Origin: Cellulomonas sp. JZ18
GTDB taxonomy: Bacteria > Actinomycetota > Actinomycetes > Actinomycetales > Cellulomonadaceae
NCBI RefSeq assembly: GCF_009720485.1
Contig: NZ_CP045245.1
Location: forward strand, 248,001-312,000
Length of the DNA: 64,000 nt
Reading direction: 5' to 3'
This document shows, piece after piece, positions 1 to 64,000 of the stretch. Within the stretch, counting starts at the first letter, position 1. Each line of letters opens with the position of its first letter. The notes beneath the pieces were generated by a model. That model was not told the DNA's origin. It ran no database searches and was given only the letters and a program-made list of their open reading frames with translations. The translations under genes were made by a program, and so were the position numbers.

Positions 1-2
1 TC

Positions 3-662
3 GTGCTGGTGCTCGCCGTCGCGGCGGGGCTCGGCGGGCCGGTGTGGCTCGATGCGCGGGCGGCCGCCCGGTTCCCGGTGACGGCGGCGGACGTCGCGAC
101 GGGGCGCGCCCAGCTCGCGGAGCTTCCCGTGAAGGGGCGCGCGCCGAGGACCGGGTACGAGCGGGAGGAGTTCGGGCAGGCGTGGGCGGACACGGACCGC
201 AACGGCTGCGACACCCGCAACGACGTGCTCGCGCGCGACCTCGTCGACATCACCACGAAGCCCGGTACGCGGGACTGCGTCGTGCTGACGGGCACGCTGC
301 ACGACGTCTACACCGGCACGACGATCGACTTCGAGCGGGGCGAGCGGTCGTCCGAGGTGCAGGTCGACCACGTCGTCGCGCTCGCGGACGCGTGGCAGAA
401 GGGCGCGCAGGCCTGGACGCCGGAGCAGCGCGAGCGGTTCGCGAACGACCCGGCCAACCTGCAGGCGGTCCAGGGGCGTGCCAACCAGCAGAAGGGTGCC
501 GGGGACGCCGCGACGTGGCTGCCGCCCGAGAAGGGGTACCGCTGCGTGTACGCGCTGCGCCAGGTCGCCGTGAAGCACGGGTACGGCCTGTGGGTCACCC
601 GTGCGGAGAAGGACGCGCTCGCACGCGAGATCGACCGCTGCGCGGTGGTCCCGGAGGGCTGA
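3..662 (+). CDS. HNH endonuclease-like protein (DUF1524/GmrSD C-terminal type), start possibly outside window
   Basis: Probable exported HNH nuclease-like protein. The first about 20 residues are hydrophobic, like a signal peptide or membrane anchor, but the true start may lie left of the window because the frame is open to the edge. The nuclease signature is visible as VDHVVALADAW (Asp122-His123) followed about 30 residues later by NDPANLQAVQGRANQQKG, the layout of the small DUF1524-related HNH proteins common in actinobacteria. Cysteines at about residues 69, 92 and 180 could form disulfides if the protein is secreted. The substrate is unknown. It converges on the next gene with 27 bases between the stops. 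Confidence 0.8.
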   Translation: MLVLAVAAGLGGPVWLDARAAARFPVTAADVATGRAQLAELPVKGRAPRTGYEREEFGQAWADTDRNGCDTRNDVLARDLVDITTKPGTRDCVVLTGTLHDVYTGTTIDFERGERSSEVQVDHVVALADAWQKGAQAWTPEQRERFANDPANLQAVQGRANQQKGAGDAATWLPPEKGYRCVYALRQVAVKHGYGLWVTRAEKDALAREIDRCAVVPEG

Positions 663-689
663 CGGGCCGTCGCCCGCCCCGCGTGCGCG

Positions 690-2454
690 TCACCACGACG
701 GGCCCCCGCTCCCGGTGCGGCGCGCCACCGCCGAGCCGACGGCGATCCCCGTGAGCACACCGAGCGAGATCGTCACCATCGTGGCGCCCGCCGTGACGAC
801 CGTGCTCAGCGCGAGCGAGTCCGCCGCGAGCGCCGACGTGACGCCCACGAGCGACAGCGCCCGGGCACGAGCAGCCAGAACCCCGGCAGGAAGCCGACGA
901 GCGTCGGCGGGCCGGTCGGCCGCGTCGCGGCGTACATCGCGACGACCGTCATGGCGAACGCCCCGACGAACGCCGACGGCACCCCGCCGAGCAGCAGCCC
1001 GCCCACGAGCTGACCCGCGTAGGCCACGACCAGCACGAGCAGGATCCACGGCAGCGCGTCGCGCGGGGCGCAGTTGTGCAGGACGACCCCGCAGCCGTAC
1101 ACGAGCACGCCGACCCACGGGCCCACCCACCCGAGCGGCTGCGCGGCCGCCGCGCCGACCGTGGTCGCGGGCACACCGACGAGCGCCCCCGCCGCCGTGA
1201 TCCCCAGCGCCAGCAGGACCAGCTGCATCGCCCCGGCGGCGAGCCGTGCGGAGCCGGCGATCATCTGGCGGGTCGCGAGGTCGATCGCCGCGGTGGTGAG
1301 CAGCGCGCCCGGCAGGAACGTCACGAGCGGCGCCGCGAGCGGGGCGAGCGGGGACAGGTCGAGGCCGGTCCGCGAGAGCGCGAACACGGCGGTGGACACC
1401 AGGAACGCGCTGAGCAGCACGAGCAGCGCCTGGTAGGCCGCCGGCAGCCGTGCCGCCGCGACCTGCAGGCCCGCGACGCCGGCACCGAGCACGGCCGCCA
1501 CGAGGACGTCGACGACCCCGCCGCCCAGGATCAGCGCGAGTCCCGCCGACGACGCGACGTAGCCGAGCACGCGGCTCGCGGCGCCGTAGAGCGGTGCCGC
1601 CTCGAGGGCCTGCCGGATGCGGGCGGTCCCCTCGGCCGGGCCGACGCGACCGACCTCGGCGGCGTCGGCGACGCGGAGCACGTCCGCCACCTGGTGCAGC
1701 CGCAGGGGCCGGCTGCCGGCGCTCGACGCGACCGTCTGGGCCGTGCTGCCGCCGGGTGCGGAGACGACGAGCGCCGTGGGCAGCGCGACGACCGCGACGC
1801 CGGGCACGCCGTTGACCGCCGCGATGCGCTCGAGCGTCCGCTCGACCTGCACGACCGGCGCGCTCGCGTCGGTCAGGGCCTCGCCGATCGTGAGCAGGAA
1901 GTCCATCGTCGCCGCGGGGTCCGCCGTCGGTGCGGGCGGGGAGGGCGGGAGCACCGGCGGCAGGACCTGGGTCACGGCGGTGTCCGGGCCCGCGGCCCCG
2001 CCGGTGCCGACGGCGCCCGGTCCCGCGGCCGCGAGGGACCCGCCCGCCGCGCGCCGTGTCCGGCGGTGCAGGAGCACGAGCGCGGCGGCCGTCGCCAGCA
2101 GCACGAGCACGGCCGCCAGGACCACCCGCCCGGCAGGCTCGACGTCGTCACCGCCGGCTCCCGCGACCAGGGCACGACCGTCGCCGGCTCGGAGGGGGAC
2201 GGGGCCGGTCCGAGCGTGGGGACGGGCGTCGGCGTGGGCGTCGCCGGCGCGGTGGTCGTCGTCGGCGCGGTCGACGGTCCGGGGCTCGTGGTGGGCGCGT
2301 CGGTCGCCGCCGGCGTCGTGGACGTGGGCGTGGGCGAGGCGGTCGGGACCGGGGTCGGCGTCGCCGTCGGGGTCGCGGTCGGGCTCGCGTCGGTGGGCGT
2401 GGGCGTCGCGTCCGGTGCGGGCGCGTCCGTCGCCTGCCCCCCGGGTGCGCTCAT
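690..2454 (-). pseudogene. ThrE-family threonine/serine exporter, broken by two one-base frameshifts
   Basis: Threonine/serine exporter-like membrane protein (DUF1212 plus ThrE_2). The start is ATG 2454 behind a good ribosome site, GGGAGG. Reading order: a Pro/Thr-rich segment of about 110 residues (frame 1), a transmembrane anchor ending in HRRTRR, then the DUF1212 domain from MDFLLTIGEAL and about nine membrane helices (frame 2), and a last helix block ending GSGGPSW (frame 3). Frame changes fall at about 2126 and about 868. Adding one G to a GGG run at each point restores one continuous protein of about 588 residues; at 868 this gives FLPGFWLLVPGALSLVGVTS. Either the gene is decayed or, more likely, the assembly lost two bases. 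Amino-acid export is inferred from the family. Confidence 0.75.
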
Positions 2455-2504
2455 GGGCCGATCCTCCCGCAGACGACCGCGTCGGGCGCCCGGAGGTCAG
2501 GGCG

Positions 2505-3308
2505 TCAGGCCGGCCAGGCCGCCAGCAGCCACGCTCCGCCCACCGCGAGCAGCGCGCCGCACACGAGCAGCAGCACGCCCACCCACACCAGCGCGGGCAG
2601 CCGGGTGAGGCCCGCGAGCAGCCCGGCGTCGGACTGGTCGCGCGCGCCCCGCCCGCGCAGCCGCCGGCGCTGGGCCTGCATCTCCAGCACCGCGCGCGGT
2701 GCGCCGAGCAGGAAGAACCACGTGAGCGCGGCGGCCACGACGGTCTGCACGGCGGCCGGCGCCCACCCCGTCACCCCGACGAGCACGGCCGCGCTCACGA
2801 GCACCGCCCACAGCCCGTACCAGTTGCGGATCTGCAGCAGCACGAGCACGACGACGAGCAGCAGCAGCCAGAGCACGCCCACCGCGTACCCCCGGGAGAG
2901 CAGCCACGCGGCGGCCACGCCGAGCACCGCGGGCGCCGGGTAGCCGGCCGCGACCGTCGCCACCATGCCGGGACCGCGCGGCCTCCCGCGCGAGACGGTG
3001 AGGCCGGAGGTGTCGGAGTGCACGCGGATGCCGCTGAGCCGGCGTCCCACGAGCACCGCCACGGCGGCGTGCCCCGCCTCGTGCACGATCGTCAGCCCGT
3101 GCCGCAGCAGGTGCCACACGCCCGGCACGGTGAGCGCGACGAGGACGACCGCGCCCACGACGAGCACGGTCGTGCGCGCGGGCGCGGGCTGCGGGGTCGT
3201 GACCTGGGTCCACCAGTCCGCGAGCCGGGCGGGCGCGTCGGGGGCGGCGGCGGCGAGCACCGGCAGGGCGTCCACGAGGGACGCGCCGGCGGCGTGCGCG
3301 GCGCTCAC
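2505..3308 (-). CDS. M50 family site-2-type metalloprotease, membrane-embedded
   Basis: Predicted intramembrane zinc metalloprotease of 267 residues (peptidase M50B-like). The zinc motif HEAGH is present in the sequence TIVHEAGHAAVAVLVGRR, followed by five or more hydrophobic helices and the strongly basic loop QAQRRRLRGRG. Start GTG 3308 overlaps the stop of the upstream DUF2993 gene (GTGA), so the two are translationally coupled and probably form a two-gene operon. The substrate is unknown. Proteins of this subgroup are often uncharacterised; cleavage of a membrane-bound regulator is possible but not shown here. Confidence 0.85.
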   Translation of the reverse strand: MSAAHAAGASLVDALPVLAAAAPDAPARLADWWTQVTTPQPAPARTTVLVVGAVVLVALTVPGVWHLLRHGLTIVHEAGHAAVAVLVGRRLSGIRVHSDTSGLTVSRGRPRGPGMVATVAAGYPAPAVLGVAAAWLLSRGYAVGVLWLLLLVVVLVLLQIRNWYGLWAVLVSAAVLVGVTGWAPAAVQTVVAAALTWFFLLGAPRAVLEMQAQRRRLRGRGARDQSDAGLLAGLTRLPALVWVGVLLLVCGALLAVGGAWLLAAWPA

Positions 3309-3997
3309 GGCGCCTCGGGCAGGACGACGTCGGTGCCGCGGGCGCTCACGCGCACGCCGTCGGGGACCACGGCGGCCGACGTCAGCACGACGCCGTCCGG
3401 CAGGCCCTCGACCGGCACGGGGACGTCGCTGACGGCCCTGCCGAGCCCGCCGGGCAGGTCGGCCACGTCGAGCCTGCGCTCGCCGAGGGCGACGTCGGCG
3501 AGGTCGACGAGCAGGGTGCCGTCCTCGACGCGGGGCACGAGCGCCGCGGACAGGTCGAGGCCGAGCACCTCGCCGGACGCGCGCAGGGCGTCGCCGTCCA
3601 CGGTGAGCGTGACGTCGAGGCCGGTGCGGTCCGCGAGGACGCGCTCGAGCGACGCGGGCGGCAGCGTCGCCTCGACGCGCGCGTCGCCGACCGTGTACGG
3701 CGCGACCAGGCCGACGTCGCGCGCGTGCACCCGCACGTCGGTCGCGTCGACGCCCTCGAGCGTGATGCCGTCGGCCGCGGCGTCGACGTCGTCGAGCGAG
3801 CGCCCGAGCAGCTGCGTGAGGAACGGGAACCCGTGGATGGTCACCTCGGGCCTTCCGCTGACGTCGAGCTGCTCGGTGACGACGTCGGCGGCGCGGTCCT
3901 CGGCGACGCCCACGGCGACGCGGTCCGCGACCACGGCGGCACCGGCGACGACGACGAGCGTGACGACCGTGCCGGTCAGCGCTCTCCTGGCTCCCAT
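3305..3997 (-). CDS. DUF2993 (LmeA-like) secreted/membrane-anchored protein
   Basis: Protein of 230 residues with an N-terminal hydrophobic segment (about residues 6-25) and a DUF2993 body containing the usual GFPFLTQLLGR segment near residue 50. In mycobacteria the family member LmeA acts in the cell envelope on lipomannan maturation; here only a cell-envelope role is inferred. Start ATG 3997 is chosen because AGGAGG lies directly upstream and residues 2-25 then form a normal signal anchor. It is the first gene of a coupled pair with the M50 protease. A TACCGT hexamer about 35 bases upstream could be its -10 element. Confidence 0.8.
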   Translation of the reverse strand: MGARRALTGTVVTLVVVAGAAVVADRVAVGVAEDRAADVVTEQLDVSGRPEVTIHGFPFLTQLLGRSLDDVDAAADGITLEGVDATDVRVHARDVGLVAPYTVGDARVEATLPPASLERVLADRTGLDVTLTVDGDALRASGEVLGLDLSAALVPRVEDGTLLVDLADVALGERRLDVADLPGGLGRAVSDVPVPVEGLPDGVVLTSAAVVPDGVRVSARGTDVVLPEAP

Positions 3998-4172
3998 GAC
4001 CCTCCTGTCCGCTGTGCGCGCGCTCACGGTACGGGGTACGCCCGCCGGGCGCCGGTCGGCCGCCGGCGGCCGGGCCCGCCGGACGGGACCCGCGCTCGGG
4101 GACGAGACCACCGCTGGTGTGGTCCAGGTCACAACCGGGGCCTACCCTGGAGGGGACCACGAGGGACGCGCG

Positions 4173-4589
4173 ATGACCTGGGCACTCCTCCTGCTGTGCG
4201 CCGCCGCACCGACGGTGCTGCTGTGGGCCGTCTGGTCGCTGATCCCCTCGGCCGAGGAGCCGCCGCGGTGGCGGACGGCCCTCGCCGGGCGGCTCGAGCG
4301 GCTGGCGGCGCGGCTGCGGCGCGAGCGTCGCGTGCCCGAGGACCCGTTCAGCACGCTGCGGGTGCAGGAGCGGCTGGGCGTCGTCGCGAACCACGTGCGC
4401 CGCCTCGAGGAGGACCAGCGGACGTTCGCGCGCGCCGAGCGGATCATCGCCTCGCAGCTCGCGTACGACCAGCTGCTCGCGGAGGCGTGCCGGATGGCGG
4501 GCGTCGAGGTGCGCCCGGCGGCCACGGGCGACCCGGCGGAGCGGTTCCGGGAGGAGGTGGAGCTCGCCTCCCGCGGCTGGACGTGGTGA
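4173..4589 (+). CDS. small single-pass membrane protein, function unknown
   Basis: Protein of 138 residues that I do not recognise. One N-terminal membrane helix (about residues 2-25) is followed by a basic, Arg-rich helical cytoplasmic region (RLERLAARLRRERR) and a helix-forming segment around residues 65-100. Start ATG 4173 has GAGGGA six bases upstream; a TACCCT hexamer at about 4142 may be the -10 box. It converges on sbcC. Confidence 0.65.
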   Translation: MTWALLLLCAAAPTVLLWAVWSLIPSAEEPPRWRTALAGRLERLAARLRRERRVPEDPFSTLRVQERLGVVANHVRRLEEDQRTFARAERIIASQLAYDQLLAEACRMAGVEVRPAATGDPAERFREEVELASRGWTW

Positions 4590-4603
4590 CGCGGACGGGA
4601 GTG

Positions 4604-4617
4604 CGCCCCGCGGGGCG
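4604..4617. terminator. short GC palindrome between convergent genes
   Basis: Perfect 14-base palindrome CGCCCCGCGGGGCG in the 33-base gap between the convergent small membrane-protein gene and sbcC. It could end transcription from either side; it has no U-tract, as is usual in high-GC actinobacteria. Confidence 0.4.
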
Positions 4618-4622
4618 TCCCC

Positions 4623-7600
4623 TCAGCCCGCGAGCACCGTGAGGGTGCTCGGGCCCGAGGGGGTCGGCCGCACCTCGATCCGGTCCGCGACCGACTGCTT
4701 GAGGGCCTCGACGTGCGACACCACGCCGACCACCCGCCCCCCGGCGCGCAGCCGGCCGAGCTCGGCGAGGACCTGGTCCAGGACGTGCGGGTCGAGCGTG
4801 CCGAAGCCCTCGTCCACGAACAGCGTGCCGAGCTCGACGCCGCCCGCCTCCGCGGTGACGACGTCCGCCATGCCGAGCGCGAGGCACAGCGACACGTAGA
4901 ACGTCTCGCCGCCGGACAGGGTGCGCGGGTCGCGCGCCTGCTCGGTGCGGTGGTCGACCACGCGCATGGACAGCCCCGTCGTGCGCGTGCGCACGTCCTC
5001 CTTGGTGTCGCTGCGGGCGAGCTCGTAGCGGCCGTCCGACATGACGCGCAGCCGGTCGTTGGCCGCGTCGACCACGTCCTCGAAGCGGCGGGCCAGGACG
5101 TAGGTGGCGAGGGAGAGCGCGTGCGCGTTGTCCCCGCCCGTGCCGGCCGCCAGGCCCGCCATGCGCGCCACCGGCACCGCCTCGGCCGCCCGCTCCTCGA
5201 GCACCCGGGCCGCGGTCCGCACCGTGTCGCCCGCGCCCCGGGCGGCGTCCGCGCGCGCGCCCGCGACCCGCGCACGGCCGGCGAGGTCGTCGGCCGCGGC
5301 ACGTGCGGCACGCTCGGCGGCACGCGCGCCCTCCACGTCCGCCGTCGCGTCCTCCGCCAGCTCCTGCAGGGCGGGGTCCGCGAGACCGTCGGCCACGCGC
5401 GCCGACTCCTGCTCCCAGCGGCGCACGTCCCGCTCGAGAGCGGCGAGCGCGCCGGGCGCGAGCCACGCCTCCCGTGCCGTCCGGGCGTCGGGCACGCCGT
5501 GCTCGGCCAGCGCGGCCTCCAGCTCCGCGTACCGCCGCTCGGCGTCCTGCGCCGCGGCGCGCTCGGCCGTGAGCGCGTCCAGCAGGTCCTGCGCGACGTC
5601 CGCGCGGGCGGCCAGGGCGGTGTGCCGTGCCGCGACCGTCGGGTGCGTGCCGCGGCCCTCGACCACCTCGACCTCGGCGCGGTCCAGCGCGTCGCGCTGC
5701 GCGTCGAGCGCCGCCTCCGCCGCGGCGACCTGGCGTGCCTGCTCCTCGCGCCGCTCGCGACGGGCCTGCGTCGCGGCGTCGAACCGGTCGAGCTCCGCGT
5801 CCAGGCGGTCCGCCTCCGCGGCGGCGGCCCGCGCCGCGGCGGCCGCCGCGCGGGCGGCCGCGAGCGCCTCGCGCACCGTGCCCTCGTCGACGTCGCCCAC
5901 GCGCTCGCGCAGGGACGCCGCGCGCGCCGCCGCGGCCGCCTCGGCCGCGCTCGCGGCCGCGAGCCGCTGCTCGGCGGCGACCCGGGCCTCCTCGGCGGCG
6001 GCGACCCGCTCGGCCGTGACGTGGTCCGCGTCGAGGGGCGCCTTGCTCGGGTGCTCGACCGCACCGCACACCGGGCAGGCGTCGCCCTCGCCGAGCCCGG
6101 CGGCCAGCTCACCGGCGAGACCGGCGACCCGTGCCGTGCGCAGCGCCGCCTCCGTGCTCACCGCGGCGTGCGCGTGCCGCGCGGCCTCGGCCCGCACCGC
6201 CTGCGTGCGCGCGTGCTCCCGCTCGGCCTCGTGCAGGGCGGTGACGTCGCGCAGGGTCTGGTCGGCCGCCGCGACCTGCGCGTCGCACGTCGCGCAGGTC
6301 CCGCCGTGCTCGCGGGCGGCGTCGCGCCGCGCGACGAGGTCCGCGCGGGCGTCCGGCCTCGCGGCGACCCAGGCGTCGTGCGTGGCGACCTCGGTGCGCA
6401 GGTCGTCGACGGCCGCGGCGGCCCCGCGCACGGCCCGGCGCAGCCCGTCCAGCTGCTCCTCGAGCGTCACGAGCCGGCGCAGCGCCGCCGCCTCGTCCGC
6501 CGCCGCGGCACGCGCGTCCGCCACGTGCGCGCGCCAGCCACCCGTCGCGGCCTCGGTGCCGCCGTCGGCCGGGTCCCCGGCCTGCGGCACGACGAGGTCC
6601 TCGCCGAACAGTGCGTCGCGCGCCCCGCCCTCGTCGCGGGACCCGTCGTCCCCCGTGGGGGCCCGACCGGCCACCAGCGCGCCCGGCGTGGGGACCGGCG
6701 CGCGGAGCGCGTCCTGCACCGCCGGCACGGGACGCAGGTCGTCCGGTGCCGCGTCGACGACCGCGACGAGCGCCTTGCGCGCGCCGGCCCACGTCGTGGC
6801 CGCGTCCTCGGCGCCGAGCAGCAGCGGCCGGACGGCGGCCGCCGCGCGGGCGGCGGCGAGCCGCAGCACGTCGGAATCGTGGTCGGTGCGCCCGGCCTCG
6901 AGCCGGTCCCGGTCGGCCCGCAGGGCAGCGCGACGCGTCAGCAGGGCGGCGGTCGCGACGGCGTCGTCGTGCGCGCGGCGCGCCGCGTCGCAGGCCTCCG
7001 CGGCGGCCGACGCCTCCGCGGCGAGCGCGGACGCCGTGGCGGTCAGGCGCGCGACCACGTCGTCGACGACCGCCCCGACCCGCGCCGCGGGCCCCTGCGC
7101 ACCGGTGCCCGCGGCACCGGCCGCCTCGGCCAGCGCGACGCCCAGCTCCTGCGCCGCCGTCGCGTCGAGCCCGCACGCCCCGACGAGCTGGGCCGACGCC
7201 GCCTGCAGCGCGCCGCGCGCCGACTCCACGCCCCGCTCCGCCTCACGTCGCAGGTGCACCAGACGCTGCTGCACCTGCTCGTACACCGCCGTGCCGAAGA
7301 TCCTCTGCAGCAGGCCGCGACGGTCCTCCGGGTTGGCGCGCAGGAACCGCGCGAACTCGCCCTGCGGCAGCACGATCGTCTGCACGAACTGGGTGCGGTC
7401 GAGCCCGACCACCCGCTGCAGCTCGTGCCCCACCTCGTCGAGGCGCGCGCTGACCAGCTCGCCGACCGCGTCGAGCGCGTCCGGCCCGCCCGTGCAGTCG
7501 ACGTCCGCCGGCAGCCGCCACAGCCTCGCGCTCGCCTGGGCGGTCGTCGTGCCGGACCCCCGCCGCTTCGCCCGCTGGTACGCCGGCGTGCGCCGCACGC

Positions 7601-7871
7601 GGTAGACGCCCGACGGCACCTCGAACACGAGGTCGACGACCGACTCGACGTCCGGCGCGGCGTACGCCGAGCGCAGCCGCTCGTCGCTCGCGTCGGCGCT
7701 GGCGACCTTGCCGTAGAGCGCGAACACCACGGCGTCGATGAGGGTCGACTTGCCCGCGCCCGTGGGCCCCTCGAGCAGGAACAGCCCGGCGGCGCCGAGC
7801 GCGGCGAAGTCGACGGTGTGCCGTGCGGCGAACGGCCCGACGGCCTGCACCGTGAGGGAGCGCAGGTGCAT
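4623..7871 (-). CDS. sbcC: SbcC exonuclease subunit (Rad50-like SMC ATPase)
   Basis: ATPase subunit of the SbcCD nuclease, which opens hairpins and processes double-strand ends. It has 1082 residues. Walker A is GPTGAGKST (residues 35-43). Long Ala/Arg/Glu-rich coiled coils flank a zinc hook CPVC near residue 600. The ABC signature LSGGETFYVS and Walker B LFVDEGFGTLD lie near the C terminus. A second CxxC (CATC) sits about 73 residues before the hook. The ATG shares one base with the sbcD stop (TGATG), so the two subunits are translationally coupled, sbcD first. Confidence 0.96.
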   Translation of the reverse strand: MHLRSLTVQAVGPFAARHTVDFAALGAAGLFLLEGPTGAGKSTLIDAVVFALYGKVASADASDERLRSAYAAPDVESVVDLVFEVPSGVYRVRRTPAYQRAKRRGSGTTTAQASARLWRLPADVDCTGGPDALDAVGELVSARLDEVGHELQRVVGLDRTQFVQTIVLPQGEFARFLRANPEDRRGLLQRIFGTAVYEQVQQRLVHLRREAERGVESARGALQAASAQLVGACGLDATAAQELGVALAEAAGAAGTGAQGPAARVGAVVDDVVARLTATASALAAEASAAAEACDAARRAHDDAVATAALLTRRAALRADRDRLEAGRTDHDSDVLRLAAARAAAAVRPLLLGAEDAATTWAGARKALVAVVDAAPDDLRPVPAVQDALRAPVPTPGALVAGRAPTGDDGSRDEGGARDALFGEDLVVPQAGDPADGGTEAATGGWRAHVADARAAAADEAAALRRLVTLEEQLDGLRRAVRGAAAAVDDLRTEVATHDAWVAARPDARADLVARRDAAREHGGTCATCDAQVAAADQTLRDVTALHEAEREHARTQAVRAEAARHAHAAVSTEAALRTARVAGLAGELAAGLGEGDACPVCGAVEHPSKAPLDADHVTAERVAAAEEARVAAEQRLAAASAAEAAAAARAASLRERVGDVDEGTVREALAAARAAAAAARAAAAEADRLDAELDRFDAATQARRERREEQARQVAAAEAALDAQRDALDRAEVEVVEGRGTHPTVAARHTALAARADVAQDLLDALTAERAAAQDAERRYAELEAALAEHGVPDARTAREAWLAPGALAALERDVRRWEQESARVADGLADPALQELAEDATADVEGARAAERAARAAADDLAGRARVAGARADAARGAGDTVRTAARVLEERAAEAVPVARMAGLAAGTGGDNAHALSLATYVLARRFEDVVDAANDRLRVMSDGRYELARSDTKEDVRTRTTGLSMRVVDHRTEQARDPRTLSGGETFYVSLCLALGMADVVTAEAGGVELGTLFVDEGFGTLDPHVLDQVLAELGRLRAGGRVVGVVSHVEALKQSVADRIEVRPTPSGPSTLTVLAG

Positions 7872-9052
7872 CAGGCGCTCCGCTCGCCGGCGAGGACCTG
7901 CTCGTACGCGCGCCGCAGCACGTGCACCTCCGCCTCGCTGGGCGGGGCGCCGGTCACGTGCGTCACGAAGTCCGCCGCCACGTCGACCGGGTCGGCCGCC
8001 GACGTCACCAGCGCCGCGCGCGCGGTCGGCCGGCCGGTGCTCTCGGGCCGGTGGTGCACGACGAGCGCGTGCGGGAACCGCTCGCGCACCCGCCGGAACA
8101 GCTCGGGCGGCCGGGCGGCGTCCGTGACCGTCACCCGCACCCACGCGTCCGTGTGCGGCTCGCCCGCGGCGCCCAGCAGCTCCTCGAGCGTCCCCGTGAC
8201 CTCGGCGAGGCGCCGCGGCACGGGTGCCGGCACGAGCTCGGTGACGGGGGCGTCCCCGCCCAGGTCCACGAGGACGGAGGACTTGCGGTGGCGCAGCTCG
8301 GAGAACGAGTACGCGAGCGGCGAGCCCGAGTACCGCAGCACGGTCCCGTCCGGCCCGGGCACGGCCTGCGGCCCGTGCAGGTGCCCCAGCGCCACGTAGT
8401 CGGCGCCCGCGAAGACGTCGGCCGTCACGTGGTCCACGCCGCCCACCCGGATGTCCCGCTCGGACTCGCTCGCCTCGCCGCCCACGACGAACGCGTGCGC
8501 CGCCACCACGGTCCGGGGCCGCGCGCCCCCGCTCCGGGTCGCCGCGTCCGCCCGCACCCGTGCCATGGCGGCCGCCGTCACCGCCTGGTGGGAGCGTGCG
8601 AGCGGCACCCGCGCGCCGTCCGGACCGTCCTCGCCGAGCGCGACCCGCGCGGCGTCCGGGTCGAGGTAGGGCAGCCCGTACACGAGCACGTCGCCGCCGT
8701 CGGCCGGCAGCACGACCGGCTCCGCGAGCCGCGCGACGTGCGTGCGCAGCCGTACGCGCTCGCGCATGAGCGCGGCGCCGAACCCCAGCCGGGTGGCGGA
8801 GTCGTGGTTGCCCGAGGTGACCACGACCGTCGCGTGCTCGGCGAGCCGCGCGAGCGCGTCCGACAGCAGGGTCACGGCCTCGACCGGCGGGATGGCCCGG
8901 TCGTACACGTCGCCGGCCACGACGACGGCGTCGACCGCCTCGGTGCGCACGACCTCCACCAGGTGGTCCAGGTACGCCGCCTGGTGGTCCAGCAGGTCCA
9001 CCCCGTGCAGGGTGCGGCCCAGGTGCCAGTCGGAGGTGTGCAGCAGCCGCAT
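7871..9052 (-). CDS. sbcD: SbcD exonuclease subunit (Mre11-like phosphoesterase)
   Basis: Mn-dependent nuclease subunit of SbcCD, 393 residues. The metallophosphoesterase motifs are all visible in order: DWHLG (residues 8-12), GDVYDR (about 51-56), GNHDS (about 81-85) and GHLHGPQ in the middle. First gene of the sbcDC operon. There is no Shine-Dalgarno site; instead TACGTT lies exactly six bases before ATG 9052, the pattern of a leaderless transcript. Confidence 0.96.
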   Translation of the reverse strand: MRLLHTSDWHLGRTLHGVDLLDHQAAYLDHLVEVVRTEAVDAVVVAGDVYDRAIPPVEAVTLLSDALARLAEHATVVVTSGNHDSATRLGFGAALMRERVRLRTHVARLAEPVVLPADGGDVLVYGLPYLDPDAARVALGEDGPDGARVPLARSHQAVTAAAMARVRADAATRSGGARPRTVVAAHAFVVGGEASESERDIRVGGVDHVTADVFAGADYVALGHLHGPQAVPGPDGTVLRYSGSPLAYSFSELRHRKSSVLVDLGGDAPVTELVPAPVPRRLAEVTGTLEELLGAAGEPHTDAWVRVTVTDAARPPELFRRVRERFPHALVVHHRPESTGRPTARAALVTSAADPVDVAADFVTHVTGAPPSEAEVHVLRRAYEQVLAGERSA

Positions 9053-9096
9053 GCGGGCAACGTAACGGCGGCCACCGACACACCCGCGCCCGCCGC

Positions 9097-9118
9097 GCCC
9101 GGGGCCGCCGCCCCGGGC
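9097..9118 (-). terminator. hairpin downstream of the STAS gene
   Basis: Perfect 9-base stem GCCCGGGGC / GCCCCGGGC with a four-base loop (CGCC), 19 bases after the stop of the STAS gene on the minus strand and upstream of sbcD. It probably insulates sbcDC from the STAS gene. Confidence 0.5.
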
Positions 9119-9136
9119 CTGTGACGTGGGCCCTCG

Positions 9137-9490
9137 TCAGCCCTCGTCGTCCGGGATGACGACCGACAGCCCGACCATGTCGAGCACCTCGCGCAGCACG
9201 CGGTGCGGGTCGCGCAGCGTCACCGGGATGCCGGCCTCGGACGCGGCCAGGTGCAGCTGCAGCACGAAGGCGACGCCGGACGAGTCCACGAAGGTCGCCT
9301 GCGTGGCGTCCACGACGACCGGGAGGCCGCTCATGAGCGCCATCCCCATCGAGGCGCTCGCCTCGGCCCGCAGCGCGGCGTCGATCTCGCCGACCAGGCG
9401 CACGACGGCCCGGCCGTCCTCCGCCTCGACGCGGATCGCGTGGACGGGTGCGACGTCGCCCACCTCGGGCGCGTCCCTCAGCTCCGTCAT
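9137..9490 (-). CDS. STAS-domain anti-sigma factor antagonist-like protein
   Basis: Single STAS domain of 117 residues, as in SpoIIAA/RsbV anti-anti-sigma factors. The phosphorylatable serine motif is visible as ATFVDSSGVAFV at about residues 65-77. Such proteins bind an anti-sigma kinase and release a sigma factor when dephosphorylated, but no kinase or sigma gene is adjacent, so the partner is elsewhere. Start ATG 9490 is chosen with AGGAGA about ten bases upstream. Confidence 0.85.
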   Translation of the reverse strand: MTELRDAPEVGDVAPVHAIRVEAEDGRAVVRLVGEIDAALRAEASASMGMALMSGLPVVVDATQATFVDSSGVAFVLQLHLAASEAGIPVTLRDPHRVLREVLDMVGLSVVIPDDEG

Positions 9491-9688
9491 GGGCGTGCGT
9501 TCTCCTGTTCGGTGCGTCGTGGCGGCGCGTCGCTGGACCGCTCGACGGCGGCGCAACGCTACCTCTCGCCCCCTCGGTCGTCTCGTCGAACGCCGGGGAC
9601 CGCCCAGACGTTCCCCGCACGGGCGACGGACCTGGCGGCCACGGCCGTGCCGGCACCGGCCCCCGCGGCGTCGTCCCCGGTCAGCGCC

Positions 9689-10195
9689 TCATCCCTCGGG
9701 GTCGGTCACGTCCGCGACCGTCGCCCCCAGGACGCGCACGAGGTCGTCGCCGTCGAGCGTGAACCCCACCCCGTGCCCGCCGCCGCCGACGGACACGCGG
9801 TGCCCCCGGACGCGCTCGTCCGCGACGACCGGCCACGGCCGGGTCGTGCCGAACGGCGTGATGGTGCCGCGCTCGTACCCCGTCGCCGCGAGCGCCGCGG
9901 CCGCGTCGGGCATGGACACGCGGTTCACGCCGAGCAGCGCGCGCAGCCGCGGCCACGCGATGGTCCGCCCGCCCGGCACCAGGACGAGCACGTGGTCGTC
10001 CTCGCCGCGGCGCACGACGAGCGTCTTCAGCAGGTCCTGCGGCGCGATCCCGCGGGCGGCGGCCGCCTCGGCGAGCGACGAGACCCGCCCGTGCCGGGTG
10101 CGCTCGTAGGGGATGCCCGCCGCGGCCACGGCCTGCGCCGCACGGCGCTCGCCCTCGGTGCGCAGCTCCTGGTCCGGTACGGCCTGCTCGCTCAC
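9689..10195 (-). CDS. YbaK/EbsC-type aminoacyl-tRNA deacylase
   Basis: Protein of 168 residues with a YbaK/ProX editing domain, which hydrolyses mischarged tRNA such as Cys-tRNA(Pro). Typical segments are LLKTLVVRRGEDDHVLVLVPGG near residue 60, the motif GYERGTITPFG near residue 108, and the final GGGGHGVGFTLDGDDLVRV. Start GTG 10195 is favoured because TACCGT lies exactly six bases upstream, as in other leaderless-looking starts of this window, and no ribosome site exists. Confidence 0.85.
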   Translation of the reverse strand: MSEQAVPDQELRTEGERRAAQAVAAAGIPYERTRHGRVSSLAEAAAARGIAPQDLLKTLVVRRGEDDHVLVLVPGGRTIAWPRLRALLGVNRVSMPDAAAALAATGYERGTITPFGTTRPWPVVADERVRGHRVSVGGGGHGVGFTLDGDDLVRVLGATVADVTDPEG

Positions 10196-10215
10196 GCGTC
10201 CACGGTAACCGCGGG

Positions 10216-10668
10216 TCAGGACCCGAGGACGAGCGCGAGGGCCGCGAGCGGGACGACGACGACGGCGACGGCGCCCGCGACGAGCCAGCGCGCGAGACGA
10301 CGCGCGGGCGGTGCGGCGTCGACGGCGGGGTCGCGCCGGGCGAACGTCGCGACCCAGTCGTGCTCGGGCGTCCAGCGCTGCTCGGGTGCGGGCGACGGCT
10401 GCGGGATCCAGGCCGGCTCGGGCAGCCACGTCGCCTCGGGCAGCCCGCCCCGGTGGGTCGAGGCGGGACGGGGGCCGGGCCCGGGGCGCCCGCCGTCCTC
10501 ACCGGCGTGGCGTCGCGCCGCGCCGCGCGGGGCGTCGGCGGGCCACCACGCCGCGGCGGCCGGGGGCGGGGGCGAGGGGCGCAGGACGTCGTCGGACCAG
10601 GCGGGCCCGTGCGCGTCCCGCGGCTGGTGGGGGCCGTCGTGCGGCGGGGGCCAGGGTGCGTCGAGCAC
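10216..10668 (-). CDS. proline-rich tail-anchored membrane protein, unknown
   Basis: Protein of about 150 residues that I do not recognise. The N-terminal two thirds is rich in Pro, Ala, His and Trp (several PEPxW-like motifs), and the last 25 residues form one membrane helix, so it should be tail-anchored with the low-complexity part in the cytoplasm. GTG 10668 is chosen because GGGAGGG lies five bases upstream. It ends 20 bases before the deacylase start; common transcription is possible. Confidence 0.55.
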   Translation of the reverse strand: MLDAPWPPPHDGPHQPRDAHGPAWSDDVLRPSPPPPAAAAWWPADAPRGAARRHAGEDGGRPGPGPRPASTHRGGLPEATWLPEPAWIPQPSPAPEQRWTPEHDWVATFARRDPAVDAAPPARRLARWLVAGAVAVVVVPLAALALVLGS

Positions 10669-10767
10669 GTGCCCTCCCGTCGTCGGCGTCGGCGATCCGG
10701 ACGAATCGCCCAGGCCCCCAGCATGCCCTGCCGGGCCCGCCGCCGCGCACCCGTCCACCCGATCGAG

Positions 10768-12429
10768 TCACCCGGGCACGAGCACGCCGTCGCGCACCTC
10801 CAGGCGCGACCCGTGCCACGTGCGGCGCAGCCAGCGGTCGTGCGTCGCGACGACCACGGCGCCGGGCGCCGTGCGCAGGGCGTCGGCGAGCTCGTCGGCC
10901 AGGGCGACCGACACGTGGTTCGTCGGCTCGTCGAGCAGCAGCACGTGCGGCGTCCGGGCGACGAGCAGCGCGAGCACGACCCGCCGGCGCTGGCCGACGG
11001 ACAGCTCCCGCAGCGGGCGGTCCACGTCCCGCGGTGCGACGAGGCCGAGCTCGACGAGCGGCGGCGCGTCCGGCCGGTCGGCGGTGACCGCGGCGTACAG
11101 GGCCCGCGGGGTCCGCGCGTCGTCCGTGAGGCCGACGTCCTGCTCCAGCAGCGCGACCTCCACCCCGTCCGCGCGCCGCACGCTCCCGCCGGCCGGGACC
11201 AGGTCGCCCGCGAGCAGGTGCAGCAGCGTCGACTTGCCGGCGCCGTTCGGGCCCGTGACGAGCAGCGACGTGCCCGCGCCCACGTCGAGCGCGGGCACGT
11301 GCACCCGTCCGGGCACGCGGGCGTCGCGCACCTGCAGCACGACCGGCGTGCGGGCCGGGCGCGGGGCGGGCATCGCGAACCGCAGCGGGGCCGGCGGGCG
11401 CCGGACCTGCTCGGCCTCCAGCGTCTCCAGCCGGCGGCGCGCGTCGCGCACGCGGCGGGACACCTGCTGCTCGACGCGCTGCCCCTTCGCGTCGAACGGC
11501 AGCTTCGCCTCGTTGCCCATGGGCCGGTCGTGGCCCACGCGCCGGGCCGTGGTGCGCACCGCGACCCGCAGCGCCCGCAGCTCGTCCTGCTCCTCGCGGT
11601 ACCGCTGCTCCCACCGCTCGCGGGCGACGCGCCGGGCCCGCAGGTAGTCGGTGAACGTCCCGCCGTGCAGGACCGGCCCGGTGAGCCCGGGGTCGAGGTC
11701 GAGCACGCCGGTGCAGACCTCGTCGAGGAAGACCCGGTCGTGGCTCGTGAGCACCACGGCACCGGGCAGCCGGCGCAGCGCGTCGGCCAGGTACTCCGCC
11801 GCGTCGTCGTCGAGGTGGTTCGTCGGCTCGTCCAGCAGGACGGCGGCGGGCTGCCGGACCAGCAGCGCGGCCAGCGCGAGCCGGGACCGCTGCCCGCCGG
11901 ACAGCGTGCCCACCGGGCGCCCGCGGTCCACGCCGCCGAGGCCGAGGCCCGCCAGCGCGAGGTCGGCGCGCCGGTCCGCGTCCCACACCCCCGCGAGCTC
12001 GGCACGGGTGAGCGCGGCGGCGTAGGCCTCGGCGCGGTCGTGGGCGCGGTCCTGGGCACGGTCCTGGGCACGGTCGTCGGCGCGGCCGTCCTGCGGCCCG
12101 TCGGCGGCGAGGTCCGCCGCGGCCCGCTCGAGCGCGTCGGCGACGGCCCGCACCCCGGCGAGCGCGGCGGCGACGACGTCGTCGACGGTCGCGGTGAGGT
12201 CGAGCAGCGGCTCCTGGCCGAGGAAGCCGAGGTCGGGCGGCCGGACGACGCCGCCCGAGTCGGGGTCCTCGAGGCCGGCGAGCAGGCGCAGCAGGGTCGA
12301 CTTGCCGACGCCGTTCTCGCCGACGACGCCGAGCCGGTGCCCGGGGTCGACGTCGAGGCCGACGCCGTCGAGCACGGTGCGGCCGTCGTAGGAGCGGACG
12401 AGGGAGCGTGCGCGCAGCACGGGGGTCAT
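10768..12429 (-). CDS. ABC-F family ATP-binding protein
   Basis: Soluble protein of 553 residues with two ABC ATPase domains and no membrane part, as in the ABC-F translation factors and ribosome-protection proteins. Domain 1 has GENGVGKST, LSGGQRSRLA and LLDEPTNHLD; domain 2 has GPNGAGKST, the signature variant LSVGQRRRV and LLDEPTNH. A basic linker (PMGNEAKLPFDAKGQRVEQQ) joins them. Between the Walker A and signature of domain 1 lies an unusual repeat region (DRAQDRAQDRAHDRAE). Whether it gives antibiotic resistance cannot be decided from sequence. Confidence 0.9.
   Translation of the reverse strand: MTPVLRARSLVRSYDGRTVLDGVGLDVDPGHRLGVVGENGVGKSTLLRLLAGLEDPDSGGVVRPPDLGFLGQEPLLDLTATVDDVVAAALAGVRAVADALERAAADLAADGPQDGRADDRAQDRAQDRAHDRAEAYAAALTRAELAGVWDADRRADLALAGLGLGGVDRGRPVGTLSGGQRSRLALAALLVRQPAAVLLDEPTNHLDDDAAEYLADALRRLPGAVVLTSHDRVFLDEVCTGVLDLDPGLTGPVLHGGTFTDYLRARRVARERWEQRYREEQDELRALRVAVRTTARRVGHDRPMGNEAKLPFDAKGQRVEQQVSRRVRDARRRLETLEAEQVRRPPAPLRFAMPAPRPARTPVVLQVRDARVPGRVHVPALDVGAGTSLLVTGPNGAGKSTLLHLLAGDLVPAGGSVRRADGVEVALLEQDVGLTDDARTPRALYAAVTADRPDAPPLVELGLVAPRDVDRPLRELSVGQRRRVVLALLVARTPHVLLLDEPTNHVSVALADELADALRTAPGAVVVATHDRWLRRTWHGSRLEVRDGVLVPG
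12032..12091. repeat. five 12-bp tandem units inside the ABC-F gene
   Basis: Imperfect 12-bp units of the type GCGCGGTCCTGG repeat five times and encode the DRAQ/DRAH tract in ATPase domain 1. The length is a multiple of three, so copy-number changes would stay in frame. Confidence 0.75.
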
Positions 12430-12619
12430 GCGATCACCACCTGCGGGCGCCCGGAGCGGTCGCTCGACGGGCGCGGGAGTCGGGTCGGGACTCGGGGCAG
12501 GCGTCAGATCAGCACGCGACGACGGTAGGCGCGCCCGCTGTGAGCGGCACACCTTTTTCCGCCTCCGACGGCGGTGGCGGACCGTGGCACGCTGTCGGAC
12601 GTCCGTGGAGGAGGTCCCC

Positions 12620-13858
12620 GTGCTGGTCGGCGTGCTCGTCGGTGTCGGCGCCCTGGTCGTCGCCGTGCTCGGCGTCGTCCTGGTGCGCCGGCTGCTGCGC
12701 GGACGTGTGCTGCGCGTGCTCGCGTCCGTGCTCGTCGTCGTCGCGGTGGCGCTCGTCGGCACCCGGGCCTGGGCCCAGGTGATGCTCGACGACGCGGCGG
12801 CGGCGCGGGCGATCGCGTGGCGGGAGGCGGACACGGGCGACGTGCACCGGTTCGCGTCCCACCCCGTCGCCGCGGGGGACGACCGCCTCGTCCTGCGGGA
12901 CGCGCCCCTGCCGCCCGGCGCGCTGGACGGCGTGCGCGCCCGGGACGGCCGCACGCTGGACGCCCTGCTCGCGGACACCGGGACCGCGGCCTTCGTCGTG
13001 CTGCGCGGCTCGGACGTCCTGGTCGAGGAGTACGGCCCGGGGTCGGCCGCCACCACCCTGCAGACGTCGTTCTCCGTCGCCAAGTCGGTGCTCGCGACGG
13101 TGCTCGGCATCGCGGTCGACCGCGGCGACGTCGGGAGCCTCGACGACCCGGTGACCGCGTACGTGCCGGAGCTCGCCGACCGCGACCCGCGGTTCGCGGA
13201 CGTGACCCTGCGCCACCTCGTGACCATGTCCTCCGGCCTGGCGTACGAGGAGCAGGGGCTGCCGTGGAGCGACGACAGCGTCACGTACTACTCCCCGGAC
13301 CTGCGGGCGACCGCGCTGTCCGCCCGCGTCGCGCAGGAGCCGGGGCGGACGTTCCTCTACAACAACTACAACCCGCTGCTGGTCGGCCTGGTGCTCGAGC
13401 GCGCGACGGGCCGTCCGCTCGCGGAGTACACCTCCGAGGTCCTGTGGCAGCCGCTCGGTGCGGGCGCCGACGCCTCCTGGAGCGTCGACAGCGTGCGCCA
13501 CGGCTTCGCCAAGATGGAGAGCGGGTTCAACGCGACCGCGCTCGACTACGCCCGGCTGGGGTACCTGATGGCGCACGAGGGCGCGGTGGACGGGCGGCAG
13601 GTCGTGTCCTCCACGTGGGTCGCGCAGGCGACGGCCGCGGACACGACCACCGACCCGGCCGCCCGCTACCAGTACTTCTGGTGGGTCGACACCGAGCGCG
13701 ACGGCCGGTTCTACGGGCACGGCAACCACGGGCAGTTCGTGTACGTGGACCCCGTGACGGACGTGGTGGTGGTGCGCCTCGGGGCGCGGTACGGCGTCGA
13801 GCCCGACGCGTGGGTGGGGGTGCTGCGGGAGGTGGCGGACGCGGTCGCGGCGTCCTGA
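12620..13858 (+). CDS. membrane-anchored serine hydrolase (class C beta-lactamase fold)
   Basis: Protein of 412 residues with two N-terminal hydrophobic segments (about residues 2-25 and 33-52) and a penicillin-binding-protein-like hydrolase domain outside the membrane. The catalytic SxxK motif is SVAK (Ser152, Lys155), the Tyr motif is YNN in LYNNYNP, and HGNHG near the C terminus takes the KTG/HGG position. These enzymes are amidases, esterases or transpeptidase relatives, and the substrate cannot be inferred. GTG 12620 has GGAGGAGG five bases upstream. It is divergent from the ABC-F gene. Confidence 0.85.
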   Translation: MLVGVLVGVGALVVAVLGVVLVRRLLRGRVLRVLASVLVVVAVALVGTRAWAQVMLDDAAAARAIAWREADTGDVHRFASHPVAAGDDRLVLRDAPLPPGALDGVRARDGRTLDALLADTGTAAFVVLRGSDVLVEEYGPGSAATTLQTSFSVAKSVLATVLGIAVDRGDVGSLDDPVTAYVPELADRDPRFADVTLRHLVTMSSGLAYEEQGLPWSDDSVTYYSPDLRATALSARVAQEPGRTFLYNNYNPLLVGLVLERATGRPLAEYTSEVLWQPLGAGADASWSVDSVRHGFAKMESGFNATALDYARLGYLMAHEGAVDGRQVVSSTWVAQATAADTTTDPAARYQYFWWVDTERDGRFYGHGNHGQFVYVDPVTDVVVVRLGARYGVEPDAWVGVLREVADAVAAS

Positions 13859-13869
13859 CGCGCCCGCCG

Positions 13870-14061
13870 TCAGTCGTCGCGGCCCGCCGAGACCAGGCCG
13901 AGCAGCCCGACCACGACCGCCGCGCCCCCGCCCAGCACGGCCGCGACGAGCACGACGAGGAGCGCGCCGGACGCGCCCTGCGCCAGCCGCTGGCCCGCGA
14001 GGCCGAGGGTCAGCACGCCGGCGCCGAGGAGGGCGAGGTGCAGCCGGTGCCGGTCGTCCAC
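13870..14061 (-). CDS. small two-helix membrane protein, paralogue A
   Basis: Protein of 63 residues with two membrane helices joined by a short loop with the motif QRLAQGASGA. It is clearly related to the protein at 14938-15147 (QRLADGVSGA), and both flank the DUF1361 gene. Function unknown. Start GTG 14061 has GAGGGGGA upstream, and the hexamer TAGCGT lies further upstream as a likely -10. Confidence 0.65.
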   Translation of the reverse strand: MDDRHRLHLALLGAGVLTLGLAGQRLAQGASGALLVVLVAAVLGGGAAVVVGLLGLVSAGRDD

Positions 14062-14213
14062 GCGTCCCCCTCGCTCGCCGGCGCAGGTGCGCCCGCCCGC
14101 GACGCTAGGGCATCGGGCCGGCCGCGGCCGCGTCCGACGCGCGCCCGCTCGCGGGACGGCCACCCGCACCGCGAGGATGGCCGGGACCCGACCTCCGGCG
14201 GAGGGACGCGCAC

Positions 14214-14933
14214 GTGCTCACGAGCCTGATCCTCGGTGTCCTGCTCATGAACGTGCTCGCCGTGGGGCTCGTGCTCGGGCGCGCACCGCTGTTCGGGACC
14301 CGGCTGTACCGGCCGATGCTGCTCAACCTCGTGCTGGCCGTCGCCCCGCTCGTCGTCCTGGTGCTGGCGGCCCTGCTGGTGCTGCCGATGCTCGCGCTCG
14401 GCGTCCCGCGGTGGATCCCGGTCGTGCTCACGGTCGTGCTCGCCCTCGTGTGGCTGCTGCTCCTGCCCAACGCGGGCTACCTCGTGACCGAGCTCAACCT
14501 CAACCACCGCCGGCCGGGGGAGCGCGTCCCCGAGTGGTACGACGTGCTGCTGGTCCTCACCCTCGCCATGGCGGGCGTGCTCACCACCGTGCTCAACGTG
14601 CTGTCGATCGAGCTGATCTACACGCTCCTGCGGTTCGGCGACCGCGCGGCGCCCCTGGCCGGCGCCGAGGCGCGGACGCTGGTCGTCGTGCTCATGCTGC
14701 TCGTCGCGCTCGGCATCTGGCTCGGGCGGTCCGTGCGGCTGAACAGCTGGGACGTCCTGCACCCGGGGTCGCTCGTGCACAAGGTGACCGGCGCGCTGCG
14801 GGCACCGGGCGGGGCGCGCGACGCCGTCGGGTTCACGCTGGTCGGCGGCGCGTTCTTCGTGGTCATGTACGTCACCGTCGCCGGGCCGGTGGTACAGGCG
14901 CTCGTCGAGCTGGAGCGACTGCGGGGGCGGTGA
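14214..14933 (+). CDS. DUF1361 integral membrane protein
   Basis: Membrane protein of 239 residues with about seven hydrophobic segments and the DUF1361 hallmark LLLPNAGYLVTELNLN near residue 85. Role unknown in all family members I know. Start GTG 14214 follows GGAGGGA with a seven-base gap. It is bracketed by two oppositely oriented paralogous small membrane proteins. Confidence 0.85.
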   Translation: MLTSLILGVLLMNVLAVGLVLGRAPLFGTRLYRPMLLNLVLAVAPLVVLVLAALLVLPMLALGVPRWIPVVLTVVLALVWLLLLPNAGYLVTELNLNHRRPGERVPEWYDVLLVLTLAMAGVLTTVLNVLSIELIYTLLRFGDRAAPLAGAEARTLVVVLMLLVALGIWLGRSVRLNSWDVLHPGSLVHKVTGALRAPGGARDAVGFTLVGGAFFVVMYVTVAGPVVQALVELERLRGR

Positions 14934-14937
14934 CGGG

Positions 14938-15147
14938 TCAGCGGCGGGACCTGCCGCGCACACCCTGACGGAGGCCGAGGAGGCCGCCGGTCGTCGCCGA
15001 CACACCTGCGACGACCGTCGCGACGACGAAGACGACGGTCGCGCCCGACACCCCGTCGGCCAGTCGCTGCGCGGCGACGGCGAGCGCCAGCATGCCGAGG
15101 CCGACGAGTGCCAGGCCGGTCCGCCGGGCGTCGCGAGCGTCCTTCAC
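14938..15147 (-). CDS. small two-helix membrane protein, paralogue B
   Basis: Protein of 69 residues with two membrane helices and the loop motif QRLADGVSGA, paralogous to the 63-residue protein at 13870-14061. Start GTG 15147 is behind GGGGGGA; TAGCGT about 45 bases upstream may be the -10 box, the same hexamer as before paralogue A. Converges on the DUF1361 gene with a four-base gap. Confidence 0.65.
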   Translation of the reverse strand: MKDARDARRTGLALVGLGMLALAVAAQRLADGVSGATVVFVVATVVAGVSATTGGLLGLRQGVRGRSRR

Positions 15148-15301
15148 GGGTCCCCCCACGTGTCCGTCGGCCACCTGTCCGGCAGCCGTCCCGAGGGACG
15201 CTAGGGGGCCCGTCGGGAGGGGGCAAGACGCTGGGGGCGACGGGCACGCTCGGGCGCCCGCCGTGCGGGAACCGCGCACCGGTGCAGCGCTGCCTGGTGC
15301 C

Positions 15302-15673
15302 TCAGCGCGGCCCGCGCACCACCGAGACCCGCGCGATGTAGTCGCTCAGCGCGTCGCGGCTGCGCGTGAGCGTCGCGATGCGCGCGTCGAGCGACGCGCG
15401 CTCGTGCTCGAGGCCGGCGAGCAGCTCGGGGGTCGCCTCGTCCGGGTGGATGTCCGGCCCGCCGTCGAGGCACGGGAGCATGCGCTCGATGACGCGTGTC
15501 GGGATGCCGCTGTCGAGCAGGCCCCGGATCTGCCGCACGCGCACGACGGTGTCCTCGTCGTAGTCGCGGTACCCGTTCGGCTCGCGCCGGGACGCGATGA
15601 GCCCGAGCCGCTCGTAGTGCCGCAGCGACCGCGCCGACACCCCCGTCGCCGCGGCGACCTCCCCGATCCGCAC
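15302..15673 (-). CDS. MerR-family transcriptional regulator
   Basis: Regulator of 123 residues. The N-terminal MerR winged helix is intact (MRIGEVAAATGVSARSLRHYERLGLI), followed by the dimerisation coiled coil (about residues 75-110). No metal-binding cysteine cluster is seen; the only cysteine is in MLPCLDGG, so a redox or small-molecule signal is more likely than a heavy metal. It is divergent from the RidA gene, and a perfect palindrome lies in the 111-base gap. Start GTG 15673 has GGGAGGGT upstream. Confidence 0.9.
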   Translation of the reverse strand: MRIGEVAAATGVSARSLRHYERLGLIASRREPNGYRDYDEDTVVRVRQIRGLLDSGIPTRVIERMLPCLDGGPDIHPDEATPELLAGLEHERASLDARIATLTRSRDALSDYIARVSVVRGPR

Positions 15674-15699
15674 CCGACCCTCCCGTTCGCCGCCTTGAC

Positions 15700-15717
15700 G
15701 TTGACACCAGTGTCAAC
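15700..15717. promoter_or_regulatory. perfect palindromic operator between merR and ridA genes
   Basis: GTTGACACCAGTGTCAAC, two 8-base arms with a two-base centre. It contains TTGACA-like -35 elements on both strands, as expected for a MerR-type operator placed in a divergent promoter. The most likely ligand protein is the adjacent MerR regulator. Confidence 0.7.
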
Positions 15718-15784
15718 CCTGCACGGTGGTGGTCCGGCCCGCGGACCCCCCGCGACGCCGTCACGACGCACCGAGGAGGCGCAC

Positions 15785-16192
15785 GTGCCCGTGTCCCTGC
15801 TGAACCCCGACGCTCTCGTCACCGTCGACCTGTACCGCCAGGTGTCCGTCGCCACCGGCGCGCGCACCGTCTCCGTCGCCGGCCAGCTCGCCTGGGACGC
15901 CGACGGGCGGATCGTCGGCGAGGGCGACCTCGCGGCCCAGGTCGAGCAGTGCTACCTCAACGTCGCCGCCGCGCTCGCGTCGGTCGGTGCGACCTTCGCC
16001 GACGTCGCACGCCTGCGCGTCTACGCCGTCGACCTGACGCCGGAGGTGATGCCGCTCTTCGCCGAGGGGGTCGCGCGGGCGTCGGCCCGGCTCGGCCAGC
16101 CGGTCCTCGCGCCGCTGACCGGGATCGGTGTGGCCGCGCTCGCGGAGCCGGTGGCGCTCGTCGAGGTGGAGGCGACCGCGGTGCTCGACTGA
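15785..16192 (+). CDS. RidA/YjgF-family enamine deaminase-like protein
   Basis: Protein of 135 residues of the RidA (Rid) family, which hydrolyses reactive enamine/imine intermediates. The usual core is visible: TVSVAGQLAWDADG, VEQCYLNVAAALASVGA, VARLRVYAVDL and a C-terminal VEVEATAV. The typical catalytic Arg of true RidA (in the RxxxVYL-type strand) is present as LRVYAVD. GTG 15785 is chosen with GAGGAGG upstream; a second GTG six bases later is possible. Likely controlled by the divergent MerR regulator. Confidence 0.85.
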   Translation: MPVSLLNPDALVTVDLYRQVSVATGARTVSVAGQLAWDADGRIVGEGDLAAQVEQCYLNVAAALASVGATFADVARLRVYAVDLTPEVMPLFAEGVARASARLGQPVLAPLTGIGVAALAEPVALVEVEATAVLD

Positions 16193-16282
16193 GCCGGGGC
16201 GGCACCGCGCGGGCGCCCGCCGACGGCCGGCGGCGGCAATGACCGCGCGGTGCACGCGCCGCGCCTGGGAGGATGGGACGTC

Positions 16283-19200
16283 GTGAGCACGACGGACCCC
16301 ACCCCCGCCACGGACGAGCGCGCCCCGCGCCGGCCGCGGGGCCGTCGCGGCCGCGGTCGGGGCGAGGGCGGGCGGCCGGACGGCGAGCGCCGCGAGGAGC
16401 GCCGGGCGCGCGACGAGCAGCGGCTCGCGCAGGCCGCCGAGCGGCGTGCCGCGGTGCAGGTGCCGGCCGTCGTCTACCCCGAGCAGCTGCCGGTCTCGGC
16501 GCGCCGGGACGAGATCGCCGCCGCGATCCGCGACCACCAGGTCGTCGTCGTCGCGGGCGAGACGGGCTCGGGCAAGACGACGCAGCTGCCGAAGATCATG
16601 CTCGAGCTGGGCCGGGGCCGGGCCGGGCAGATCGGCCACACGCAGCCGCGCCGGATCGCGGCGCGCTCGGTCGCGGACCGCATCGCCGACGAGCTCGGCG
16701 TGCCCCTCGGCGGCGTCGTCGGGTACCAGGTGCGGTTCACCGACGAGTCGTCCGACGAGACGCTCGTCAAGGTGATGACGGACGGCATCCTGCTCGCGCA
16801 GATCCAGCGCGACCCGATGCTGCGCCGCTACGACACGCTCATCATCGACGAGGCGCACGAGCGCAGCCTCAACATCGACTTCATCCTCGGGTACCTCACG
16901 CGGCTGCTGCCGCAGCGGCCCGACCTCAAGGTGGTCATCACCTCCGCGACGATCGACAGCGCGCGGTTCGCGCGGCACTTCGCGGGCCCGCCCACCGACG
17001 AGCACCCCGACGGCGTGCCGGCCCCCGTGGTGGAGGTCAGCGGGCGCACGTACCCCGTCGAGATCCGGTACCGGCCCCTGACGGGCGAGGGCACCGAGGA
17101 CCGCGACATGGTCACGGGCATCGTCGACGCCGTCGACGAGCTCATGGCCGAGGGCCCGGGCGACGTGCTGGTGTTCCTGTCCGGCGAGCGGGAGATCCGC
17201 GACGCCGAGGACGCGCTGCGCGGCGCGCTCGGCAACCGCGTGACCGACCCGCGGCACCCGCAGGCCGTCGAGCTGCTGCCGCTGTACGCGCGCCTGTCCG
17301 CGGCCGAGCAGCGCCGCGTGTTCGAGCGGCACGACACCCGGCGCGTCGTGCTCGCGACGAACGTCGCGGAGACGTCGCTGACCGTCCCCGGCATCACCTA
17401 CGTCGTCGACCCCGGCACCGCGCGCATCTCGCGGTACTCGAAGGCGACGAAGGTCCAGCGGCTGCCGATCGAGCCGATCTCGCAGGCGTCGGCCAACCAG
17501 CGCTCCGGGCGCTCGGGACGCCTCTCGCCGGGCATCGCCATCCGCCTGTACTCGGAGGAGGACTTCGCGTCCCGGCCGGAGTACACCGAGCCGGAGATCC
17601 TGCGCACGTCGCTGGCGTCCGTGATCCTGCAGATGATCTCGGTCGGGGTCGTGAGCAGCCCCGACGAGGTCGTCGACTTCCCGTTCGTCGACCCGCCGGA
17701 CGTGCGGGCCGTGCGCGACGGCGTCGCGCTGCTGACCGAGCTGCACGCGCTCGACGTCCGCGAGGGACGCACCCGCCTGACCGAGACCGGGCGCGCGCTC
17801 GCCCAGATCCCCGTGGACCCGCGCCTCGCGCGGATGGTCGTCGAGGCCGGGCGGCGCGGGGTCGCGCGCGAGGTCGTCGTCATCGCCGCCGCGCTGTCCA
17901 TCCAGGACCCGCGCGAGCGTCCCGCGGAGCAGCGCGAGACGGCCGACCAGCTGCACCGCCGGTTCGCCGACCCGAACAGCGACCTGCTCAGCTACCTGAA
18001 CCTGTGGACGTACCTGCGCGAGCAGCAGCGGGTCCTCTCGGGGTCGGCGTTCCGCCGCATGTGCAAGGCCGAGCACCTGCACTACCTGCGGGTGCGCGAG
18101 TGGCAGGACGTCGTCACCCAGCTGCGCGACCTCACCAAGCCGCTCGGCATCGAGGCGAAGGGCGCGCCGACGCCGGTGTCGGACGAGGTCGTCGCCGCGC
18201 GCGCGGCGGCGGAGACGGCCGGACGGGACGGCGGGCGGGGGCGGCGCGGCCCCGCCGGTGCGCCGGTGCAGGACGTCACGCCGCCGTCGGACGAGCCGGC
18301 GACGCCCGGCGGCACCGCCGACGAGACGCGGACGCGCTGGGCGTGGGACGGCGACGCGATCCACCAGGCCGTGCTGTCGGGGCTGCTCTCGCAGGTCGGC
18401 ATGCAGCTCGTCACCGAGGTGCAGGCGACCGGCAAGGACGCGAAGGGCAAGGGCCGGGCCGCGTCGGACCGCCGCGCCCGCAACGAGTACCTGGGTGCCC
18501 GCGGCGCCCGGTTCGCGATCTTCCCCGGCTCCGCCCTCGCGAGGCGGCCGCCGTCGTGGGTGATGGCCGCCGAGCTCGTCGAGACCTCACGCCTGTGGGC
18601 GCGCGACGCGGCGCGCATCAAGCCCGAGTGGGCGGAGGAGCTCGGCGCGCACCTGGTGAAGCGCACGTACTCCGACCCCGCGTGGTCGACCCGCCAGGGC
18701 GCGGCGATGGTCAACGAGAAGGTGCTGCTCTACGGCGTGCCGATCGTGTCCCAGCGGCGCGTCCTGCTCGGCACGGTCGACCCGGCGGGGGCGCGCGAGC
18801 TGTTCCTGCGGCACGCGCTCGTGCAGGGGGAGTGGACGACGCACCACGCGTTCTTCCACGAGAACCGGCGCCTGCTCGCCGAGGTCGGCGACCTCGAGGC
18901 GCGCACGCGCAGCCGCCTCGTCGTCGACGACGACGTGCTGTTCGACTTCTACGACGAGCGCGTCCCCGACGACGTCGTCTCCGCCCGGCACTTCGACCGG
19001 TGGTGGAAGGACGCGCGCCGCCGCGACCCCGACCTGCTGACGTTCACGCGCGAGCTGCTCGTCGGGTCCGACACGGCCGTCGACGAGTCGCAGTTCCCGT
19101 CCCGCTGGCCGCAGGGCGAGCTGTCGTTCCCGCTGACGTACCAGTTCCAGCCGGGCACCGAGGCCGACGGCGTGACCGTGCACATCCCGCTGCCGCAGCT

Positions 19201-20731
19201 GCCGCGCGTGCGTCCCGAGGGCTTCGACTGGATGGTGCCGGGGCTGCGCGCCGAGCTGCTGACCGCGACGATCCGCGCGCTGCCCAAGGCCGTGCGCGTG
19301 CAGCTGGTCCCCGCGCCGGACGTGGCGCGTGCCGTCGACGCGTGGATGAGCGAGCACGTCGCGTCCTGGGAGGACACCGTGCGCGCCGCCGACGCGGCAC
19401 CGTCGTTCCGCGAGATGTTCGCCCGGGCCGTGCGGGCGCTGCGCGACGTCGACGTGCCGCCGGACGCCGTCGAGGAGGACCGTCTGCCCGCCCACCTGCG
19501 GATGACGTTCCGCGTCGTGGGGGAGCGCGGCGGGGTCGTCGACGAGGGCAAGGACCTGGTGCTGCTGCAGCGGCGCAACGCCGGCCGCGCGCAGGACGCG
19601 GTGTCGTCGGCCGTGCGCAGCGCGGTGCGCGCGGCCATGGAGGAGGCGATGGCCGCCGCGGGCGGCGGTGCCGGTGCGTCCGCGTCGGGGGCAGGGCCGA
19701 CCGCCGACGGCGACGCCTCCGCCTCGGGGGCGCGCGGACGGGACGGGCGCGGTCCGGACGCGCGCCGGGGTGCCGGTCCGCGTCCCGGTGACCGGCGCGG
19801 CGCGCCCACGGCACCGGACATCGAGCGCACGGGCCTGACGACCTGGCCGGACCTGCCGGGTCCGCTGCCGGAGGTCGTCGAGGCGCCGTCCGCCGCCGGC
19901 GGGGTCGTGCGCGCGTACCCGACGCTCGTCGAGGAGACCGCCGGCGGTCGGGCGTCCGTGGCGCTGCGCGTCCTCGCGGACGCGACGGCGGCCGAGGCCG
20001 CGGCGGGGCGCGGCCTGCGCCGGCTGCTCGTCCTCGACGTCGGCCTGGCGCCGGCGCGCGTGACGAGCCGGTGGACGGGCACGCAGGCGCTCGCGCTCGC
20101 GGCGTCGCCGTACCCCTCGACGGACGCGCTGGTCACCGACGTGCAGCTCGCGTCGGTGGACCGGCTCATGGCGCGCCACCTCGGTGGCCGGTCGCCGCGC
20201 GAGGTCCGGGACGCCGACGCGTACGCGGCGCTGCAGGCGGCCGTGCGCGCGGGTCTCGAGGACGACGTGCACCGGGTGGTCGGGGACCTCGTCACCGTGC
20301 TCGGTGCGTGGCGCGAGCTCGACGGCGACGTGCGGGGCGTCAGCAGCCTCGCGCTGCTGTCGACCGCGCAGGACGTGCGCGAGCAGTCCGCCGCGCTCGT
20401 GCACGACGGGTTCGTGTCCGAGGTCGGCGCCGACCGCCTGCCGCAGCTCGTGCGCTACCTGCGCGCGGCCCGGCACCGGCTGGCGAAGGCCGCGGAGAAC
20501 CCGCAGCGCGACGCCGACCTCGCGTGGCAGGTGCACGACGTGCTGGAGCAGTACCGGGCGGCACGCACCCGGCTCGCTGCCGGTGCGCCCGACCCGGGGC
20601 GGGCGCGGGCGCTGGACGACGTGCGCTGGCTGGTCGAGGAGCTGCGGGTGAGCCTGTTCGCCCAGCAGCTCGGCACGCCGGTCCCGGTCTCGCCGACGCG
20701 CATCCGCAAGGCCCTCGCGGCGCTGGGCTGA
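16283..20731 (+). CDS. hrpA: ATP-dependent RNA helicase HrpA
   Basis: DEAH-box RNA helicase of 1482 residues, close to the usual actinobacterial HrpA length. After an Arg/Gly-rich N-terminal tail come Walker A GETGSGKTT (near residue 92), DEAH (near 189), SAT in VITSATIDS, and motif VI NQRSGRSGR, then the helicase-associated, OB-fold and DUF3418 regions. Two low-complexity linkers interrupt it (about residues 640-680 and 1120-1180, Gly/Ala/Arg/Asp-rich). Start GTG 16283 is preferred because GGGAGGA lies upstream; a GTG 33 bases earlier is also in frame. Role: RNA remodelling and resolution of stalled or collided ribosomes, inferred from the family. Confidence 0.95.
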   Translation: MSTTDPTPATDERAPRRPRGRRGRGRGEGGRPDGERREERRARDEQRLAQAAERRAAVQVPAVVYPEQLPVSARRDEIAAAIRDHQVVVVAGETGSGKTTQLPKIMLELGRGRAGQIGHTQPRRIAARSVADRIADELGVPLGGVVGYQVRFTDESSDETLVKVMTDGILLAQIQRDPMLRRYDTLIIDEAHERSLNIDFILGYLTRLLPQRPDLKVVITSATIDSARFARHFAGPPTDEHPDGVPAPVVEVSGRTYPVEIRYRPLTGEGTEDRDMVTGIVDAVDELMAEGPGDVLVFLSGEREIRDAEDALRGALGNRVTDPRHPQAVELLPLYARLSAAEQRRVFERHDTRRVVLATNVAETSLTVPGITYVVDPGTARISRYSKATKVQRLPIEPISQASANQRSGRSGRLSPGIAIRLYSEEDFASRPEYTEPEILRTSLASVILQMISVGVVSSPDEVVDFPFVDPPDVRAVRDGVALLTELHALDVREGRTRLTETGRALAQIPVDPRLARMVVEAGRRGVAREVVVIAAALSIQDPRERPAEQRETADQLHRRFADPNSDLLSYLNLWTYLREQQRVLSGSAFRRMCKAEHLHYLRVREWQDVVTQLRDLTKPLGIEAKGAPTPVSDEVVAARAAAETAGRDGGRGRRGPAGAPVQDVTPPSDEPATPGGTADETRTRWAWDGDAIHQAVLSGLLSQVGMQLVTEVQATGKDAKGKGRAASDRRARNEYLGARGARFAIFPGSALARRPPSWVMAAELVETSRLWARDAARIKPEWAEELGAHLVKRTYSDPAWSTRQGAAMVNEKVLLYGVPIVSQRRVLLGTVDPAGARELFLRHALVQGEWTTHHAFFHENRRLLAEVGDLEARTRSRLVVDDDVLFDFYDERVPDDVVSARHFDRWWKDARRRDPDLLTFTRELLVGSDTAVDESQFPSRWPQGELSFPLTYQFQPGTEADGVTVHIPLPQLPRVRPEGFDWMVPGLRAELLTATIRALPKAVRVQLVPAPDVARAVDAWMSEHVASWEDTVRAADAAPSFREMFARAVRALRDVDVPPDAVEEDRLPAHLRMTFRVVGERGGVVDEGKDLVLLQRRNAGRAQDAVSSAVRSAVRAAMEEAMAAAGGGAGASASGAGPTADGDASASGARGRDGRGPDARRGAGPRPGDRRGAPTAPDIERTGLTTWPDLPGPLPEVVEAPSAAGGVVRAYPTLVEETAGGRASVALRVLADATAAEAAAGRGLRRLLVLDVGLAPARVTSRWTGTQALALAASPYPSTDALVTDVQLASVDRLMARHLGGRSPREVRDADAYAALQAAVRAGLEDDVHRVVGDLVTVLGAWRELDGDVRGVSSLALLSTAQDVREQSAALVHDGFVSEVGADRLPQLVRYLRAARHRLAKAAENPQRDADLAWQVHDVLEQYRAARTRLAAGAPDPGRARALDDVRWLVEELRVSLFAQQLGTPVPVSPTRIRKALAALG

Positions 20732-20833
20732 CCTCCGTGGCGCCCGCCGCTGCCGGCGGGGCGGCTGCGGCGGCGTGCGCCGGTGCGCTCCCGCACGAGA
20801 GCCGGTGCCGTCCGGATGTCGGGATCCGTCGTC

Positions 20834-20892
20834 GTCGACCCCGTGATCTGACGCCCGGTCCGGGCGGGAACGCGCGCGATCACGGGGTCGAC
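20834..20892. repeat. nested inverted repeat downstream of hrpA
   Basis: This is the only notable structure in the 318-base gap between hrpA and the PIN-like gene. Outer arms GTCGACCCCGTGATC and GATCACGGGGTCGAC are perfect over 15 bases and enclose 29 bases, which contain an inner 13-base palindrome GCCCGGTCCGGGC. It lies about 100 bases after the hrpA stop. It may be a terminator, or a dispersed intergenic palindrome. Confidence 0.75.
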
Positions 20893-21049
20893 CGCACCGG
20901 TGCCCGGCATGTGGCACCACGCGAGCAGCAGCGGGGGCGTCGCCGCGGGCGCCCGTGCGGGTGAGTCGCGAGTCGTCCCCGCACGTACGGGGACGGCCTC
21001 CCGGGCCGCGCCTGACGTCGGGCGCCGCCGGCCGGGGCACGATGGCCGC

Positions 21050-21451
21050 ATGACCCGTTACGCGATCGACCACCTCGTCGCCGTCGAGCTCGCCCGGGAC
21101 GGGGTGGTCGTCCCGGCGGAGCACCAGCTCGTCGGGCCGACGCTGCTGCGCTCGCACGTGCTCGGGTACCTGTACCGCGCGGTGCGCTCCGGCGTGCTCG
21201 ACGAGGCCGAGGGCCGGCGGCTGCTCGACGGCGTGACGACGACGAGGATGCGGCTGCTCGGCGACCGGGTCTCGCGCGCCACCGCCTGGCGGATCGCCGC
21301 CGAGCTCGGCTGGTCCGACACCTCCGACGCCGAGTACCTCGCCGTCGCCCAGCTCCAGGCCGACGCGTTCGTCACCCTCGACCCGGTGCTGCGCGCCGGC
21401 GCCGAGGGCCGCGTCCCGCTCGCCGAGGTCGAGGACCTGTACCCCTCCTGA
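21050..21451 (+). CDS. PIN-like domain protein without visible antitoxin
   Basis: Protein of 133 residues that resembles small PIN-domain ribonucleases (VapC type). An early Asp (RYAIDHLVAVELA, Asp7), a central helical part, and the C-terminal block SDAEYLAVAQLQADAFVTLD match the PIN pattern of a DAEYLALA helix followed by a VTxD strand. The middle acidic residue is not obvious. No antitoxin gene is next to it. Start ATG 21050 has CACGAT exactly six bases upstream and no ribosome site, so a leaderless transcript is likely. Confidence 0.65.
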   Translation: MTRYAIDHLVAVELARDGVVVPAEHQLVGPTLLRSHVLGYLYRAVRSGVLDEAEGRRLLDGVTTTRMRLLGDRVSRATAWRIAAELGWSDTSDAEYLAVAQLQADAFVTLDPVLRAGAEGRVPLAEVEDLYPS

Positions 21452-21504
21452 CGCGGGGCCGCCGGCCGGTTGCGGCCGTCCGTCCACCGGGTGAGCATCG
21501 CCGG

Positions 21505-22731
21505 ATGACGGACGCGCGCGAGCACGACCTGGTCCTCTTCGGCGTCACCGGGTTCGTCGGGCGGCTCCTCGCGGCGTACGTCGCCGAGCACGCGCCGCCG
21601 GGGCTGCGGGTCGCGCTCGCGGGCCGCAGCCGCGCGAAGGTCGAGGACGTCCGGGCCGGTCTGCCCGCCGCCGCGCACGACTGGCCGGTCGTCGTCGCCG
21701 ACACCCAGGACCCGGAGCGGCTCGCCGCGATGGCGCGCTCGACGCGCGTCGTCGTCAGCACGGTCGGCCCCTACCTGCGGCACGGGCTGCCCGTCGTCGG
21801 CGCGTGCGCGCGCAACGGCACCCACTACGCCGACCTGACGGGCGAGACGCCGTTCGTGCGCCGCGCCGTCGACCGGTACGACCACGTCGCACGGGCGGCC
21901 GGCGCGCGGCTCGTGCACGCCTGCGGGTACGACGCCGTGCCGTCCGACCTCGCGGTGCTCACGCTGCACCGGCGCGTCACCGCGGACGGCGCCGGCTGCC
22001 TGCAGGACGTGCGGCTCGTCGCGACCGCCCGCGGCGGGGTCAGCGGCGGCACGATCGCGTCGGTCCGCGGCATCGCGGAGCAGGCGGCGCGCGACGCCCG
22101 CGTGCGCCGGCTGCTGGCCGACCCGTTCGCGCTCAGCCCGGACCGCGACGCCGAGCCGGACGTCCCGCAGCCGCCCGACGTGCCCGCACCGGGCCGCACG
22201 GTCGACGGCGGCTGGGTGGCGGCGTCGCCGATGGCGTCCTTCAACACCCGGGTCGTGCGGCGCAGCAACGCGCTGACCGGCTGGTCGTACGGGCGGTCGA
22301 TGCGGTACGGCGAGGTCGCCGGCACGGGCCGGGGCGCGCGCGGTGCCGCCGCGGCGTACGCGCTGACCGCCGCGCTGCCCGCGTTCGCGGGTGCCGTGGC
22401 GTTCCCGCCGACGCGCGCCCTGCTCGACCGCGTCCTGCCGGCACCGGGCGAGGGCCCCGACGAGGAGACCCGCCGCACGGGCCGGTTCCGCATGGACGTG
22501 CACGCCGTCACGACGACCGGCCGGCACTACCGGGCGGTCGCGGCCGGTGAGGGCGACCCCGGGTACGCGGCGACGGCCGTCATGCTCGGCGAGTCGGCCC
22601 TCGCGCTCGCGCTCGACGGGGACCGCCTGCCCGACGCGGCCGGCTCCCTCACCCCCGCGACGGGGCTCGGCGACGTGCTCGTCGAGCGTCTGCGCGCGGC
22701 GGGGCACACGTACGAGGCGTCACCCCGCTGA
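21505..22731 (+). CDS. saccharopine dehydrogenase-like NAD(P)-binding oxidoreductase
   Basis: Protein of 408 residues with an N-terminal Rossmann fold (LVLFGVTGFVGRLLA, residues 9-23) and saccharopine-dehydrogenase-like body, similar to the mycobacterial trans-acting enoyl reductase group. Further marks are VVVSTVGPYLRHG near residue 83 and HYADLTGETPFVRRAVD near 110. Reduction of a lipid-linked double bond is known for some relatives; the substrate here is unknown. GAGCAT sits six bases before ATG 21505, a leaderless-like start. Confidence 0.85.
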   Translation: MTDAREHDLVLFGVTGFVGRLLAAYVAEHAPPGLRVALAGRSRAKVEDVRAGLPAAAHDWPVVVADTQDPERLAAMARSTRVVVSTVGPYLRHGLPVVGACARNGTHYADLTGETPFVRRAVDRYDHVARAAGARLVHACGYDAVPSDLAVLTLHRRVTADGAGCLQDVRLVATARGGVSGGTIASVRGIAEQAARDARVRRLLADPFALSPDRDAEPDVPQPPDVPAPGRTVDGGWVAASPMASFNTRVVRRSNALTGWSYGRSMRYGEVAGTGRGARGAAAAYALTAALPAFAGAVAFPPTRALLDRVLPAPGEGPDEETRRTGRFRMDVHAVTTTGRHYRAVAAGEGDPGYAATAVMLGESALALALDGDRLPDAAGSLTPATGLGDVLVERLRAAGHTYEASPR

Positions 22732-22780
22732 GGGCGTCCGGCCCCGACGAGTTCCCCCGCCCCCGCCGGTCGGTAGCACC

Positions 22781-23428
22781 ATGACGCCCCCCGCCCTGAC
22801 CGAGCAGGACGTGCGCGCCGCCGTGCGCGACGCCCGCCTGCGCCTGGCCGACACCCTCGCCGCCCTGCCCCGGGAGGCGTGGGCCACGCCCTCGCTCGCG
22901 GCCGGGTGGACCGTGCGGGACGTCGCCGCGCACCTGACGACGACCACGCGCGAGACGTGGGCGGACGTGCTGCGCGAGGCGGTGCGCGCCCGGTTCTCCT
23001 TCGACCGCATGACGCACGACGTGGCGGTCCGCCGGGCGCGCGCCTTCACGCCCGGGCAGCTCGTCGCCCAGCTGCGCGAGAGCGCCGCCTCGGACCGGCG
23101 GATGCCGATGTCCGGGCCGCTGGACCCGCTCATGGACCTCGTCGTGCACGCGCTCGACGTCGGCCGGCCGCTGGGCCTGCCCGACGCGACCCCGCCCGAC
23201 GTGGCCGTCGCGGTCGCGTCCTACCTGGCGGGGAACCGGCTCATGGGCGGCCCGCGCCGTCGCGCCGGGCTGCGCCTGGAGGCGACGGACGTCGACTGGT
23301 CGGTCGGCGCCGGGCCCCTCGTCCGCGGCCCGGTGCACGACCTGCTGCTCGTCCTGACCGGCCGGCCCGCCGGGCTCGCGGCGCTGACCGGCGACGGCGT
23401 CGCGGCGCTGCGCGACCGCGTGCGCTGA
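22781..23428 (+). CDS. maleylpyruvate isomerase/DinB-like (TIGR03083) family protein
   Basis: Protein of 215 residues of the mycothiol-dependent maleylpyruvate isomerase N-terminal type. The start of the four-helix bundle, LAAGWTVRDVAAHLTTTTRE (residues 39-58), carries the conserved His of this family, and VVHALDVGRPLG further on gives the second metal-ligand His. Members act on mycothiol-linked substrates or have unknown roles. It follows the oxidoreductase by 49 bases on the same strand. Confidence 0.8.
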   Translation: MTPPALTEQDVRAAVRDARLRLADTLAALPREAWATPSLAAGWTVRDVAAHLTTTTRETWADVLREAVRARFSFDRMTHDVAVRRARAFTPGQLVAQLRESAASDRRMPMSGPLDPLMDLVVHALDVGRPLGLPDATPPDVAVAVASYLAGNRLMGGPRRRAGLRLEATDVDWSVGAGPLVRGPVHDLLLVLTGRPAGLAALTGDGVAALRDRVR

Positions 23429-23458
23429 GGCGCCCGTCGACCGTCCGCCAGGCGCGCG

Positions 23459-25174
23459 TCAGGACCCCTCCGACGCCCGCATCTGCACCCCGATCTGCGC
23501 GGCGTCGACCCGCACGAGAGCGGCGTCGAGCGACCGCGACGAGTACGCACCGACGTCGCGCAGCCCCAGCAGCGTCTGCCGCTGGGCGTCGAGCAGGACG
23601 AGCAGCAGCTGCTGCAGGTCGGCGCGTACCGGGCCCGCGTCGTCGTCGGTGTCGCTCGCGTCGATCGCCGCGAGCTCGAGGCGCGCCCGCTCGACCACCT
23701 CGCGCGGGAACGGCGTCCCGTCCCGGCGGCGCAGGCCGTCGTCCTCGAGCCGGCGCAGCGCCGCGTGCCGCAGCTCGGCGCTGAGGGCGTCGCGCTCGCT
23801 GCCGTCGTCCGCGGGCCCGTCCGCCAGCCCGAGCCGGCGCACGACCCACGGCAGCGTCGCCCCCTGGACGAGCAGCGTGCCCGCGGCGACCACGAACGCC
23901 ACCAGGACGAGCAGCGACCGCTGCGGGGTGTCCGACGGCAGCGACTGCGCGGCGGCCAGCGTGACCGCACCGCGCATGCCGGCCCACACGAGGACCACCC
24001 CCTCGCGCGGCCCGAACGCCTGCTCGGCGAGGTAGTCGATGTCCGCGAGGCGGCGCCGCACGCGCCGGCGCAGCAGGCCCCGCCGGCGCTCGACCTCCTC
24101 GCGCGCAGCACCGGTGGGCCCCGCCTGCGTCTCCAGCCGGTCCTGGGCGCGGGTCAGGACGGCCCGCAGCCGGGGGATCCGCCGCGCCCGCCGGGCGAGC
24201 GCCCAGACCGACGCGCCGGCGAACACGGCGCGCACGGCCACGACGACCGCCGCGACGAGCGCGCCGAGGCCCAGGGCCAGCACCTCGCTGCCGTGCGCCT
24301 CGCGGACGTCGAGCACGAGACCCGACACCTGGAGCCCCATGAGGAGGAAGACGGCGCTCTCGAGCAGCAGCTCGAGCGTGCGCCAGACGGTCCGCTGCGC
24401 GGCGCGGTCCTCGGCCCGCAGCCGGCGCGGACCCCCGTGGCCGGTGACGAGCCCGGCGGTGACGGCCGCGACGAGGCCGGACGCCCCGAGGTGCTCGGCC
24501 GGCAGGTACGCGACGAAGGGGGCGACGAGCGAGATGGCGACGTTCGACGTCGCCTGCGCCAGGCGCGCCCGCACCTCGAGCTGCAGCCGGCCCACGACCC
24601 ACCCGATGAGCACCGCGACCGTGACGGCGACGACGAAGTCCCACGCGACGTCGAGCACCGACACCGCGGCCGCCATCGCGACGACCGCCGAGCGCAGCAG
24701 CACGAGCGCGGACGCGTCGTTGAGCAGCGACTCGCCCTCGAGCACGGTGACGATCCGCGGTGACACCCCGGCCTTGCGGACGATGGACGTCGCGACGGCG
24801 TCGGTGGGGCTGACGACGGCGCCGACGGCGACGGCCGTGGCCAGGCCGATGTCCGGCAGGAGCGCGTGCAGCACGACCCCGACGACGAGCGCCGACGCCA
24901 CCACGAGCAGCACCGAGAACACCGAGATGGTCCGCAGGTCGCGGCGGAAGTCCATCGCGGGCACGTTCGCCGCTGCGGAGTACAGCAGCGGCGGCAGGAT
25001 CACGCCGAGCACGAGCTCGGGCTCGACCTCGATGGGCGGCACGAACGGCAGGAAGCTCACGCCGATGCCGACGAGCACGAGCAGCAGCGGTGCGGCCACC
25101 CCGACGCGGGGGGCGAACGACGTGACCGCGACGATGACGACGACGCCGAGGACGATCGCGACGAGCAGGTCCAT
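23459..25174 (-). CDS. CPA1-type Na+/H+ antiporter
   Basis: Membrane protein of 571 residues with about 12 helices and a C-terminal cytoplasmic region of about 170 residues. Family motifs: LPPLLYSAAANVPAMDFRRDL, GAVVSPTDAVATSIVRKAG and EGESLLNDASALVL, which include the ion-binding Asp residues of CPA1 exchangers. It exchanges cations for protons across the membrane. ATG 25174 starts seven bases after the permease stop, so the permease gene upstream and this gene form one minus-strand operon. Confidence 0.93.
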   Translation of the reverse strand: MDLLVAIVLGVVVIVAVTSFAPRVGVAAPLLLVLVGIGVSFLPFVPPIEVEPELVLGVILPPLLYSAAANVPAMDFRRDLRTISVFSVLLVVASALVVGVVLHALLPDIGLATAVAVGAVVSPTDAVATSIVRKAGVSPRIVTVLEGESLLNDASALVLLRSAVVAMAAAVSVLDVAWDFVVAVTVAVLIGWVVGRLQLEVRARLAQATSNVAISLVAPFVAYLPAEHLGASGLVAAVTAGLVTGHGGPRRLRAEDRAAQRTVWRTLELLLESAVFLLMGLQVSGLVLDVREAHGSEVLALGLGALVAAVVVAVRAVFAGASVWALARRARRIPRLRAVLTRAQDRLETQAGPTGAAREEVERRRGLLRRRVRRRLADIDYLAEQAFGPREGVVLVWAGMRGAVTLAAAQSLPSDTPQRSLLVLVAFVVAAGTLLVQGATLPWVVRRLGLADGPADDGSERDALSAELRHAALRRLEDDGLRRRDGTPFPREVVERARLELAAIDASDTDDDAGPVRADLQQLLLVLLDAQRQTLLGLRDVGAYSSRSLDAALVRVDAAQIGVQMRASEGS

Positions 25175-25180
25175 GCGCCG

Positions 25181-26590
25181 TCAGGACTCGTGCGTGCCCG
25201 CGGGGTCGCCCTGGTCGACCGCGAGCGCGATCCGCTCGCGCTGCCCCTCGGGGCCGACGAAGGCGCGGTTGACCACGTACAGCACGACGCCGATCGCGAG
25301 CAGGATGCCGGCGCGTGCGTACACGTCGGCGTCCCGACCGGTCAACGGCGAGGCGAGCACGAGCGAGACGACGGTGCCGACCACGGGCGCCCACGTCGGT
25401 GCGCGGAACCCCCGCTCGGCGTCGCCGCGGGGCTTCGCGTCGTCGTCCGCCCGCGAGCGGCGCCGGAGCACGAGCACGGACACGTTGACGGTGGCGAACA
25501 CGAGCAGCAGCAGGAGCACGGTGGTGTCCGCGAGGCCGGACAGGTCGCCCGTGCTGACGAGCGTCAGGGCGATGACGGTCGTGAAGGCGATCGCCGTCCA
25601 GGGCGTGCGGCGCTGGGTGCCGACCCGGCCGAGCCACCCGGGGACGATCCCCTCGCGGGACATCCCGTAGACGACGCGGGAGGCCATGATCATGTTGATG
25701 AGCGCGGTGTTCGACACCGCGACGAGGGCGATGAGCGCGAACAGCCACGGCGGGAAGACGAGCCCGGCGACGCGGACGACCTCGAGCAGCGGGCCGGACG
25801 ACCCGGCGAGCGTGTCGGTCTCCACGAGCATCGACGTCGTGAACGCGACGGCGAGGTAGATGACGCCGGTGATGGCGATGCCGCCGAACAGCGCGCGCGG
25901 GAAGTCGCGGCGCGGGTGCCGGCACTCCTCGGCGAGGTTCACGGAGTCCTCGAAGCCGAGCAGGGCGTAGAACGCGAGGGCGGTGCCCCCGAGCACGGCC
26001 ATCCACGCGGGGCCGTCGGTCGTCAGGGTCATGGCGCGCGACGGGTCGCCCTCCCCGGCGAGGAACGCGCGCGCCCCGATGACGAGGATGACGACGAGCC
26101 CGGTGACCTCGATCGCGGTGAGCACGAGGTTCACCCGGACCGACTCGGCCACCCCGATCGCGTTGACGACGGCGATGACCAGCACGAACACCCAGGCGGC
26201 GACGAGGGTCGGCACGGTGACGAGCTCGGCGAGGTAGTCCCCGCCGAACGCCCGGGCCGCCGCGCTCGCGCTCGTGATGCCGGACATGAGGACGGCGAAC
26301 GCGACGAGGAACGTGACGAACGGCCGCCCGAACGCCCGCTGCGCGTACACGGCGGCGCCCGCGGCGCGCGGGAAGCGGCCGACGAGCTCGGCGTACGCGG
26401 TGGCCGTGAGCGCGGCGAGCGCGAAGGCCACGACGAACGGGATCCAGATGGCGCCGCCGACCTCGCCCGCGACGCGTCCGGTCAGGGCGTAGATGCCGGC
26501 GCCGAGGATGTCCCCGACGACGAACACGAGCAGCATCCGCCGTCCCACCGTCCGCTTCAGCGCGGTGGGCGGCGGCTCCGTGGCGACCAT
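25181..26590 (-). CDS. APC-superfamily amino acid permease
   Basis: Transporter of 469 residues with 12 predicted helices. The first helix has the APC signature GDILGAGIYALTG (unwound GAGI), and the sixth carries ALLGFEDSVNLAEECRHPRRDFP, typical for the cationic/broad amino acid permease branch. The substrate is not predictable. ATG 26590 is preceded by GGGAGGT. First gene of an operon with the CPA1 antiporter. Confidence 0.92.
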   Translation of the reverse strand: MVATEPPPTALKRTVGRRMLLVFVVGDILGAGIYALTGRVAGEVGGAIWIPFVVAFALAALTATAYAELVGRFPRAAGAAVYAQRAFGRPFVTFLVAFAVLMSGITSASAAARAFGGDYLAELVTVPTLVAAWVFVLVIAVVNAIGVAESVRVNLVLTAIEVTGLVVILVIGARAFLAGEGDPSRAMTLTTDGPAWMAVLGGTALAFYALLGFEDSVNLAEECRHPRRDFPRALFGGIAITGVIYLAVAFTTSMLVETDTLAGSSGPLLEVVRVAGLVFPPWLFALIALVAVSNTALINMIMASRVVYGMSREGIVPGWLGRVGTQRRTPWTAIAFTTVIALTLVSTGDLSGLADTTVLLLLLVFATVNVSVLVLRRRSRADDDAKPRGDAERGFRAPTWAPVVGTVVSLVLASPLTGRDADVYARAGILLAIGVVLYVVNRAFVGPEGQRERIALAVDQGDPAGTHES

Positions 26591-26819
26591 GAGGACCTCC
26601 CTGACCTGCGGTGAGGGGAGTCTCCTCCTGGTCGTCGCGCCCCGCCCGCCGAGCGCACGGGGCGCCCGGAGGGCGGGGAGGGCTCGACGGGCGGGCGGGC
26701 ACGCACCCCCCTACGCTCGGTGACCTCAGGGTGCGCGGCGCGCGGGCAGGCCGCCGCCACCCGACGGCACGTACGTCCCACGACACGACCGGCCGTCGCG
26801 GCCGGTCCGAGGAGGTCGC

Positions 26820-27161
26820 ATGAAGGGCAAGCTCACGTTCCTCGTCGGCGCGGGGGTCGGGTACCTGCTGGGCACCCGGGCCGGCCGGCAGCAGTTCGAC
26901 AAGATCAAGGGCTGGGCGACCGAGACGTGGCAGGACCCGCGCGTCCAGGGCTACGTGAAGGAGGCGGAGTCCGCCGCCACGGACTTCGCCAAGACCCAGG
27001 GCGGGGCGCTGAAGGAGAAGGCCGTGAGCACGGCGAAGTCGGCGTTCTCCAAGGGCGAGGGCGACGACACGGGCACGAGCGAGACGTCGCGCCCGCAGAC
27101 CGCCGCCGACGGCCCGCTCGTCGACGCGGACGACGCCAACCCGAACGGCTCCCGCCTCTGA
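26820..27161 (+). CDS. YtxH-like small membrane-associated protein
   Basis: Protein of 113 residues. The N-terminal segment LTFLVGAGVGYLLGTRAGRQQFDKI is a short glycine-rich hydrophobic helix typical for YtxH-like stress-related proteins, followed by amphipathic helices and a disordered acidic tail. ATG 26820 is directly downstream of GGAGG. Role unknown. Confidence 0.85.
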   Translation: MKGKLTFLVGAGVGYLLGTRAGRQQFDKIKGWATETWQDPRVQGYVKEAESAATDFAKTQGGALKEKAVSTAKSAFSKGEGDDTGTSETSRPQTAADGPLVDADDANPNGSRL

Positions 27162-27182
27162 CGCGTCCGACGACGCGCAGCA

Positions 27183-27220
27183 CGACCGCGGGCGGTGGGG
27201 TGACCCACCGCCCGCGGTCG
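27183..27220. terminator. strong bidirectional hairpin terminator
   Basis: Perfect 17-base stem CGACCGCGGGCGGTGGG with its complement and a four-base loop GTGA. It lies between the convergent YtxH-like gene and the PepSY gene and can serve both. Confidence 0.8.
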
Positions 27221-27243
27221 CGTCCGGGGTCGGCGGGGGCCGG

Positions 27244-28703
27244 TCACGTGGCCGCGCGCGCCCGCCGCCGTGCCCGCGCCGCGAGCAGGACGTCGACCGC
27301 CAGGAACACCAGCAGCGGCACCCCGAACAGCGGCACGAACCAGCCGACCGCGGCGGCGACGACCAGCACGAGCGCGGCCAGCCACCGGGGCGCCCGCCGG
27401 AGCGCGCCGGGCGGCAGCCAGGGCCCGGACCGGACGCCTGGCGGGTCGGGCGCCGCTGCCACCACATGCGGTAGCCGAGCACGACGAGCGTGATCAGACC
27501 GACGGCCAGCGCGGCGAGCACCACCTGGTTCACCACGCCGAACAGCTCGCCCATGTGCGCGTAGATGCCCCAGTGCGCGAGCTTCGCCGCGAGGTCCTGG
27601 TCGGCGAAGTCGACGCGGTCGACGACCGTGCCGTCCGCGCCGTCGACCGCGACCGCGTCCGCGCGGGTCGGCCAGCCGCTGCCCTGCTCGGAGACGGTCC
27701 ACGCCTGCCCGGCCTCCGCCGGCGGGGCCAGGCGCAGCGGCTCGCGCAGCCCCTCCGCGAGCGCGACCGCGAGCACCCCGTCGACGCCGACGCCCGCCGT
27801 CAGCACGGCGTCCGGCCCGCCGCTGCCGCCCCCGTGCGCCGCGTGCTCGTCGTGCTCGCCGCCGCCCGCGCCGCCGGGCAGCGCCGGGTCGACGTACGCG
27901 GTCGTCCAGCCCCACGCCTGCCGCAGCTCGCCGACGTTGGCGCCCGCGCGGGCCGACCACGTCAGCCCCGTCGCGGACAGCGCCAGCAGCCCCAGCGCGG
28001 CGACGATCCCCACGACGCCGTGCCACGACAGGGTCCGCCGCCGTCCGGGGCGCACCCGCTCGGGCACGACGAGCCGACGCCGGCGGCCGCGCCGGGCGGA
28101 GCGCGCGACCCACATCACGACGCCACCGAGCACGACCACCCACAGCCAGGACGCCGCGGTCTCGGAGTAGACGCGGCCCGGCTCGCCGAGCAGCAGGTGA
28201 CGGTGCAGGTCGTCGAGCGTCCAGCGCACGGGCAGGAAGCCCGTGTACGTCGTGAGCGCGCCGCGGACCTCCGCGCTGTACGGGTCGACGAAGACGGTGC
28301 GGTCCTTGCCCTCGGGGACGTCGTCGACCGCGAGGACCACCCGCGTGGTGCCCTCGGGCGTCGCCGCCTGCTGCACCTGCACGACCGTGCCCTCGGGGTG
28401 GGCGTCGCGCGCGGCGGCGACCTGCTCGGCGAGCGGGAGGCGCTCGGCGCCGACGGCGTCGACGGTGAGCTCGTGCCGGTGCACGACCGCCTCGAGCTGC
28501 GGGGCGACCGAGTAGAGCAGGCCCGTGAACGCGGCGACGAGCAGGAAGGGACCGACGAGGACGCCGGCGTAGAAGTGCAGGCGCAGCAGCAGCGGCTGCA
28601 CCACGGACCAGAGGGACGCGGGCGCGGGGGACGGTGGGGCCGGGTCCGCCGGGCGCTCGTCGGGGCGCTCGTCGGGCAGGACGGTGGGCGGGGTGGACGT
28701 CAT
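27244..28703 (-). pseudogene. PepSY-associated TM protein, frameshifted near its C terminus
   Basis: PepSY-type membrane protein with four main helices. The N-terminal helix LHFYAGVLVGPFLLVAAFTGLLYS, a PepSY domain (about residues 65-140), TLDDLHRHLLLGEPGRVYSETAASW and the WHGVVGIVAALGLLALSATG helix are typical of the iron-reductase-like PepSY_TM family. An extracytoplasmic loop contains the His-rich EHDEHAAHGG. After YRMWWQRRPTR the frame must change at about 27430; adding one C to a CCC run joins the last helix pair (GWFVPLFGVPLLVFLAVDVL) and gives about 486 residues. Probably an assembly error. ATG 28703 is weakly preceded by GAGGAC. Confidence 0.8.
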
Positions 28704-28806
28704 GGCGGGTCCTCGGGGTGCGCAGGGGTGCGCGCAGCCCACCCGACGGCGGGCGGACGGGCGCACGAGGGCAGGGGGACGCCGCCCCGGGGACCCGTGC
28801 CGCGGG

Positions 28807-29451
28807 TCAGGGGGCGACGCGCAGGCGCGCGGGCGGACCCCGGCGGCGCGCGGAGGAGCCCAGTGCGGCACCGGGCGACGCCGGTCTCGGCCGGGCCGTC
28901 ACCGGGAGGGGCCGCGGCTTCGCCGCGACGGGCGCCGTCGTGCGGACGAGGAGCGGCAGGACGCGGGTCAGCCACGCGGCGGCGGCGCGTGCCGCGCGGT
29001 CGGTCGCGACGAGCACGACGGCGGTGGCGACGGCGGCCGCGACGTGGGCGAGCAGCATCGGCAGGTCGTGCAGGACGGGCTCCGCGTCGACGGGGACGAC
29101 CTGCCGGCCCGCAGCCGCGCCGGGGACGGCGACGGGCGTGCCGGGGTGGTGCCCCGCCCGGCCGACGGCCGGGGTGCCGGCCCCGGTGCCCGCTGCCGCG
29201 GCGGTGAACGCGTGGTGGAGGACGACCTGGAGGACCGCGCCGACGGGCGCCAGCACGCTGACGCGGAACGTCCGGGGGCCGCTGACGGGCAGGAGCGCGG
29301 CGGTCGTCAGGGCGAGGAGCGCCGCCGCGACGTCGCTGCGCGGGGCGGTCCCACCGGCCGCGAGGTGGGCCGCCGCGGCGGTGGACAGCGCCGTGGCGGC
29401 CACGAGCAGCGCCCGGGCCGTCCGCAGCGCACCACCCGCCGTCGGGTCCAC
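28807..29451 (-). CDS. hypothetical membrane protein
   Basis: Protein of about 214 residues with four or five hydrophobic segments and a His-containing periplasmic-side loop (VVLHHAF, GHHPGTP). Not recognised. It lies upstream of the PepSY protein on the same strand (about 100-base gap), so a shared metal- or redox-related role is possible but speculative. Start GTG 29451 is chosen because TACGGT lies exactly six bases upstream. Confidence 0.55.
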   Translation of the reverse strand: MDPTAGGALRTARALLVAATALSTAAAAHLAAGGTAPRSDVAAALLALTTAALLPVSGPRTFRVSVLAPVGAVLQVVLHHAFTAAAAGTGAGTPAVGRAGHHPGTPVAVPGAAAGRQVVPVDAEPVLHDLPMLLAHVAAAVATAVVLVATDRAARAAAAWLTRVLPLLVRTTAPVAAKPRPLPVTARPRPASPGAALGSSARRRGPPARLRVAP

Positions 29452-29510
29452 CCGCGCACCGTACGGAGGGCGGCGGCGCCCGCGGCAGGGTGCGAGGGAC
29501 GCCGAACCGT

Positions 29511-30059
29511 TTAGGGGTGCCGGTGCGCGGGCTCGGTCCGCTCGGCCCGCACGCCCAGCAGCCGCAGCGCGTCGGCCACGGTCGCGCCGACGTCGCCGCG
29601 CACCTCGACGCTCACCCCGTCCTCGTCGGCCTGGAGCCGCTCGAGCAGCGCGAGCTGGGACTCCAGCAGCGTCGGCGGCATCCAGTGGCCCGAGCGGGCG
29701 GCCACGCGCCGGCGCAGGAGGTCCGGCGGCACGTCGAGCAGCACGAACCGCACACGCCCCTCTGCCGCGGTCAGGGTCGCCCGGTACACGCGGCGCAGCG
29801 CCGAGCAGGCCACGACGGTCGAGCGACCGGCGCGCGCCTGCGCTGTCATCGCATCCCGCACGGCCTCCAGCCACGGCCACCGGTCGTCGTCGGTGAGAGC
29901 GACGCCGCTGCTCATCTTCGCGACGTTCGGCTCCGGGTGCAGGTCGTCCCCCTCCACGAACGGCCGGTCCAGCCGCGCCGCGAGGCCGCGACCGACGCTC
30001 GACTTGCCGGTGCCGGAGACGCCCATGACGACCAGGTGCTCGACGGGTGCGCTGTCCAC
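29511..30059 (-). CDS. gluconokinase
   Basis: Thermoresistant-type gluconokinase of 182 residues; it phosphorylates D-gluconate to 6-phosphogluconate. Walker A is GVSGTGKSS (about residues 11-19), then FVEGDDLHPEPNVAKMSSGVALTDDDRWPWL, ACSALRRVYR and SGHWMPPTLLESQ, all classic GntK blocks. Start GTG 30059 has CAGGGT exactly six bases upstream and no ribosome site. Confidence 0.93.
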   Translation of the reverse strand: MDSAPVEHLVVMGVSGTGKSSVGRGLAARLDRPFVEGDDLHPEPNVAKMSSGVALTDDDRWPWLEAVRDAMTAQARAGRSTVVACSALRRVYRATLTAAEGRVRFVLLDVPPDLLRRRVAARSGHWMPPTLLESQLALLERLQADEDGVSVEVRGDVGATVADALRLLGVRAERTEPAHRHP

Positions 30060-30142
30060 GCGCCCACCCTGCCACCCGCCGCGGCTGCGCGGGCCGGCTG
30101 CGGGCGACGGGGGTACGGTCGCCCGCGACGGGAGGAGGGCGC

Positions 30143-31210
30143 GTGGCGGCGAGCAGCAGCGAGGCGGTCGACGGCACGGGCGCCGCTCGGCCCGGCGCAC
30201 CGGGAGCGGACCGCGTCGTCGTCGACTCCGCGCTCTACGTCGACGGGCGGCGGCAGGCCGGCCCGCTCTCCGTCGCGCAGGCGGCCGCGGCCGCGCGCGG
30301 CGAGGACGGCTTCGTCTGGCTGGGCCTGCGCCACCCCACCGCCGAGGACGTCGTGGACGTCGCCGCCGCGTTCGGGCTGCCCGACCTCGCCGTCGAGGAC
30401 GCCGTCAAGGCCCACCAGCGGCCCAAGCTCGAGGTGTACGACGACGTCGTGTTCGTCGTCCTCAAGCCCGTGCGGTACGTCGACCACGACGAGGTCGTCG
30501 AGGTCGGCGAGATCGCGATGTTCCTCGGCCCGCGGTTCGTCGTCACCGTCCGGCACGGCCACGGCGAGGTGCTCGGCCGGGTGCGGGCCGAGATGGACCG
30601 CGGCGAGGGCCCGGCGGCGGGGTTCGGCCCGGCGGGCGTGCTGTACCGGGCGGCGGACCTCGTCGTCGACGGGTACGAGCAGGCGCTCGAGGAGATCAAC
30701 ACGGACGTCGACGACATCGAGGCGCGCGTGTTCGGCCCCGGGCAGGGCAACCACGCGGAGCGGATCTACAAGCTCAAGCAGGAGGCGGCCGAGCTGCGCC
30801 GCGCCGTGCTGCCGCTCGGCCGTCCGCTGCAGCGGCTCGTGGAGGCGGAGGTGCCGCACGTGCCCGAGGCCGCCGCCCCGTACTTCCGCGACGTGCAGGA
30901 CCACCTGCTGCGCGCCGCCGACGCGGTCGAGGCCGTCGAGCGCCAGCTCGGCGACGTGCTGCAGGCCAACACCGCGCGCGTCACGGTCGGGCAGAGCGAG
31001 GTCGCGCTGCGGCAGAACGGCGACATGCGCAAGATCTCCGCGTGGGCGGCGATCGCGCTCGTCCCCACCGCGATCGCCGGCGTGTACGGCATGAACTTCG
31101 ACCACATGCCGGAGCTGCACTGGGTCTACGGGTACCCGGCCGTGCTCGTCGTCATCGGCACCACGTGCGTCGTGCTGCACCGGGTGCTCCGGCGCAACGG
31201 CTGGCTGTAG
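30143..31210 (+). CDS. corA: CorA-type magnesium/cobalt channel
   Basis: CorA family protein of 355 residues. The cytoplasmic domain has the long helical stalk, and the two C-terminal helices carry the selectivity motif GVYGMNF followed by the short loop DHMPELHWVYGYP. It transports Mg2+ and possibly Co2+/Ni2+. GTG 30143 follows GGAGGAGGG. Divergent from gluconokinase. Confidence 0.94.
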   Translation: MAASSSEAVDGTGAARPGAPGADRVVVDSALYVDGRRQAGPLSVAQAAAAARGEDGFVWLGLRHPTAEDVVDVAAAFGLPDLAVEDAVKAHQRPKLEVYDDVVFVVLKPVRYVDHDEVVEVGEIAMFLGPRFVVTVRHGHGEVLGRVRAEMDRGEGPAAGFGPAGVLYRAADLVVDGYEQALEEINTDVDDIEARVFGPGQGNHAERIYKLKQEAAELRRAVLPLGRPLQRLVEAEVPHVPEAAAPYFRDVQDHLLRAADAVEAVERQLGDVLQANTARVTVGQSEVALRQNGDMRKISAWAAIALVPTAIAGVYGMNFDHMPELHWVYGYPAVLVVIGTTCVVLHRVLRRNGWL

Positions 31211-31276
31211 ACGACGAGGCGAGCGTCACGCCCGCCCCACGCGGGTGCCGCCGCGCCCCCGCCGTAGCATCGCCCG

Positions 31277-32560
31277 GTGCGCCACCTGCTCGTCGACCTG
31301 ACCCCCGTGCGGGTCAGCCCGGCGTTCCGGCGGCTGTGGCTCGGGCTGTCGGTGGCGAACCTCGGCGCGCAGCTCACGGTCGTCGCCGTCGGCCTGCAGG
31401 TGTACGCGCTGACGGCCTCGACGCTGGCCGTCGGCGTGCTCGGGCTGTGCGCGCTCGTCCCGCTCGTCGTGTTCGGGCTGTACGGCGGCGCGCTCGTCGA
31501 CCACTACGACCGGCGCACGGTCGCGCTCGTCGCGTCGGTCGTCAGCTGGGTCGCCGTGCTCGTGCTCGTCGCGCAGGCGGTGCTCGGCAACGAGCACGTC
31601 GGGCTGCTGTACGCGCTGGTCGCGGTGCAGTCGGCGGCCGGCGCCGTGAACTCCCCGGCGCGGTCCGCGATCATCCCGCGGCTGCTCGAGGCGCGGCTCA
31701 TGCCCGCGGCCAACGCGCTGCAGACCATCGGGTGGAACACCGCGCTCACGGTGGGCCCGCTCGCCGGGGCCGTGCTCGTCGCGTCCGTCGGGTACGCGTG
31801 GGCGTACGCGGTCGACGCCGTGCTGTTCACGTTCGCGCTCACCGCCCTGCTGCGCCTGCCGCCCGTCCCGCCCGAGCCGTCCGCGAACCGCCGCGAGCGC
31901 CTCGGCCTCGGCTCGGTCGTCGACGGCCTGCGCTACCTCGGCACGCAGCCGAACGTCCGGATGACGTTCCTCGTCGACATCGTCGCGATGGTCACGGCCA
32001 TGCCGCGCGCGCTGTTCCCGGCCGTCGGCGTCCTGTACCTGGGCGGCGGGGAGGCGACGACGGGCGCGCTGACCGCCGCGATCGCGGTCGGGGGGATCGT
32101 CGCCGGGCTGTTCAGCGGCGGGCTCGCCCGCGTGCGGTGGCAGGGGCGGATCATCGCCGCCGCCATCACCGCGTGGGGCCTGTCGGTCGTCGGGTTCGGC
32201 GTGGTCCTCGTCGCGGCGGGACGCACGTCGCCCGACCACGTCCTGCCCGTCGCGCTCGTCCTCGCGCTGTCCACGCTCGCGCTCGCGGGCGCCTCCGACA
32301 CGGTCTCGTCGGTGTTCCGCCAGACCATCCTGCAGACCGCCACCCCGGACGACATGCGCGGGCGCCTGCAGGGCGTGTTCGTCGTCGTCGTGGCGGGTGG
32401 CCCCCGCCTGGGCGAGCTGGCGCTCGGTGCCGCGTCGACGCGGGTCGGCGAGGGCTGGGCGGCGGTGGCCGGCGGCGTCGCGTGCGTCGTCCTGCTGTGG
32501 GTGCTGGTGCGCGCGCAGCGCACCTTCTGGCACTACGACGCCCGGAACCCCACCCCCTGA
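31277..32560 (+). CDS. MFS transporter, EntS/DHA3-like
   Basis: Major facilitator of 427 residues with 12 helices. Motifs AFRRLWLGLSVANLGAQ at the start, GGALVDHYDRRTVAL between helices 2 and 3, and SPARSAIIPRLL are typical for the DHA3/EntS branch that exports siderophores, macrolides or other small molecules. Start GTG 31277 has TAGCAT six bases upstream. Substrate unknown. Confidence 0.9.
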   Translation: MRHLLVDLTPVRVSPAFRRLWLGLSVANLGAQLTVVAVGLQVYALTASTLAVGVLGLCALVPLVVFGLYGGALVDHYDRRTVALVASVVSWVAVLVLVAQAVLGNEHVGLLYALVAVQSAAGAVNSPARSAIIPRLLEARLMPAANALQTIGWNTALTVGPLAGAVLVASVGYAWAYAVDAVLFTFALTALLRLPPVPPEPSANRRERLGLGSVVDGLRYLGTQPNVRMTFLVDIVAMVTAMPRALFPAVGVLYLGGGEATTGALTAAIAVGGIVAGLFSGGLARVRWQGRIIAAAITAWGLSVVGFGVVLVAAGRTSPDHVLPVALVLALSTLALAGASDTVSSVFRQTILQTATPDDMRGRLQGVFVVVVAGGPRLGELALGAASTRVGEGWAAVAGGVACVVLLWVLVRAQRTFWHYDARNPTP

Positions 32561-32570
32561 CGCGCCCGCG

Positions 32571-34028
32571 TCAGCCCAGGACCAGCAGGCGGTCGCCCGT
32601 GCCCGCGACGAGCAGCCGCGCCCACGGCTGCACCGAGACGACGTCGGGCGGCAGCGTCACCGTGCGCCGCTGCCGCCCGTCCGCGGGGTCCAGCCCGACG
32701 AGCACGCGGCGGCCGACGTCGCCGGCGACCGTCTGCGGCTCGTAGAGCAGCGTGCCGTCCGTGAGGACGCCGGTGGGGACCACCCCTGCCGGGCGCTCGT
32801 GCTCCCACAGCGGCGCACCGGTCCGCCCGTCGAGCGTCAGGAGCCGGTCACCGGACGAGAGGTGGACCCGCCCGCCGAGCAGGGCGGCGGTGGTGACGAG
32901 CGGCGTGGGTGCCTCCCACCGGACCTCGCCCGTGCGGTCGTCGACCGCGCGCACCCGCCCGCCGCCCTGCGCGAGCAGGACGCCGGGCACGGACCCGTCG
33001 TCGACGGTGACGCGCAGCAGGCGCCCGGCGACGCGCACGTCGCGGTCCGCGCGCAGGACGTCCGCGTGCTCGCCGTCGGGCACGGCGACCTCGACACGTC
33101 CGTCCGGCAGCACCGTGGCGTCGGCGGGTGCCGTCCCGCGCACCGGGTCCCGCAGCGGACGGCCGTCCGCCGGGTCGAGCAGCAGGACGGACCCGTCGCG
33201 CAGGAGGACCGCCACCGTGCCGTCGGGCAGCGTCGCGACGTCGGCGAGCCCCGGGGCCCCCACCCCGCCGGAGAGGACGTCCACGTCGACGTCCGGCAGG
33301 GCCGTGCTCCACAGCACGGCGCCGCCGGCGACGTCCACCGCCCACACGTGGGACGCGCGGGCGGCGTCGGTGCCGTGGAGCACGACCGTGTCGCCGGCGA
33401 GGGTCATCGCGTGCGCGGGCACGTCACCGAGGCGCGCGTCGTGCTCCGCCACCACCGCGCCCGTGCCCGTCTCGACCACGAGCACCCGCGCCGTGGTCGT
33501 CGTCGTCGTGAAGCTGCTCGTGCCCTCCGAGACGAGGTACGCGTCGCTGCCGAGGCACACGACGCGGTCGGCCCCCGCGGTGGCGCAGACGCTGCCGACG
33601 GGGACCGTCGTGCCGCCCCGCTCGCCCGGCGCCGGCACGAGGGGCACGCGCCAGCGGACGTCGCCGTGAACGGCGTCGAACGCCACCGCGTCCTGCGCGC
33701 CGTCCTCGGTGGTGCGCACCGCGACGAGCGCGCGCGGGTCCTGCCGGCCCGCGGCCGGTGCCAGCCACCGGTCCGGGGACCAGCGGACCGTCAGGGCGTC
33801 GGGCAGCGGTGCGACCGCCCCGGCGACGTCGAGCACCCGGTCGAGCCGTGCGCGCTCACGCGCGTCGACGACCTGCTCGGCGACCACCAGCGCGAGGAGC
33901 AGCAGCGCCGCGGCCGCGACGAGCGTCCACGGGCGGGGCCGGCGGCGCCCGGGCGGGTCGGCCCCCGGCGCGTCGTCGGGCCCCTCCTCGAGCAGCTCCA
34001 GGTCGTGGGTGCCCCGCTCGCCGCCCAT
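32571..34028 (-). CDS. membrane-anchored PQQ-type beta-propeller protein A
   Basis: Protein of 485 residues: cytoplasmic N terminus, one membrane helix (TLVAAAALLLLALVVAEQVV, about residues 36-55) and an extracytoplasmic domain with repeated W/LxxxxP and AVDxxTGEVRWEAP blades typical of PQQ-like propellers. No cofactor-binding residues can be assigned. It is divergent from, and paralogous to, the protein at 34087. ATG 34028 has TAGCGT seven bases upstream. Confidence 0.8.
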   Translation of the reverse strand: MGGERGTHDLELLEEGPDDAPGADPPGRRRPRPWTLVAAAALLLLALVVAEQVVDARERARLDRVLDVAGAVAPLPDALTVRWSPDRWLAPAAGRQDPRALVAVRTTEDGAQDAVAFDAVHGDVRWRVPLVPAPGERGGTTVPVGSVCATAGADRVVCLGSDAYLVSEGTSSFTTTTTTARVLVVETGTGAVVAEHDARLGDVPAHAMTLAGDTVVLHGTDAARASHVWAVDVAGGAVLWSTALPDVDVDVLSGGVGAPGLADVATLPDGTVAVLLRDGSVLLLDPADGRPLRDPVRGTAPADATVLPDGRVEVAVPDGEHADVLRADRDVRVAGRLLRVTVDDGSVPGVLLAQGGGRVRAVDDRTGEVRWEAPTPLVTTAALLGGRVHLSSGDRLLTLDGRTGAPLWEHERPAGVVPTGVLTDGTLLYEPQTVAGDVGRRVLVGLDPADGRQRRTVTLPPDVVSVQPWARLLVAGTGDRLLVLG

Positions 34029-34086
34029 GGTCCGCACGCTAGCCGACCGGCCCCACCCGCCGGTCCGGCGGCGGTACCGTCCCGCC

Positions 34087-35622
34087 ATGGCGCTGCGCGA
34101 CGTCGAGCTCGTCGAGGAGGTCCCGCCGGAGCCGGGCCCGACCGGCCGCGACGACGTGCGCCCGCCGTGGCGCCGCCACCCCCGCCGCACGGCCGCGGTG
34201 GCCGCCGTGCTCGTCGTCGCCGTCGCTGCCGCCGTCGGCCTCGAGCTGCGGACCCGGGCCGACGACGCCGCCCGGGTCTCGGCGCTGCGCGCGGTGCCCG
34301 GCGTGCTGGGGCCCGTCGACCCCGCGCTGCCGGTCGCCCGGCGGCTGACGGCCGACGACGCCGCCGGGCAGGTGCTGGCCATGGCGCTGCTCCACGGCGT
34401 CCGCGCGGGCGGCGTCACGGTGACGGGCGGGCAGGACGGGTCGCGTGGGGTGGTGGTCGGCGTGGACCTGGGCACGGGTGCGGAGGTCTGGCGGACGGCG
34501 TTGCCGGCGCGCGGGCACGAGGGCGACGTCGAGCTCGCGCACGTGTGGTGCACGGCCTCGCAGGAGGACGTGACCGCGAGCCGGCAGGGGCGCCGGCACC
34601 CGGTGGAGGACGGGCTCGTCGGCTGCGTCTCGACCTGGCGTCCGCGGGTGGACGACGCGGCCGTCCTCGACGGCACGACCGACGTCCCCACGCTGTTCGC
34701 CGTCGACCCCGTCGACGGGCGCGCCCGGCAGGTCGCCGAGCTGCCCGCCGGTGCGTCCACGACGCGCGTGGACGACGGGTGGGTGGTGGTGAGCGCCGCG
34801 GACGGGCCGGTCGTCGTGGAGCACCGCGGCGACGACGGGGCGTCGCGCTGGCGCACGGTGCTGGAGGGTGCGCGCTCCGCGCCTCCGCCGTGGTCCGGCC
34901 CGGTCGTGGGGCGAGGCGCGGTGCTGGTGACGACGCCCGACGACGGCGCCTGGCTGCTCGGGCTGTCCGACGGGTCGGTCGCGCGGCGTCTGCCGGACGC
35001 GCGCGGCACGGGCGGTCTCGTGCTGCCGGGCGGGGACGTCGTCGTCGCCGAGCGCGGGCAGGGCGAGGGACCGGGCGTGCTGCACCGTGCCGACGGCACC
35101 AGCGACGACCTCGACGGCGAGGTCCTCGTCCCGGTGGAGGTGGACGACGGCAGCCTCGGCGACGTCCTGCTCACGAGCCGCGGCAGCCTGTCCGTGACGC
35201 TGCGCCGGCCCGACGGCGCGGTGGTCTGGCGGGCGGACGCACCGCTGACCCAGGCGATGGTCGTGGACGGGACGGTCGTGGGCGTGACGGCCGGCGAGGT
35301 CGTGCGGCTCGACGGCGACGACGGCGCCACCCGGTGGCGCGCGCGCCGCCCGCTCGTCGACCCCTACCCGTACCTGCTCACCGACGGGGCCGTGGTGATG
35401 CTCGCGACCACCGGCGGCGTCGACGCGTGGACGTTCGACGGTGAGCCGGCGTGGGCCGGCCGCCCCGACCGGACGTCGGCCGAGCCCCGGCTGCGCGCCG
35501 TCGCCCCCGACCCCAGCCCGCCACCGGTCGGCGAGGAGGCGCCGCTCGACGTGTTCTGGGCGGTGACGCCCGACGGGCGGCTGCTCGCGCAGGTCGCCGA
35601 GCAGCTCCTGGTCCTCGGCTGA
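34087..35622 (+). CDS. membrane-anchored PQQ-type beta-propeller protein B
   Basis: Protein of 511 residues with one membrane helix (about residues 36-55) and a PQQ-like propeller (GVDLGTGAEVWRT, RLDGDDGATRWRAR and related blades). It shares layout and the C-terminal ending QLLVLG with the divergent protein A (DRLLVLG). Start ATG 34087 has TACCGT six bases upstream. Two Cys in the first blades (HVWCTAS, GLVGCVS) could form a disulfide, as in protein A (GSVCATAG, RVVCLGS). A scaffold or surface-sensing role is only a guess. Confidence 0.8.
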   Translation: MALRDVELVEEVPPEPGPTGRDDVRPPWRRHPRRTAAVAAVLVVAVAAAVGLELRTRADDAARVSALRAVPGVLGPVDPALPVARRLTADDAAGQVLAMALLHGVRAGGVTVTGGQDGSRGVVVGVDLGTGAEVWRTALPARGHEGDVELAHVWCTASQEDVTASRQGRRHPVEDGLVGCVSTWRPRVDDAAVLDGTTDVPTLFAVDPVDGRARQVAELPAGASTTRVDDGWVVVSAADGPVVVEHRGDDGASRWRTVLEGARSAPPPWSGPVVGRGAVLVTTPDDGAWLLGLSDGSVARRLPDARGTGGLVLPGGDVVVAERGQGEGPGVLHRADGTSDDLDGEVLVPVEVDDGSLGDVLLTSRGSLSVTLRRPDGAVVWRADAPLTQAMVVDGTVVGVTAGEVVRLDGDDGATRWRARRPLVDPYPYLLTDGAVVMLATTGGVDAWTFDGEPAWAGRPDRTSAEPRLRAVAPDPSPPPVGEEAPLDVFWAVTPDGRLLAQVAEQLLVLG

Positions 35623-35723
35623 CGCCTGCGCGGCGTCGTCCACCGGTCCGGTAGATTGCCGGGGCTCCGGCGCGGGGCACCGGGCCGCCGCGGCCGTGGC
35701 GCGACGTCGCGAAGGGGGTCGTT

Positions 35724-36758
35724 GTGGCGACGATGGTCGACGTCGCGCGGCTCGCCGGCGTCTCGGTGAAGACGGTCTCGAACGTCCTCAACGGCTACCC
35801 GTACATCCGTGAGACCACCCGCAGCCGTGTGCTCGCCGCCATCGACGAGCTCGGCTACGAGCTGAACGTGACGGCGCGCAGCCTGCGCTCCGGCCGCACC
35901 GGGATGATCGGCCTCGCGGTGCCGGAGCTGGGGCAGCCGTACTTCGGCGAGCTGGCCGACGAGGTGCTGGCCGCCGCGCGCCGGCACGGCGTGCAGGTGC
36001 TGATCGAGCCGACCGGCTTCACGCGCGAGGGCGAGCTGGCGGCGCTGCGCGAGCCGCGCCGGGGCCTCATCGACGGGCTCGTCTTCAGCCCGGCCGCGCT
36101 GGAGCAGGGCGACGCGCCGCTGCTGGAGGAGGTCGGCTACCCGCTGGTGCTGCTGGGCGAGCAGATCTTCTCCCCGCGCGTGGACCACGTGACGATGCGC
36201 AACGTCGAGGGCTCGCGTGCCGCGACGGACCTGCTGCTCGACGCGGGCCGGCGGCACATCGCGGTCATCGGCATGCTGCACGCCGAGACCGCCGGGTCGG
36301 CCGCGCTGCGCTTCACGGGCTACCGCGAGGCGCTGGCGGCGCGGGGCATGCAGGTCGACGAGCGCCTGCTCGGGTGGGCGGACGACGGCTGGCACCGGGC
36401 CAACGGCGCGCGCGCCATGGCCGCGGTGCTGGACACCGGGGCGCCCGTGGACGGCGTCGTCGCCTTCAACGACGCGCTGGCGATCGGGGCGATGTTCGAG
36501 CTGCAGGTGCGCGGCCTGGCGATCCCGCGCGACGTCGCCGTGATCGGGTTCGACGACATCGAGGACGCGCGCTACTCCGTGCCGTCGCTGACGACCGTCG
36601 ACCCGGGCCGGCGGGAGATCGCCGACGTGGCGGTCGAGCTGATCGTGCGGCGGGTCGAGGAGCGGCTGTCCCCGCCGGACGTGCCTGCGCCGCCGGTGCT
36701 GCACCTGGCCGACCTGCGGATCGTGGAGCGCGAGAGCACGCCCCGTCGCGACCGCTGA
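35724..36758 (+). CDS. LacI-family transcriptional regulator of the xylan locus
   Basis: Regulator of 344 residues. The N-terminal HTH and hinge are complete (MVDVARLAGVSVKTVSNVLNGY then the hinge segment LNVTARSLRSGRTG), followed by a sugar-binding periplasmic-protein-like core and the C-terminal signature VIGFDDIEDARYSVPSLTTVD. It probably represses the esterase, ABC transporter and xylanase genes downstream, where five palindromic CpG-centred sites are seen; the inducer is likely a xylo-oligosaccharide (inference). GTG 35724 follows GAAGGGGG. TAGATT at 35652-35657 may be its -10. Confidence 0.92.
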   Translation: MATMVDVARLAGVSVKTVSNVLNGYPYIRETTRSRVLAAIDELGYELNVTARSLRSGRTGMIGLAVPELGQPYFGELADEVLAAARRHGVQVLIEPTGFTREGELAALREPRRGLIDGLVFSPAALEQGDAPLLEEVGYPLVLLGEQIFSPRVDHVTMRNVEGSRAATDLLLDAGRRHIAVIGMLHAETAGSAALRFTGYREALAARGMQVDERLLGWADDGWHRANGARAMAAVLDTGAPVDGVVAFNDALAIGAMFELQVRGLAIPRDVAVIGFDDIEDARYSVPSLTTVDPGRREIADVAVELIVRRVEERLSPPDVPAPPVLHLADLRIVERESTPRRDR

Positions 36759-36901
36759 CGCCGCGGCCTCGCCGCCGGCGCCCCGCCTCGGAGGGTGCGC
36801 TGCCGTCCGCTGCGCCCGGTCTGGCCCCGGCCCCCGCCCCACCTGTCATCGCACCTCTTGACGGCTGCCTCGGACAACCGCGACGATTCGGGCGACCCGT
36901 C

Positions 36902-36919
36902 TTCTACGACGTTGTAGAA
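36902..36919. promoter_or_regulatory. LacI-type operator 1, before the esterase gene
   Basis: TTCTACGACGTTGTAGAA, an 18-base palindrome with one mismatched pair around a central CpG. It is 130 bases upstream of the esterase ATG and aligns with four other sites in the locus. Confidence 0.75.
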
Positions 36920-36928
36920 GTGCGGTCG

Positions 36929-36946
36929 TCGTGCAACGTTGTAGAT
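36929..36946. promoter_or_regulatory. LacI-type operator 2, before the esterase gene
   Basis: TCGTGCAACGTTGTAGAT, with a perfect CAACGTTG core and the same right half as operator 1. Its centre is 27 bases from that of operator 1. Confidence 0.65.
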
Positions 36947-37048
36947 GCCGGCGGGTCGGGACCGGCCGGGCGGGGGAGAGCGGTGCGTCACGGGCCGGAG
37001 GGTCCAGGACGTCGCGCGCCCGCCGCCCGGCGACGCGAGGAGGAATCG

Positions 37049-39754
37049 ATGGCGATGACTCGAGGAGGGCCCGGTGGCGCACGCACGGTCGGACGGCTGC
37101 TGCCGGCCTCCGCGGCCGGCGCGGCACTCGTGCTGGGTGCGGCGGTGAGCGGCGCGTCCGGCGCCGCGGCGGCGGAGGGGCCGGCGCCCGACCCGTGGGT
37201 GTCGGTGATCCCGGAGGGGTACCACCGGTTCACGGTCCCCCAGGCCGAGGCCGAGCGGATCGTGGGCGAGCGCCCCGCGGTGCTCGAGCTGCAGGGGAAC
37301 ATCGGGCCGAGCGGCACCTGGTCGGACCTGGCGCTCGACCCCAGCGGCGAGAGCTACCAGGGCACGGTGGGCCCGCTCGCGCCGGGGCTGTACCACTACC
37401 AGTACACGGCGACCGCGGCGGACCGGACGAAGACGTCCTTCAAGGAGCCGACCAGCCCCGTCGCCGTGACCTCGCACCCGACGTGGAACACGTTCTTCGT
37501 GCCCGGCCCGTCGGTGCAGTGGATGGCCGACGTGCCCGCGGGCGGCGCCGTCGAGGAGCTGACGTGGACGAGCCCGTCCACGGACGACGAGCACGAGGCC
37601 CTCGTCTGGACGCCCCCGGGCTACGACGACGAGCGCGCCGACGCCTACCCGGTGCTGTACCTGCTGGCGGACGGCGACCAGTCGGCGCGCGAGTGGGCCG
37701 AGCTGGGCCGCGCCCCGCAGGTGCTGGACAACCTGGCCGCCGAGGGCCGGCTCGAGCCGATGGTCGTCGTCATGGCGCAGGTCGGCGGCGGCGACGCGCG
37801 CACCGAGCTGCTCGACGGGGTGGTCACCGCCACGCGCGACGCCTTCCACGTCTCCGACCGGGGCGACGACCAGGCCGTCGCGGGCATCGGGGACGGTGCG
37901 GCGCAGGCGCTGGGCGTCCTGCGCACGGACCCGGGCGCGTTCGGCTCCGTCGGCGCGTTCTCGGGCCGGCTCAACGGGTCGCTGAGCGCCGCCACGGCGG
38001 AGGAGGTCAACGCCCGCACCGACCTGCTGCGCGTCTACGTGGGCAACGAGCTCGACCCGTCGTTCAACCGCACGTACGCGCTGCTGCGCACCCTCACGGC
38101 GGCGGGCGTCGAGCACGAGTTCGACGGCGTCGACCCCGACTCGGGCGGCACGTGGGACACGTGGCGCGAGGGCCTGCGGGACTTCGCGGGGCGCCTGTTC
38201 CGGGACGTCGACGACCACGGCCCGCGGGCCGGGCACCGCCCGCTCGACGCGCCGTACACGCCACCCGCGCCGGGGTCGGTCACGACCCCGCACGTCGACG
38301 AGCACGGCATCGTCACCTTCGAGACCGGCACGCAGTGGGCCGACGCGAAGGACGTGACGGTGTGGGCCAACTGGGCGCCCAACGGCGCGTGGTTCCGGGT
38401 GCCGATGACGAAGGTCGGCGACCGGTGGCGCGTGCAGGTCGGCCCGCTCGACGGCTTCTACTACTACCGCTACGTCGTCGACGGCGTGGACCACAAGGAC
38501 CCCGCCGACACGGTGAACACCCTCACCGGGGTCAGCCCGCTGTTCGTGCCGGGCGAGACCGACCGCATGCTCACCGACGTCCCCGAGGGCCGCGGCGGGG
38601 AGCTGTCCGTGCTGACGTACGACAGCGCGGTCGCCGGCGAGGAGCGCTCGGCCTACGTGTGGACGCCGCCCGGCTACGACGCGGACCGCGCGGAGCCGTA
38701 CCCCGTGCTGTACCTCAACCACGGCGGCGGGCAGAGCTGGGGCGACTGGGTCGAGGTCGGCCGCGCGAAGCAGATCCTCGACAACCACTCCGTCGACGGG
38801 GCGATCGTCCCGATGGTCGTCGTGATGGGCAACGGCAACGTGCCCGACTTCCCGGCGGAGCTGCTGGAGAACCTCGCGCCGGCGGCACGCGCGGAGTACA
38901 ACATCGCGCCCGACGGCGCGCGGCAGGCGCTGGCGGGGCTCTCGATGGGCGCCATGAACACGCTCAACACGTGGCTCACGCACCCGGGCGAGTTCCAGTG
39001 GATCGGCGCGTTCTCCGGCGGGCTGTTCTTCGGCACGCCGCAGTTCGACCCGGCCGCGGTCAACGCGGGCACGCGCCTGGCCCGGATGTACACCGGTGAC
39101 GTCAGCGACTTCACCTACGGCCTGACCATGGACCTGCTGCGCCTGCTGGACGAGCGCGGCGTGGAGCACGAGTTCGCCGGCGTCACCCAGGGCCCGCACG
39201 GGTTCGACACGTGGCAGGCCAACCTGATCGACTTCCTGCCCCGGATCTTCCGGGAGACGACGGGCGACGTGACGGTCCGCGCGACCGTGCCCGAGGAGGC
39301 GGGCGGGGTGCTCGCGCTCACGGTGGCGGGCGACCGGGCCGTCGACCTCGGGCCGGCGCAGAACGCGGGCGACCGCCTGCGCTTCACCGGGGAGCTGCCG
39401 GACGTGACCGTGAGCGACTCGCGGTCGGTCGCGCAGGCGGGTGCGGGGGGCTGGGCCGTCAACGGCCAGGCGCACACCTTCACCTCCGGCACGCGGGTGC
39501 TCGGGGGCGAGCACCTCGGGTGGGTGCCGCGGGTGACGACGCCGCGGGCCGGCCTGGTCGCCGGGGACGCACGCGCCACCCGGCTCGCCGGCGGCGACGG
39601 CCTCGCCGTGCCGGCGCGGCTGGCCACGGCCGGGCCCGAGGGCCGGCAGGGCTCGGCGACGCTCGGGGCCCAGCTGCGGCTCGAGGTGCCCGTCGACACC
39701 CGGCCGGGGACCTACGAGGGCGCGGTGACGCTCTCGCTGTTCCCCGTCGACTGA
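37049..39754 (+). CDS. secreted double-module CE1-like esterase with WxL-type C-terminal domain
   Basis: Secreted protein of 901 residues: signal peptide (about 1-42), an early-Ig/CBM48-like module and esterase module 1 (about 45-395), the same pair again (about 400-740), and a C-terminal WxL-like surface domain (about 745-901). Module 2 is intact, with nucleophile GLSMGA (Ser632) and catalytic His717 in GPHGFDTW. In module 1 the serine is replaced by Asp282 (GIGDGA) and the His region reads GGTWDTW, so module 1 looks inactive. CE1-like members include feruloyl and acetyl-xylan esterases; the xylan context favours either. Start ATG 37049 follows GAGGAGGA. Preceded by two LacI-type operators. 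Confidence 0.88.
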   Translation: MAMTRGGPGGARTVGRLLPASAAGAALVLGAAVSGASGAAAAEGPAPDPWVSVIPEGYHRFTVPQAEAERIVGERPAVLELQGNIGPSGTWSDLALDPSGESYQGTVGPLAPGLYHYQYTATAADRTKTSFKEPTSPVAVTSHPTWNTFFVPGPSVQWMADVPAGGAVEELTWTSPSTDDEHEALVWTPPGYDDERADAYPVLYLLADGDQSAREWAELGRAPQVLDNLAAEGRLEPMVVVMAQVGGGDARTELLDGVVTATRDAFHVSDRGDDQAVAGIGDGAAQALGVLRTDPGAFGSVGAFSGRLNGSLSAATAEEVNARTDLLRVYVGNELDPSFNRTYALLRTLTAAGVEHEFDGVDPDSGGTWDTWREGLRDFAGRLFRDVDDHGPRAGHRPLDAPYTPPAPGSVTTPHVDEHGIVTFETGTQWADAKDVTVWANWAPNGAWFRVPMTKVGDRWRVQVGPLDGFYYYRYVVDGVDHKDPADTVNTLTGVSPLFVPGETDRMLTDVPEGRGGELSVLTYDSAVAGEERSAYVWTPPGYDADRAEPYPVLYLNHGGGQSWGDWVEVGRAKQILDNHSVDGAIVPMVVVMGNGNVPDFPAELLENLAPAARAEYNIAPDGARQALAGLSMGAMNTLNTWLTHPGEFQWIGAFSGGLFFGTPQFDPAAVNAGTRLARMYTGDVSDFTYGLTMDLLRLLDERGVEHEFAGVTQGPHGFDTWQANLIDFLPRIFRETTGDVTVRATVPEEAGGVLALTVAGDRAVDLGPAQNAGDRLRFTGELPDVTVSDSRSVAQAGAGGWAVNGQAHTFTSGTRVLGGEHLGWVPRVTTPRAGLVAGDARATRLAGGDGLAVPARLATAGPEGRQGSATLGAQLRLEVPVDTRPGTYEGAVTLSLFPVD

Positions 39755-39773
39755 CCCGGGGCGCCGTCCCCAC

Positions 39774-39810
39774 GCGTGCGCGCACGGCGGCCGCCGCCGT
39801 GCGCGCACGC
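39774..39810 (+). terminator. 17-bp perfect hairpin between esterase and DUF916 genes
   Basis: GCGTGCGCGCACGGCGG and its exact complement with a three-base loop, 19 bases after the esterase stop and ending just before the ribosome site of the next gene. It could reduce read-through and lower expression of the DUF916 gene, or stabilise the upstream transcript. Confidence 0.65.
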
Positions 39811-39828
39811 AGGCCACCAGGAGGTCCC

Positions 39829-41010
39829 ATGCTCCCCGGCACGCTGCGCGCCGCGCTGGCCGCGCTCGTCCCGCTCGTCGCGCTCGCGGTCGTCCCGCCG
39901 GCGGCGGCGGCCCCGGCCCCCGAACCCGTCGCGCCGTCGGCGGCGCCCGTCGCGCCCGCGGCGCCCGTCACCTGGACGATGCAGCCGTCCTCCGCCGAGG
40001 GACCGGACGGCCGGGTCTCGCTGCGGCACGTCCTCGACCCGGGGGCGTCCGTCGCGGACCACGTCACGGTCGCCAACCTCGGGGAGGCCCCGGCGACGTT
40101 CCTGGTGCACGTCGGGGACGGCACCGTGTCGCCGGCCGGCGACTTCGACGTCCTGCCGGTGGACGAGGGGCCCCGTGACGGCGGCGCGTGGGTCACGCTC
40201 GGCGACGTCGAGGGCGCCGAGCGGCTGGGGCCGGGCAGCCTGCGCGTGAGCGTGCCGGCGGCGTCCGCCGTGACGGTCCCGCTGACGATCGCGGTGCCGG
40301 CCGACGCCCGCCCGGGCGACCACCCGGCGGGGGTCGTGGCCGAGCTCGTCGACGCGGGACCGAGCCGGGTGCGCTTCGCCGCGCGGGTCGGCGTCCGCGT
40401 GCACCTGCGCGTGGCGGGCGAGGTGACCGCCCGGCTCGTGGCGGACGACGTGCGGGCGCGGTGGCAGCCGTCGTGGAACCCCTTCTCCCCCGGCACGGTG
40501 CGCGTGACGTACGCGCTGGTGAACAGCGGCGACGTGCGCCTGGGCGCGCGGGGGACCGTGTCCGCCTCCGGGCCCTTCGGTGCCGGCGCGACGCACCGCG
40601 ACGCGGACCGGCGCGAGGTGCTGCCCGGCGGGTCGGCGCAGGAGGTGGTGGACCTGCCCGCGTGGCCGCTGCTGCGCACGGGCGTGCGCGTGCACGTCGC
40701 GCCGACGGTCGTCGGCGAGGACGCGGTCGACGCACGGCTCGAGGCGACCGCCGTGGAGGTGACGGCGTGGACGCCGCCGTGGTCGCAGCTGGCGCTCCTC
40801 GCGCTGGTCGCGGCCCTGCTCGTCGCCGTCCGCGCGCTGCGGCGACGTGCCGCGCGGCGCGTGCAGGCCCGCATCGACGCCGCGGTGGTCGCCGCCACGA
40901 CGCCGCCGGCACGGCCCGCCCCGCCGGCCTCCTCGCCGCCCGCCCCGCGGCCCTCCTCACCGCCCGCGGCACCCCGGCCCGACGTCGTCCCCCGCGTGAC
41001 CGAACCGTGA
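39829..41010 (+). CDS. DUF916-type surface protein (WxL peptidoglycan-binding partner)
   Basis: Exported protein of 393 residues: signal peptide (about 1-28), a two-part Ig-like DUF916 region (from TWTMQPSSAEGPDG to about residue 310), one C-terminal membrane helix (LALLALVAALLVAVRAL) and a cytoplasmic Pro/Ala-rich tail of about 50 residues. In firmicutes DUF916 proteins bind peptidoglycan and pair with WxL proteins at the cell surface. Directly upstream is an esterase ending in a WxL-like domain, so the two probably form one surface complex. ATG 39829 follows AGGAGG. Confidence 0.85.
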   Translation: MLPGTLRAALAALVPLVALAVVPPAAAAPAPEPVAPSAAPVAPAAPVTWTMQPSSAEGPDGRVSLRHVLDPGASVADHVTVANLGEAPATFLVHVGDGTVSPAGDFDVLPVDEGPRDGGAWVTLGDVEGAERLGPGSLRVSVPAASAVTVPLTIAVPADARPGDHPAGVVAELVDAGPSRVRFAARVGVRVHLRVAGEVTARLVADDVRARWQPSWNPFSPGTVRVTYALVNSGDVRLGARGTVSASGPFGAGATHRDADRREVLPGGSAQEVVDLPAWPLLRTGVRVHVAPTVVGEDAVDARLEATAVEVTAWTPPWSQLALLALVAALLVAVRALRRRAARRVQARIDAAVVAATTPPARPAPPASSPPAPRPSSPPAAPRPDVVPRVTEP

Positions 41011-41027
41011 TCTACATCGATTGACAC
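41010..41027. promoter_or_regulatory. LacI-type operator 3, before the sugar ABC operon
   Basis: ATCTACATCGATTGACAC, with core ACATCGAT around the central CpG. It begins at the stop codon of the DUF916 gene and contains TTGACA, a plausible -35 element, so repression of the ABC promoter is likely. Confidence 0.65.
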
Positions 41028-41065
41028 GGACACTTCGCCCTTGCCACGGTGGCAGCCGGACGCTC

Positions 41066-41083
41066 GTCTACAACGATGCAGAC
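41066..41083. promoter_or_regulatory. LacI-type operator 4, before the sugar ABC operon
   Basis: GTCTACAACGATGCAGAC, part of a longer 24-base imperfect palindrome at 41063-41086 (arms CTCGTCT/AGACGAG). It lies about 90 bases before the binding-protein start. Confidence 0.75.
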
Positions 41084-41173
41084 GAGCCGGCGGCGCACGC
41101 CCTCGCGGCGCCACCCGGGAGCGTCCTCGGGCCATCCGGCCGGTACTCGACGAGGAGTAGGAAGGCAGCTCGG

Positions 41174-42472
41174 ATGAACATCAGGAAGGTGCTGGCGGCC
41201 TCGACCGCGGCGCTCGTGTGCGCCGGCGGACTGGCGGCGTGCGGCGGCGGCGGTGACGGCGGATCCGGCGGTGACGGCGGCGACGTCTCGATGACGTTCT
41301 GGCACAACGCGTCCACGGGCGCCGGCAAGCAGTTCTGGGACGACACCGTCGCCGCGTTCATGGAGGAGAACCCCGGCGTCACCATCAAGGTCCAGTCGAT
41401 CCAGAACGAGGACCTCGACGGCAAGCTCCAGACGGCCCTCAACTCGGGCGACGCGCCGGACATCTTCCTGCAGCGCGGCGGCGGCAAGATGGCCGCGATG
41501 GTCCGGGCCAACCAGCTGCTCGACATCAGCGACCTCATCACGGACGAGACCAAGGAGCTCATCCCCGAGGGCTCGTTCAAGGCGAACCAGATCGAGGGCA
41601 AGACGTACGCGATGCCCATCGCGGTGCTGCCCGGCGGCATCTGGTACAGCAAGGACCTGTTCGCCCAGGCCGGGATCACGTCGACGCCGACCACGATCGA
41701 CGAGCTGGACGCCGCGGTGTCCGCGCTCAAGGCCGCGGGGATCCAGCCGGTCGCGCTCGGTGCCAAGGACGCCTGGCCGGCGGCCCACTGGTACTACTTC
41801 TTCGCGCTGCGCGCGTGCAGCCCGGACACGCTCGAGGCGGCCGCGGAGTCCATGACGTTCGACGACCCGTGCTGGGTCGACGCGGCGGAGAACCTCAAGG
41901 CCTTCGCGGACACCGAGCCCTTCAACGAGGGCTTCCTCACCACGGCCGCGCAGCAGGGCGCCGGCTCGTCCGCGGGTCTGCTCGCCAACCACCAGGCCGC
42001 CATGGAGCTCATGGGCGCGTGGAACCCCGGGGTCATCGCGTCCCTCACGCCGGACGAGCAGCCGCTGCCCGACCTCGACTGGTTCCCGTTCCCGGAGGTC
42101 CCGGGCGGCGAGGGCGAGCCGGGCTCGATCCTCGGCGGGGTCGACGGCTACTCGTGCTCGGCCCAGGCGCCGGAGCAGGAGTGCGCGGACTTCCTCAACT
42201 TCATCGCGCGCACCGACGTGCAGGAGGACTACTACCGCGCGTTCAACGCGCCCACGGTGAACACCGAGTCGCAGAAGGTCATCGAGGAGCCCTACCTGCA
42301 GAACGTGCTCGCCGCGTACAACGCCGCGCCGTACGTCTCGCAGTGGCTCGACACGGTGTACGGCCAGAACGTCGGCAACGCGCTCAACGTGGGCGTCGTC
42401 GACATGCTCGCCGGCAAGCGCGACGCCGCGGGCATCGTCGAGGCGGTCAACGACGCCGCGGCGCGGTCCTAG
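41174..42472 (+). CDS. sugar ABC transporter, substrate-binding lipoprotein
   Basis: Extracellular solute-binding protein of family 1, 432 residues. The lipobox is LAAC with the lipidated Cys23, followed by a Gly/Asp-rich spacer. The mature part starts VSMTFWHNASTGAGKQFWDD and has the usual PGVTIKVQS and GDAPDIFLQRGGG segments. By context it should bind xylo-oligosaccharides or related oligosaccharides (inference). First gene of a three-gene operon; no ATPase gene is present, so a shared MsiK-like ATPase encoded elsewhere is expected. ATG 41174 follows AGGAAGG. Confidence 0.93.
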   Translation: MNIRKVLAASTAALVCAGGLAACGGGGDGGSGGDGGDVSMTFWHNASTGAGKQFWDDTVAAFMEENPGVTIKVQSIQNEDLDGKLQTALNSGDAPDIFLQRGGGKMAAMVRANQLLDISDLITDETKELIPEGSFKANQIEGKTYAMPIAVLPGGIWYSKDLFAQAGITSTPTTIDELDAAVSALKAAGIQPVALGAKDAWPAAHWYYFFALRACSPDTLEAAAESMTFDDPCWVDAAENLKAFADTEPFNEGFLTTAAQQGAGSSAGLLANHQAAMELMGAWNPGVIASLTPDEQPLPDLDWFPFPEVPGGEGEPGSILGGVDGYSCSAQAPEQECADFLNFIARTDVQEDYYRAFNAPTVNTESQKVIEEPYLQNVLAAYNAAPYVSQWLDTVYGQNVGNALNVGVVDMLAGKRDAAGIVEAVNDAAARS

Positions 42473-42486
42473 GGGCACCGGACCCG

Positions 42487-43500
42487 ATGACGTCCATCCG
42501 CGAGAACTCGCCCCCCGCGGGCTCGCGCGGCGACCTGCCGGCCGGCGGGAGCGGCACCCCCGTGGTGCCGCCCCCGCCGGTCCGGCGTCGGCCCGGCCTC
42601 GGCTGGGCCGAGCGCCTCGAGATCGCCGCGCTGTCCGGCCCCGCCCTGATCGTCTTCCTCGCCTTCGTGATCTTCCCCGTGGTCATGGCCGCGTACTACG
42701 GCTTCTTCCGCTGGGAGGGGTACGGGGTGCCGACGGACTTCGTGGGGCTGAAGAACTACGTCACGATCCTGCAGGACCCGCTGTTCCACGACGCCCTGCG
42801 GCACAACGCGACGATCGTCGTGCTCTCACTCGTGCTGCAGGGACCGGCGGCGGTCCTGCTCGCGCTGCTGCTCAACCGGCGCATGCGCGGCCAGTCGCTC
42901 ATCCGCGTCCTGATCTTCGTGCCGTACGTGATCTCCGAGGTCGTCGTCGGCACCGGCTGGAGCCTCATGCTCCAGAGCACCGGCGCGCTCAACGACCTGC
43001 TGGGCAAGATCGGCCTCGGCGCGCTCGAGAACGAGTGGCTGTCCGACCCCGACATCGCGATGTGGACCCTCATGGGGATCATCACGTGGAAGTACGTCGG
43101 GTTCGCCGTGATCATCTTCCTCGCCGGCCTGCAGGGGATCCCGGAGGAGCTGCACGAGGCCGCGGCGATCGACGGCGCGTCCTACTGGCAGGTGCAGCGC
43201 CGGATCACGCTGCCGCTGCTGGGGCCGACGCTGCGCATCTGGGCGTTCCTGTCGATCATCGGCTCGCTGCAGCTGTTCGACCTCGTCTACATCATCTGGG
43301 GCCAGTACATCGCCTCCACGGCGGGCACCTCGACGATGGCGACCTACATGGTCTCGTACGGCCGCAACGCCGGCAGCTACGGCTACGGCAACGCGGTCGC
43401 GGTCGTGCTCTTCCTGATCTCGCTCGTCGCCGCCCTCGTCTACCAGCGCTTCGTGCTGCGCCGGGACACCGAGGGCGCCCTCACGGGAGGTGCGCGCTGA
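42487..43500 (+). CDS. sugar ABC transporter permease, first subunit
   Basis: MalF/UgpA-type permease of 337 residues with six helices and a Pro-rich cytoplasmic N terminus of about 40 residues. The EAA loop is EAAAIDGASYWQVQRRITLP, which contacts the ATPase. The start lies 14 bases after the binding-protein stop. Confidence 0.94.
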   Translation: MTSIRENSPPAGSRGDLPAGGSGTPVVPPPPVRRRPGLGWAERLEIAALSGPALIVFLAFVIFPVVMAAYYGFFRWEGYGVPTDFVGLKNYVTILQDPLFHDALRHNATIVVLSLVLQGPAAVLLALLLNRRMRGQSLIRVLIFVPYVISEVVVGTGWSLMLQSTGALNDLLGKIGLGALENEWLSDPDIAMWTLMGIITWKYVGFAVIIFLAGLQGIPEELHEAAAIDGASYWQVQRRITLPLLGPTLRIWAFLSIIGSLQLFDLVYIIWGQYIASTAGTSTMATYMVSYGRNAGSYGYGNAVAVVLFLISLVAALVYQRFVLRRDTEGALTGGAR

Positions 43501-44393
43501 TGGCCGCCTCGTCCCTCGCCCCGCCGCCGCTGCGGCCGGCACCCCGCCTCCTGCGGGGCCGCCGGGCCCGGGCCCCGCTGCCCTGGGGCAGCCCCGCGGT
43601 GTACGCGGTGGCGACCCTGCTGATCATCGCGATGCTCGCACCGGTCGCGTACGTGGTGGTCGGCGGGTTCCGCACCAACGCGCAGATCACCTCCGACCCG
43701 TCGGGCCTGCCCTCGCCCTGGCAGGCGGGCAACTACCTCGACGTGCTCGGCGGCGGGGTGTTCTGGCGGCAGGTCGCGAACTCGACGGTCGCGGCCCTGG
43801 CCACCACGGTCGGCGTCGTCGCGCTCGGGCTCATGGTGAGCTTCGTCCTCGCCCGCTACCGGTTCCGCGGGCAGGGGCTCATGTACGCGCTGTTCGCGGC
43901 GGGCCTGATGTTCCCGATGACCGTGGCCATCACGCCGCTGTACATCCTCGTGCGGACGCTGGGCCTGATGAACGACCTCGGCGGGGTGATCCTGCCGCAG
44001 ATCGCGTTCGCGCTGCCGACCACCGTCATCATCCTCGTGCCGTTCCTGCGGGCGATCCCCACGGAGCTGCAGGAGGCGGCGGCGATCGACGGGTGCAGCC
44101 GCCTGGGCTTCTTCTGGCGCATGGTGCTTCCGCTGTCGCTGCCCGGCGTCATCACGGTCGGGATCCTCGCGTTCATCGCGAGCTGGAACAGCTACCTGCT
44201 GCCGCTGTTCATCCTCAACGACGCGGACGCCTTCACGCTCCCGCTCGGGGTGCAGGCCTTCGCGTCGGAGTACTCCGTGGACACCGCCAAGGTGCTGGCC
44301 TTCACGTCGCTGGCGATGCTGCCGGCGCTCGTGTTCTTCAGCCTCTTCGAGCGGCGCATCGTCGGTGGGCTGACGGGTGCCGTGAAGGGCTGA
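43500..44393 (+). CDS. sugar ABC transporter permease, second subunit
   Basis: MalG/UgpE-type permease of 297 residues with six helices. The EAA loop is EAAAIDGCSRLGFFWRMVLP. Its ATG shares one base with the stop of the first permease (TGATG), so the two are made in equal amounts. Confidence 0.94.
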   Translation: MAASSLAPPPLRPAPRLLRGRRARAPLPWGSPAVYAVATLLIIAMLAPVAYVVVGGFRTNAQITSDPSGLPSPWQAGNYLDVLGGGVFWRQVANSTVAALATTVGVVALGLMVSFVLARYRFRGQGLMYALFAAGLMFPMTVAITPLYILVRTLGLMNDLGGVILPQIAFALPTTVIILVPFLRAIPTELQEAAAIDGCSRLGFFWRMVLPLSLPGVITVGILAFIASWNSYLLPLFILNDADAFTLPLGVQAFASEYSVDTAKVLAFTSLAMLPALVFFSLFERRIVGGLTGAVKG

Positions 44394-44420
44394 CGCAGGC
44401 CCCTGCGGGGGAGGGCCGGC

Positions 44421-44463
44421 GGGGCCGTGCGGGACGGTGAGAGGGGCCGTCCCGTGCGGCCCC
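44421..44463 (+). terminator. hairpin after the sugar ABC operon
   Basis: Arms GGGGCCGTGCGGGACGG and CCGTCCCGTGCGGCCCC pair over 17 positions with two mismatches and a nine-base loop, 27 bases after the permease stop. The rest of the 347-base gap holds operator 5 and the xylanase leader. Confidence 0.65.
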
Positions 44464-44581
44464 GTCGCACGTCCGGACCCGGCTCGCACGGGGCGCCGAG
44501 GCTCCGATAGTTCCGAACGGCGCTCTGGCAACTCGTTGCACCTGCACCGCTGGCGCGGCGCCAGACTACCCGCCGAGGCGC

Positions 44582-44599
44582 GTCTACATCGATAGAGAT
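44582..44599. promoter_or_regulatory. LacI-type operator 5, before the xylanase gene
   Basis: GTCTACATCGATAGAGAT, closely matching operators 3 and 4 in the left half and core. It is about 140 bases upstream of the xylanase ATG, which implies a fairly long leader. Confidence 0.7.
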
Positions 44600-44617
44600 C
44601 ACCCTCCGGAGTGATGA

Positions 44618-46168
<1,551 letters not shown>

Positions 46169-46214
46169 GCGACCGCGTGGTGCACGACCGGCCCTGACGG
46201 CCGGGCGACGGACG

Positions 46215-46246
46215 ACGGGCGCGGCACCTGCGGGTGCCGCGCCCGT
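46215..46246 (+). terminator. hairpin terminator after the xylanase gene
   Basis: Perfect 14-base stem ACGGGCGCGGCACC/GGTGCCGCGCCCGT with a TGCG loop, 46 bases after the xylanase stop. Confidence 0.75.
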
Positions 46247-46302
46247 CGGCGTCCGCGGCCGGGGGGTTGTCCCGGCCGGTTCCGTCGCGCAATCATCGGC
46301 GG

Positions 46303-46704
46303 GTGACGATGACAACCGCGTCTGACGGTGCCGTGGCGGGCGACGCCGGCGTCCCCGTCGCCGCCGCGCTCTTCCGGTGCCTGGGCGACCCCTCGCGCCT
46401 CGCGATCCTGCGGCACCTGCTGCTCGGCGAGCACCGCGTGGTCGACCTGACGCGGCACATGAGCCTCGCGCAGTCGACGGTGTCGCAGCACGTCGCGTGC
46501 CTGCGTGACTGCGGCCTCGTCGTCGCCCGTCCCCAGGGGCGTGCCACCGTGCTCTCGGTCGCGCACCCGGCGGACGTGCTCGCGCTGCTGGCCGCCACCG
46601 AGGCCCTGCTCGGGCACGGCGGGGACGCGGTCGCGCTGTGCCCCGTGCGCCCTGCCTTCGGCGTCGGACCCGACGCCCGCGCCGGCGGCGAGGGCGCGGC
46701 GTGA
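46303..46704 (+). CDS. ArsR/SmtB-family metal-sensing repressor, CmtR-like
   Basis: Winged-helix regulator of 133 residues. The recognition helix ends QSTVSQHVACLRDCGLVVARPQGR; the Cys-x3-Cys pair at this point matches the cadmium/lead site of mycobacterial CmtR (CLRGCGLVVA). A further Cys near the C terminus (ALCPVRP) could be the third thiolate. It probably senses Cd/Pb/Zn and controls the coupled CDF exporter. TTGTCC (46267) and AATCAT (46291) give a promoter whose start point would fall at GTG 46303, so the mRNA is probably leaderless; ATG 46309 is an alternative start. Confidence 0.88.
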   Translation: MTMTTASDGAVAGDAGVPVAAALFRCLGDPSRLAILRHLLLGEHRVVDLTRHMSLAQSTVSQHVACLRDCGLVVARPQGRATVLSVAHPADVLALLAATEALLGHGGDAVALCPVRPAFGVGPDARAGGEGAA

Positions 46705-47612
46705 GCGCCGGGCACCGCCACGGCACCGCGACGGGACGCCACCGCCGGCGCCTCGCCGTCGTCCTCGTCCTCACGCTCGTGGTCGCGGCCGTGCAGGTCG
46801 CCGGCGGGCTCGTCTCGGGCTCCCTCGCGCTCCTCGCGGACGCGGGCCACATGCTGACCGACGCCGGCGGCGTCACGATCGCCCTCGTCGCGGCCGCGCT
46901 CGCGACCCGCCCGGCGACGGCCGGCCGCACGTTCGGCCTGCAGCGCGCGGAGGTCCTCGCGGCGCTCGCGAACGGGCTGCTGCTGGCGGGGGTGGGCGTG
47001 TGGGTCGTCGTCGAGGCCGTCCGCCGCTGGTCCGACCCGCCCGAGGTCGCGTCCGGGACGATGCTGGCCGTCGCCGCGGTGGGGGCGGCCGCCAACGTCG
47101 CGGGCCTGCTCCTGCTGGGACCCGGCCGGGGCGAGAGCATCAACGTCCGCGGCGCCTACCTCGAGGTGCTCGCGGACCTCGCCGGGTCCGTGGCGGTGCT
47201 CGTGGCCGGCGTGGTGCTCGCGACGACGGGGTGGGCCCGCGCCGACGTCGTCGCCTCGTTCGTCATCGGCCTGCTCGTGGTGCCGCGGGCGTGGTCGCTG
47301 CTGCGGGACGTGGTCGACGTGCTGCTGGAGTCGACCCCGCGGGACGTCGACCTGGCCGCCGTGCGCGCGCACATCCGGGGCGTCCCGGGGGTCGTCGACG
47401 TGCACGACCTGCACGCGTGGACCATCACGAGCGGCGTGCCCGTGCTGTCCGCGCACGTGGTCGTCGACGACGCGTGCCTCGCCGAGAACCGCTGCGGCGA
47501 GGTGCTCGACGCGCTCGGCGCGTGCCTCGGGCAGCACTTCGACACCACCCACTCGACGTTCCAGCTCGAGCCGGTCGGCCACGCCGCGCACGAGGCCCCG
47601 CAGCACGCCTGA
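46701..47612 (+). CDS. cation diffusion facilitator (CzcD-type metal exporter)
   Basis: CDF transporter of 303 residues with six helices. Helix 2 has the metal site HMLTD. Helix 5 reads AYLEVLADLAGS, where Glu replaces the usual His of the HxxxD site. The C-terminal domain has the typical VHDLHAWTITSGVPVLSAHV. It exports divalent metals such as Zn or Cd. GTG 46701 overlaps the repressor stop (GTGA), so both are co-translated as a self-regulated resistance pair. Confidence 0.92.
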   Translation: MSAGHRHGTATGRHRRRLAVVLVLTLVVAAVQVAGGLVSGSLALLADAGHMLTDAGGVTIALVAAALATRPATAGRTFGLQRAEVLAALANGLLLAGVGVWVVVEAVRRWSDPPEVASGTMLAVAAVGAAANVAGLLLLGPGRGESINVRGAYLEVLADLAGSVAVLVAGVVLATTGWARADVVASFVIGLLVVPRAWSLLRDVVDVLLESTPRDVDLAAVRAHIRGVPGVVDVHDLHAWTITSGVPVLSAHVVVDDACLAENRCGEVLDALGACLGQHFDTTHSTFQLEPVGHAAHEAPQHA

Positions 47613-47633
47613 CGCGGCGGCCGCCCCCGCGCC

Positions 47634-48680
47634 CTAGGCCGGGAGGGCCGCCAGCTCGTCCAGCGCCCACCGCACGGTGCGTGCGGCGAGGGTGAGGTAC
47701 CCGAACGACGCCGGGTCACCGGCGGCGTCGTAGCGGCGGGGCACGGCCTCCACGCACAGCACGAGGCTCATGTGCAGCCGGTACAGCAGCAGGCGGGCCC
47801 GCGCGGCGTCGGACGTCACGTCCAGCGGTGCGCCGGCCTGCGCGGCGTAGCCCGAGAGCAGCCCGGCCGGGACCGGGCCGCGCCCGACCTGGTCGGCGCC
47901 GACGAGCTCGACGAGCGGGTCCGCCCACAGCGCCCGTTCGGCGTCGACCACGCCGACGAGCGCACCGTCGGCCGGGTCGACGAAGAGGTTCCCGGGCCAC
48001 AGGTCGCCGTGCACGAGCGCGGGCCGGACCACCGCGGCGAGCGCGTCGTGGTGCCGCGCCGCGGCGTCGCGCACCTCCCGCGCGGGCACGTCGACGCCCC
48101 AGCGGCCCGCGTCCGCGAGGAGCGCGTCGAGCATGCGTCCGAACGCCTCCGGCCACGTGGCGCCGTGCAGGCGCGTGCCCGGCGGGTCCTGCGCGCCGCC
48201 GCGGGCGTGCACGGCGCCGACGTACCCGAACGCCTCGCCCGTCACGGTGTGCAGCCGGGCCATGAGCGCCCCGAGGTCCCGCTCGGCGCGGGCCGCACGC
48301 GGGTCGTCGGCGGGCGCGCCGAGGCCGGCGTCGGCCCACGGCACGCCGTCCAGGTGGGCGGCGACGACGACGTCGCCGGGGAAGGCGGTGCGGCTGTGGT
48401 CGGTCGCCAGCAGGCGCGGCATGAGCAGGTCGGGCCGGTCCGCGGCGAGCGCGTACACCAGGCCCTCGGTGCGCACGAGGTCGTGCTCGTACGTGAGCAG
48501 GCGGTCGTCGTCGACGGGTGCCGTCTTGACCACGACGCGGCGCCCGTCGCCCAGCGTCACGCGGTAGGTGGTCGCGAACATCCCGCCCGTGAGGCGCTCG
48601 GCCGCGACGACCGCGCCGAGGTGCGCGACCACCCGCGCCAGGCGGTCGAGGGGCGGTGCGTCGGCGTCGGTGCTCGTCAC
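47634..48680 (-). CDS. aminoglycoside phosphotransferase/fructosamine kinase-like protein
   Basis: Protein kinase-like enzyme of about 348 residues. Motifs: RRVVVKTAP (ATP-binding Lys), the catalytic loop LVHGDLWPGNLF and VGVVDAERALWADP (Mg-binding Asp). This layout fits the fructosamine-3-kinase/APH group. The substrate, sugar-modified amine or small molecule, is unknown. GTG 48680 is chosen because TAGGGT lies seven bases upstream; a GTG nine bases further out (48689) is in frame too. Confidence 0.85.
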   Translation of the reverse strand: MTSTDADAPPLDRLARVVAHLGAVVAAERLTGGMFATTYRVTLGDGRRVVVKTAPVDDDRLLTYEHDLVRTEGLVYALAADRPDLLMPRLLATDHSRTAFPGDVVVAAHLDGVPWADAGLGAPADDPRAARAERDLGALMARLHTVTGEAFGYVGAVHARGGAQDPPGTRLHGATWPEAFGRMLDALLADAGRWGVDVPAREVRDAAARHHDALAAVVRPALVHGDLWPGNLFVDPADGALVGVVDAERALWADPLVELVGADQVGRGPVPAGLLSGYAAQAGAPLDVTSDAARARLLLYRLHMSLVLCVEAVPRRYDAAGDPASFGYLTLAARTVRWALDELAALPA

Positions 48681-48838
48681 GGCGCGCACCCTAGCGCCGG
48701 TGCCCCCGCCGCCGCGCCGCCCCGCTCCCGCGACCGCGGACGAGTGCGGTCGCGCTGCGAGGTCCGGGCGGCGCGGCCATGCTGGACGCAGCGCCGGCAG
48801 GCGCGCCCGCGTCCCGCAGCGACCGTCCGGAGGCCCCC

Positions 48839-49396
48839 GTGTCCCACACGCGCTCGACCGACACCGACAACACCGCGCTCGGCTGGACCCTGCGGCTCGA
48901 GGAGGAGAAGGGCCTGGACCCGGCCGTCTCGGCGGCCCGGGCCTTCTACGCGCCCGTGCTGGGCAACGACTCCGTGCGCGGCCTGCTCAACGGCGAGCCG
49001 ATCGGCCACGCGCTGCACCCGCTCATGACGGACCTGCCGCTCGGGCTGTGGATCAGCGCGACGACCCTCGACCTGGTCGGCGGCCGCAGCGCCGAGAAGG
49101 CCGCCGACCGGCTCCTCGGCCTCGGCGTGCTCGCGGCGCTGCCGACCGCCCTCACCGGGGCCGCCGACTGGTTCAGCGGCAACCGGCGCGTGCAGCGCGT
49201 GGGCCTCGTGCACGCCGCGCTCAACGGCGTCGGCCTCGGCATGTACGCGGGCGCGTACCTGCTGCGCAAGAAGGGCCGGCGCAGGCTCGGCAAGGCCGTG
49301 GTGCTCGCCGCGGGCGCCGTCGTGGGCGTCAGCGGGTACCTCGGCGGCCACATGACGCTCGTGCAGGGCTACCCCGAGGGCGGGCTGGCCGACTGA
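48839..49396 (+). CDS. DUF2231 membrane protein
   Basis: Membrane protein of 185 residues. The DUF2231 core starts LNGEPIGHALHPLMTDLPLGLWISATTLD and continues through four helices to GGHMTLVQGYP. The His residues could bind a metal or haem; related domains accompany Rieske proteins. No partner is adjacent. GTG 48839 has GGAGG upstream. Confidence 0.85.
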   Translation: MSHTRSTDTDNTALGWTLRLEEEKGLDPAVSAARAFYAPVLGNDSVRGLLNGEPIGHALHPLMTDLPLGLWISATTLDLVGGRSAEKAADRLLGLGVLAALPTALTGAADWFSGNRRVQRVGLVHAALNGVGLGMYAGAYLLRKKGRRRLGKAVVLAAGAVVGVSGYLGGHMTLVQGYPEGGLAD

Positions 49397-49411
49397 GCCG
49401 GGCGGGGCGGG

Positions 49412-50731
49412 CTAGTCGTCCGTCTCGCCGCGCGGACCCGCCTGGGACGCGTTCTCGCACGCGGCGACGCTCGCCCCGCCGGTCGCGCTCGCGCTGAGGT
49501 CCTCGACCCGCCGGACGGGGGCGTCGCCGGGCGTACGGCCGCGCGGGCGCAGGACCGGCAGGGCGACCAGCGTCGCGACGAGCGCGCCGGCACCCGCGAC
49601 GACGACGACGAGGAACCCGGCGTGCGCACCGCCCGCGTCGATGCGCGTGCCCGCGACCGACGACCCGACGGAGACGCCCACGCCCAGCGCCGTGCCGACC
49701 CAGGTCAGCCCCTCGGTGAGGCGGCCGGCCGGCACGAGCCCCTGCACGAGGGCGTTGCCGTTGATGATCGACGGGGCGATCGCGAAGCCCACGACGAACA
49801 TGACGACGGCCAGCACGGCCAGCGACTGGGCGAGGAAGAACGCGCACACCCCGACGGCGAGCGCGATGACGCCGACGGCGAACCGCCGGTGCAGCGGCGA
49901 CGTCCAGTGCCGTGCGCCGTAGAGCAGCCCGGACACCAGCGAGCCGAGCGCGAACACCGCGAGCACGGGCCCGGCCAGCGCCGGCCGCCCGACCTCCTCG
50001 GCGAACGCCACGGTCGACACGTCGGTGGCGCCGAAGATCGCGCCCATCGCGACGAAGACGAGGACGAGGACCACCATGCCGGGGGAGCGGAGCACCGTGC
50101 CCCGTGGGCCCTGCTCGGCGGCGTCGGGCGCGGCGACGGGCGGCTCGGTGCGCCGCTGCGCGAGGAACGCGAGCCCGCCGAGGAGCATCGCGACGACGGG
50201 GACGACCAGGCCCGCGGACGGTGCGACCGAGGTCGCCAGCACCGTGGCCAGCACGGGTCCGACGACGAACACCAGCTCGTCGAGGGCGGACTCCAGCGAG
50301 AACGCGGTGTGCACGCGCCGCGGGTCGTCGCCGAGCGCGTGGTTCCAGCGTGCGCGCACGAGCGCGCCGAACGACCCGACGGTCGCCCCGGACAGCACGG
50401 CGGCGGCGTAGAGCCAGCCGGGGTGCGCGCGCAGGGTCGCCGCGACGACGAGGAGCGCGATCCCGGCGGCCGAGGTGAGCAGCGCGGGCCGCATGACGCG
50501 GGCCTGGCCGTACCGGTCGACCAGGCGGGCGATCTGCGGCGAGCAGACGGCCTGGGCGACGACGAACACGGCCGACACCCGGCCCGCGAGGCCGTAGGAG
50601 TGGTACAGCGCCTCGACCATGAGGACGATGCCGATGCCGACCATCGACATGGGCATGCGGGCGACGACGCCGGTCGAGGAGAACGCGAGTGCGCCAGGGC
50701 GCGCGAGGACGTCCCGGTAGGGCTGGAGCAT
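49412..50731 (-). CDS. MFS transporter
   Basis: Major facilitator of 439 residues with 12 helices, a cytoplasmic loop after helix 6 and a C-terminal tail of about 40 residues. RARWNHALGDDPRRVHTAFSLES and SIINGNALVQGLVP are typical of the actinobacterial YfmO-like drug exporters. Start ATG 50731 has GAGAGT six bases upstream. Substrate unknown. Confidence 0.85.
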   Translation of the reverse strand: MLQPYRDVLARPGALAFSSTGVVARMPMSMVGIGIVLMVEALYHSYGLAGRVSAVFVVAQAVCSPQIARLVDRYGQARVMRPALLTSAAGIALLVVAATLRAHPGWLYAAAVLSGATVGSFGALVRARWNHALGDDPRRVHTAFSLESALDELVFVVGPVLATVLATSVAPSAGLVVPVVAMLLGGLAFLAQRRTEPPVAAPDAAEQGPRGTVLRSPGMVVLVLVFVAMGAIFGATDVSTVAFAEEVGRPALAGPVLAVFALGSLVSGLLYGARHWTSPLHRRFAVGVIALAVGVCAFFLAQSLAVLAVVMFVVGFAIAPSIINGNALVQGLVPAGRLTEGLTWVGTALGVGVSVGSSVAGTRIDAGGAHAGFLVVVVAGAGALVATLVALPVLRPRGRTPGDAPVRRVEDLSASATGGASVAACENASQAGPRGETDD

Positions 50732-50780
50732 GGCCTCACTCTCGCACCCGGTGGGGACGGTGCCCCGCCGGACACGGACG

Positions 50781-51683
50781 TCAGGTGCACTGGCCGAGGC
50801 GGTGCCCCTGCACGGTCACGTCGGTCAGTGCGGGGACCGCGCCGTTGCCGCGGCACTCGAGGTCGCCCGCGACAGCCGTCCGCGTGACCGCGATGCCCAG
50901 GGTGGGGTGCTCGGTGGCCCGGTTGTCGAGCAGCCGCAGGCTCCCGCCGACGACGGTCTGGTCGGGCACGGGCGAGGGGTCGTGCCCGCACTCGCTGTGG
51001 TTCTCCTCGTCGACGCCCGTGAGCGTCACCCAGTACCGCGCGTGCCGCACCGTCGCGTCGGCGGCGACACGCGTGCTGCAGACGACGACGGTCTCGGCCC
51101 AGGAGACCGTGAGCCCGCGCCCGAGGTGCGCGCCCGCCACGGACACATTGCCGCCGTAGGTGTTCACCCAGCCGCCGACCGTGCTCGCGTGCAGGGAGAG
51201 CCCGCCGACGAGCTCGCCGCGCCTGCTCGCGACGTTGAGCGCCCCGTGCACGTGGGAGAGGTACGCGTACACGTGCCGGGACGTGCCGCGCACGCTGCGT
51301 CCCACGGTCGAGCCCTGCAGGGCCAGCTGTCGGGCGCCGTCGAGCCAGACGCGTCCCGCGACGTCGGCCCGGTCGAGCACGAGCTGGGCACCGCTGCCCA
51401 CCAGGACGTCCTCGCCCAGGACGCTCGGCGCGAGGCCGCGGACCTCGACGGACGCGCCGGGCTGCACCCACAAATCCCCGCCGACGTCGACGTAGGGGAC
51501 GCTGCACGTGCCGTCGAGGACGACGTCGCCGGCCGCGACGACGGGGCCGGCCGTGCCCGTGCACGTCGTCACGGCGACGCCCGGTGGCGCGGCCGTGGCG
51601 GGCGGGGCGGTGACGGGAGCGAGCGCGATCGCACCCACGAGCGCCGCGGTCGTGGTGAGCACCGCACCGGTCCACCTGCGCAT
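50781..51683 (-). CDS. secreted beta-helix-like protein, unknown
   Basis: Exported protein of 300 residues with a signal peptide (about 1-32). The mature part shows a loose repeat of short beta strands (GGDLWVQPGASVEV, GSGAQLVLDRADVAG, RQLALQGSTVGRSV, GGWVNTYGGNVSVAG, GGSLRLLDNRAT), as in right-handed beta helices or 'polymer-forming' cell-surface proteins. Six cysteines are present. No enzyme motif is seen. Confidence 0.7.
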   Translation of the reverse strand: MRRWTGAVLTTTAALVGAIALAPVTAPPATAAPPGVAVTTCTGTAGPVVAAGDVVLDGTCSVPYVDVGGDLWVQPGASVEVRGLAPSVLGEDVLVGSGAQLVLDRADVAGRVWLDGARQLALQGSTVGRSVRGTSRHVYAYLSHVHGALNVASRRGELVGGLSLHASTVGGWVNTYGGNVSVAGAHLGRGLTVSWAETVVVCSTRVAADATVRHARYWVTLTGVDEENHSECGHDPSPVPDQTVVGGSLRLLDNRATEHPTLGIAVTRTAVAGDLECRGNGAVPALTDVTVQGHRLGQCT

Positions 51684-51834
51684 GGCCGCCCCCTTGCCTC
51701 GCCCTCGCCATCGTCCCTGGGGTGCGTGCGCGGGTCCAGGCCCTGCCTCGACTTCACCCGGTCCGTCGCCAGGGGCGGGTGGGCCGACGCACCCTCGACC
51801 TGCGCGACGGGCCGCCGTGCCCCAGGATCGGGGC

Positions 51835-52125
51835 ATGAGCGACGTCGTGGTGAGCGAGGTGCCGGACGAGCGGCGCTTCGAGGCGCGCACGCCGGAGGGC
51901 GAGCTGCTGGGGTTCGCGGCGTACCACGTCGAGGGGGACGACGTCGTCCTCACGCACACCGAGGTGGACCCGCGCGCGGAGGGGCACGGCATCGGCTCCT
52001 CGCTCGTGCGGCAGACGCTCGACCAGCTCTCGGCGTCGGGGCGCGGCGTGGTCGCCGTCTGCCCCTTCGTCCGCTCGTGGGTGGACGCCCACCCCGACTA
52101 CGCCGGGGTGCTGAAGAGGCGCTGA
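51835..52125 (+). CDS. small GNAT-like N-acetyltransferase (YjdJ type)
   Basis: Protein of 96 residues of the GCN5-like fold found as single small domains. The acetyl-CoA loop is EGHGIGSSLVRQTLDQL (about residues 49-65), and the end VAVCPFVRSWVDAHPDYAGVL is diagnostic of the YjdJ/YidJ group. Start ATG 51835 has CAGGAT exactly six bases upstream. Confidence 0.9.
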   Translation: MSDVVVSEVPDERRFEARTPEGELLGFAAYHVEGDDVVLTHTEVDPRAEGHGIGSSLVRQTLDQLSASGRGVVAVCPFVRSWVDAHPDYAGVLKRR

Positions 52126-52572
52126 TCACATCGGGACCGCCCACCAGGCGCGGGCAGGCTCACCCGTTCGTGAGACCTCTGTCACGTCGGACTTGACCCG
52201 CGTGACCACATGGACGACCGACCTACAGGTCCTCTGACCTGCGATGTGACCCGGTTTGCCCCAGGGCGTCGTGGACGTATGTCCGATTGAACCGTTTACC
52301 GGCAATTTACTGATACGTATTTGCCTTCACCCTTTGGGGCGGTGCATCCTCGAATCACCGACGCGGCGTGCGCACCCAGCGGCGCCCGGGTACGGCGGTG
52401 CGAGAGGACCCGGTCGACGACCGGGACCGACGGCCCGCCCCTCGGTCACAGCGGCCCAGCCGCACCCCGCCCAGACGTACGTCCTCCTCCACGGGGGGTC
52501 GTGCGTGTCCGGCTGCGCCGACGACGCCGATAGCCGATCAAGCCGATCCCTCCGGTTCTCCAGGAGATCCAC
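52126..52572 (+). promoter_or_regulatory. 447-base leader/promoter region of exopolysaccharide cassette 1
   Basis: No gene is seen. The stretch contains overlapping inverted repeats (GACCTACAGGTC at 52220-52231 and AGGTCCTCTGACCT at 52227-52240), an arm pair GTCACG/CGTGAC at 52181/52201, and AT-richer sequence at 52280-52325, unusual here. The element at 52245-52313 is conserved before cassette 2 and includes the pair GGAC-N4-GTCC (52273-52284). TTGAAC at 52287 may be a -35. The remaining about 250 bases form a long untranslated leader. Confidence 0.6.
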
Positions 52573-54078
52573 TTGTTCATCTTCATCCTGCAGATGCGGC
52601 ACATGATCGAGGCGCACAACGAGGTCTACCTCTTCGCTGTGTTCTCCGCTCTCGTGTGGGCGCTCTGGATCCTCAAGGTGGTGCTGTCGCGGCGCTACCG
52701 CCCCGTGACCGCGCCGTACCAGGTCAGCACCTCCGTGGTGATCCCGGTCGTCGACGAGCCGCTGGACCTGTTCCGCGACGTCCTGCGCCGCATCGTCGAC
52801 CAGGAGCCGGACGAGATCATCGTCGTCATCAACGGCGCGCCGAACCCCGGCCTCGAGTCGGTCTGCGACGAGTTCGGCCCGGTCGTCCAGCACGTCCACA
52901 CGCCGATCCCCGGCAAGCGCAACGCCGTCAAGATCGGCACCGAGATGTCGCGCGGCGAGATCACGGTCCTCGTCGACTCCGACACCGTGTGGACCGACGG
53001 CACCCTCCCCGAGCTGGTCAAGCCGTTCGCCGACCCGTCGGTCGGTGGCGTCACCACCCGGCAGCGCATCCTCGAGCCCGAGCGCTCCTGGATCACGCGC
53101 TGGGCCGACTGGCTCGAGAACACCCGCGCCCTCTACTCCATGCCCGCGCAGTCGGTGCTCGGCCAGATCGGCTGCCTGCCCGGCCGGACCATCGCGTTCC
53201 GCCGGCACATCCTCATGCAGGTCATGGACAAGTTCATGCACGAGAAGTTCCTCGGCGTCTTCCTCGAGGTCTCCGACGACCGCACGCTGACGAACCTCAC
53301 GCTGAAGGCCGGCTACCGCACCGTCTACCAGTACACGAGCCTCGTCTACACCGACGCCCCGCTGCAGGTGAAGAAGCTCTTCAAGCAGCAGCTGCGCTGG
53401 TCGCGCGGCTCGCAGTACAACACCCTGCGCATGCTGCCGTGGATGCTCGGGCACGCCCCGGTGCTCGCGATCTTCTTCCTGACGGACATCATCCTGCCGT
53501 TCCTGCTCTTCGGGACGGTGGCCGGCTGGGTCTACCGCGCCGTGTCCGGCACGGGCGTGAACCTCTACCAGGCGATCCTGCAGAGCAGCGGCGTCAACGG
53601 CTGGGTCTGGGTCATCGGCCTGATGGTCGTCTCGTCCGTGCTGTCGATGGCGATCCGCCAGATCCGGCACCTGCAGGAGAAGCCCTCGGACTTCTTCCGC
53701 CTCCCCGTCTTCATCATCGTCTCGACGATGTTCCTCATGCCGATCCGGCTCATCGGCTTCTTCCGCATGGCCCACGTGGCCGGCTGGGGCACCCGCGCCG
53801 GCGCGTACACCGCGGGGCAGGAGGACGCCGTGGCCGACGACGTCATGGCGCAGCTCGAGCGGGAGAGCACGTCCGTGGACGCTCCGGTCGACCTGGTCGA
53901 CCGCACCGCGTCCGGCGGGACCGCCGTGGCCGGTGACGGCAGCGTCGCGGTGCAGGCCCCGGCCCGCGCCCGCACCCGCACCGTGGCCCCGGCCCGCCGG
54001 CGCCACAACCCCCTCGCCCTCGTCCCCTACGCGATCGGGATCGTGATGTTCGCCCTCATGGCGGTGTTCTATGTCTGA
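52573..54078 (+). CDS. processive family-2 glycosyltransferase, hyaluronan/cellulose synthase-like, copy 1
   Basis: Membrane polysaccharide synthase of 501 residues. One N-terminal helix (about 17-38) precedes the GT2 domain with VVIPVVDEP, DSD (Asp135, Asp137), VSDDRTLTN (Asp235-Asp236) and QQLRW (about 272-276), the D,D,D,QxxRW set of processive synthases; SDDRTLTN resembles hyaluronan synthases. Four helices follow, then a variable linker and a last helix NPLALVPYAIG. It would polymerise a UDP-sugar and export the chain. TTG 52573 is the start: AGGAGA is upstream and copy 2 has ATG at the same place. Stop overlaps the next ATG by eight bases. Confidence 0.9.
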   Translation: MFIFILQMRHMIEAHNEVYLFAVFSALVWALWILKVVLSRRYRPVTAPYQVSTSVVIPVVDEPLDLFRDVLRRIVDQEPDEIIVVINGAPNPGLESVCDEFGPVVQHVHTPIPGKRNAVKIGTEMSRGEITVLVDSDTVWTDGTLPELVKPFADPSVGGVTTRQRILEPERSWITRWADWLENTRALYSMPAQSVLGQIGCLPGRTIAFRRHILMQVMDKFMHEKFLGVFLEVSDDRTLTNLTLKAGYRTVYQYTSLVYTDAPLQVKKLFKQQLRWSRGSQYNTLRMLPWMLGHAPVLAIFFLTDIILPFLLFGTVAGWVYRAVSGTGVNLYQAILQSSGVNGWVWVIGLMVVSSVLSMAIRQIRHLQEKPSDFFRLPVFIIVSTMFLMPIRLIGFFRMAHVAGWGTRAGAYTAGQEDAVADDVMAQLERESTSVDAPVDLVDRTASGGTAVAGDGSVAVQAPARARTRTVAPARRRHNPLALVPYAIGIVMFALMAVFYV

Positions 54079-55908
54079 GCGCAGCACGAACAAGCACTGG
54101 TGGAGCCTCAACGGCCGCCTCGGGTTCGCCGCCCGGCTCGGCGCCCTGGTGACCGCCCTCGCCCTCGGCGCCGTGACCGGCATCGTGTGGCTGTCCCCGT
54201 CCGGCGCGTCCGCCGGCACCCCGAAGACCGAGGCCGAGCTGGAGCTCGAGCGCGAGGTCGCGGACCTGCGCGCGATCCTCGCGGACCGCGACGACCAGCT
54301 CTCGGACGTCGAGCGCTGGCAGGCCAAGGCCAAGTCGGAGCGCGCCGCCGCGGCGGAGCGCGGCAAGGCCAAGGCCGAGGCCGAGAAGGCCGCAGCCGCG
54401 GCCGCCGGCCAGGACAAGGCGGCCGCCGCGCGTGCGGCCGCTGCCGACAAGGCGGCCGCCGAGCGTGCCGCCGCGGCCGAGAAGGGCCGCAAGAAGGCGG
54501 CGGCCGAGCGTGCCGCCGCGGCCCAGCGCGGCAAGGAGAAGGCGGCGCTCGAGCGGCAGCTGGCCGACGCGCGTGGCGACGCCGAGGGTGCGGCCATCCG
54601 CGCCGCGGTCGCGCAGAAGCAGGTCGAGGCGGCTCGTGCCGCCGCGGCCGCCCGTGCCGAGGCGGCGAAGCCGGTCAAGCCGACGGCTCCCGCGCTGGCC
54701 AGCCTCCTGGTGCCGGACCACCGCTACTTCGGCCTCTACACGGCCCAGTCGCCGTTCAACTGGGCCGAGTCGGACGACGTGGCGCGGCAGGTCGGCCTCG
54801 AGCCGAACATGGCCGGCTACTTCCAGGGCTGGGACTCGCCGTTCCGTGCCGACGCGGTCAACCGCGCGTGGGAGAAGGGCGAGCTGCCGTTCCTCACGTG
54901 GGAGTCGCGTCCCATGCTGGCCGACAACAACCAGGTCGAGGACCCGGCGTACTCGCTGCCCCGGATCATCGACGGCGCCTTCGACGACTACCTGCGCGAG
55001 TACGCCCGGGGCGTCGCCGCGAACGGTCTGCCGATGGCCATCCGTCTCAACCACGAGATGAACGGCAACTGGTACCCGTGGGCGGAGCAGGGCAGCAACG
55101 CCAAGCCCGTCAACGGCAACCGGCCCGGCGACTTCGTGAAGATGTGGCGGCACGTCCACGACATCTTCGAGGCCGAGGGCGCGAACGCGTTCGTCATCTG
55201 GGTCTGGTCGCCGAACATCGTCAACAACCTGCCCGCGACGAACAAGTCGCTCGCGTACACGCGCAGCCTGTACCCGGGTGACGAGTACGTGGACTGGGTC
55301 GGCATGTCGGGCTACTACCGCCCGCCGTACGCCGAGGGCCAGACGCCGACGTTCGACTACACGTTCGGCCGCACGCTCGACCAGCTCCGCGCCATCACGG
55401 GCAAGCCGATCGTCCTGTCCGAGATCGGTGCGTCCGAGTACGGCGGCGACAAGCCGGCGTGGATCACCGACCTGTTCGACGCCCTCGCCCGGCCCGAGAA
55501 CGGGGACATCATCGGCATGGCGTGGTTCCACCACGCGGTGACGACGGTCTCCGGCGGCCAGCTGGTGACGAACGACTGGCGCATCACCTCGCGGTCGAGC
55601 TCCCTCGCGGCGTTCGTCGAGGGGATCCACGACCCGTCGGCCGGCTTCCTCCCGGGGGCCACCCCGGTGGCCGCCGCCCTGGCGGCCCTCGACGCGGCTC
55701 TCGCCGCACCGACCGACGCACCGGCCGACGCACCGGCCGCCCCCGAGGCGCCGGCCGCCCCGAGGCGGTCGTCCCGGAGCCCGTCCCGGCACCCGCCGAG
55801 CCGGCCCCGACGCCGGAGCCCGCCACCACGCCGGCCCCGACCCCCACGCCCACCTCGACGACGCCGGCCCGCCCGCAGGCCACCCCGTCGCCGACCGCCA
55901 CCCGTTGA
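54071..55908 (+). CDS. membrane-anchored coiled-coil GH26 glycosidase, copy 1 (tail frameshifted)
   Basis: Type II membrane protein: cytoplasmic start, one helix (about residues 18-40), an Ala/Lys/Glu/Arg coiled-coil stalk (about 55-205), a GH26 domain (about 215-520) and a Pro/Ala/Thr tail. Acid/base Glu329 is in LNHEMNGNW and the nucleophile Glu451 in LSEIGASEYG. GH26 enzymes cut beta-mannan or related beta-glycans; here trimming or release of the polymer made by the synthase is inferred. At 55758-55761 a CCCC run must gain one C to continue as PEAVVPEPVPAPAEP to the stop at 55908. As sequenced, the frame runs on into the next gene. Confidence 0.85.
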
Positions 55909-55960
55909 TCCCGGGCGGGGCCTGCACGGCACGCCCCGCCCCACCTCTCAGGAGCACGTG

Positions 55961-57361
55961 ATGAAGTCCCAGCGCAGCACCCGGCCCGAGACCGCCCCCG
56001 TCGCGGCCGAGGCCACCGCGTCCGCCCCGCAGGTGGACGCCCCCCGTATCACCGTTCTCGGTACCGGTTACCTCGGTGCGACGCATGCGGTCGCGATGGC
56101 CGAGCTCGGTTTCGACGTGGTCGGTGTGGACACCGACCAGGGCAAGGTCGACGCTCTGCAGGCGGGCAAGGTCCCGTTCTTCGAGCCCGGGCTGCCCGAG
56201 CTGCTGGAGAAGAACCTGGCCACGGGTCGGCTGCGGTTCACCACGGACGTGGCGTCCGCGGTGGCGCAGGGTGATGTGCACTTCGTGTGCGTGGGCACCC
56301 CGCAGCAGCGCACGTCGCACGCGGCGGACCTGCGGTTCGTCGAGGCCGCGACGACGGCGATCGCCCGTCACCTGACGAAGGACGCGGTCATCGTGGGCAA
56401 GTCGACGGTGCCGGTCGGCACCGCGGCGCGTCTGCGTGGGCTGGTCGCGGCCGAGGCCCCGGCGGGCCTGGACGTCGAGCTCGTGTGGAACCCGGAGTTC
56501 CTGCGTGAGGGCAAGGCCGTGCAGGACACGCTGCACCCGGACCGCATCGTGCTCGGCGGGGTGTCCGCCAAGGCCGAGGCGGTCCTGCGTCGGGTCTACG
56601 CGACGCCGATCGCCGAGGGTGCGCCGGTCGTGGTGACCGACCTGCCGACGGCGGAGCTGGTCAAGGTCAGCGCGAACGCGTTCCTGGCGACGAAGATCTC
56701 GTTCATCAACGCGATCGCGGGTGTGTGCGAGGCCGCGGGTGCGGACGTGACGGTCCTGGCCGACGCGCTGGGTCACGACGTGCGCATCGGGCGGCAGTTC
56801 CTCGATGCCGGTCTCGGCTTCGGTGGGGGCTGCCTGCCCAAGGACATCCGGGCGCTGATGCACCGGGCGAACGAGCTGGGTGCCTACCGGGCGACGGCGC
56901 TGCTGCAGCAGGTCGACGAGATCAACATGGGTCAGCGTGAGCGGGTCATCGACCTGGCGCTGGAGGCCTGCGACGGGTCGGTCCTGAACAAGCGGATCGG
57001 TGTGCTCGGTGCGGCGTTCAAGCCGCTGACCGACGACGTGCGTGACAGCCCGGCGCTGAACGTGGCCGCGGCGCTGCACCTGCGTGGTGCGCAGGTCACG
57101 GTCTACGACCCCGAGGCCGGTGACACCGCCCGTCGCCTGTTCCCGACGCTGTCCTACGCGACCGGTGTCGAGGAGGCCGTCGAGGGCGCCGACGTCGTCC
57201 TCGTCCTGACCGAGTGGGACGAGTTCCTGCAGGCGGACGCGGCGCGGCTCGCGCCGATCGCGAACCACGCGAAGATCATCGACGCCCGCGGCAAGCTCTC
57301 CGCGGACGCCTGGCGCGCCGCCGGGTGGCAGTTCACGGGTCTGGGCCGCACGGCCGCCTGA
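55961..57361 (+). CDS. UDP-glucose 6-dehydrogenase, copy 1
   Basis: Enzyme of 466 residues that oxidises UDP-glucose to UDP-glucuronate with NAD. Rossmann motif GTGYLGATHA follows a unique N-terminal tail of about 27 residues. STVPVGTA, WNPEFLREG, the central-domain Lys region and the catalytic Cys291 in FGGGCLPKD are all present, as is the C-terminal AFKPLTDDVRDSP. Start ATG 55961 has CAGGAG upstream. Bases 56041-57233 are nearly identical to copy 2 and use more GGT/CGT codons than neighbours. Confidence 0.95.
   Translation: MKSQRSTRPETAPVAAEATASAPQVDAPRITVLGTGYLGATHAVAMAELGFDVVGVDTDQGKVDALQAGKVPFFEPGLPELLEKNLATGRLRFTTDVASAVAQGDVHFVCVGTPQQRTSHAADLRFVEAATTAIARHLTKDAVIVGKSTVPVGTAARLRGLVAAEAPAGLDVELVWNPEFLREGKAVQDTLHPDRIVLGGVSAKAEAVLRRVYATPIAEGAPVVVTDLPTAELVKVSANAFLATKISFINAIAGVCEAAGADVTVLADALGHDVRIGRQFLDAGLGFGGGCLPKDIRALMHRANELGAYRATALLQQVDEINMGQRERVIDLALEACDGSVLNKRIGVLGAAFKPLTDDVRDSPALNVAAALHLRGAQVTVYDPEAGDTARRLFPTLSYATGVEEAVEGADVVLVLTEWDEFLQADAARLAPIANHAKIIDARGKLSADAWRAAGWQFTGLGRTAA
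56041..57233 (+). repeat. near-identical dehydrogenase segment, copy 1 of 2
   Basis: 1193 bases repeated at 61681-62873 in direct orientation, exactly 5640 bases away. I count three differences (56416, 56613, 56734). Both edges are abrupt: bases 56040 and 57234 onward do not match. Consistent with recent gene conversion. Confidence 0.95.
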
Positions 57362-57378
57362 CCCGTCGCACGACCGCG

Positions 57379-57426
57379 AACGCGCGGTCCGGCTCCTCAC
57401 GTCTCCGAGGGGCCGGGCCGCGCGTT
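57379..57426 (+). terminator. hairpin after dehydrogenase copy 1
   Basis: Arms AACGCGCGGTCCGGC and GCCGGGCCGCGCGTT pair over 15 bases with one mismatch and an 18-base loop, followed by TTCG. It starts 18 bases after the stop and closes cassette 1. Confidence 0.6.
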
Positions 57427-57872
57427 TCGTGTTTCCCGGGATGCCGGTCGCGGGTGAGCGGGTCTCCCGGGGCGACCGACTGGTGAGACGGGTGCGCTCC
57501 CACGCCGGTGCAGAACGGTCGAACTGGACATTCGTCACGAAGTGGCGCTGACCAGCGCGTTGACCCGATTTGTCCTGTCTGCCCAGGACAAATGTCCAGA
57601 ATGACCGTTCACAGGAAGTTTGCCGGAATGGCTTTCGCGGCGTGCTGCAGCGCGGGCATGGTGGCACCACCCCCGACCGGCAGCGCCGCATCCAGCGGCG
57701 CGGCGGCAACGCACGGTGCACGGACACCCGGAGAGCTCCCGGGTGCCGCCGTGGTCCCGGTCGATCCGGCCTCGAGGCCCGACCGCAGGACTGGGTCGGG
57801 CCTCCGGCCCCTGCTCCTGCTGTGCGCCGATGACGCCGTCCAGCTCATCCGTACCGGCCCGCCAGGAGACTC
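57427..57872 (+). promoter_or_regulatory. leader/promoter region of exopolysaccharide cassette 2
   Basis: No gene is seen in this gap. A 10-base inverted repeat ATTTGTCCTG/CAGGACAAAT (57568-57577, 57584-57593) overlaps the pair GGAC-N4-GTCC (57586-57597), which also occurs before cassette 1. TTGACC at 57560 could be a -35. The block 57559-57626 aligns with 52245-52313, including CCGTT-AC-GG-A-TTT. About 275 bases of leader follow before the ATG. A small ATG frame from 57601 has no support. Confidence 0.6.
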
Positions 57873-59438
57873 ATGTTCATCTTCATCCTCCAGCTTCGGC
57901 ACATGCTCGAGGGTCAGAACGAGATCTACCTCTTCGCCGTCTTCTCCACCCTCGTCTGGGCGCTGTGGGTCCTCAAGGTCGTGCTGTCGCGGCGGTACCG
58001 CCCCGCGACGGCCCCCTACGAGGTCAGCACGTCCGTCGTCGTCCCCGTCGTGGACGAGCCCCTCGACCTCTTCCGCGACGTGCTGCGCCGCATCGTCGAC
58101 CAGCGCCCGGACGAGGTGATCGTCGTCATCAACGGCGCCGCCAACCCCGGCCTCGAGGCGGTCTGCGACGAGTTCGCGCCCCTCGTGCGGCGCACGCACA
58201 CCCCGGTCCCGGGCAAGCGCAACGCGGTGCGCATCGGGACGCAGATGTCGCGGGGCGAGATCACCGTCCTCGTCGACTCCGACACGGTCTGGACGGACCG
58301 CACGCTCGCCGAGCTGGTCAAGCCGTTCGCCGACCCGTCGGTCGGCGGCGTCACGACCCGCCAGCGCATCCTCGAGCCGACGCGCTCGTGGATCACGCGC
58401 TGGGCCGACTGGCTCGAGAACACGCGCGCCCTCTACTCGATGCCGGCGCAGTCCGTCCTGGGGCAGGTCGGCTGCCTGCCGGGCCGCACCATCGCGTTCC
58501 GCCGGCGGATCCTCATGCAGGTCATGGACGCCTTCATGACGGAGAAGTTCCTCGGGGTGTTCCTCGAGGTCTCCGACGACCGGACGCTGACGAACCTCAC
58601 GCTGAAGGCCGGCTACCGGACGGTGTACCAGTACACGAGCCTGGTCTACACCGACGCCCCGCTGAAGATCCGCAAGCTCGCGAAGCAGCAGCTGCGCTGG
58701 GCGCGCGGGTCGCAGTACAACACCCTGCGGATGCTGCCCTGGATGGTCGGGCACGCGCCGGTCCTGGCGATCTTCTTCATCACCGACATCCTGCTGCCGT
58801 TCCTGCTGTTCGGGACGATCGCGGGCTGGGTGTACCGCGCGGTCTCCGGCACGGGCGTGAACCTCTACGAGGCGATCCTCGAGAGCACGACGCGGCTCGA
58901 GGGCTGGGCCTGGGTGGTCGGTCTCATGATCGTCTCGTCGGTGCTCTCCATGGCGATCCGGCAGATCCGGCACCTGCAGGAGAAGCCCTCGGACTTCTTC
59001 CGCCTGCCGCTGTTCATCATCGTCTCGACGCTCTTCCTGATGCCGATCCGGCTCGTCGGGTTCTTCCGCATGGCCCACGCCGCCGGCTGGGGCACCCGCG
59101 CCGGGGCGTACTCGGGAGGTGCCGAGCACGCCGTGCCGGACGCCGACCTCATGGCCGAGCTGGAGCGCGTGGACGACGCCGACGCACCCGTCGACCTCGT
59201 CGACCGCACACCTCCCGGCGGCACGCCCGTGGTCGCAGGCGCCGTCACGACCCCGGCGGGCACGGCCCCGGCCGGCACGTCCACGGCCGCCGCGCGCCTC
59301 GCGCTGCGCAGCCGCGCGCGCCAGCGCGCCCAGGTGGCCGGTGCGCTCCCCGCGCGCCGGCGGCCGAACCCCCTGGCTCTCGTCCCCTACGCGATCGGAC
59401 TGGTGATGTTCTCGGTGATGGCGGTGTTCTATGTCTGA
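57873..59438 (+). CDS. processive family-2 glycosyltransferase, hyaluronan/cellulose synthase-like, copy 2
   Basis: Paralogue of the synthase at 52573, 521 residues with the same helix plan and motifs (DSDTVW, VSDDRTLTN, QQLRWARGS). In the first 60 residues I count ten substitutions relative to copy 1; the linker before the last helix is longer and unrelated (TPPGGTPVVAGAV region). ATG 57873 follows AGGAGA. The last codons overlap the next ATG exactly as in cassette 1 (ATGTCTGA). Confidence 0.9.
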   Translation: MFIFILQLRHMLEGQNEIYLFAVFSTLVWALWVLKVVLSRRYRPATAPYEVSTSVVVPVVDEPLDLFRDVLRRIVDQRPDEVIVVINGAANPGLEAVCDEFAPLVRRTHTPVPGKRNAVRIGTQMSRGEITVLVDSDTVWTDRTLAELVKPFADPSVGGVTTRQRILEPTRSWITRWADWLENTRALYSMPAQSVLGQVGCLPGRTIAFRRRILMQVMDAFMTEKFLGVFLEVSDDRTLTNLTLKAGYRTVYQYTSLVYTDAPLKIRKLAKQQLRWARGSQYNTLRMLPWMVGHAPVLAIFFITDILLPFLLFGTIAGWVYRAVSGTGVNLYEAILESTTRLEGWAWVVGLMIVSSVLSMAIRQIRHLQEKPSDFFRLPLFIIVSTLFLMPIRLVGFFRMAHAAGWGTRAGAYSGGAEHAVPDADLMAELERVDDADAPVDLVDRTPPGGTPVVAGAVTTPAGTAPAGTSTAAARLALRSRARQRAQVAGALPARRRPNPLALVPYAIGLVMFSVMAVFYV

Positions 59439-61392
59439 GCGCACGAGCAGGCACTGGTGGACGCTGACGGGCCGGCTCGGTCTCGTCGCGCGGACCGCGG
59501 CGCTCGTCGTCGCGCTCGCGCTGGGCGTCGTCACGGGGATCGTGTGGCTCTCGCCGTCCGAGGCCACGCCGACCGCCAAGAGCGAGCTGGAGAAGCAGCT
59601 CGAGCAGGAGAACGCGGACCTGCGCGCGATCCTCGCGGACCGGGAGGACGAGCTCGCCGCCCTGGAGCGCTCGCAGGGCAAGGCCAAGGCGGAGCGCGCC
59701 GCGGCCGCCGAGCGGGGACGTGAGAAGGGGGCCGCCGAGAAGGCCGCCGCGAAGGCCGCCGAGGAGCGCGGCAGGCAGAAGGCCGCCGCCGAGAAGGCCG
59801 CGGCGGCCGAGCGCGGCAAGCAGAAGGCCGCCGCCGAGAAGGCGGCCGCCGCGGCCCGGGGCCGCGACAAGGCGGCCGCGGACCGTGCCGCCGCCGCCCG
59901 GCGCGCGGCGCAGAAGGCCTCGCTGGAGAAGCAGCACGCCGCCGCCGTCGGCGCGCTCGAGGCGGCCCGGCGGGCGGCGGAGCAGGCGGCGCGCGAGCGC
60001 GACGCCCAGAAGGCGCGTGGCGACGACCTGAGCAACCAGGTCAACAACCCCGCGCCCCGGCCGCCGGCGCCGCCGAAGCCCCGCCCGGTCACGCCGACGC
60101 TCGACGAGCTGCGCACGCCGCAGGACCGCTACTTCGGGCTGTACACGACCCAGTCGCCGTTCAACTGGGCGGAGTTCGACGACATCACGCGCAAGGTGCA
60201 GGCCGTCCCGGACATGTCCGGGTACTTCCAGGGCTGGGACGGCGACTTCCGCCCCGACGCCGTCACGCGCTCGTGGGAGAAGGGGATGCTCCCGCTGCTC
60301 ACGTGGGAGTCGCGCCCGATGCTCGCGGCGAACGACCAGGCGGTGGACCCGGACTACTCGCTGCCCGTGATCCTCGGCGGCAGGTACGACGAGTACCTGC
60401 GCAAGTACGCCCGGGACGTCGCCGCCCACGGCATGCCGCTCGCGATCCGCCTCAACCACGAGATGAACGGGTCCTGGTACCCGTGGGGCGAGCGCGAGTG
60501 GGGCGGCGGGCCGCTCAACGGCAACCGCAAGGGCGACTTCGTGAAGGTGTGGCGCCACGTGCACGACATCTTCGAGGAGGAGGGCGCCAACGAGTACGTC
60601 CTGTGGGTCTGGGCGCCGAACATCGTCAACGCGCTGCCCGACTACGCCAAGTACTCGTCGTGGTACATGAAGTCGCTGTACCCGGGCGACGAGTACGTCG
60701 ACTGGGTGGGCCTGTCCGGCTACTTCCGCCCGCCGTACCGCGCGGACCAGACGCCGACCTTCTCCTACACCTACGACCGGTCGCTCAAGCAGCTGCGGGA
60801 GATCGCGCCGTCCAAGCCGATCCTGCTCGCGGAGATCGGCGCCTCGGAGATCGGCAACCAGAAGCCGCAGTGGGTCACGGACCTGTTCGACGCACTGGCC
60901 AGGCCCGAGAACCAGGACATCATCGGCATCGCGTGGTTCCACCACACGGTGACGACGATCAGCCAGGGCCAGCGGGTGACGAACGACTGGCGCATCAACT
61001 CCCGCGCCGACTCGCTCCGCGCGTTCGTCGAGGGGATCCACGACCCCGCTGCCGGGTTCGGGTACGCACCGCTCCCGGCACCGGCGGCCGCGGCCGCCGG
61101 ACCTGCGGACGCCGCACCTGCCGCCGACGCCGCACCCGCGGCTCCCGAGGCGGCACCGGCGCCCGTGTTCGGTCCGCCGACCCCGACGCCCACCGGGACG
61201 CCCACCGGGACACCCCCCGCGACACCGTCCCCGCCCGCCGCGACGCCCCCGGTGCCCGCACCGGCCGTCACGCCGGACCCGGAGCCGGCCCCGGCGCCCG
61301 CGCCGGCGCCGACGGAGACCGTCGCGGTCCTCCGGGCGACGGACGAGCAGTCGCTCGCTCCCGCCGGCGCCACGCCCGCACCCACGCCCTGA
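59431..61392 (+). CDS. membrane-anchored coiled-coil GH26 glycosidase, copy 2
   Basis: Intact type II membrane protein of 653 residues: helix (about 18-38), coiled-coil stalk with repeated RGRxKAAAEKAAA units (about 50-190), GH26 domain and a Pro/Ala/Thr tail of about 110 residues. Acid/base Glu344 is in LNHEMNGSW; nucleophile Glu468 is in LAEIGASEIG. The stalk is about 15 residues longer than in copy 1 and differs in sequence. It shows how copy 1 should end: its stop is well before the dehydrogenase start. Confidence 0.92.
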   Translation: MSERTSRHWWTLTGRLGLVARTAALVVALALGVVTGIVWLSPSEATPTAKSELEKQLEQENADLRAILADREDELAALERSQGKAKAERAAAAERGREKGAAEKAAAKAAEERGRQKAAAEKAAAAERGKQKAAAEKAAAAARGRDKAAADRAAAARRAAQKASLEKQHAAAVGALEAARRAAEQAARERDAQKARGDDLSNQVNNPAPRPPAPPKPRPVTPTLDELRTPQDRYFGLYTTQSPFNWAEFDDITRKVQAVPDMSGYFQGWDGDFRPDAVTRSWEKGMLPLLTWESRPMLAANDQAVDPDYSLPVILGGRYDEYLRKYARDVAAHGMPLAIRLNHEMNGSWYPWGEREWGGGPLNGNRKGDFVKVWRHVHDIFEEEGANEYVLWVWAPNIVNALPDYAKYSSWYMKSLYPGDEYVDWVGLSGYFRPPYRADQTPTFSYTYDRSLKQLREIAPSKPILLAEIGASEIGNQKPQWVTDLFDALARPENQDIIGIAWFHHTVTTISQGQRVTNDWRINSRADSLRAFVEGIHDPAAGFGYAPLPAPAAAAAGPADAAPAADAAPAAPEAAPAPVFGPPTPTPTGTPTGTPPATPSPPAATPPVPAPAVTPDPEPAPAPAPAPTETVAVLRATDEQSLAPAGATPAPTP

Positions 61393-61579
61393 CGGCGACC
61401 AGGGTCTGACGGCGACCCGCCCGGTCGGCCGCGCCGTGCGCGCGGCCGGCCGGGGCGGTCCGGGTGCCCGCACCCCCTCGGGGTGCGCGTACCCCACCGG
61501 ACGCCCGGCGCGTCCCCCCTCGCACCGACGCGGGGCGTCCTCGCGCGCCCCGCGCCCCACCCGTACCCGGAGGCATGCC

Positions 61580-63001
61580 ATGACGACCTCACGCCCCGCC
61601 GCCCGCCTGACGACCGCCCGTCCCGTCGACGCACCCGTCGACGCTCCCGTCGCCGACGCGCCCGCCGCGTCGCCCGACGGCCCCCGTATCACCGTTCTCG
61701 GTACCGGTTACCTCGGTGCGACGCATGCGGTCGCGATGGCCGAGCTCGGTTTCGACGTGGTCGGTGTGGACACCGACCAGGGCAAGGTCGACGCTCTGCA
61801 GGCGGGCAAGGTCCCGTTCTTCGAGCCCGGGCTGCCCGAGCTGCTGGAGAAGAACCTGGCCACGGGTCGGCTGCGGTTCACCACGGACGTGGCGTCCGCG
61901 GTGGCGCAGGGTGATGTGCACTTCGTGTGCGTGGGCACCCCGCAGCAGCGCACGTCGCACGCGGCGGACCTGCGGTTCGTCGAGGCCGCGACGACGGCGA
62001 TCGCCCGTCACCTGACGAAGGACGCGGTCATCGTGGGCAAGTCGACGGTGCCGGTGGGCACCGCGGCGCGTCTGCGTGGGCTGGTCGCGGCCGAGGCCCC
62101 GGCGGGCCTGGACGTCGAGCTCGTGTGGAACCCGGAGTTCCTGCGTGAGGGCAAGGCCGTGCAGGACACGCTGCACCCGGACCGCATCGTGCTCGGCGGG
62201 GTGTCCGCCAAGGCCGAGGCGGTCCTGCGTCGGGTCTACGCGACGCCGATCGGCGAGGGTGCGCCGGTCGTGGTGACCGACCTGCCGACGGCGGAGCTGG
62301 TCAAGGTCAGCGCGAACGCGTTCCTGGCGACGAAGATCTCGTTCATCAACGCGATCGCGGGTGTGTGCGAGGCGGCGGGTGCGGACGTGACGGTCCTGGC
62401 CGACGCGCTGGGTCACGACGTGCGCATCGGGCGGCAGTTCCTCGATGCCGGTCTCGGCTTCGGTGGGGGCTGCCTGCCCAAGGACATCCGGGCGCTGATG
62501 CACCGGGCGAACGAGCTGGGTGCCTACCGGGCGACGGCGCTGCTGCAGCAGGTCGACGAGATCAACATGGGTCAGCGTGAGCGGGTCATCGACCTGGCGC
62601 TGGAGGCCTGCGACGGGTCGGTCCTGAACAAGCGGATCGGTGTGCTCGGTGCGGCGTTCAAGCCGCTGACCGACGACGTGCGTGACAGCCCGGCGCTGAA
62701 CGTGGCCGCGGCGCTGCACCTGCGTGGTGCGCAGGTCACGGTCTACGACCCCGAGGCCGGTGACACCGCCCGTCGCCTGTTCCCGACGCTGTCCTACGCG
62801 ACCGGTGTCGAGGAGGCCGTCGAGGGCGCCGACGTCGTCCTCGTCCTGACCGAGTGGGACGAGTTCCTGCAGGCCGACCCCGCCGCGCTCGCGCCGCTCA
62901 CCCACACGCCGCGCGTGATCGACGCGCGCGGCAAGCTCTCGGCCGCGCGCTGGCGTGACGCGGGCTGGCGCTTCACGGGTCTGGGGCGCGCCGCCGCCTG
63001 A
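61580..63001 (+). CDS. UDP-glucose 6-dehydrogenase, copy 2
   Basis: Enzyme of 473 residues with catalytic Cys298 in FGGGCLPKD. Between the N-terminal tail (about 34 residues, Ala/Pro/Asp-rich, different from copy 1) and residue about 430 the protein differs from copy 1 by a single residue (ATPIGEGAP against ATPIAEGAP); the last about 40 residues differ more. ATG 61580 is behind GGAGG. It lies 187 bases after the GH26 stop. Confidence 0.95.
   Translation: MTTSRPAARLTTARPVDAPVDAPVADAPAASPDGPRITVLGTGYLGATHAVAMAELGFDVVGVDTDQGKVDALQAGKVPFFEPGLPELLEKNLATGRLRFTTDVASAVAQGDVHFVCVGTPQQRTSHAADLRFVEAATTAIARHLTKDAVIVGKSTVPVGTAARLRGLVAAEAPAGLDVELVWNPEFLREGKAVQDTLHPDRIVLGGVSAKAEAVLRRVYATPIGEGAPVVVTDLPTAELVKVSANAFLATKISFINAIAGVCEAAGADVTVLADALGHDVRIGRQFLDAGLGFGGGCLPKDIRALMHRANELGAYRATALLQQVDEINMGQRERVIDLALEACDGSVLNKRIGVLGAAFKPLTDDVRDSPALNVAAALHLRGAQVTVYDPEAGDTARRLFPTLSYATGVEEAVEGADVVLVLTEWDEFLQADPAALAPLTHTPRVIDARGKLSAARWRDAGWRFTGLGRAAA
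61681..62873 (+). repeat. near-identical dehydrogenase segment, copy 2 of 2
   Basis: Direct repeat of 56041-57233 with three differences. The flanking bases on both sides do not align with copy 1. Confidence 0.95.
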
Positions 63002-63017
63002 CCCCCAGGACGCGGGG

Positions 63018-63055
63018 GTGCGGTCCAGCCCGGTCCCCGCGGGGCTGGACCGCAC
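63018..63055. terminator. hairpin terminator after dehydrogenase copy 2
   Basis: Perfect 14-base stem GTGCGGTCCAGCCC/GGGCTGGACCGCAC with a ten-base loop, 16 bases after the stop. Confidence 0.7.
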
Positions 63056-63094
63056 ACCCGCCACGACGTCCGCGTGCGCGCGCGCGTGACGCAC

Positions 63095-63130
63095 CGAGGG
63101 CCCGATCACGTGCCGGTGGTCGGGCCCTCG
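63095..63130. terminator. hairpin terminator shared with convergent phosphoglucomutase
   Basis: Arms CGAGGGCCCGATCAC and GTGGTCGGGCCCTCG pair over 15 bases with one mismatch and a six-base loop, 36 bases after the phosphoglucomutase stop on the minus strand. Confidence 0.7.
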
Positions 63131-63165
63131 TGTGTGCCCGGGGATCGTTGCCCCGGGCGACGCGG

Positions 63166-64000
63166 TCAGCCGCCCAGCGCGTCCGCCACGACCTGCTTCG
63201 CCTCCTCCTGCACCCGCTGCAGGTGCTCGGGGGAGACGAACGACTCGGCGTAGATCTTGTAGACGTCCTCCGTGCCGGACGGGCGTGCGGCGAACCACGC
63301 GTTCTCGGTCGTCACCTTGAGCCCGCCGATCGCCGCACCGTTGCCCGGCGCGGCCGTCAGCCGGGCGGTGATCGGCTCGCCCGCGAGCTCGGTCGCCGTG
63401 ACCTGCTCGGCCGACAGCGCCGCGAGCGTCGCCTTCTGCTCGCGCGTGGCGGCGGCGTCGACGCGGGCGTAGTACGACTCGCCGAACCGCTCGACGAGCT
63501 CGGCGTGGTGCTGGGACGGGCTGCGCCCGGTCGTCGCGAGGATCTCCGAGGCGAGCAGCGCCGGCAGGATGCCGTCCTTGTCGGTGGTCCACACGGTGCC
63601 GTCCGTGCGCAGGAACGACGCGCCCGCCGACTCCTCGCCGCCGAACCCGACGGAGCCGTCGACGAGCCCCGGCACGAACCACTTGAACCCGACCGGGACC
63701 TCGAGCAGCCGTCGGCCCAGCGCGCCGGCCACGCGGTCGATGAGCGAGGACGAGACGAGCGTCTTGCCGATGGCGGCGCCCTCGGGCCAGCCCGGGCGCG
63801 CACCGCCGTAGAGGTAGGAGATGGCGACGGCGAGGTAGTGGTTCGGGTTCATCAGGCCCGCGTCGGGCGTGACGATGCCGTGGCGGTCCGAGTCGGCGTC
63901 GTTGCCCGTGGCGATGTCGAACGGTGCGCTGCCGCCCGCGCCGGGGCGCATCCGCTCGAGCAGGGAGGCCATCGCGTACGGCGACGAGCAGTCCATGCGG
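63166..64000 (-). CDS. pgm: phosphoglucomutase, C-terminal part (cut by window edge)
   Basis: C-terminal about 278 residues of an alpha-D-phosphohexomutase; the start is beyond the right edge. Visible are the metal loop DADSDRHG, the sugar-binding loop [14 protein letters not shown] and the phosphate-binding loop [17 protein letters not shown], which together identify the glucose-specific phosphoglucomutase group. It converts glucose-6-phosphate to glucose-1-phosphate, the precursor of UDP-glucose, and so could feed the two dehydrogenase/synthase cassettes it faces. Confidence 0.95.

Follow-up and report, generated by a model that had tools for sequence, protein, structure and literature searches.

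The analysed window is a 64,000-nucleotide stretch (positions 248001-312000) of a single-contig 4.04 Mb genome from the Cellulomonas group. Within 52573-63001 it carries, one after the other on the plus strand, two cassettes (52573-57361 and 57873-63001), each running from a GT2 synthase through a membrane-anchored coiled-coil GH26 protein to a UDP-glucose dehydrogenase (UGD), an arrangement that the original prediction had read from the DNA and that open reading frames and Pfam confirmed (Table 1). The two synthases matched the GT2 family PF13641 at E values of 2e-25 and 1e-24, both hydrolases exceeded the cut-off of 20.2 bits for the GH26 family PF02156 (53.3 and 52.9 bits), and the UGD matched three domains, the best at E 2e-64. 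The eight-base overlap between the GT2 and GH26 genes, likewise predicted, was found in both cassettes, whose junctions read ATGTCTGA; among 72 fetched loci that contain a GT2, 31 carry this string at the end of that gene (32 sites). Between the cassettes, the GT2 copies are 83.6% identical as protein and 84.1% as DNA, the GH26 copies 65.9% and 74.2% (for GH26_1, the part preceding a frame slip), and the UGD copies 93.6% and 95.4%.

Table 1 Features of the tandem cassettes and their surroundings (window positions).
Feature	Position	Strand	Basis
Degenerate counterpart of the inverted repeat, upstream of GT2_1	about 52252-52283		sequence, alignment
GT2_1, processive-type HAS-like membrane glycosyltransferase, TTG start, 501 aa	52573..54078	+	ORF, profiles, motifs, model, folds
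GH26_1, N-terminal membrane helix, coiled-coil-type stretch, lichenase-type GH26 domain, Pro/Thr-rich tail	54071..55908	+	Pfam, alignment with GH26_2
UGD_1, UDP-glucose dehydrogenase, own AGGAG ribosome site and ATG	55961..57361	+	profiles, sequence
Homogenised tract in UGD_1	56041..57234	+	alignment against copy 2
Inverted repeat ATTTGTCC...GGACAAAT, some 280 bases ahead of GT2_2	57568..57593		sequence, alignment
GT2_2, HAS-like glycosyltransferase, 521 aa	57873..59438	+	ORF, profiles, motifs, tree
GH26_2, stalked GH26	59431..61392	+	Pfam, model, folds, tree
UGD_2, UDP-glucose dehydrogenase, 473 aa	61580..63001	+	ORF, profiles, alignment
Homogenised tract in UGD_2, partner of that in UGD_1	61681..62874	+	alignment
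Phosphoglucomutase, cut by window end; neighbour outside the conserved unit	63166..63999	-	profiles, locus comparison

GH26_1 contains a one-base frame slip near 55760 (slip region 55745-55908). There the GC-rich codon position shifts from third to second, and the Pro/Thr-rich tail is read in a different frame until a stop at 55908; four C stand in a row at a point where a nearby repeat upstream has five. The slip may be a sequencing or assembly error or a real change. The uninterrupted frame stays open to 57361 and would encode a 1,096-codon GH26-UGD fusion; given that UGD_1 has its own ribosome site and start codon, however, two separate proteins are more likely. A genuine fusion was also considered in C. 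massiliensis (G028, locus L006), where a single open frame likewise joins the two genes, but that frame spans a run of N and therefore lends the fusion no support.

The order GT2-GH26-UGD, which the original prediction had proposed to look for across actinobacteria, was searched with a 24-row GH26 alignment as query, and the named loci are the best 79 of 167 confirmed stretches. The three genes lie in this order on one strand in 61 of these 79 GH26-selected loci, from records titled Cellulomonas, Actinotalea, Pseudactinotalea, Leifsonia, Microbacterium, Cryobacterium, Frigoribacterium and others, with many genera of Microbacteriaceae among the carriers. A further 14 of the 79 are incomplete solely where the record ends, in one (L069) a fragment of GH26 separates the GT2 from the UGD, and another three (L012, L038 and L046) lack a UGD despite room for it. 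Because selection by GH26 biases this count, each gene was also searched separately in 81 genomes of the genus to which the window belongs, scoring presence rather than order: 46 genomes had all three genes, 33 had none, and two lacked one (G056 the GT2, G070 the UGD), a cassette gene being cut at a contig end in both; G071 has just a short GH26 piece, likewise at a contig end. Broader sampling, in which no more than three candidates were scored per genome and every count includes the window's genome, gave a GT2 match at E ≤ 1e-40 in 33 of 396 genomes of the order (12 of them at E ≤ 1e-180), a match at E ≤ 1e-100 in four of 394 genomes of the class, and a GH26 at E ≤ 1e-60 in four of 396 genomes of the phylum. 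The cassette is a conserved three-gene unit, and no GT2-GH26-UGD cassette is named in the titles and abstract openings among the literature matches listed, which cover subscription journals thinly and are no proof of absence.

The phosphoglucomutase, which had been predicted to supply glucose-1-phosphate to the system, was found in eight of 59 long loci, the window included, which rules it out as a conserved member, and no further gene was conserved throughout these 59 loci among the open reading frames compared. A larger polysaccharide cluster was also considered and rejected: in 22 of the 59 loci the neighbours match those of a Cryobacterium locus (L065), which Pfam identified as glutamine synthetase, a glnE-like gene and others, with no polysaccharide genes among them.

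The cassette UGD scored 439 bits against TIGR03026 (cut-off 189.8), and its best equivalog was TuaD at 397 bits, below the cut-off of 700 for that model; by this family assignment it would make UDP-glucuronate. UGDs at least 78% identical to UGD_2 were present in 47 of the 81 genomes, a second class at 56-62% identity in 76, and the first class alone in five (G004, G018, G037, G064 and G077). By sequence identity, the cassette UGD and the common one belong to separate classes.

Predicted-fold comparison gave the GT2 the GT-A fold and the membrane architecture of hyaluronan synthases (HAS), and by sequence it matched HAS at 4e-17 versus 7e-6 for PcManGT. The hyaluronan-synthase-like motifs of the original prediction held for QxxRW and WGTR: QQLRW and WGTR occur in both window copies, and Q, R and W of the former and W, T and R of the latter are invariant in 31 of 31 aligned rows, two of which (L123 and L124, of a 33-37% type) read WLTR. 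By contrast, positions 234-237 read SDDR where HAS have GDDR, which is described as invariant in them, and the residue after WGTR is A, not G. The WGTR/KG gating-loop motif is also described from chitin synthases. Taken at the level of sequence and model, a synthase type resembling HAS is well supported.

The prediction of a stalked, membrane-anchored GH26 in each cassette was upheld by PF02156 in both copies and by the model of GH26_2, which contains a membrane helix (18-39), a coiled coil (52-201), the GH26 domain (about 222-545) and a disordered tail (555-653); the helix and stalk of GH26_1 were placed by alignment with it. H343-E344 is invariant in all 24 aligned rows, and an HE motif with the catalytic acid/base is described for GH26. 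In both sequence and fold, the domain is nearest to the lichenase CtLic26A, the GH26 domain of Clostridium thermocellum endoglucanase H and the closest solved relative, not to mannanases or xylanases, making assignment to the lichenase branch well supported. CtLic26A is cellulosomal and serves plant-glucan breakdown, whereas the cassette enzyme is membrane-anchored on a predicted coiled coil beside a synthase. A type-B loop signature was seen in three of 90 rows only and was dropped. The third GH26 of this genome (L004) sits after an L-arabinose isomerase gene, with no cassette-type GT2 or UGD found in its 18 kb. A variant cassette with a GT2 (61%) and a GH26 (50%) occurs in L087 (11205-15926), L091 and L130; no UGD was found in these three, and a second, very divergent GH26-like match adjoins the variant on the opposite strand.

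The two cassettes had been described as tandem duplicates, and their history proved more complex. The UGD genes differ at three of 1,194 bases across the paired tracts and are about two-thirds alike just outside them (first hundred columns; columns 1300-1400). One other genome (G036) has the same tandem pair, and its own UGDs are 92% alike overall versus 85-86% to those of the window, pointing to concerted evolution, for which gene conversion is the simplest route. In the UGD protein tree, UGD_1 is nearest C. telluris (95/92) with UGD_2 next (95/91), a placement that arises despite the homogenised tract because the gene ends differ. The shared order and overlap would suit a second cassette that is a plain duplicate of the first with a merely fast-evolving GH26_2, as would the synthases: the GT2 copies of both tandem genomes form one group with two near-kin single cassettes (L018 and L007), with modest support (0.90; 86/64), nested in a firm 11-row clade (100/99). 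GH26_1 of both genomes also groups with L018 and L007 (99/99). Against plain duplication, GH26_2 of both genomes falls on a short branch (0.06) among GH26s of other cassettes, in a clade of 11 rows (99/98), and forcing both GH26 copies and their kin into one clade costs 69 log-likelihood units and is rejected under the model used (p-AU 0.0003). The converse constraints, which move the second GT2 or the second UGD into the GH26_2 lineage, are rejected as well (2e-75 and 2e-8). The groups in all these tests were picked after seeing a first tree. We therefore regard plain duplication as very unlikely. By these trees the second cassette is instead a mosaic that combines a synthase and UGD kin to those of the first with a GH26 of another lineage.

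Another adjacent pair occurs in G005 (the same as L062, with identical rows), where no UGD was found after the second GT2-GH26, and G065 is too fragmented to tell an adjacent pair. The record of L062 and L086, which bears the title Cellulosimicrobium cellulans DE0111, is identical to a contig of G005, a genome counted in the window's genus, making the organism name doubtful.

Upstream of the synthases, we aligned ten regions, the two of the window and eight more drawn from seven kin loci, and found GGAC-N4-GTCC invariant about 250-300 bases before the GT2 start. It pairs with an upstream ATTTGTCC-like half as an inverted repeat in several regions, cassette 2 included, that half being degenerate in others, and is followed by a variable leader and then a CAGGAG ribosome site. 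In the window the element precedes both GT2 genes by about 280-300 bases and could be an operator or the start of a long leader; Rfam returned no riboswitch or other RNA match at E ≤ 1 over 52000-64000. A direct repeat, GTTYAC-N5-RTTTRC with a looser form, was set aside: it occurred in three of 83 GT2 upstreams (both window copies and L018) versus five of 2,000 random segments, and is thus at most a feature of the nearest kin. Near -300, the nine-base words ATCCGGACA (11 of 83 upstreams versus 1 of 1,000 random segments), TGTACCCCG (13 of 83 versus 13 of 1,000) and TGACCTGCG (12 of 83 versus 12 of 1,000) exceed background but are bound to groups of kin.

A related locus in the same genome (L123:7405-13669; G000:C1 about 3283404-3289668) encodes a HAS/NodC-like GT2, 33% identical to the cassette GT2, followed by a right-handed beta-helix protein (68.6 bits, cut-off 25.9), a second and weaker beta-helix match (23.4 bits, under that cut-off) and a UGD of the common class. 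GT2 and UGD lie at like spacing in three other genomes examined (L124, L125 and L131), and in L124 the protein ahead of the UGD matches the beta-helix family just under the cut-off. Since the beta-helix proteins occupy the place of GH26 in the cassettes, the analogy suggests a common plan of a synthase, a protein acting on the polymer outside the cell, and a UGD, in which the L123 locus would possibly be an epimerase- or lyase-like counterpart. Sharing 19 kb with the GT2/beta-helix-like/UGD set of L124 is a further pair (3659-6353), a GT2 of 500 aa adjoining a lichenase-like GH26 on opposite strands.

Taking these observations together, we favour, with somewhat more confidence than doubt, the reading that each cassette is a minimal locus of the synthase-dependent kind, whose product is a glucuronate-containing polymer, probably with beta-1,3 and beta-1,4 linkages in alternation, that GH26 cuts extracellularly. 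UGD would provide UDP-glucuronate, which the HAS-like GT2 would polymerise with a second UDP-sugar, glucose or possibly N-acetylglucosamine, passing the chain through its own membrane channel, as fold and motifs suggest. GH26, predicted to be anchored in the membrane through one helix and to stand off it on a coiled-coil stalk of ~150 residues, would cut the emerging chain outside the cell and so set its length or release it, and the two GH26 lineages in tandem may provide two trimming activities on the same or a similar polymer. Lichenases cut the beta-1,4 bond adjoining a beta-1,3 bond, and a chain facing a lichenase-type GH26 would therefore most likely alternate the two linkages, as do the type 3 pneumococcal polymer and hyaluronan. 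We infer the identity of the polymer in steps of different strength: its uronate content is likely and its linkage pattern a reasoned guess. Trimming is the proposed role of GH26. More tentatively, and with doubt prevailing, the cassettes may represent a distinct actinobacterial class, in which a HAS-like synthase works with a dedicated UGD and a stalked GH26 of the lichenase type to make and edit a glucuronate-bearing, mixed-linkage, glycosaminoglycan-like glycan, with GH26 as an exchangeable editing module, or a chain-transferring one, GH26 being a retaining family; tandem cassettes would then share precursor supply and backbone and cut it two ways.

The lichenase type of GH26 would also suit a synthase making a neutral glucan, mixed-linkage or curdlan-like, that GH26 trims while UGD serves another pathway and is linked by regulation only. 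Published reports describe neutral alternating mixed-linkage glucan in bacteria, curdlan production by Cellulomonas flavigena, and GT2s of the genus 35-39% identical to curdlan synthase; we nevertheless consider this reading unlikely. GH26 could, instead, act off the cassette product, as an enzyme that a degrader of plant glucans displays on its surface and whose place in the operon is due to chance. The window contains a gene at 44663-46168 for what we take, from its motifs, to be a secreted xylanase-like protein with a Pro-rich linker and a binding module. Lichenase-like GH26 genes also exist on their own, some in cassette-free genomes (E 1e-41 to 5e-52), and the genus is described as cellulolytic. 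The overlapping start and stop codons, the order kept in 61 of the best 79 loci, the nearly all-or-none occurrence, the predicted anchor and stalk, and the spread through Microbacteriaceae all argue against such a role, which we hold to be very improbable. Equally improbable to us is a non-processive GT2 that transfers sugars one at a time onto a lipid or a wall polymer while GH26 does the remodelling, given that the GT2 has both the QxxRW and WGTR motifs and matches HAS better than PcManGT.

If the favoured reading of a trimmed, glucuronate-containing polymer is true, Cellulomonas, Leifsonia, Microbacterium and relatives hold a self-contained three-gene route to an acidic beta-1,3/beta-1,4 polymer, useful for the study of HAS-type synthases and as a source of glycosaminoglycan-like material, and the tandem pair would exemplify a hydrolase module moving between otherwise homogenised cassettes. 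A lichenase-type GH26 beside a UGD also makes the linkage pattern a concrete, testable prediction.

Among known systems, the pairing of UGD with a synthase is common to has loci and the cassettes, and the GT2 resembles HAS of the chlorella virus and vertebrate type (PDB 7SP6-9, 8SNC/8SNE, 8SMM/N/P) in sequence, predicted fold, QxxRW and the WGTR gating loop. Unlike HAS, it has SDDR for GDDR and a predicted extra C-terminal helix beyond a disordered linker, and unlike has loci, the cassettes have a constant GH26 partner and a polymer whose identity we infer. The literature drawn on includes PMC7786310, PMC10592267, PMC7112168, PMC3544764, PMC10374906, PMC7997180, PMC6556568, PMC13390465 and PMC11750622. 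The parallel drawn earlier to the type 3 locus of Streptococcus pneumoniae, where one synthase and a UDP-glucose dehydrogenase (cps3S and cps3D) are a functional pair, stands by gene content and order for the linked synthase, putatively processive by its motifs, and UGD, but not for phosphoglucomutase; GH26 is constant in the cassettes, whereas the excerpted type 3 description names no hydrolase. Pel-like synthase-dependent operons also encode a synthase and an extracellular glycoside hydrolase together or nearby, and deletion of PelAH in B. cereus raised adherent biomass; the cassettes differ in hydrolase family and in having only three conserved genes, among which Pfam found no deacetylase or PelD-like part. 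BgsBA of Sinorhizobium meliloti makes the backbone type proposed here, an alternating beta-1,3/beta-1,4 glucan cut by lichenase, but that glucan is neutral, BgsA resembles cellulose synthases, and the excerpted description mentions no UGD or GH26; nor did the Pfam matches here include a PilZ or GGDEF domain for c-di-GMP control as in Bcs, Pel and Bgs. The wps-1 cluster of Actinoplanes missouriensis is another actinobacterial polysaccharide cluster with GT2 and GH26 genes but is predicted to be Wzx/Wzy-dependent, and its authors, in the excerpt, know no characterised Wzx/Wzy cluster with a GH26. By analogy, the cassette would work like a type 3 or HAS-style synthase locus with a built-in lichenase-type hydrolase, a likeness to both rather than established membership in either.
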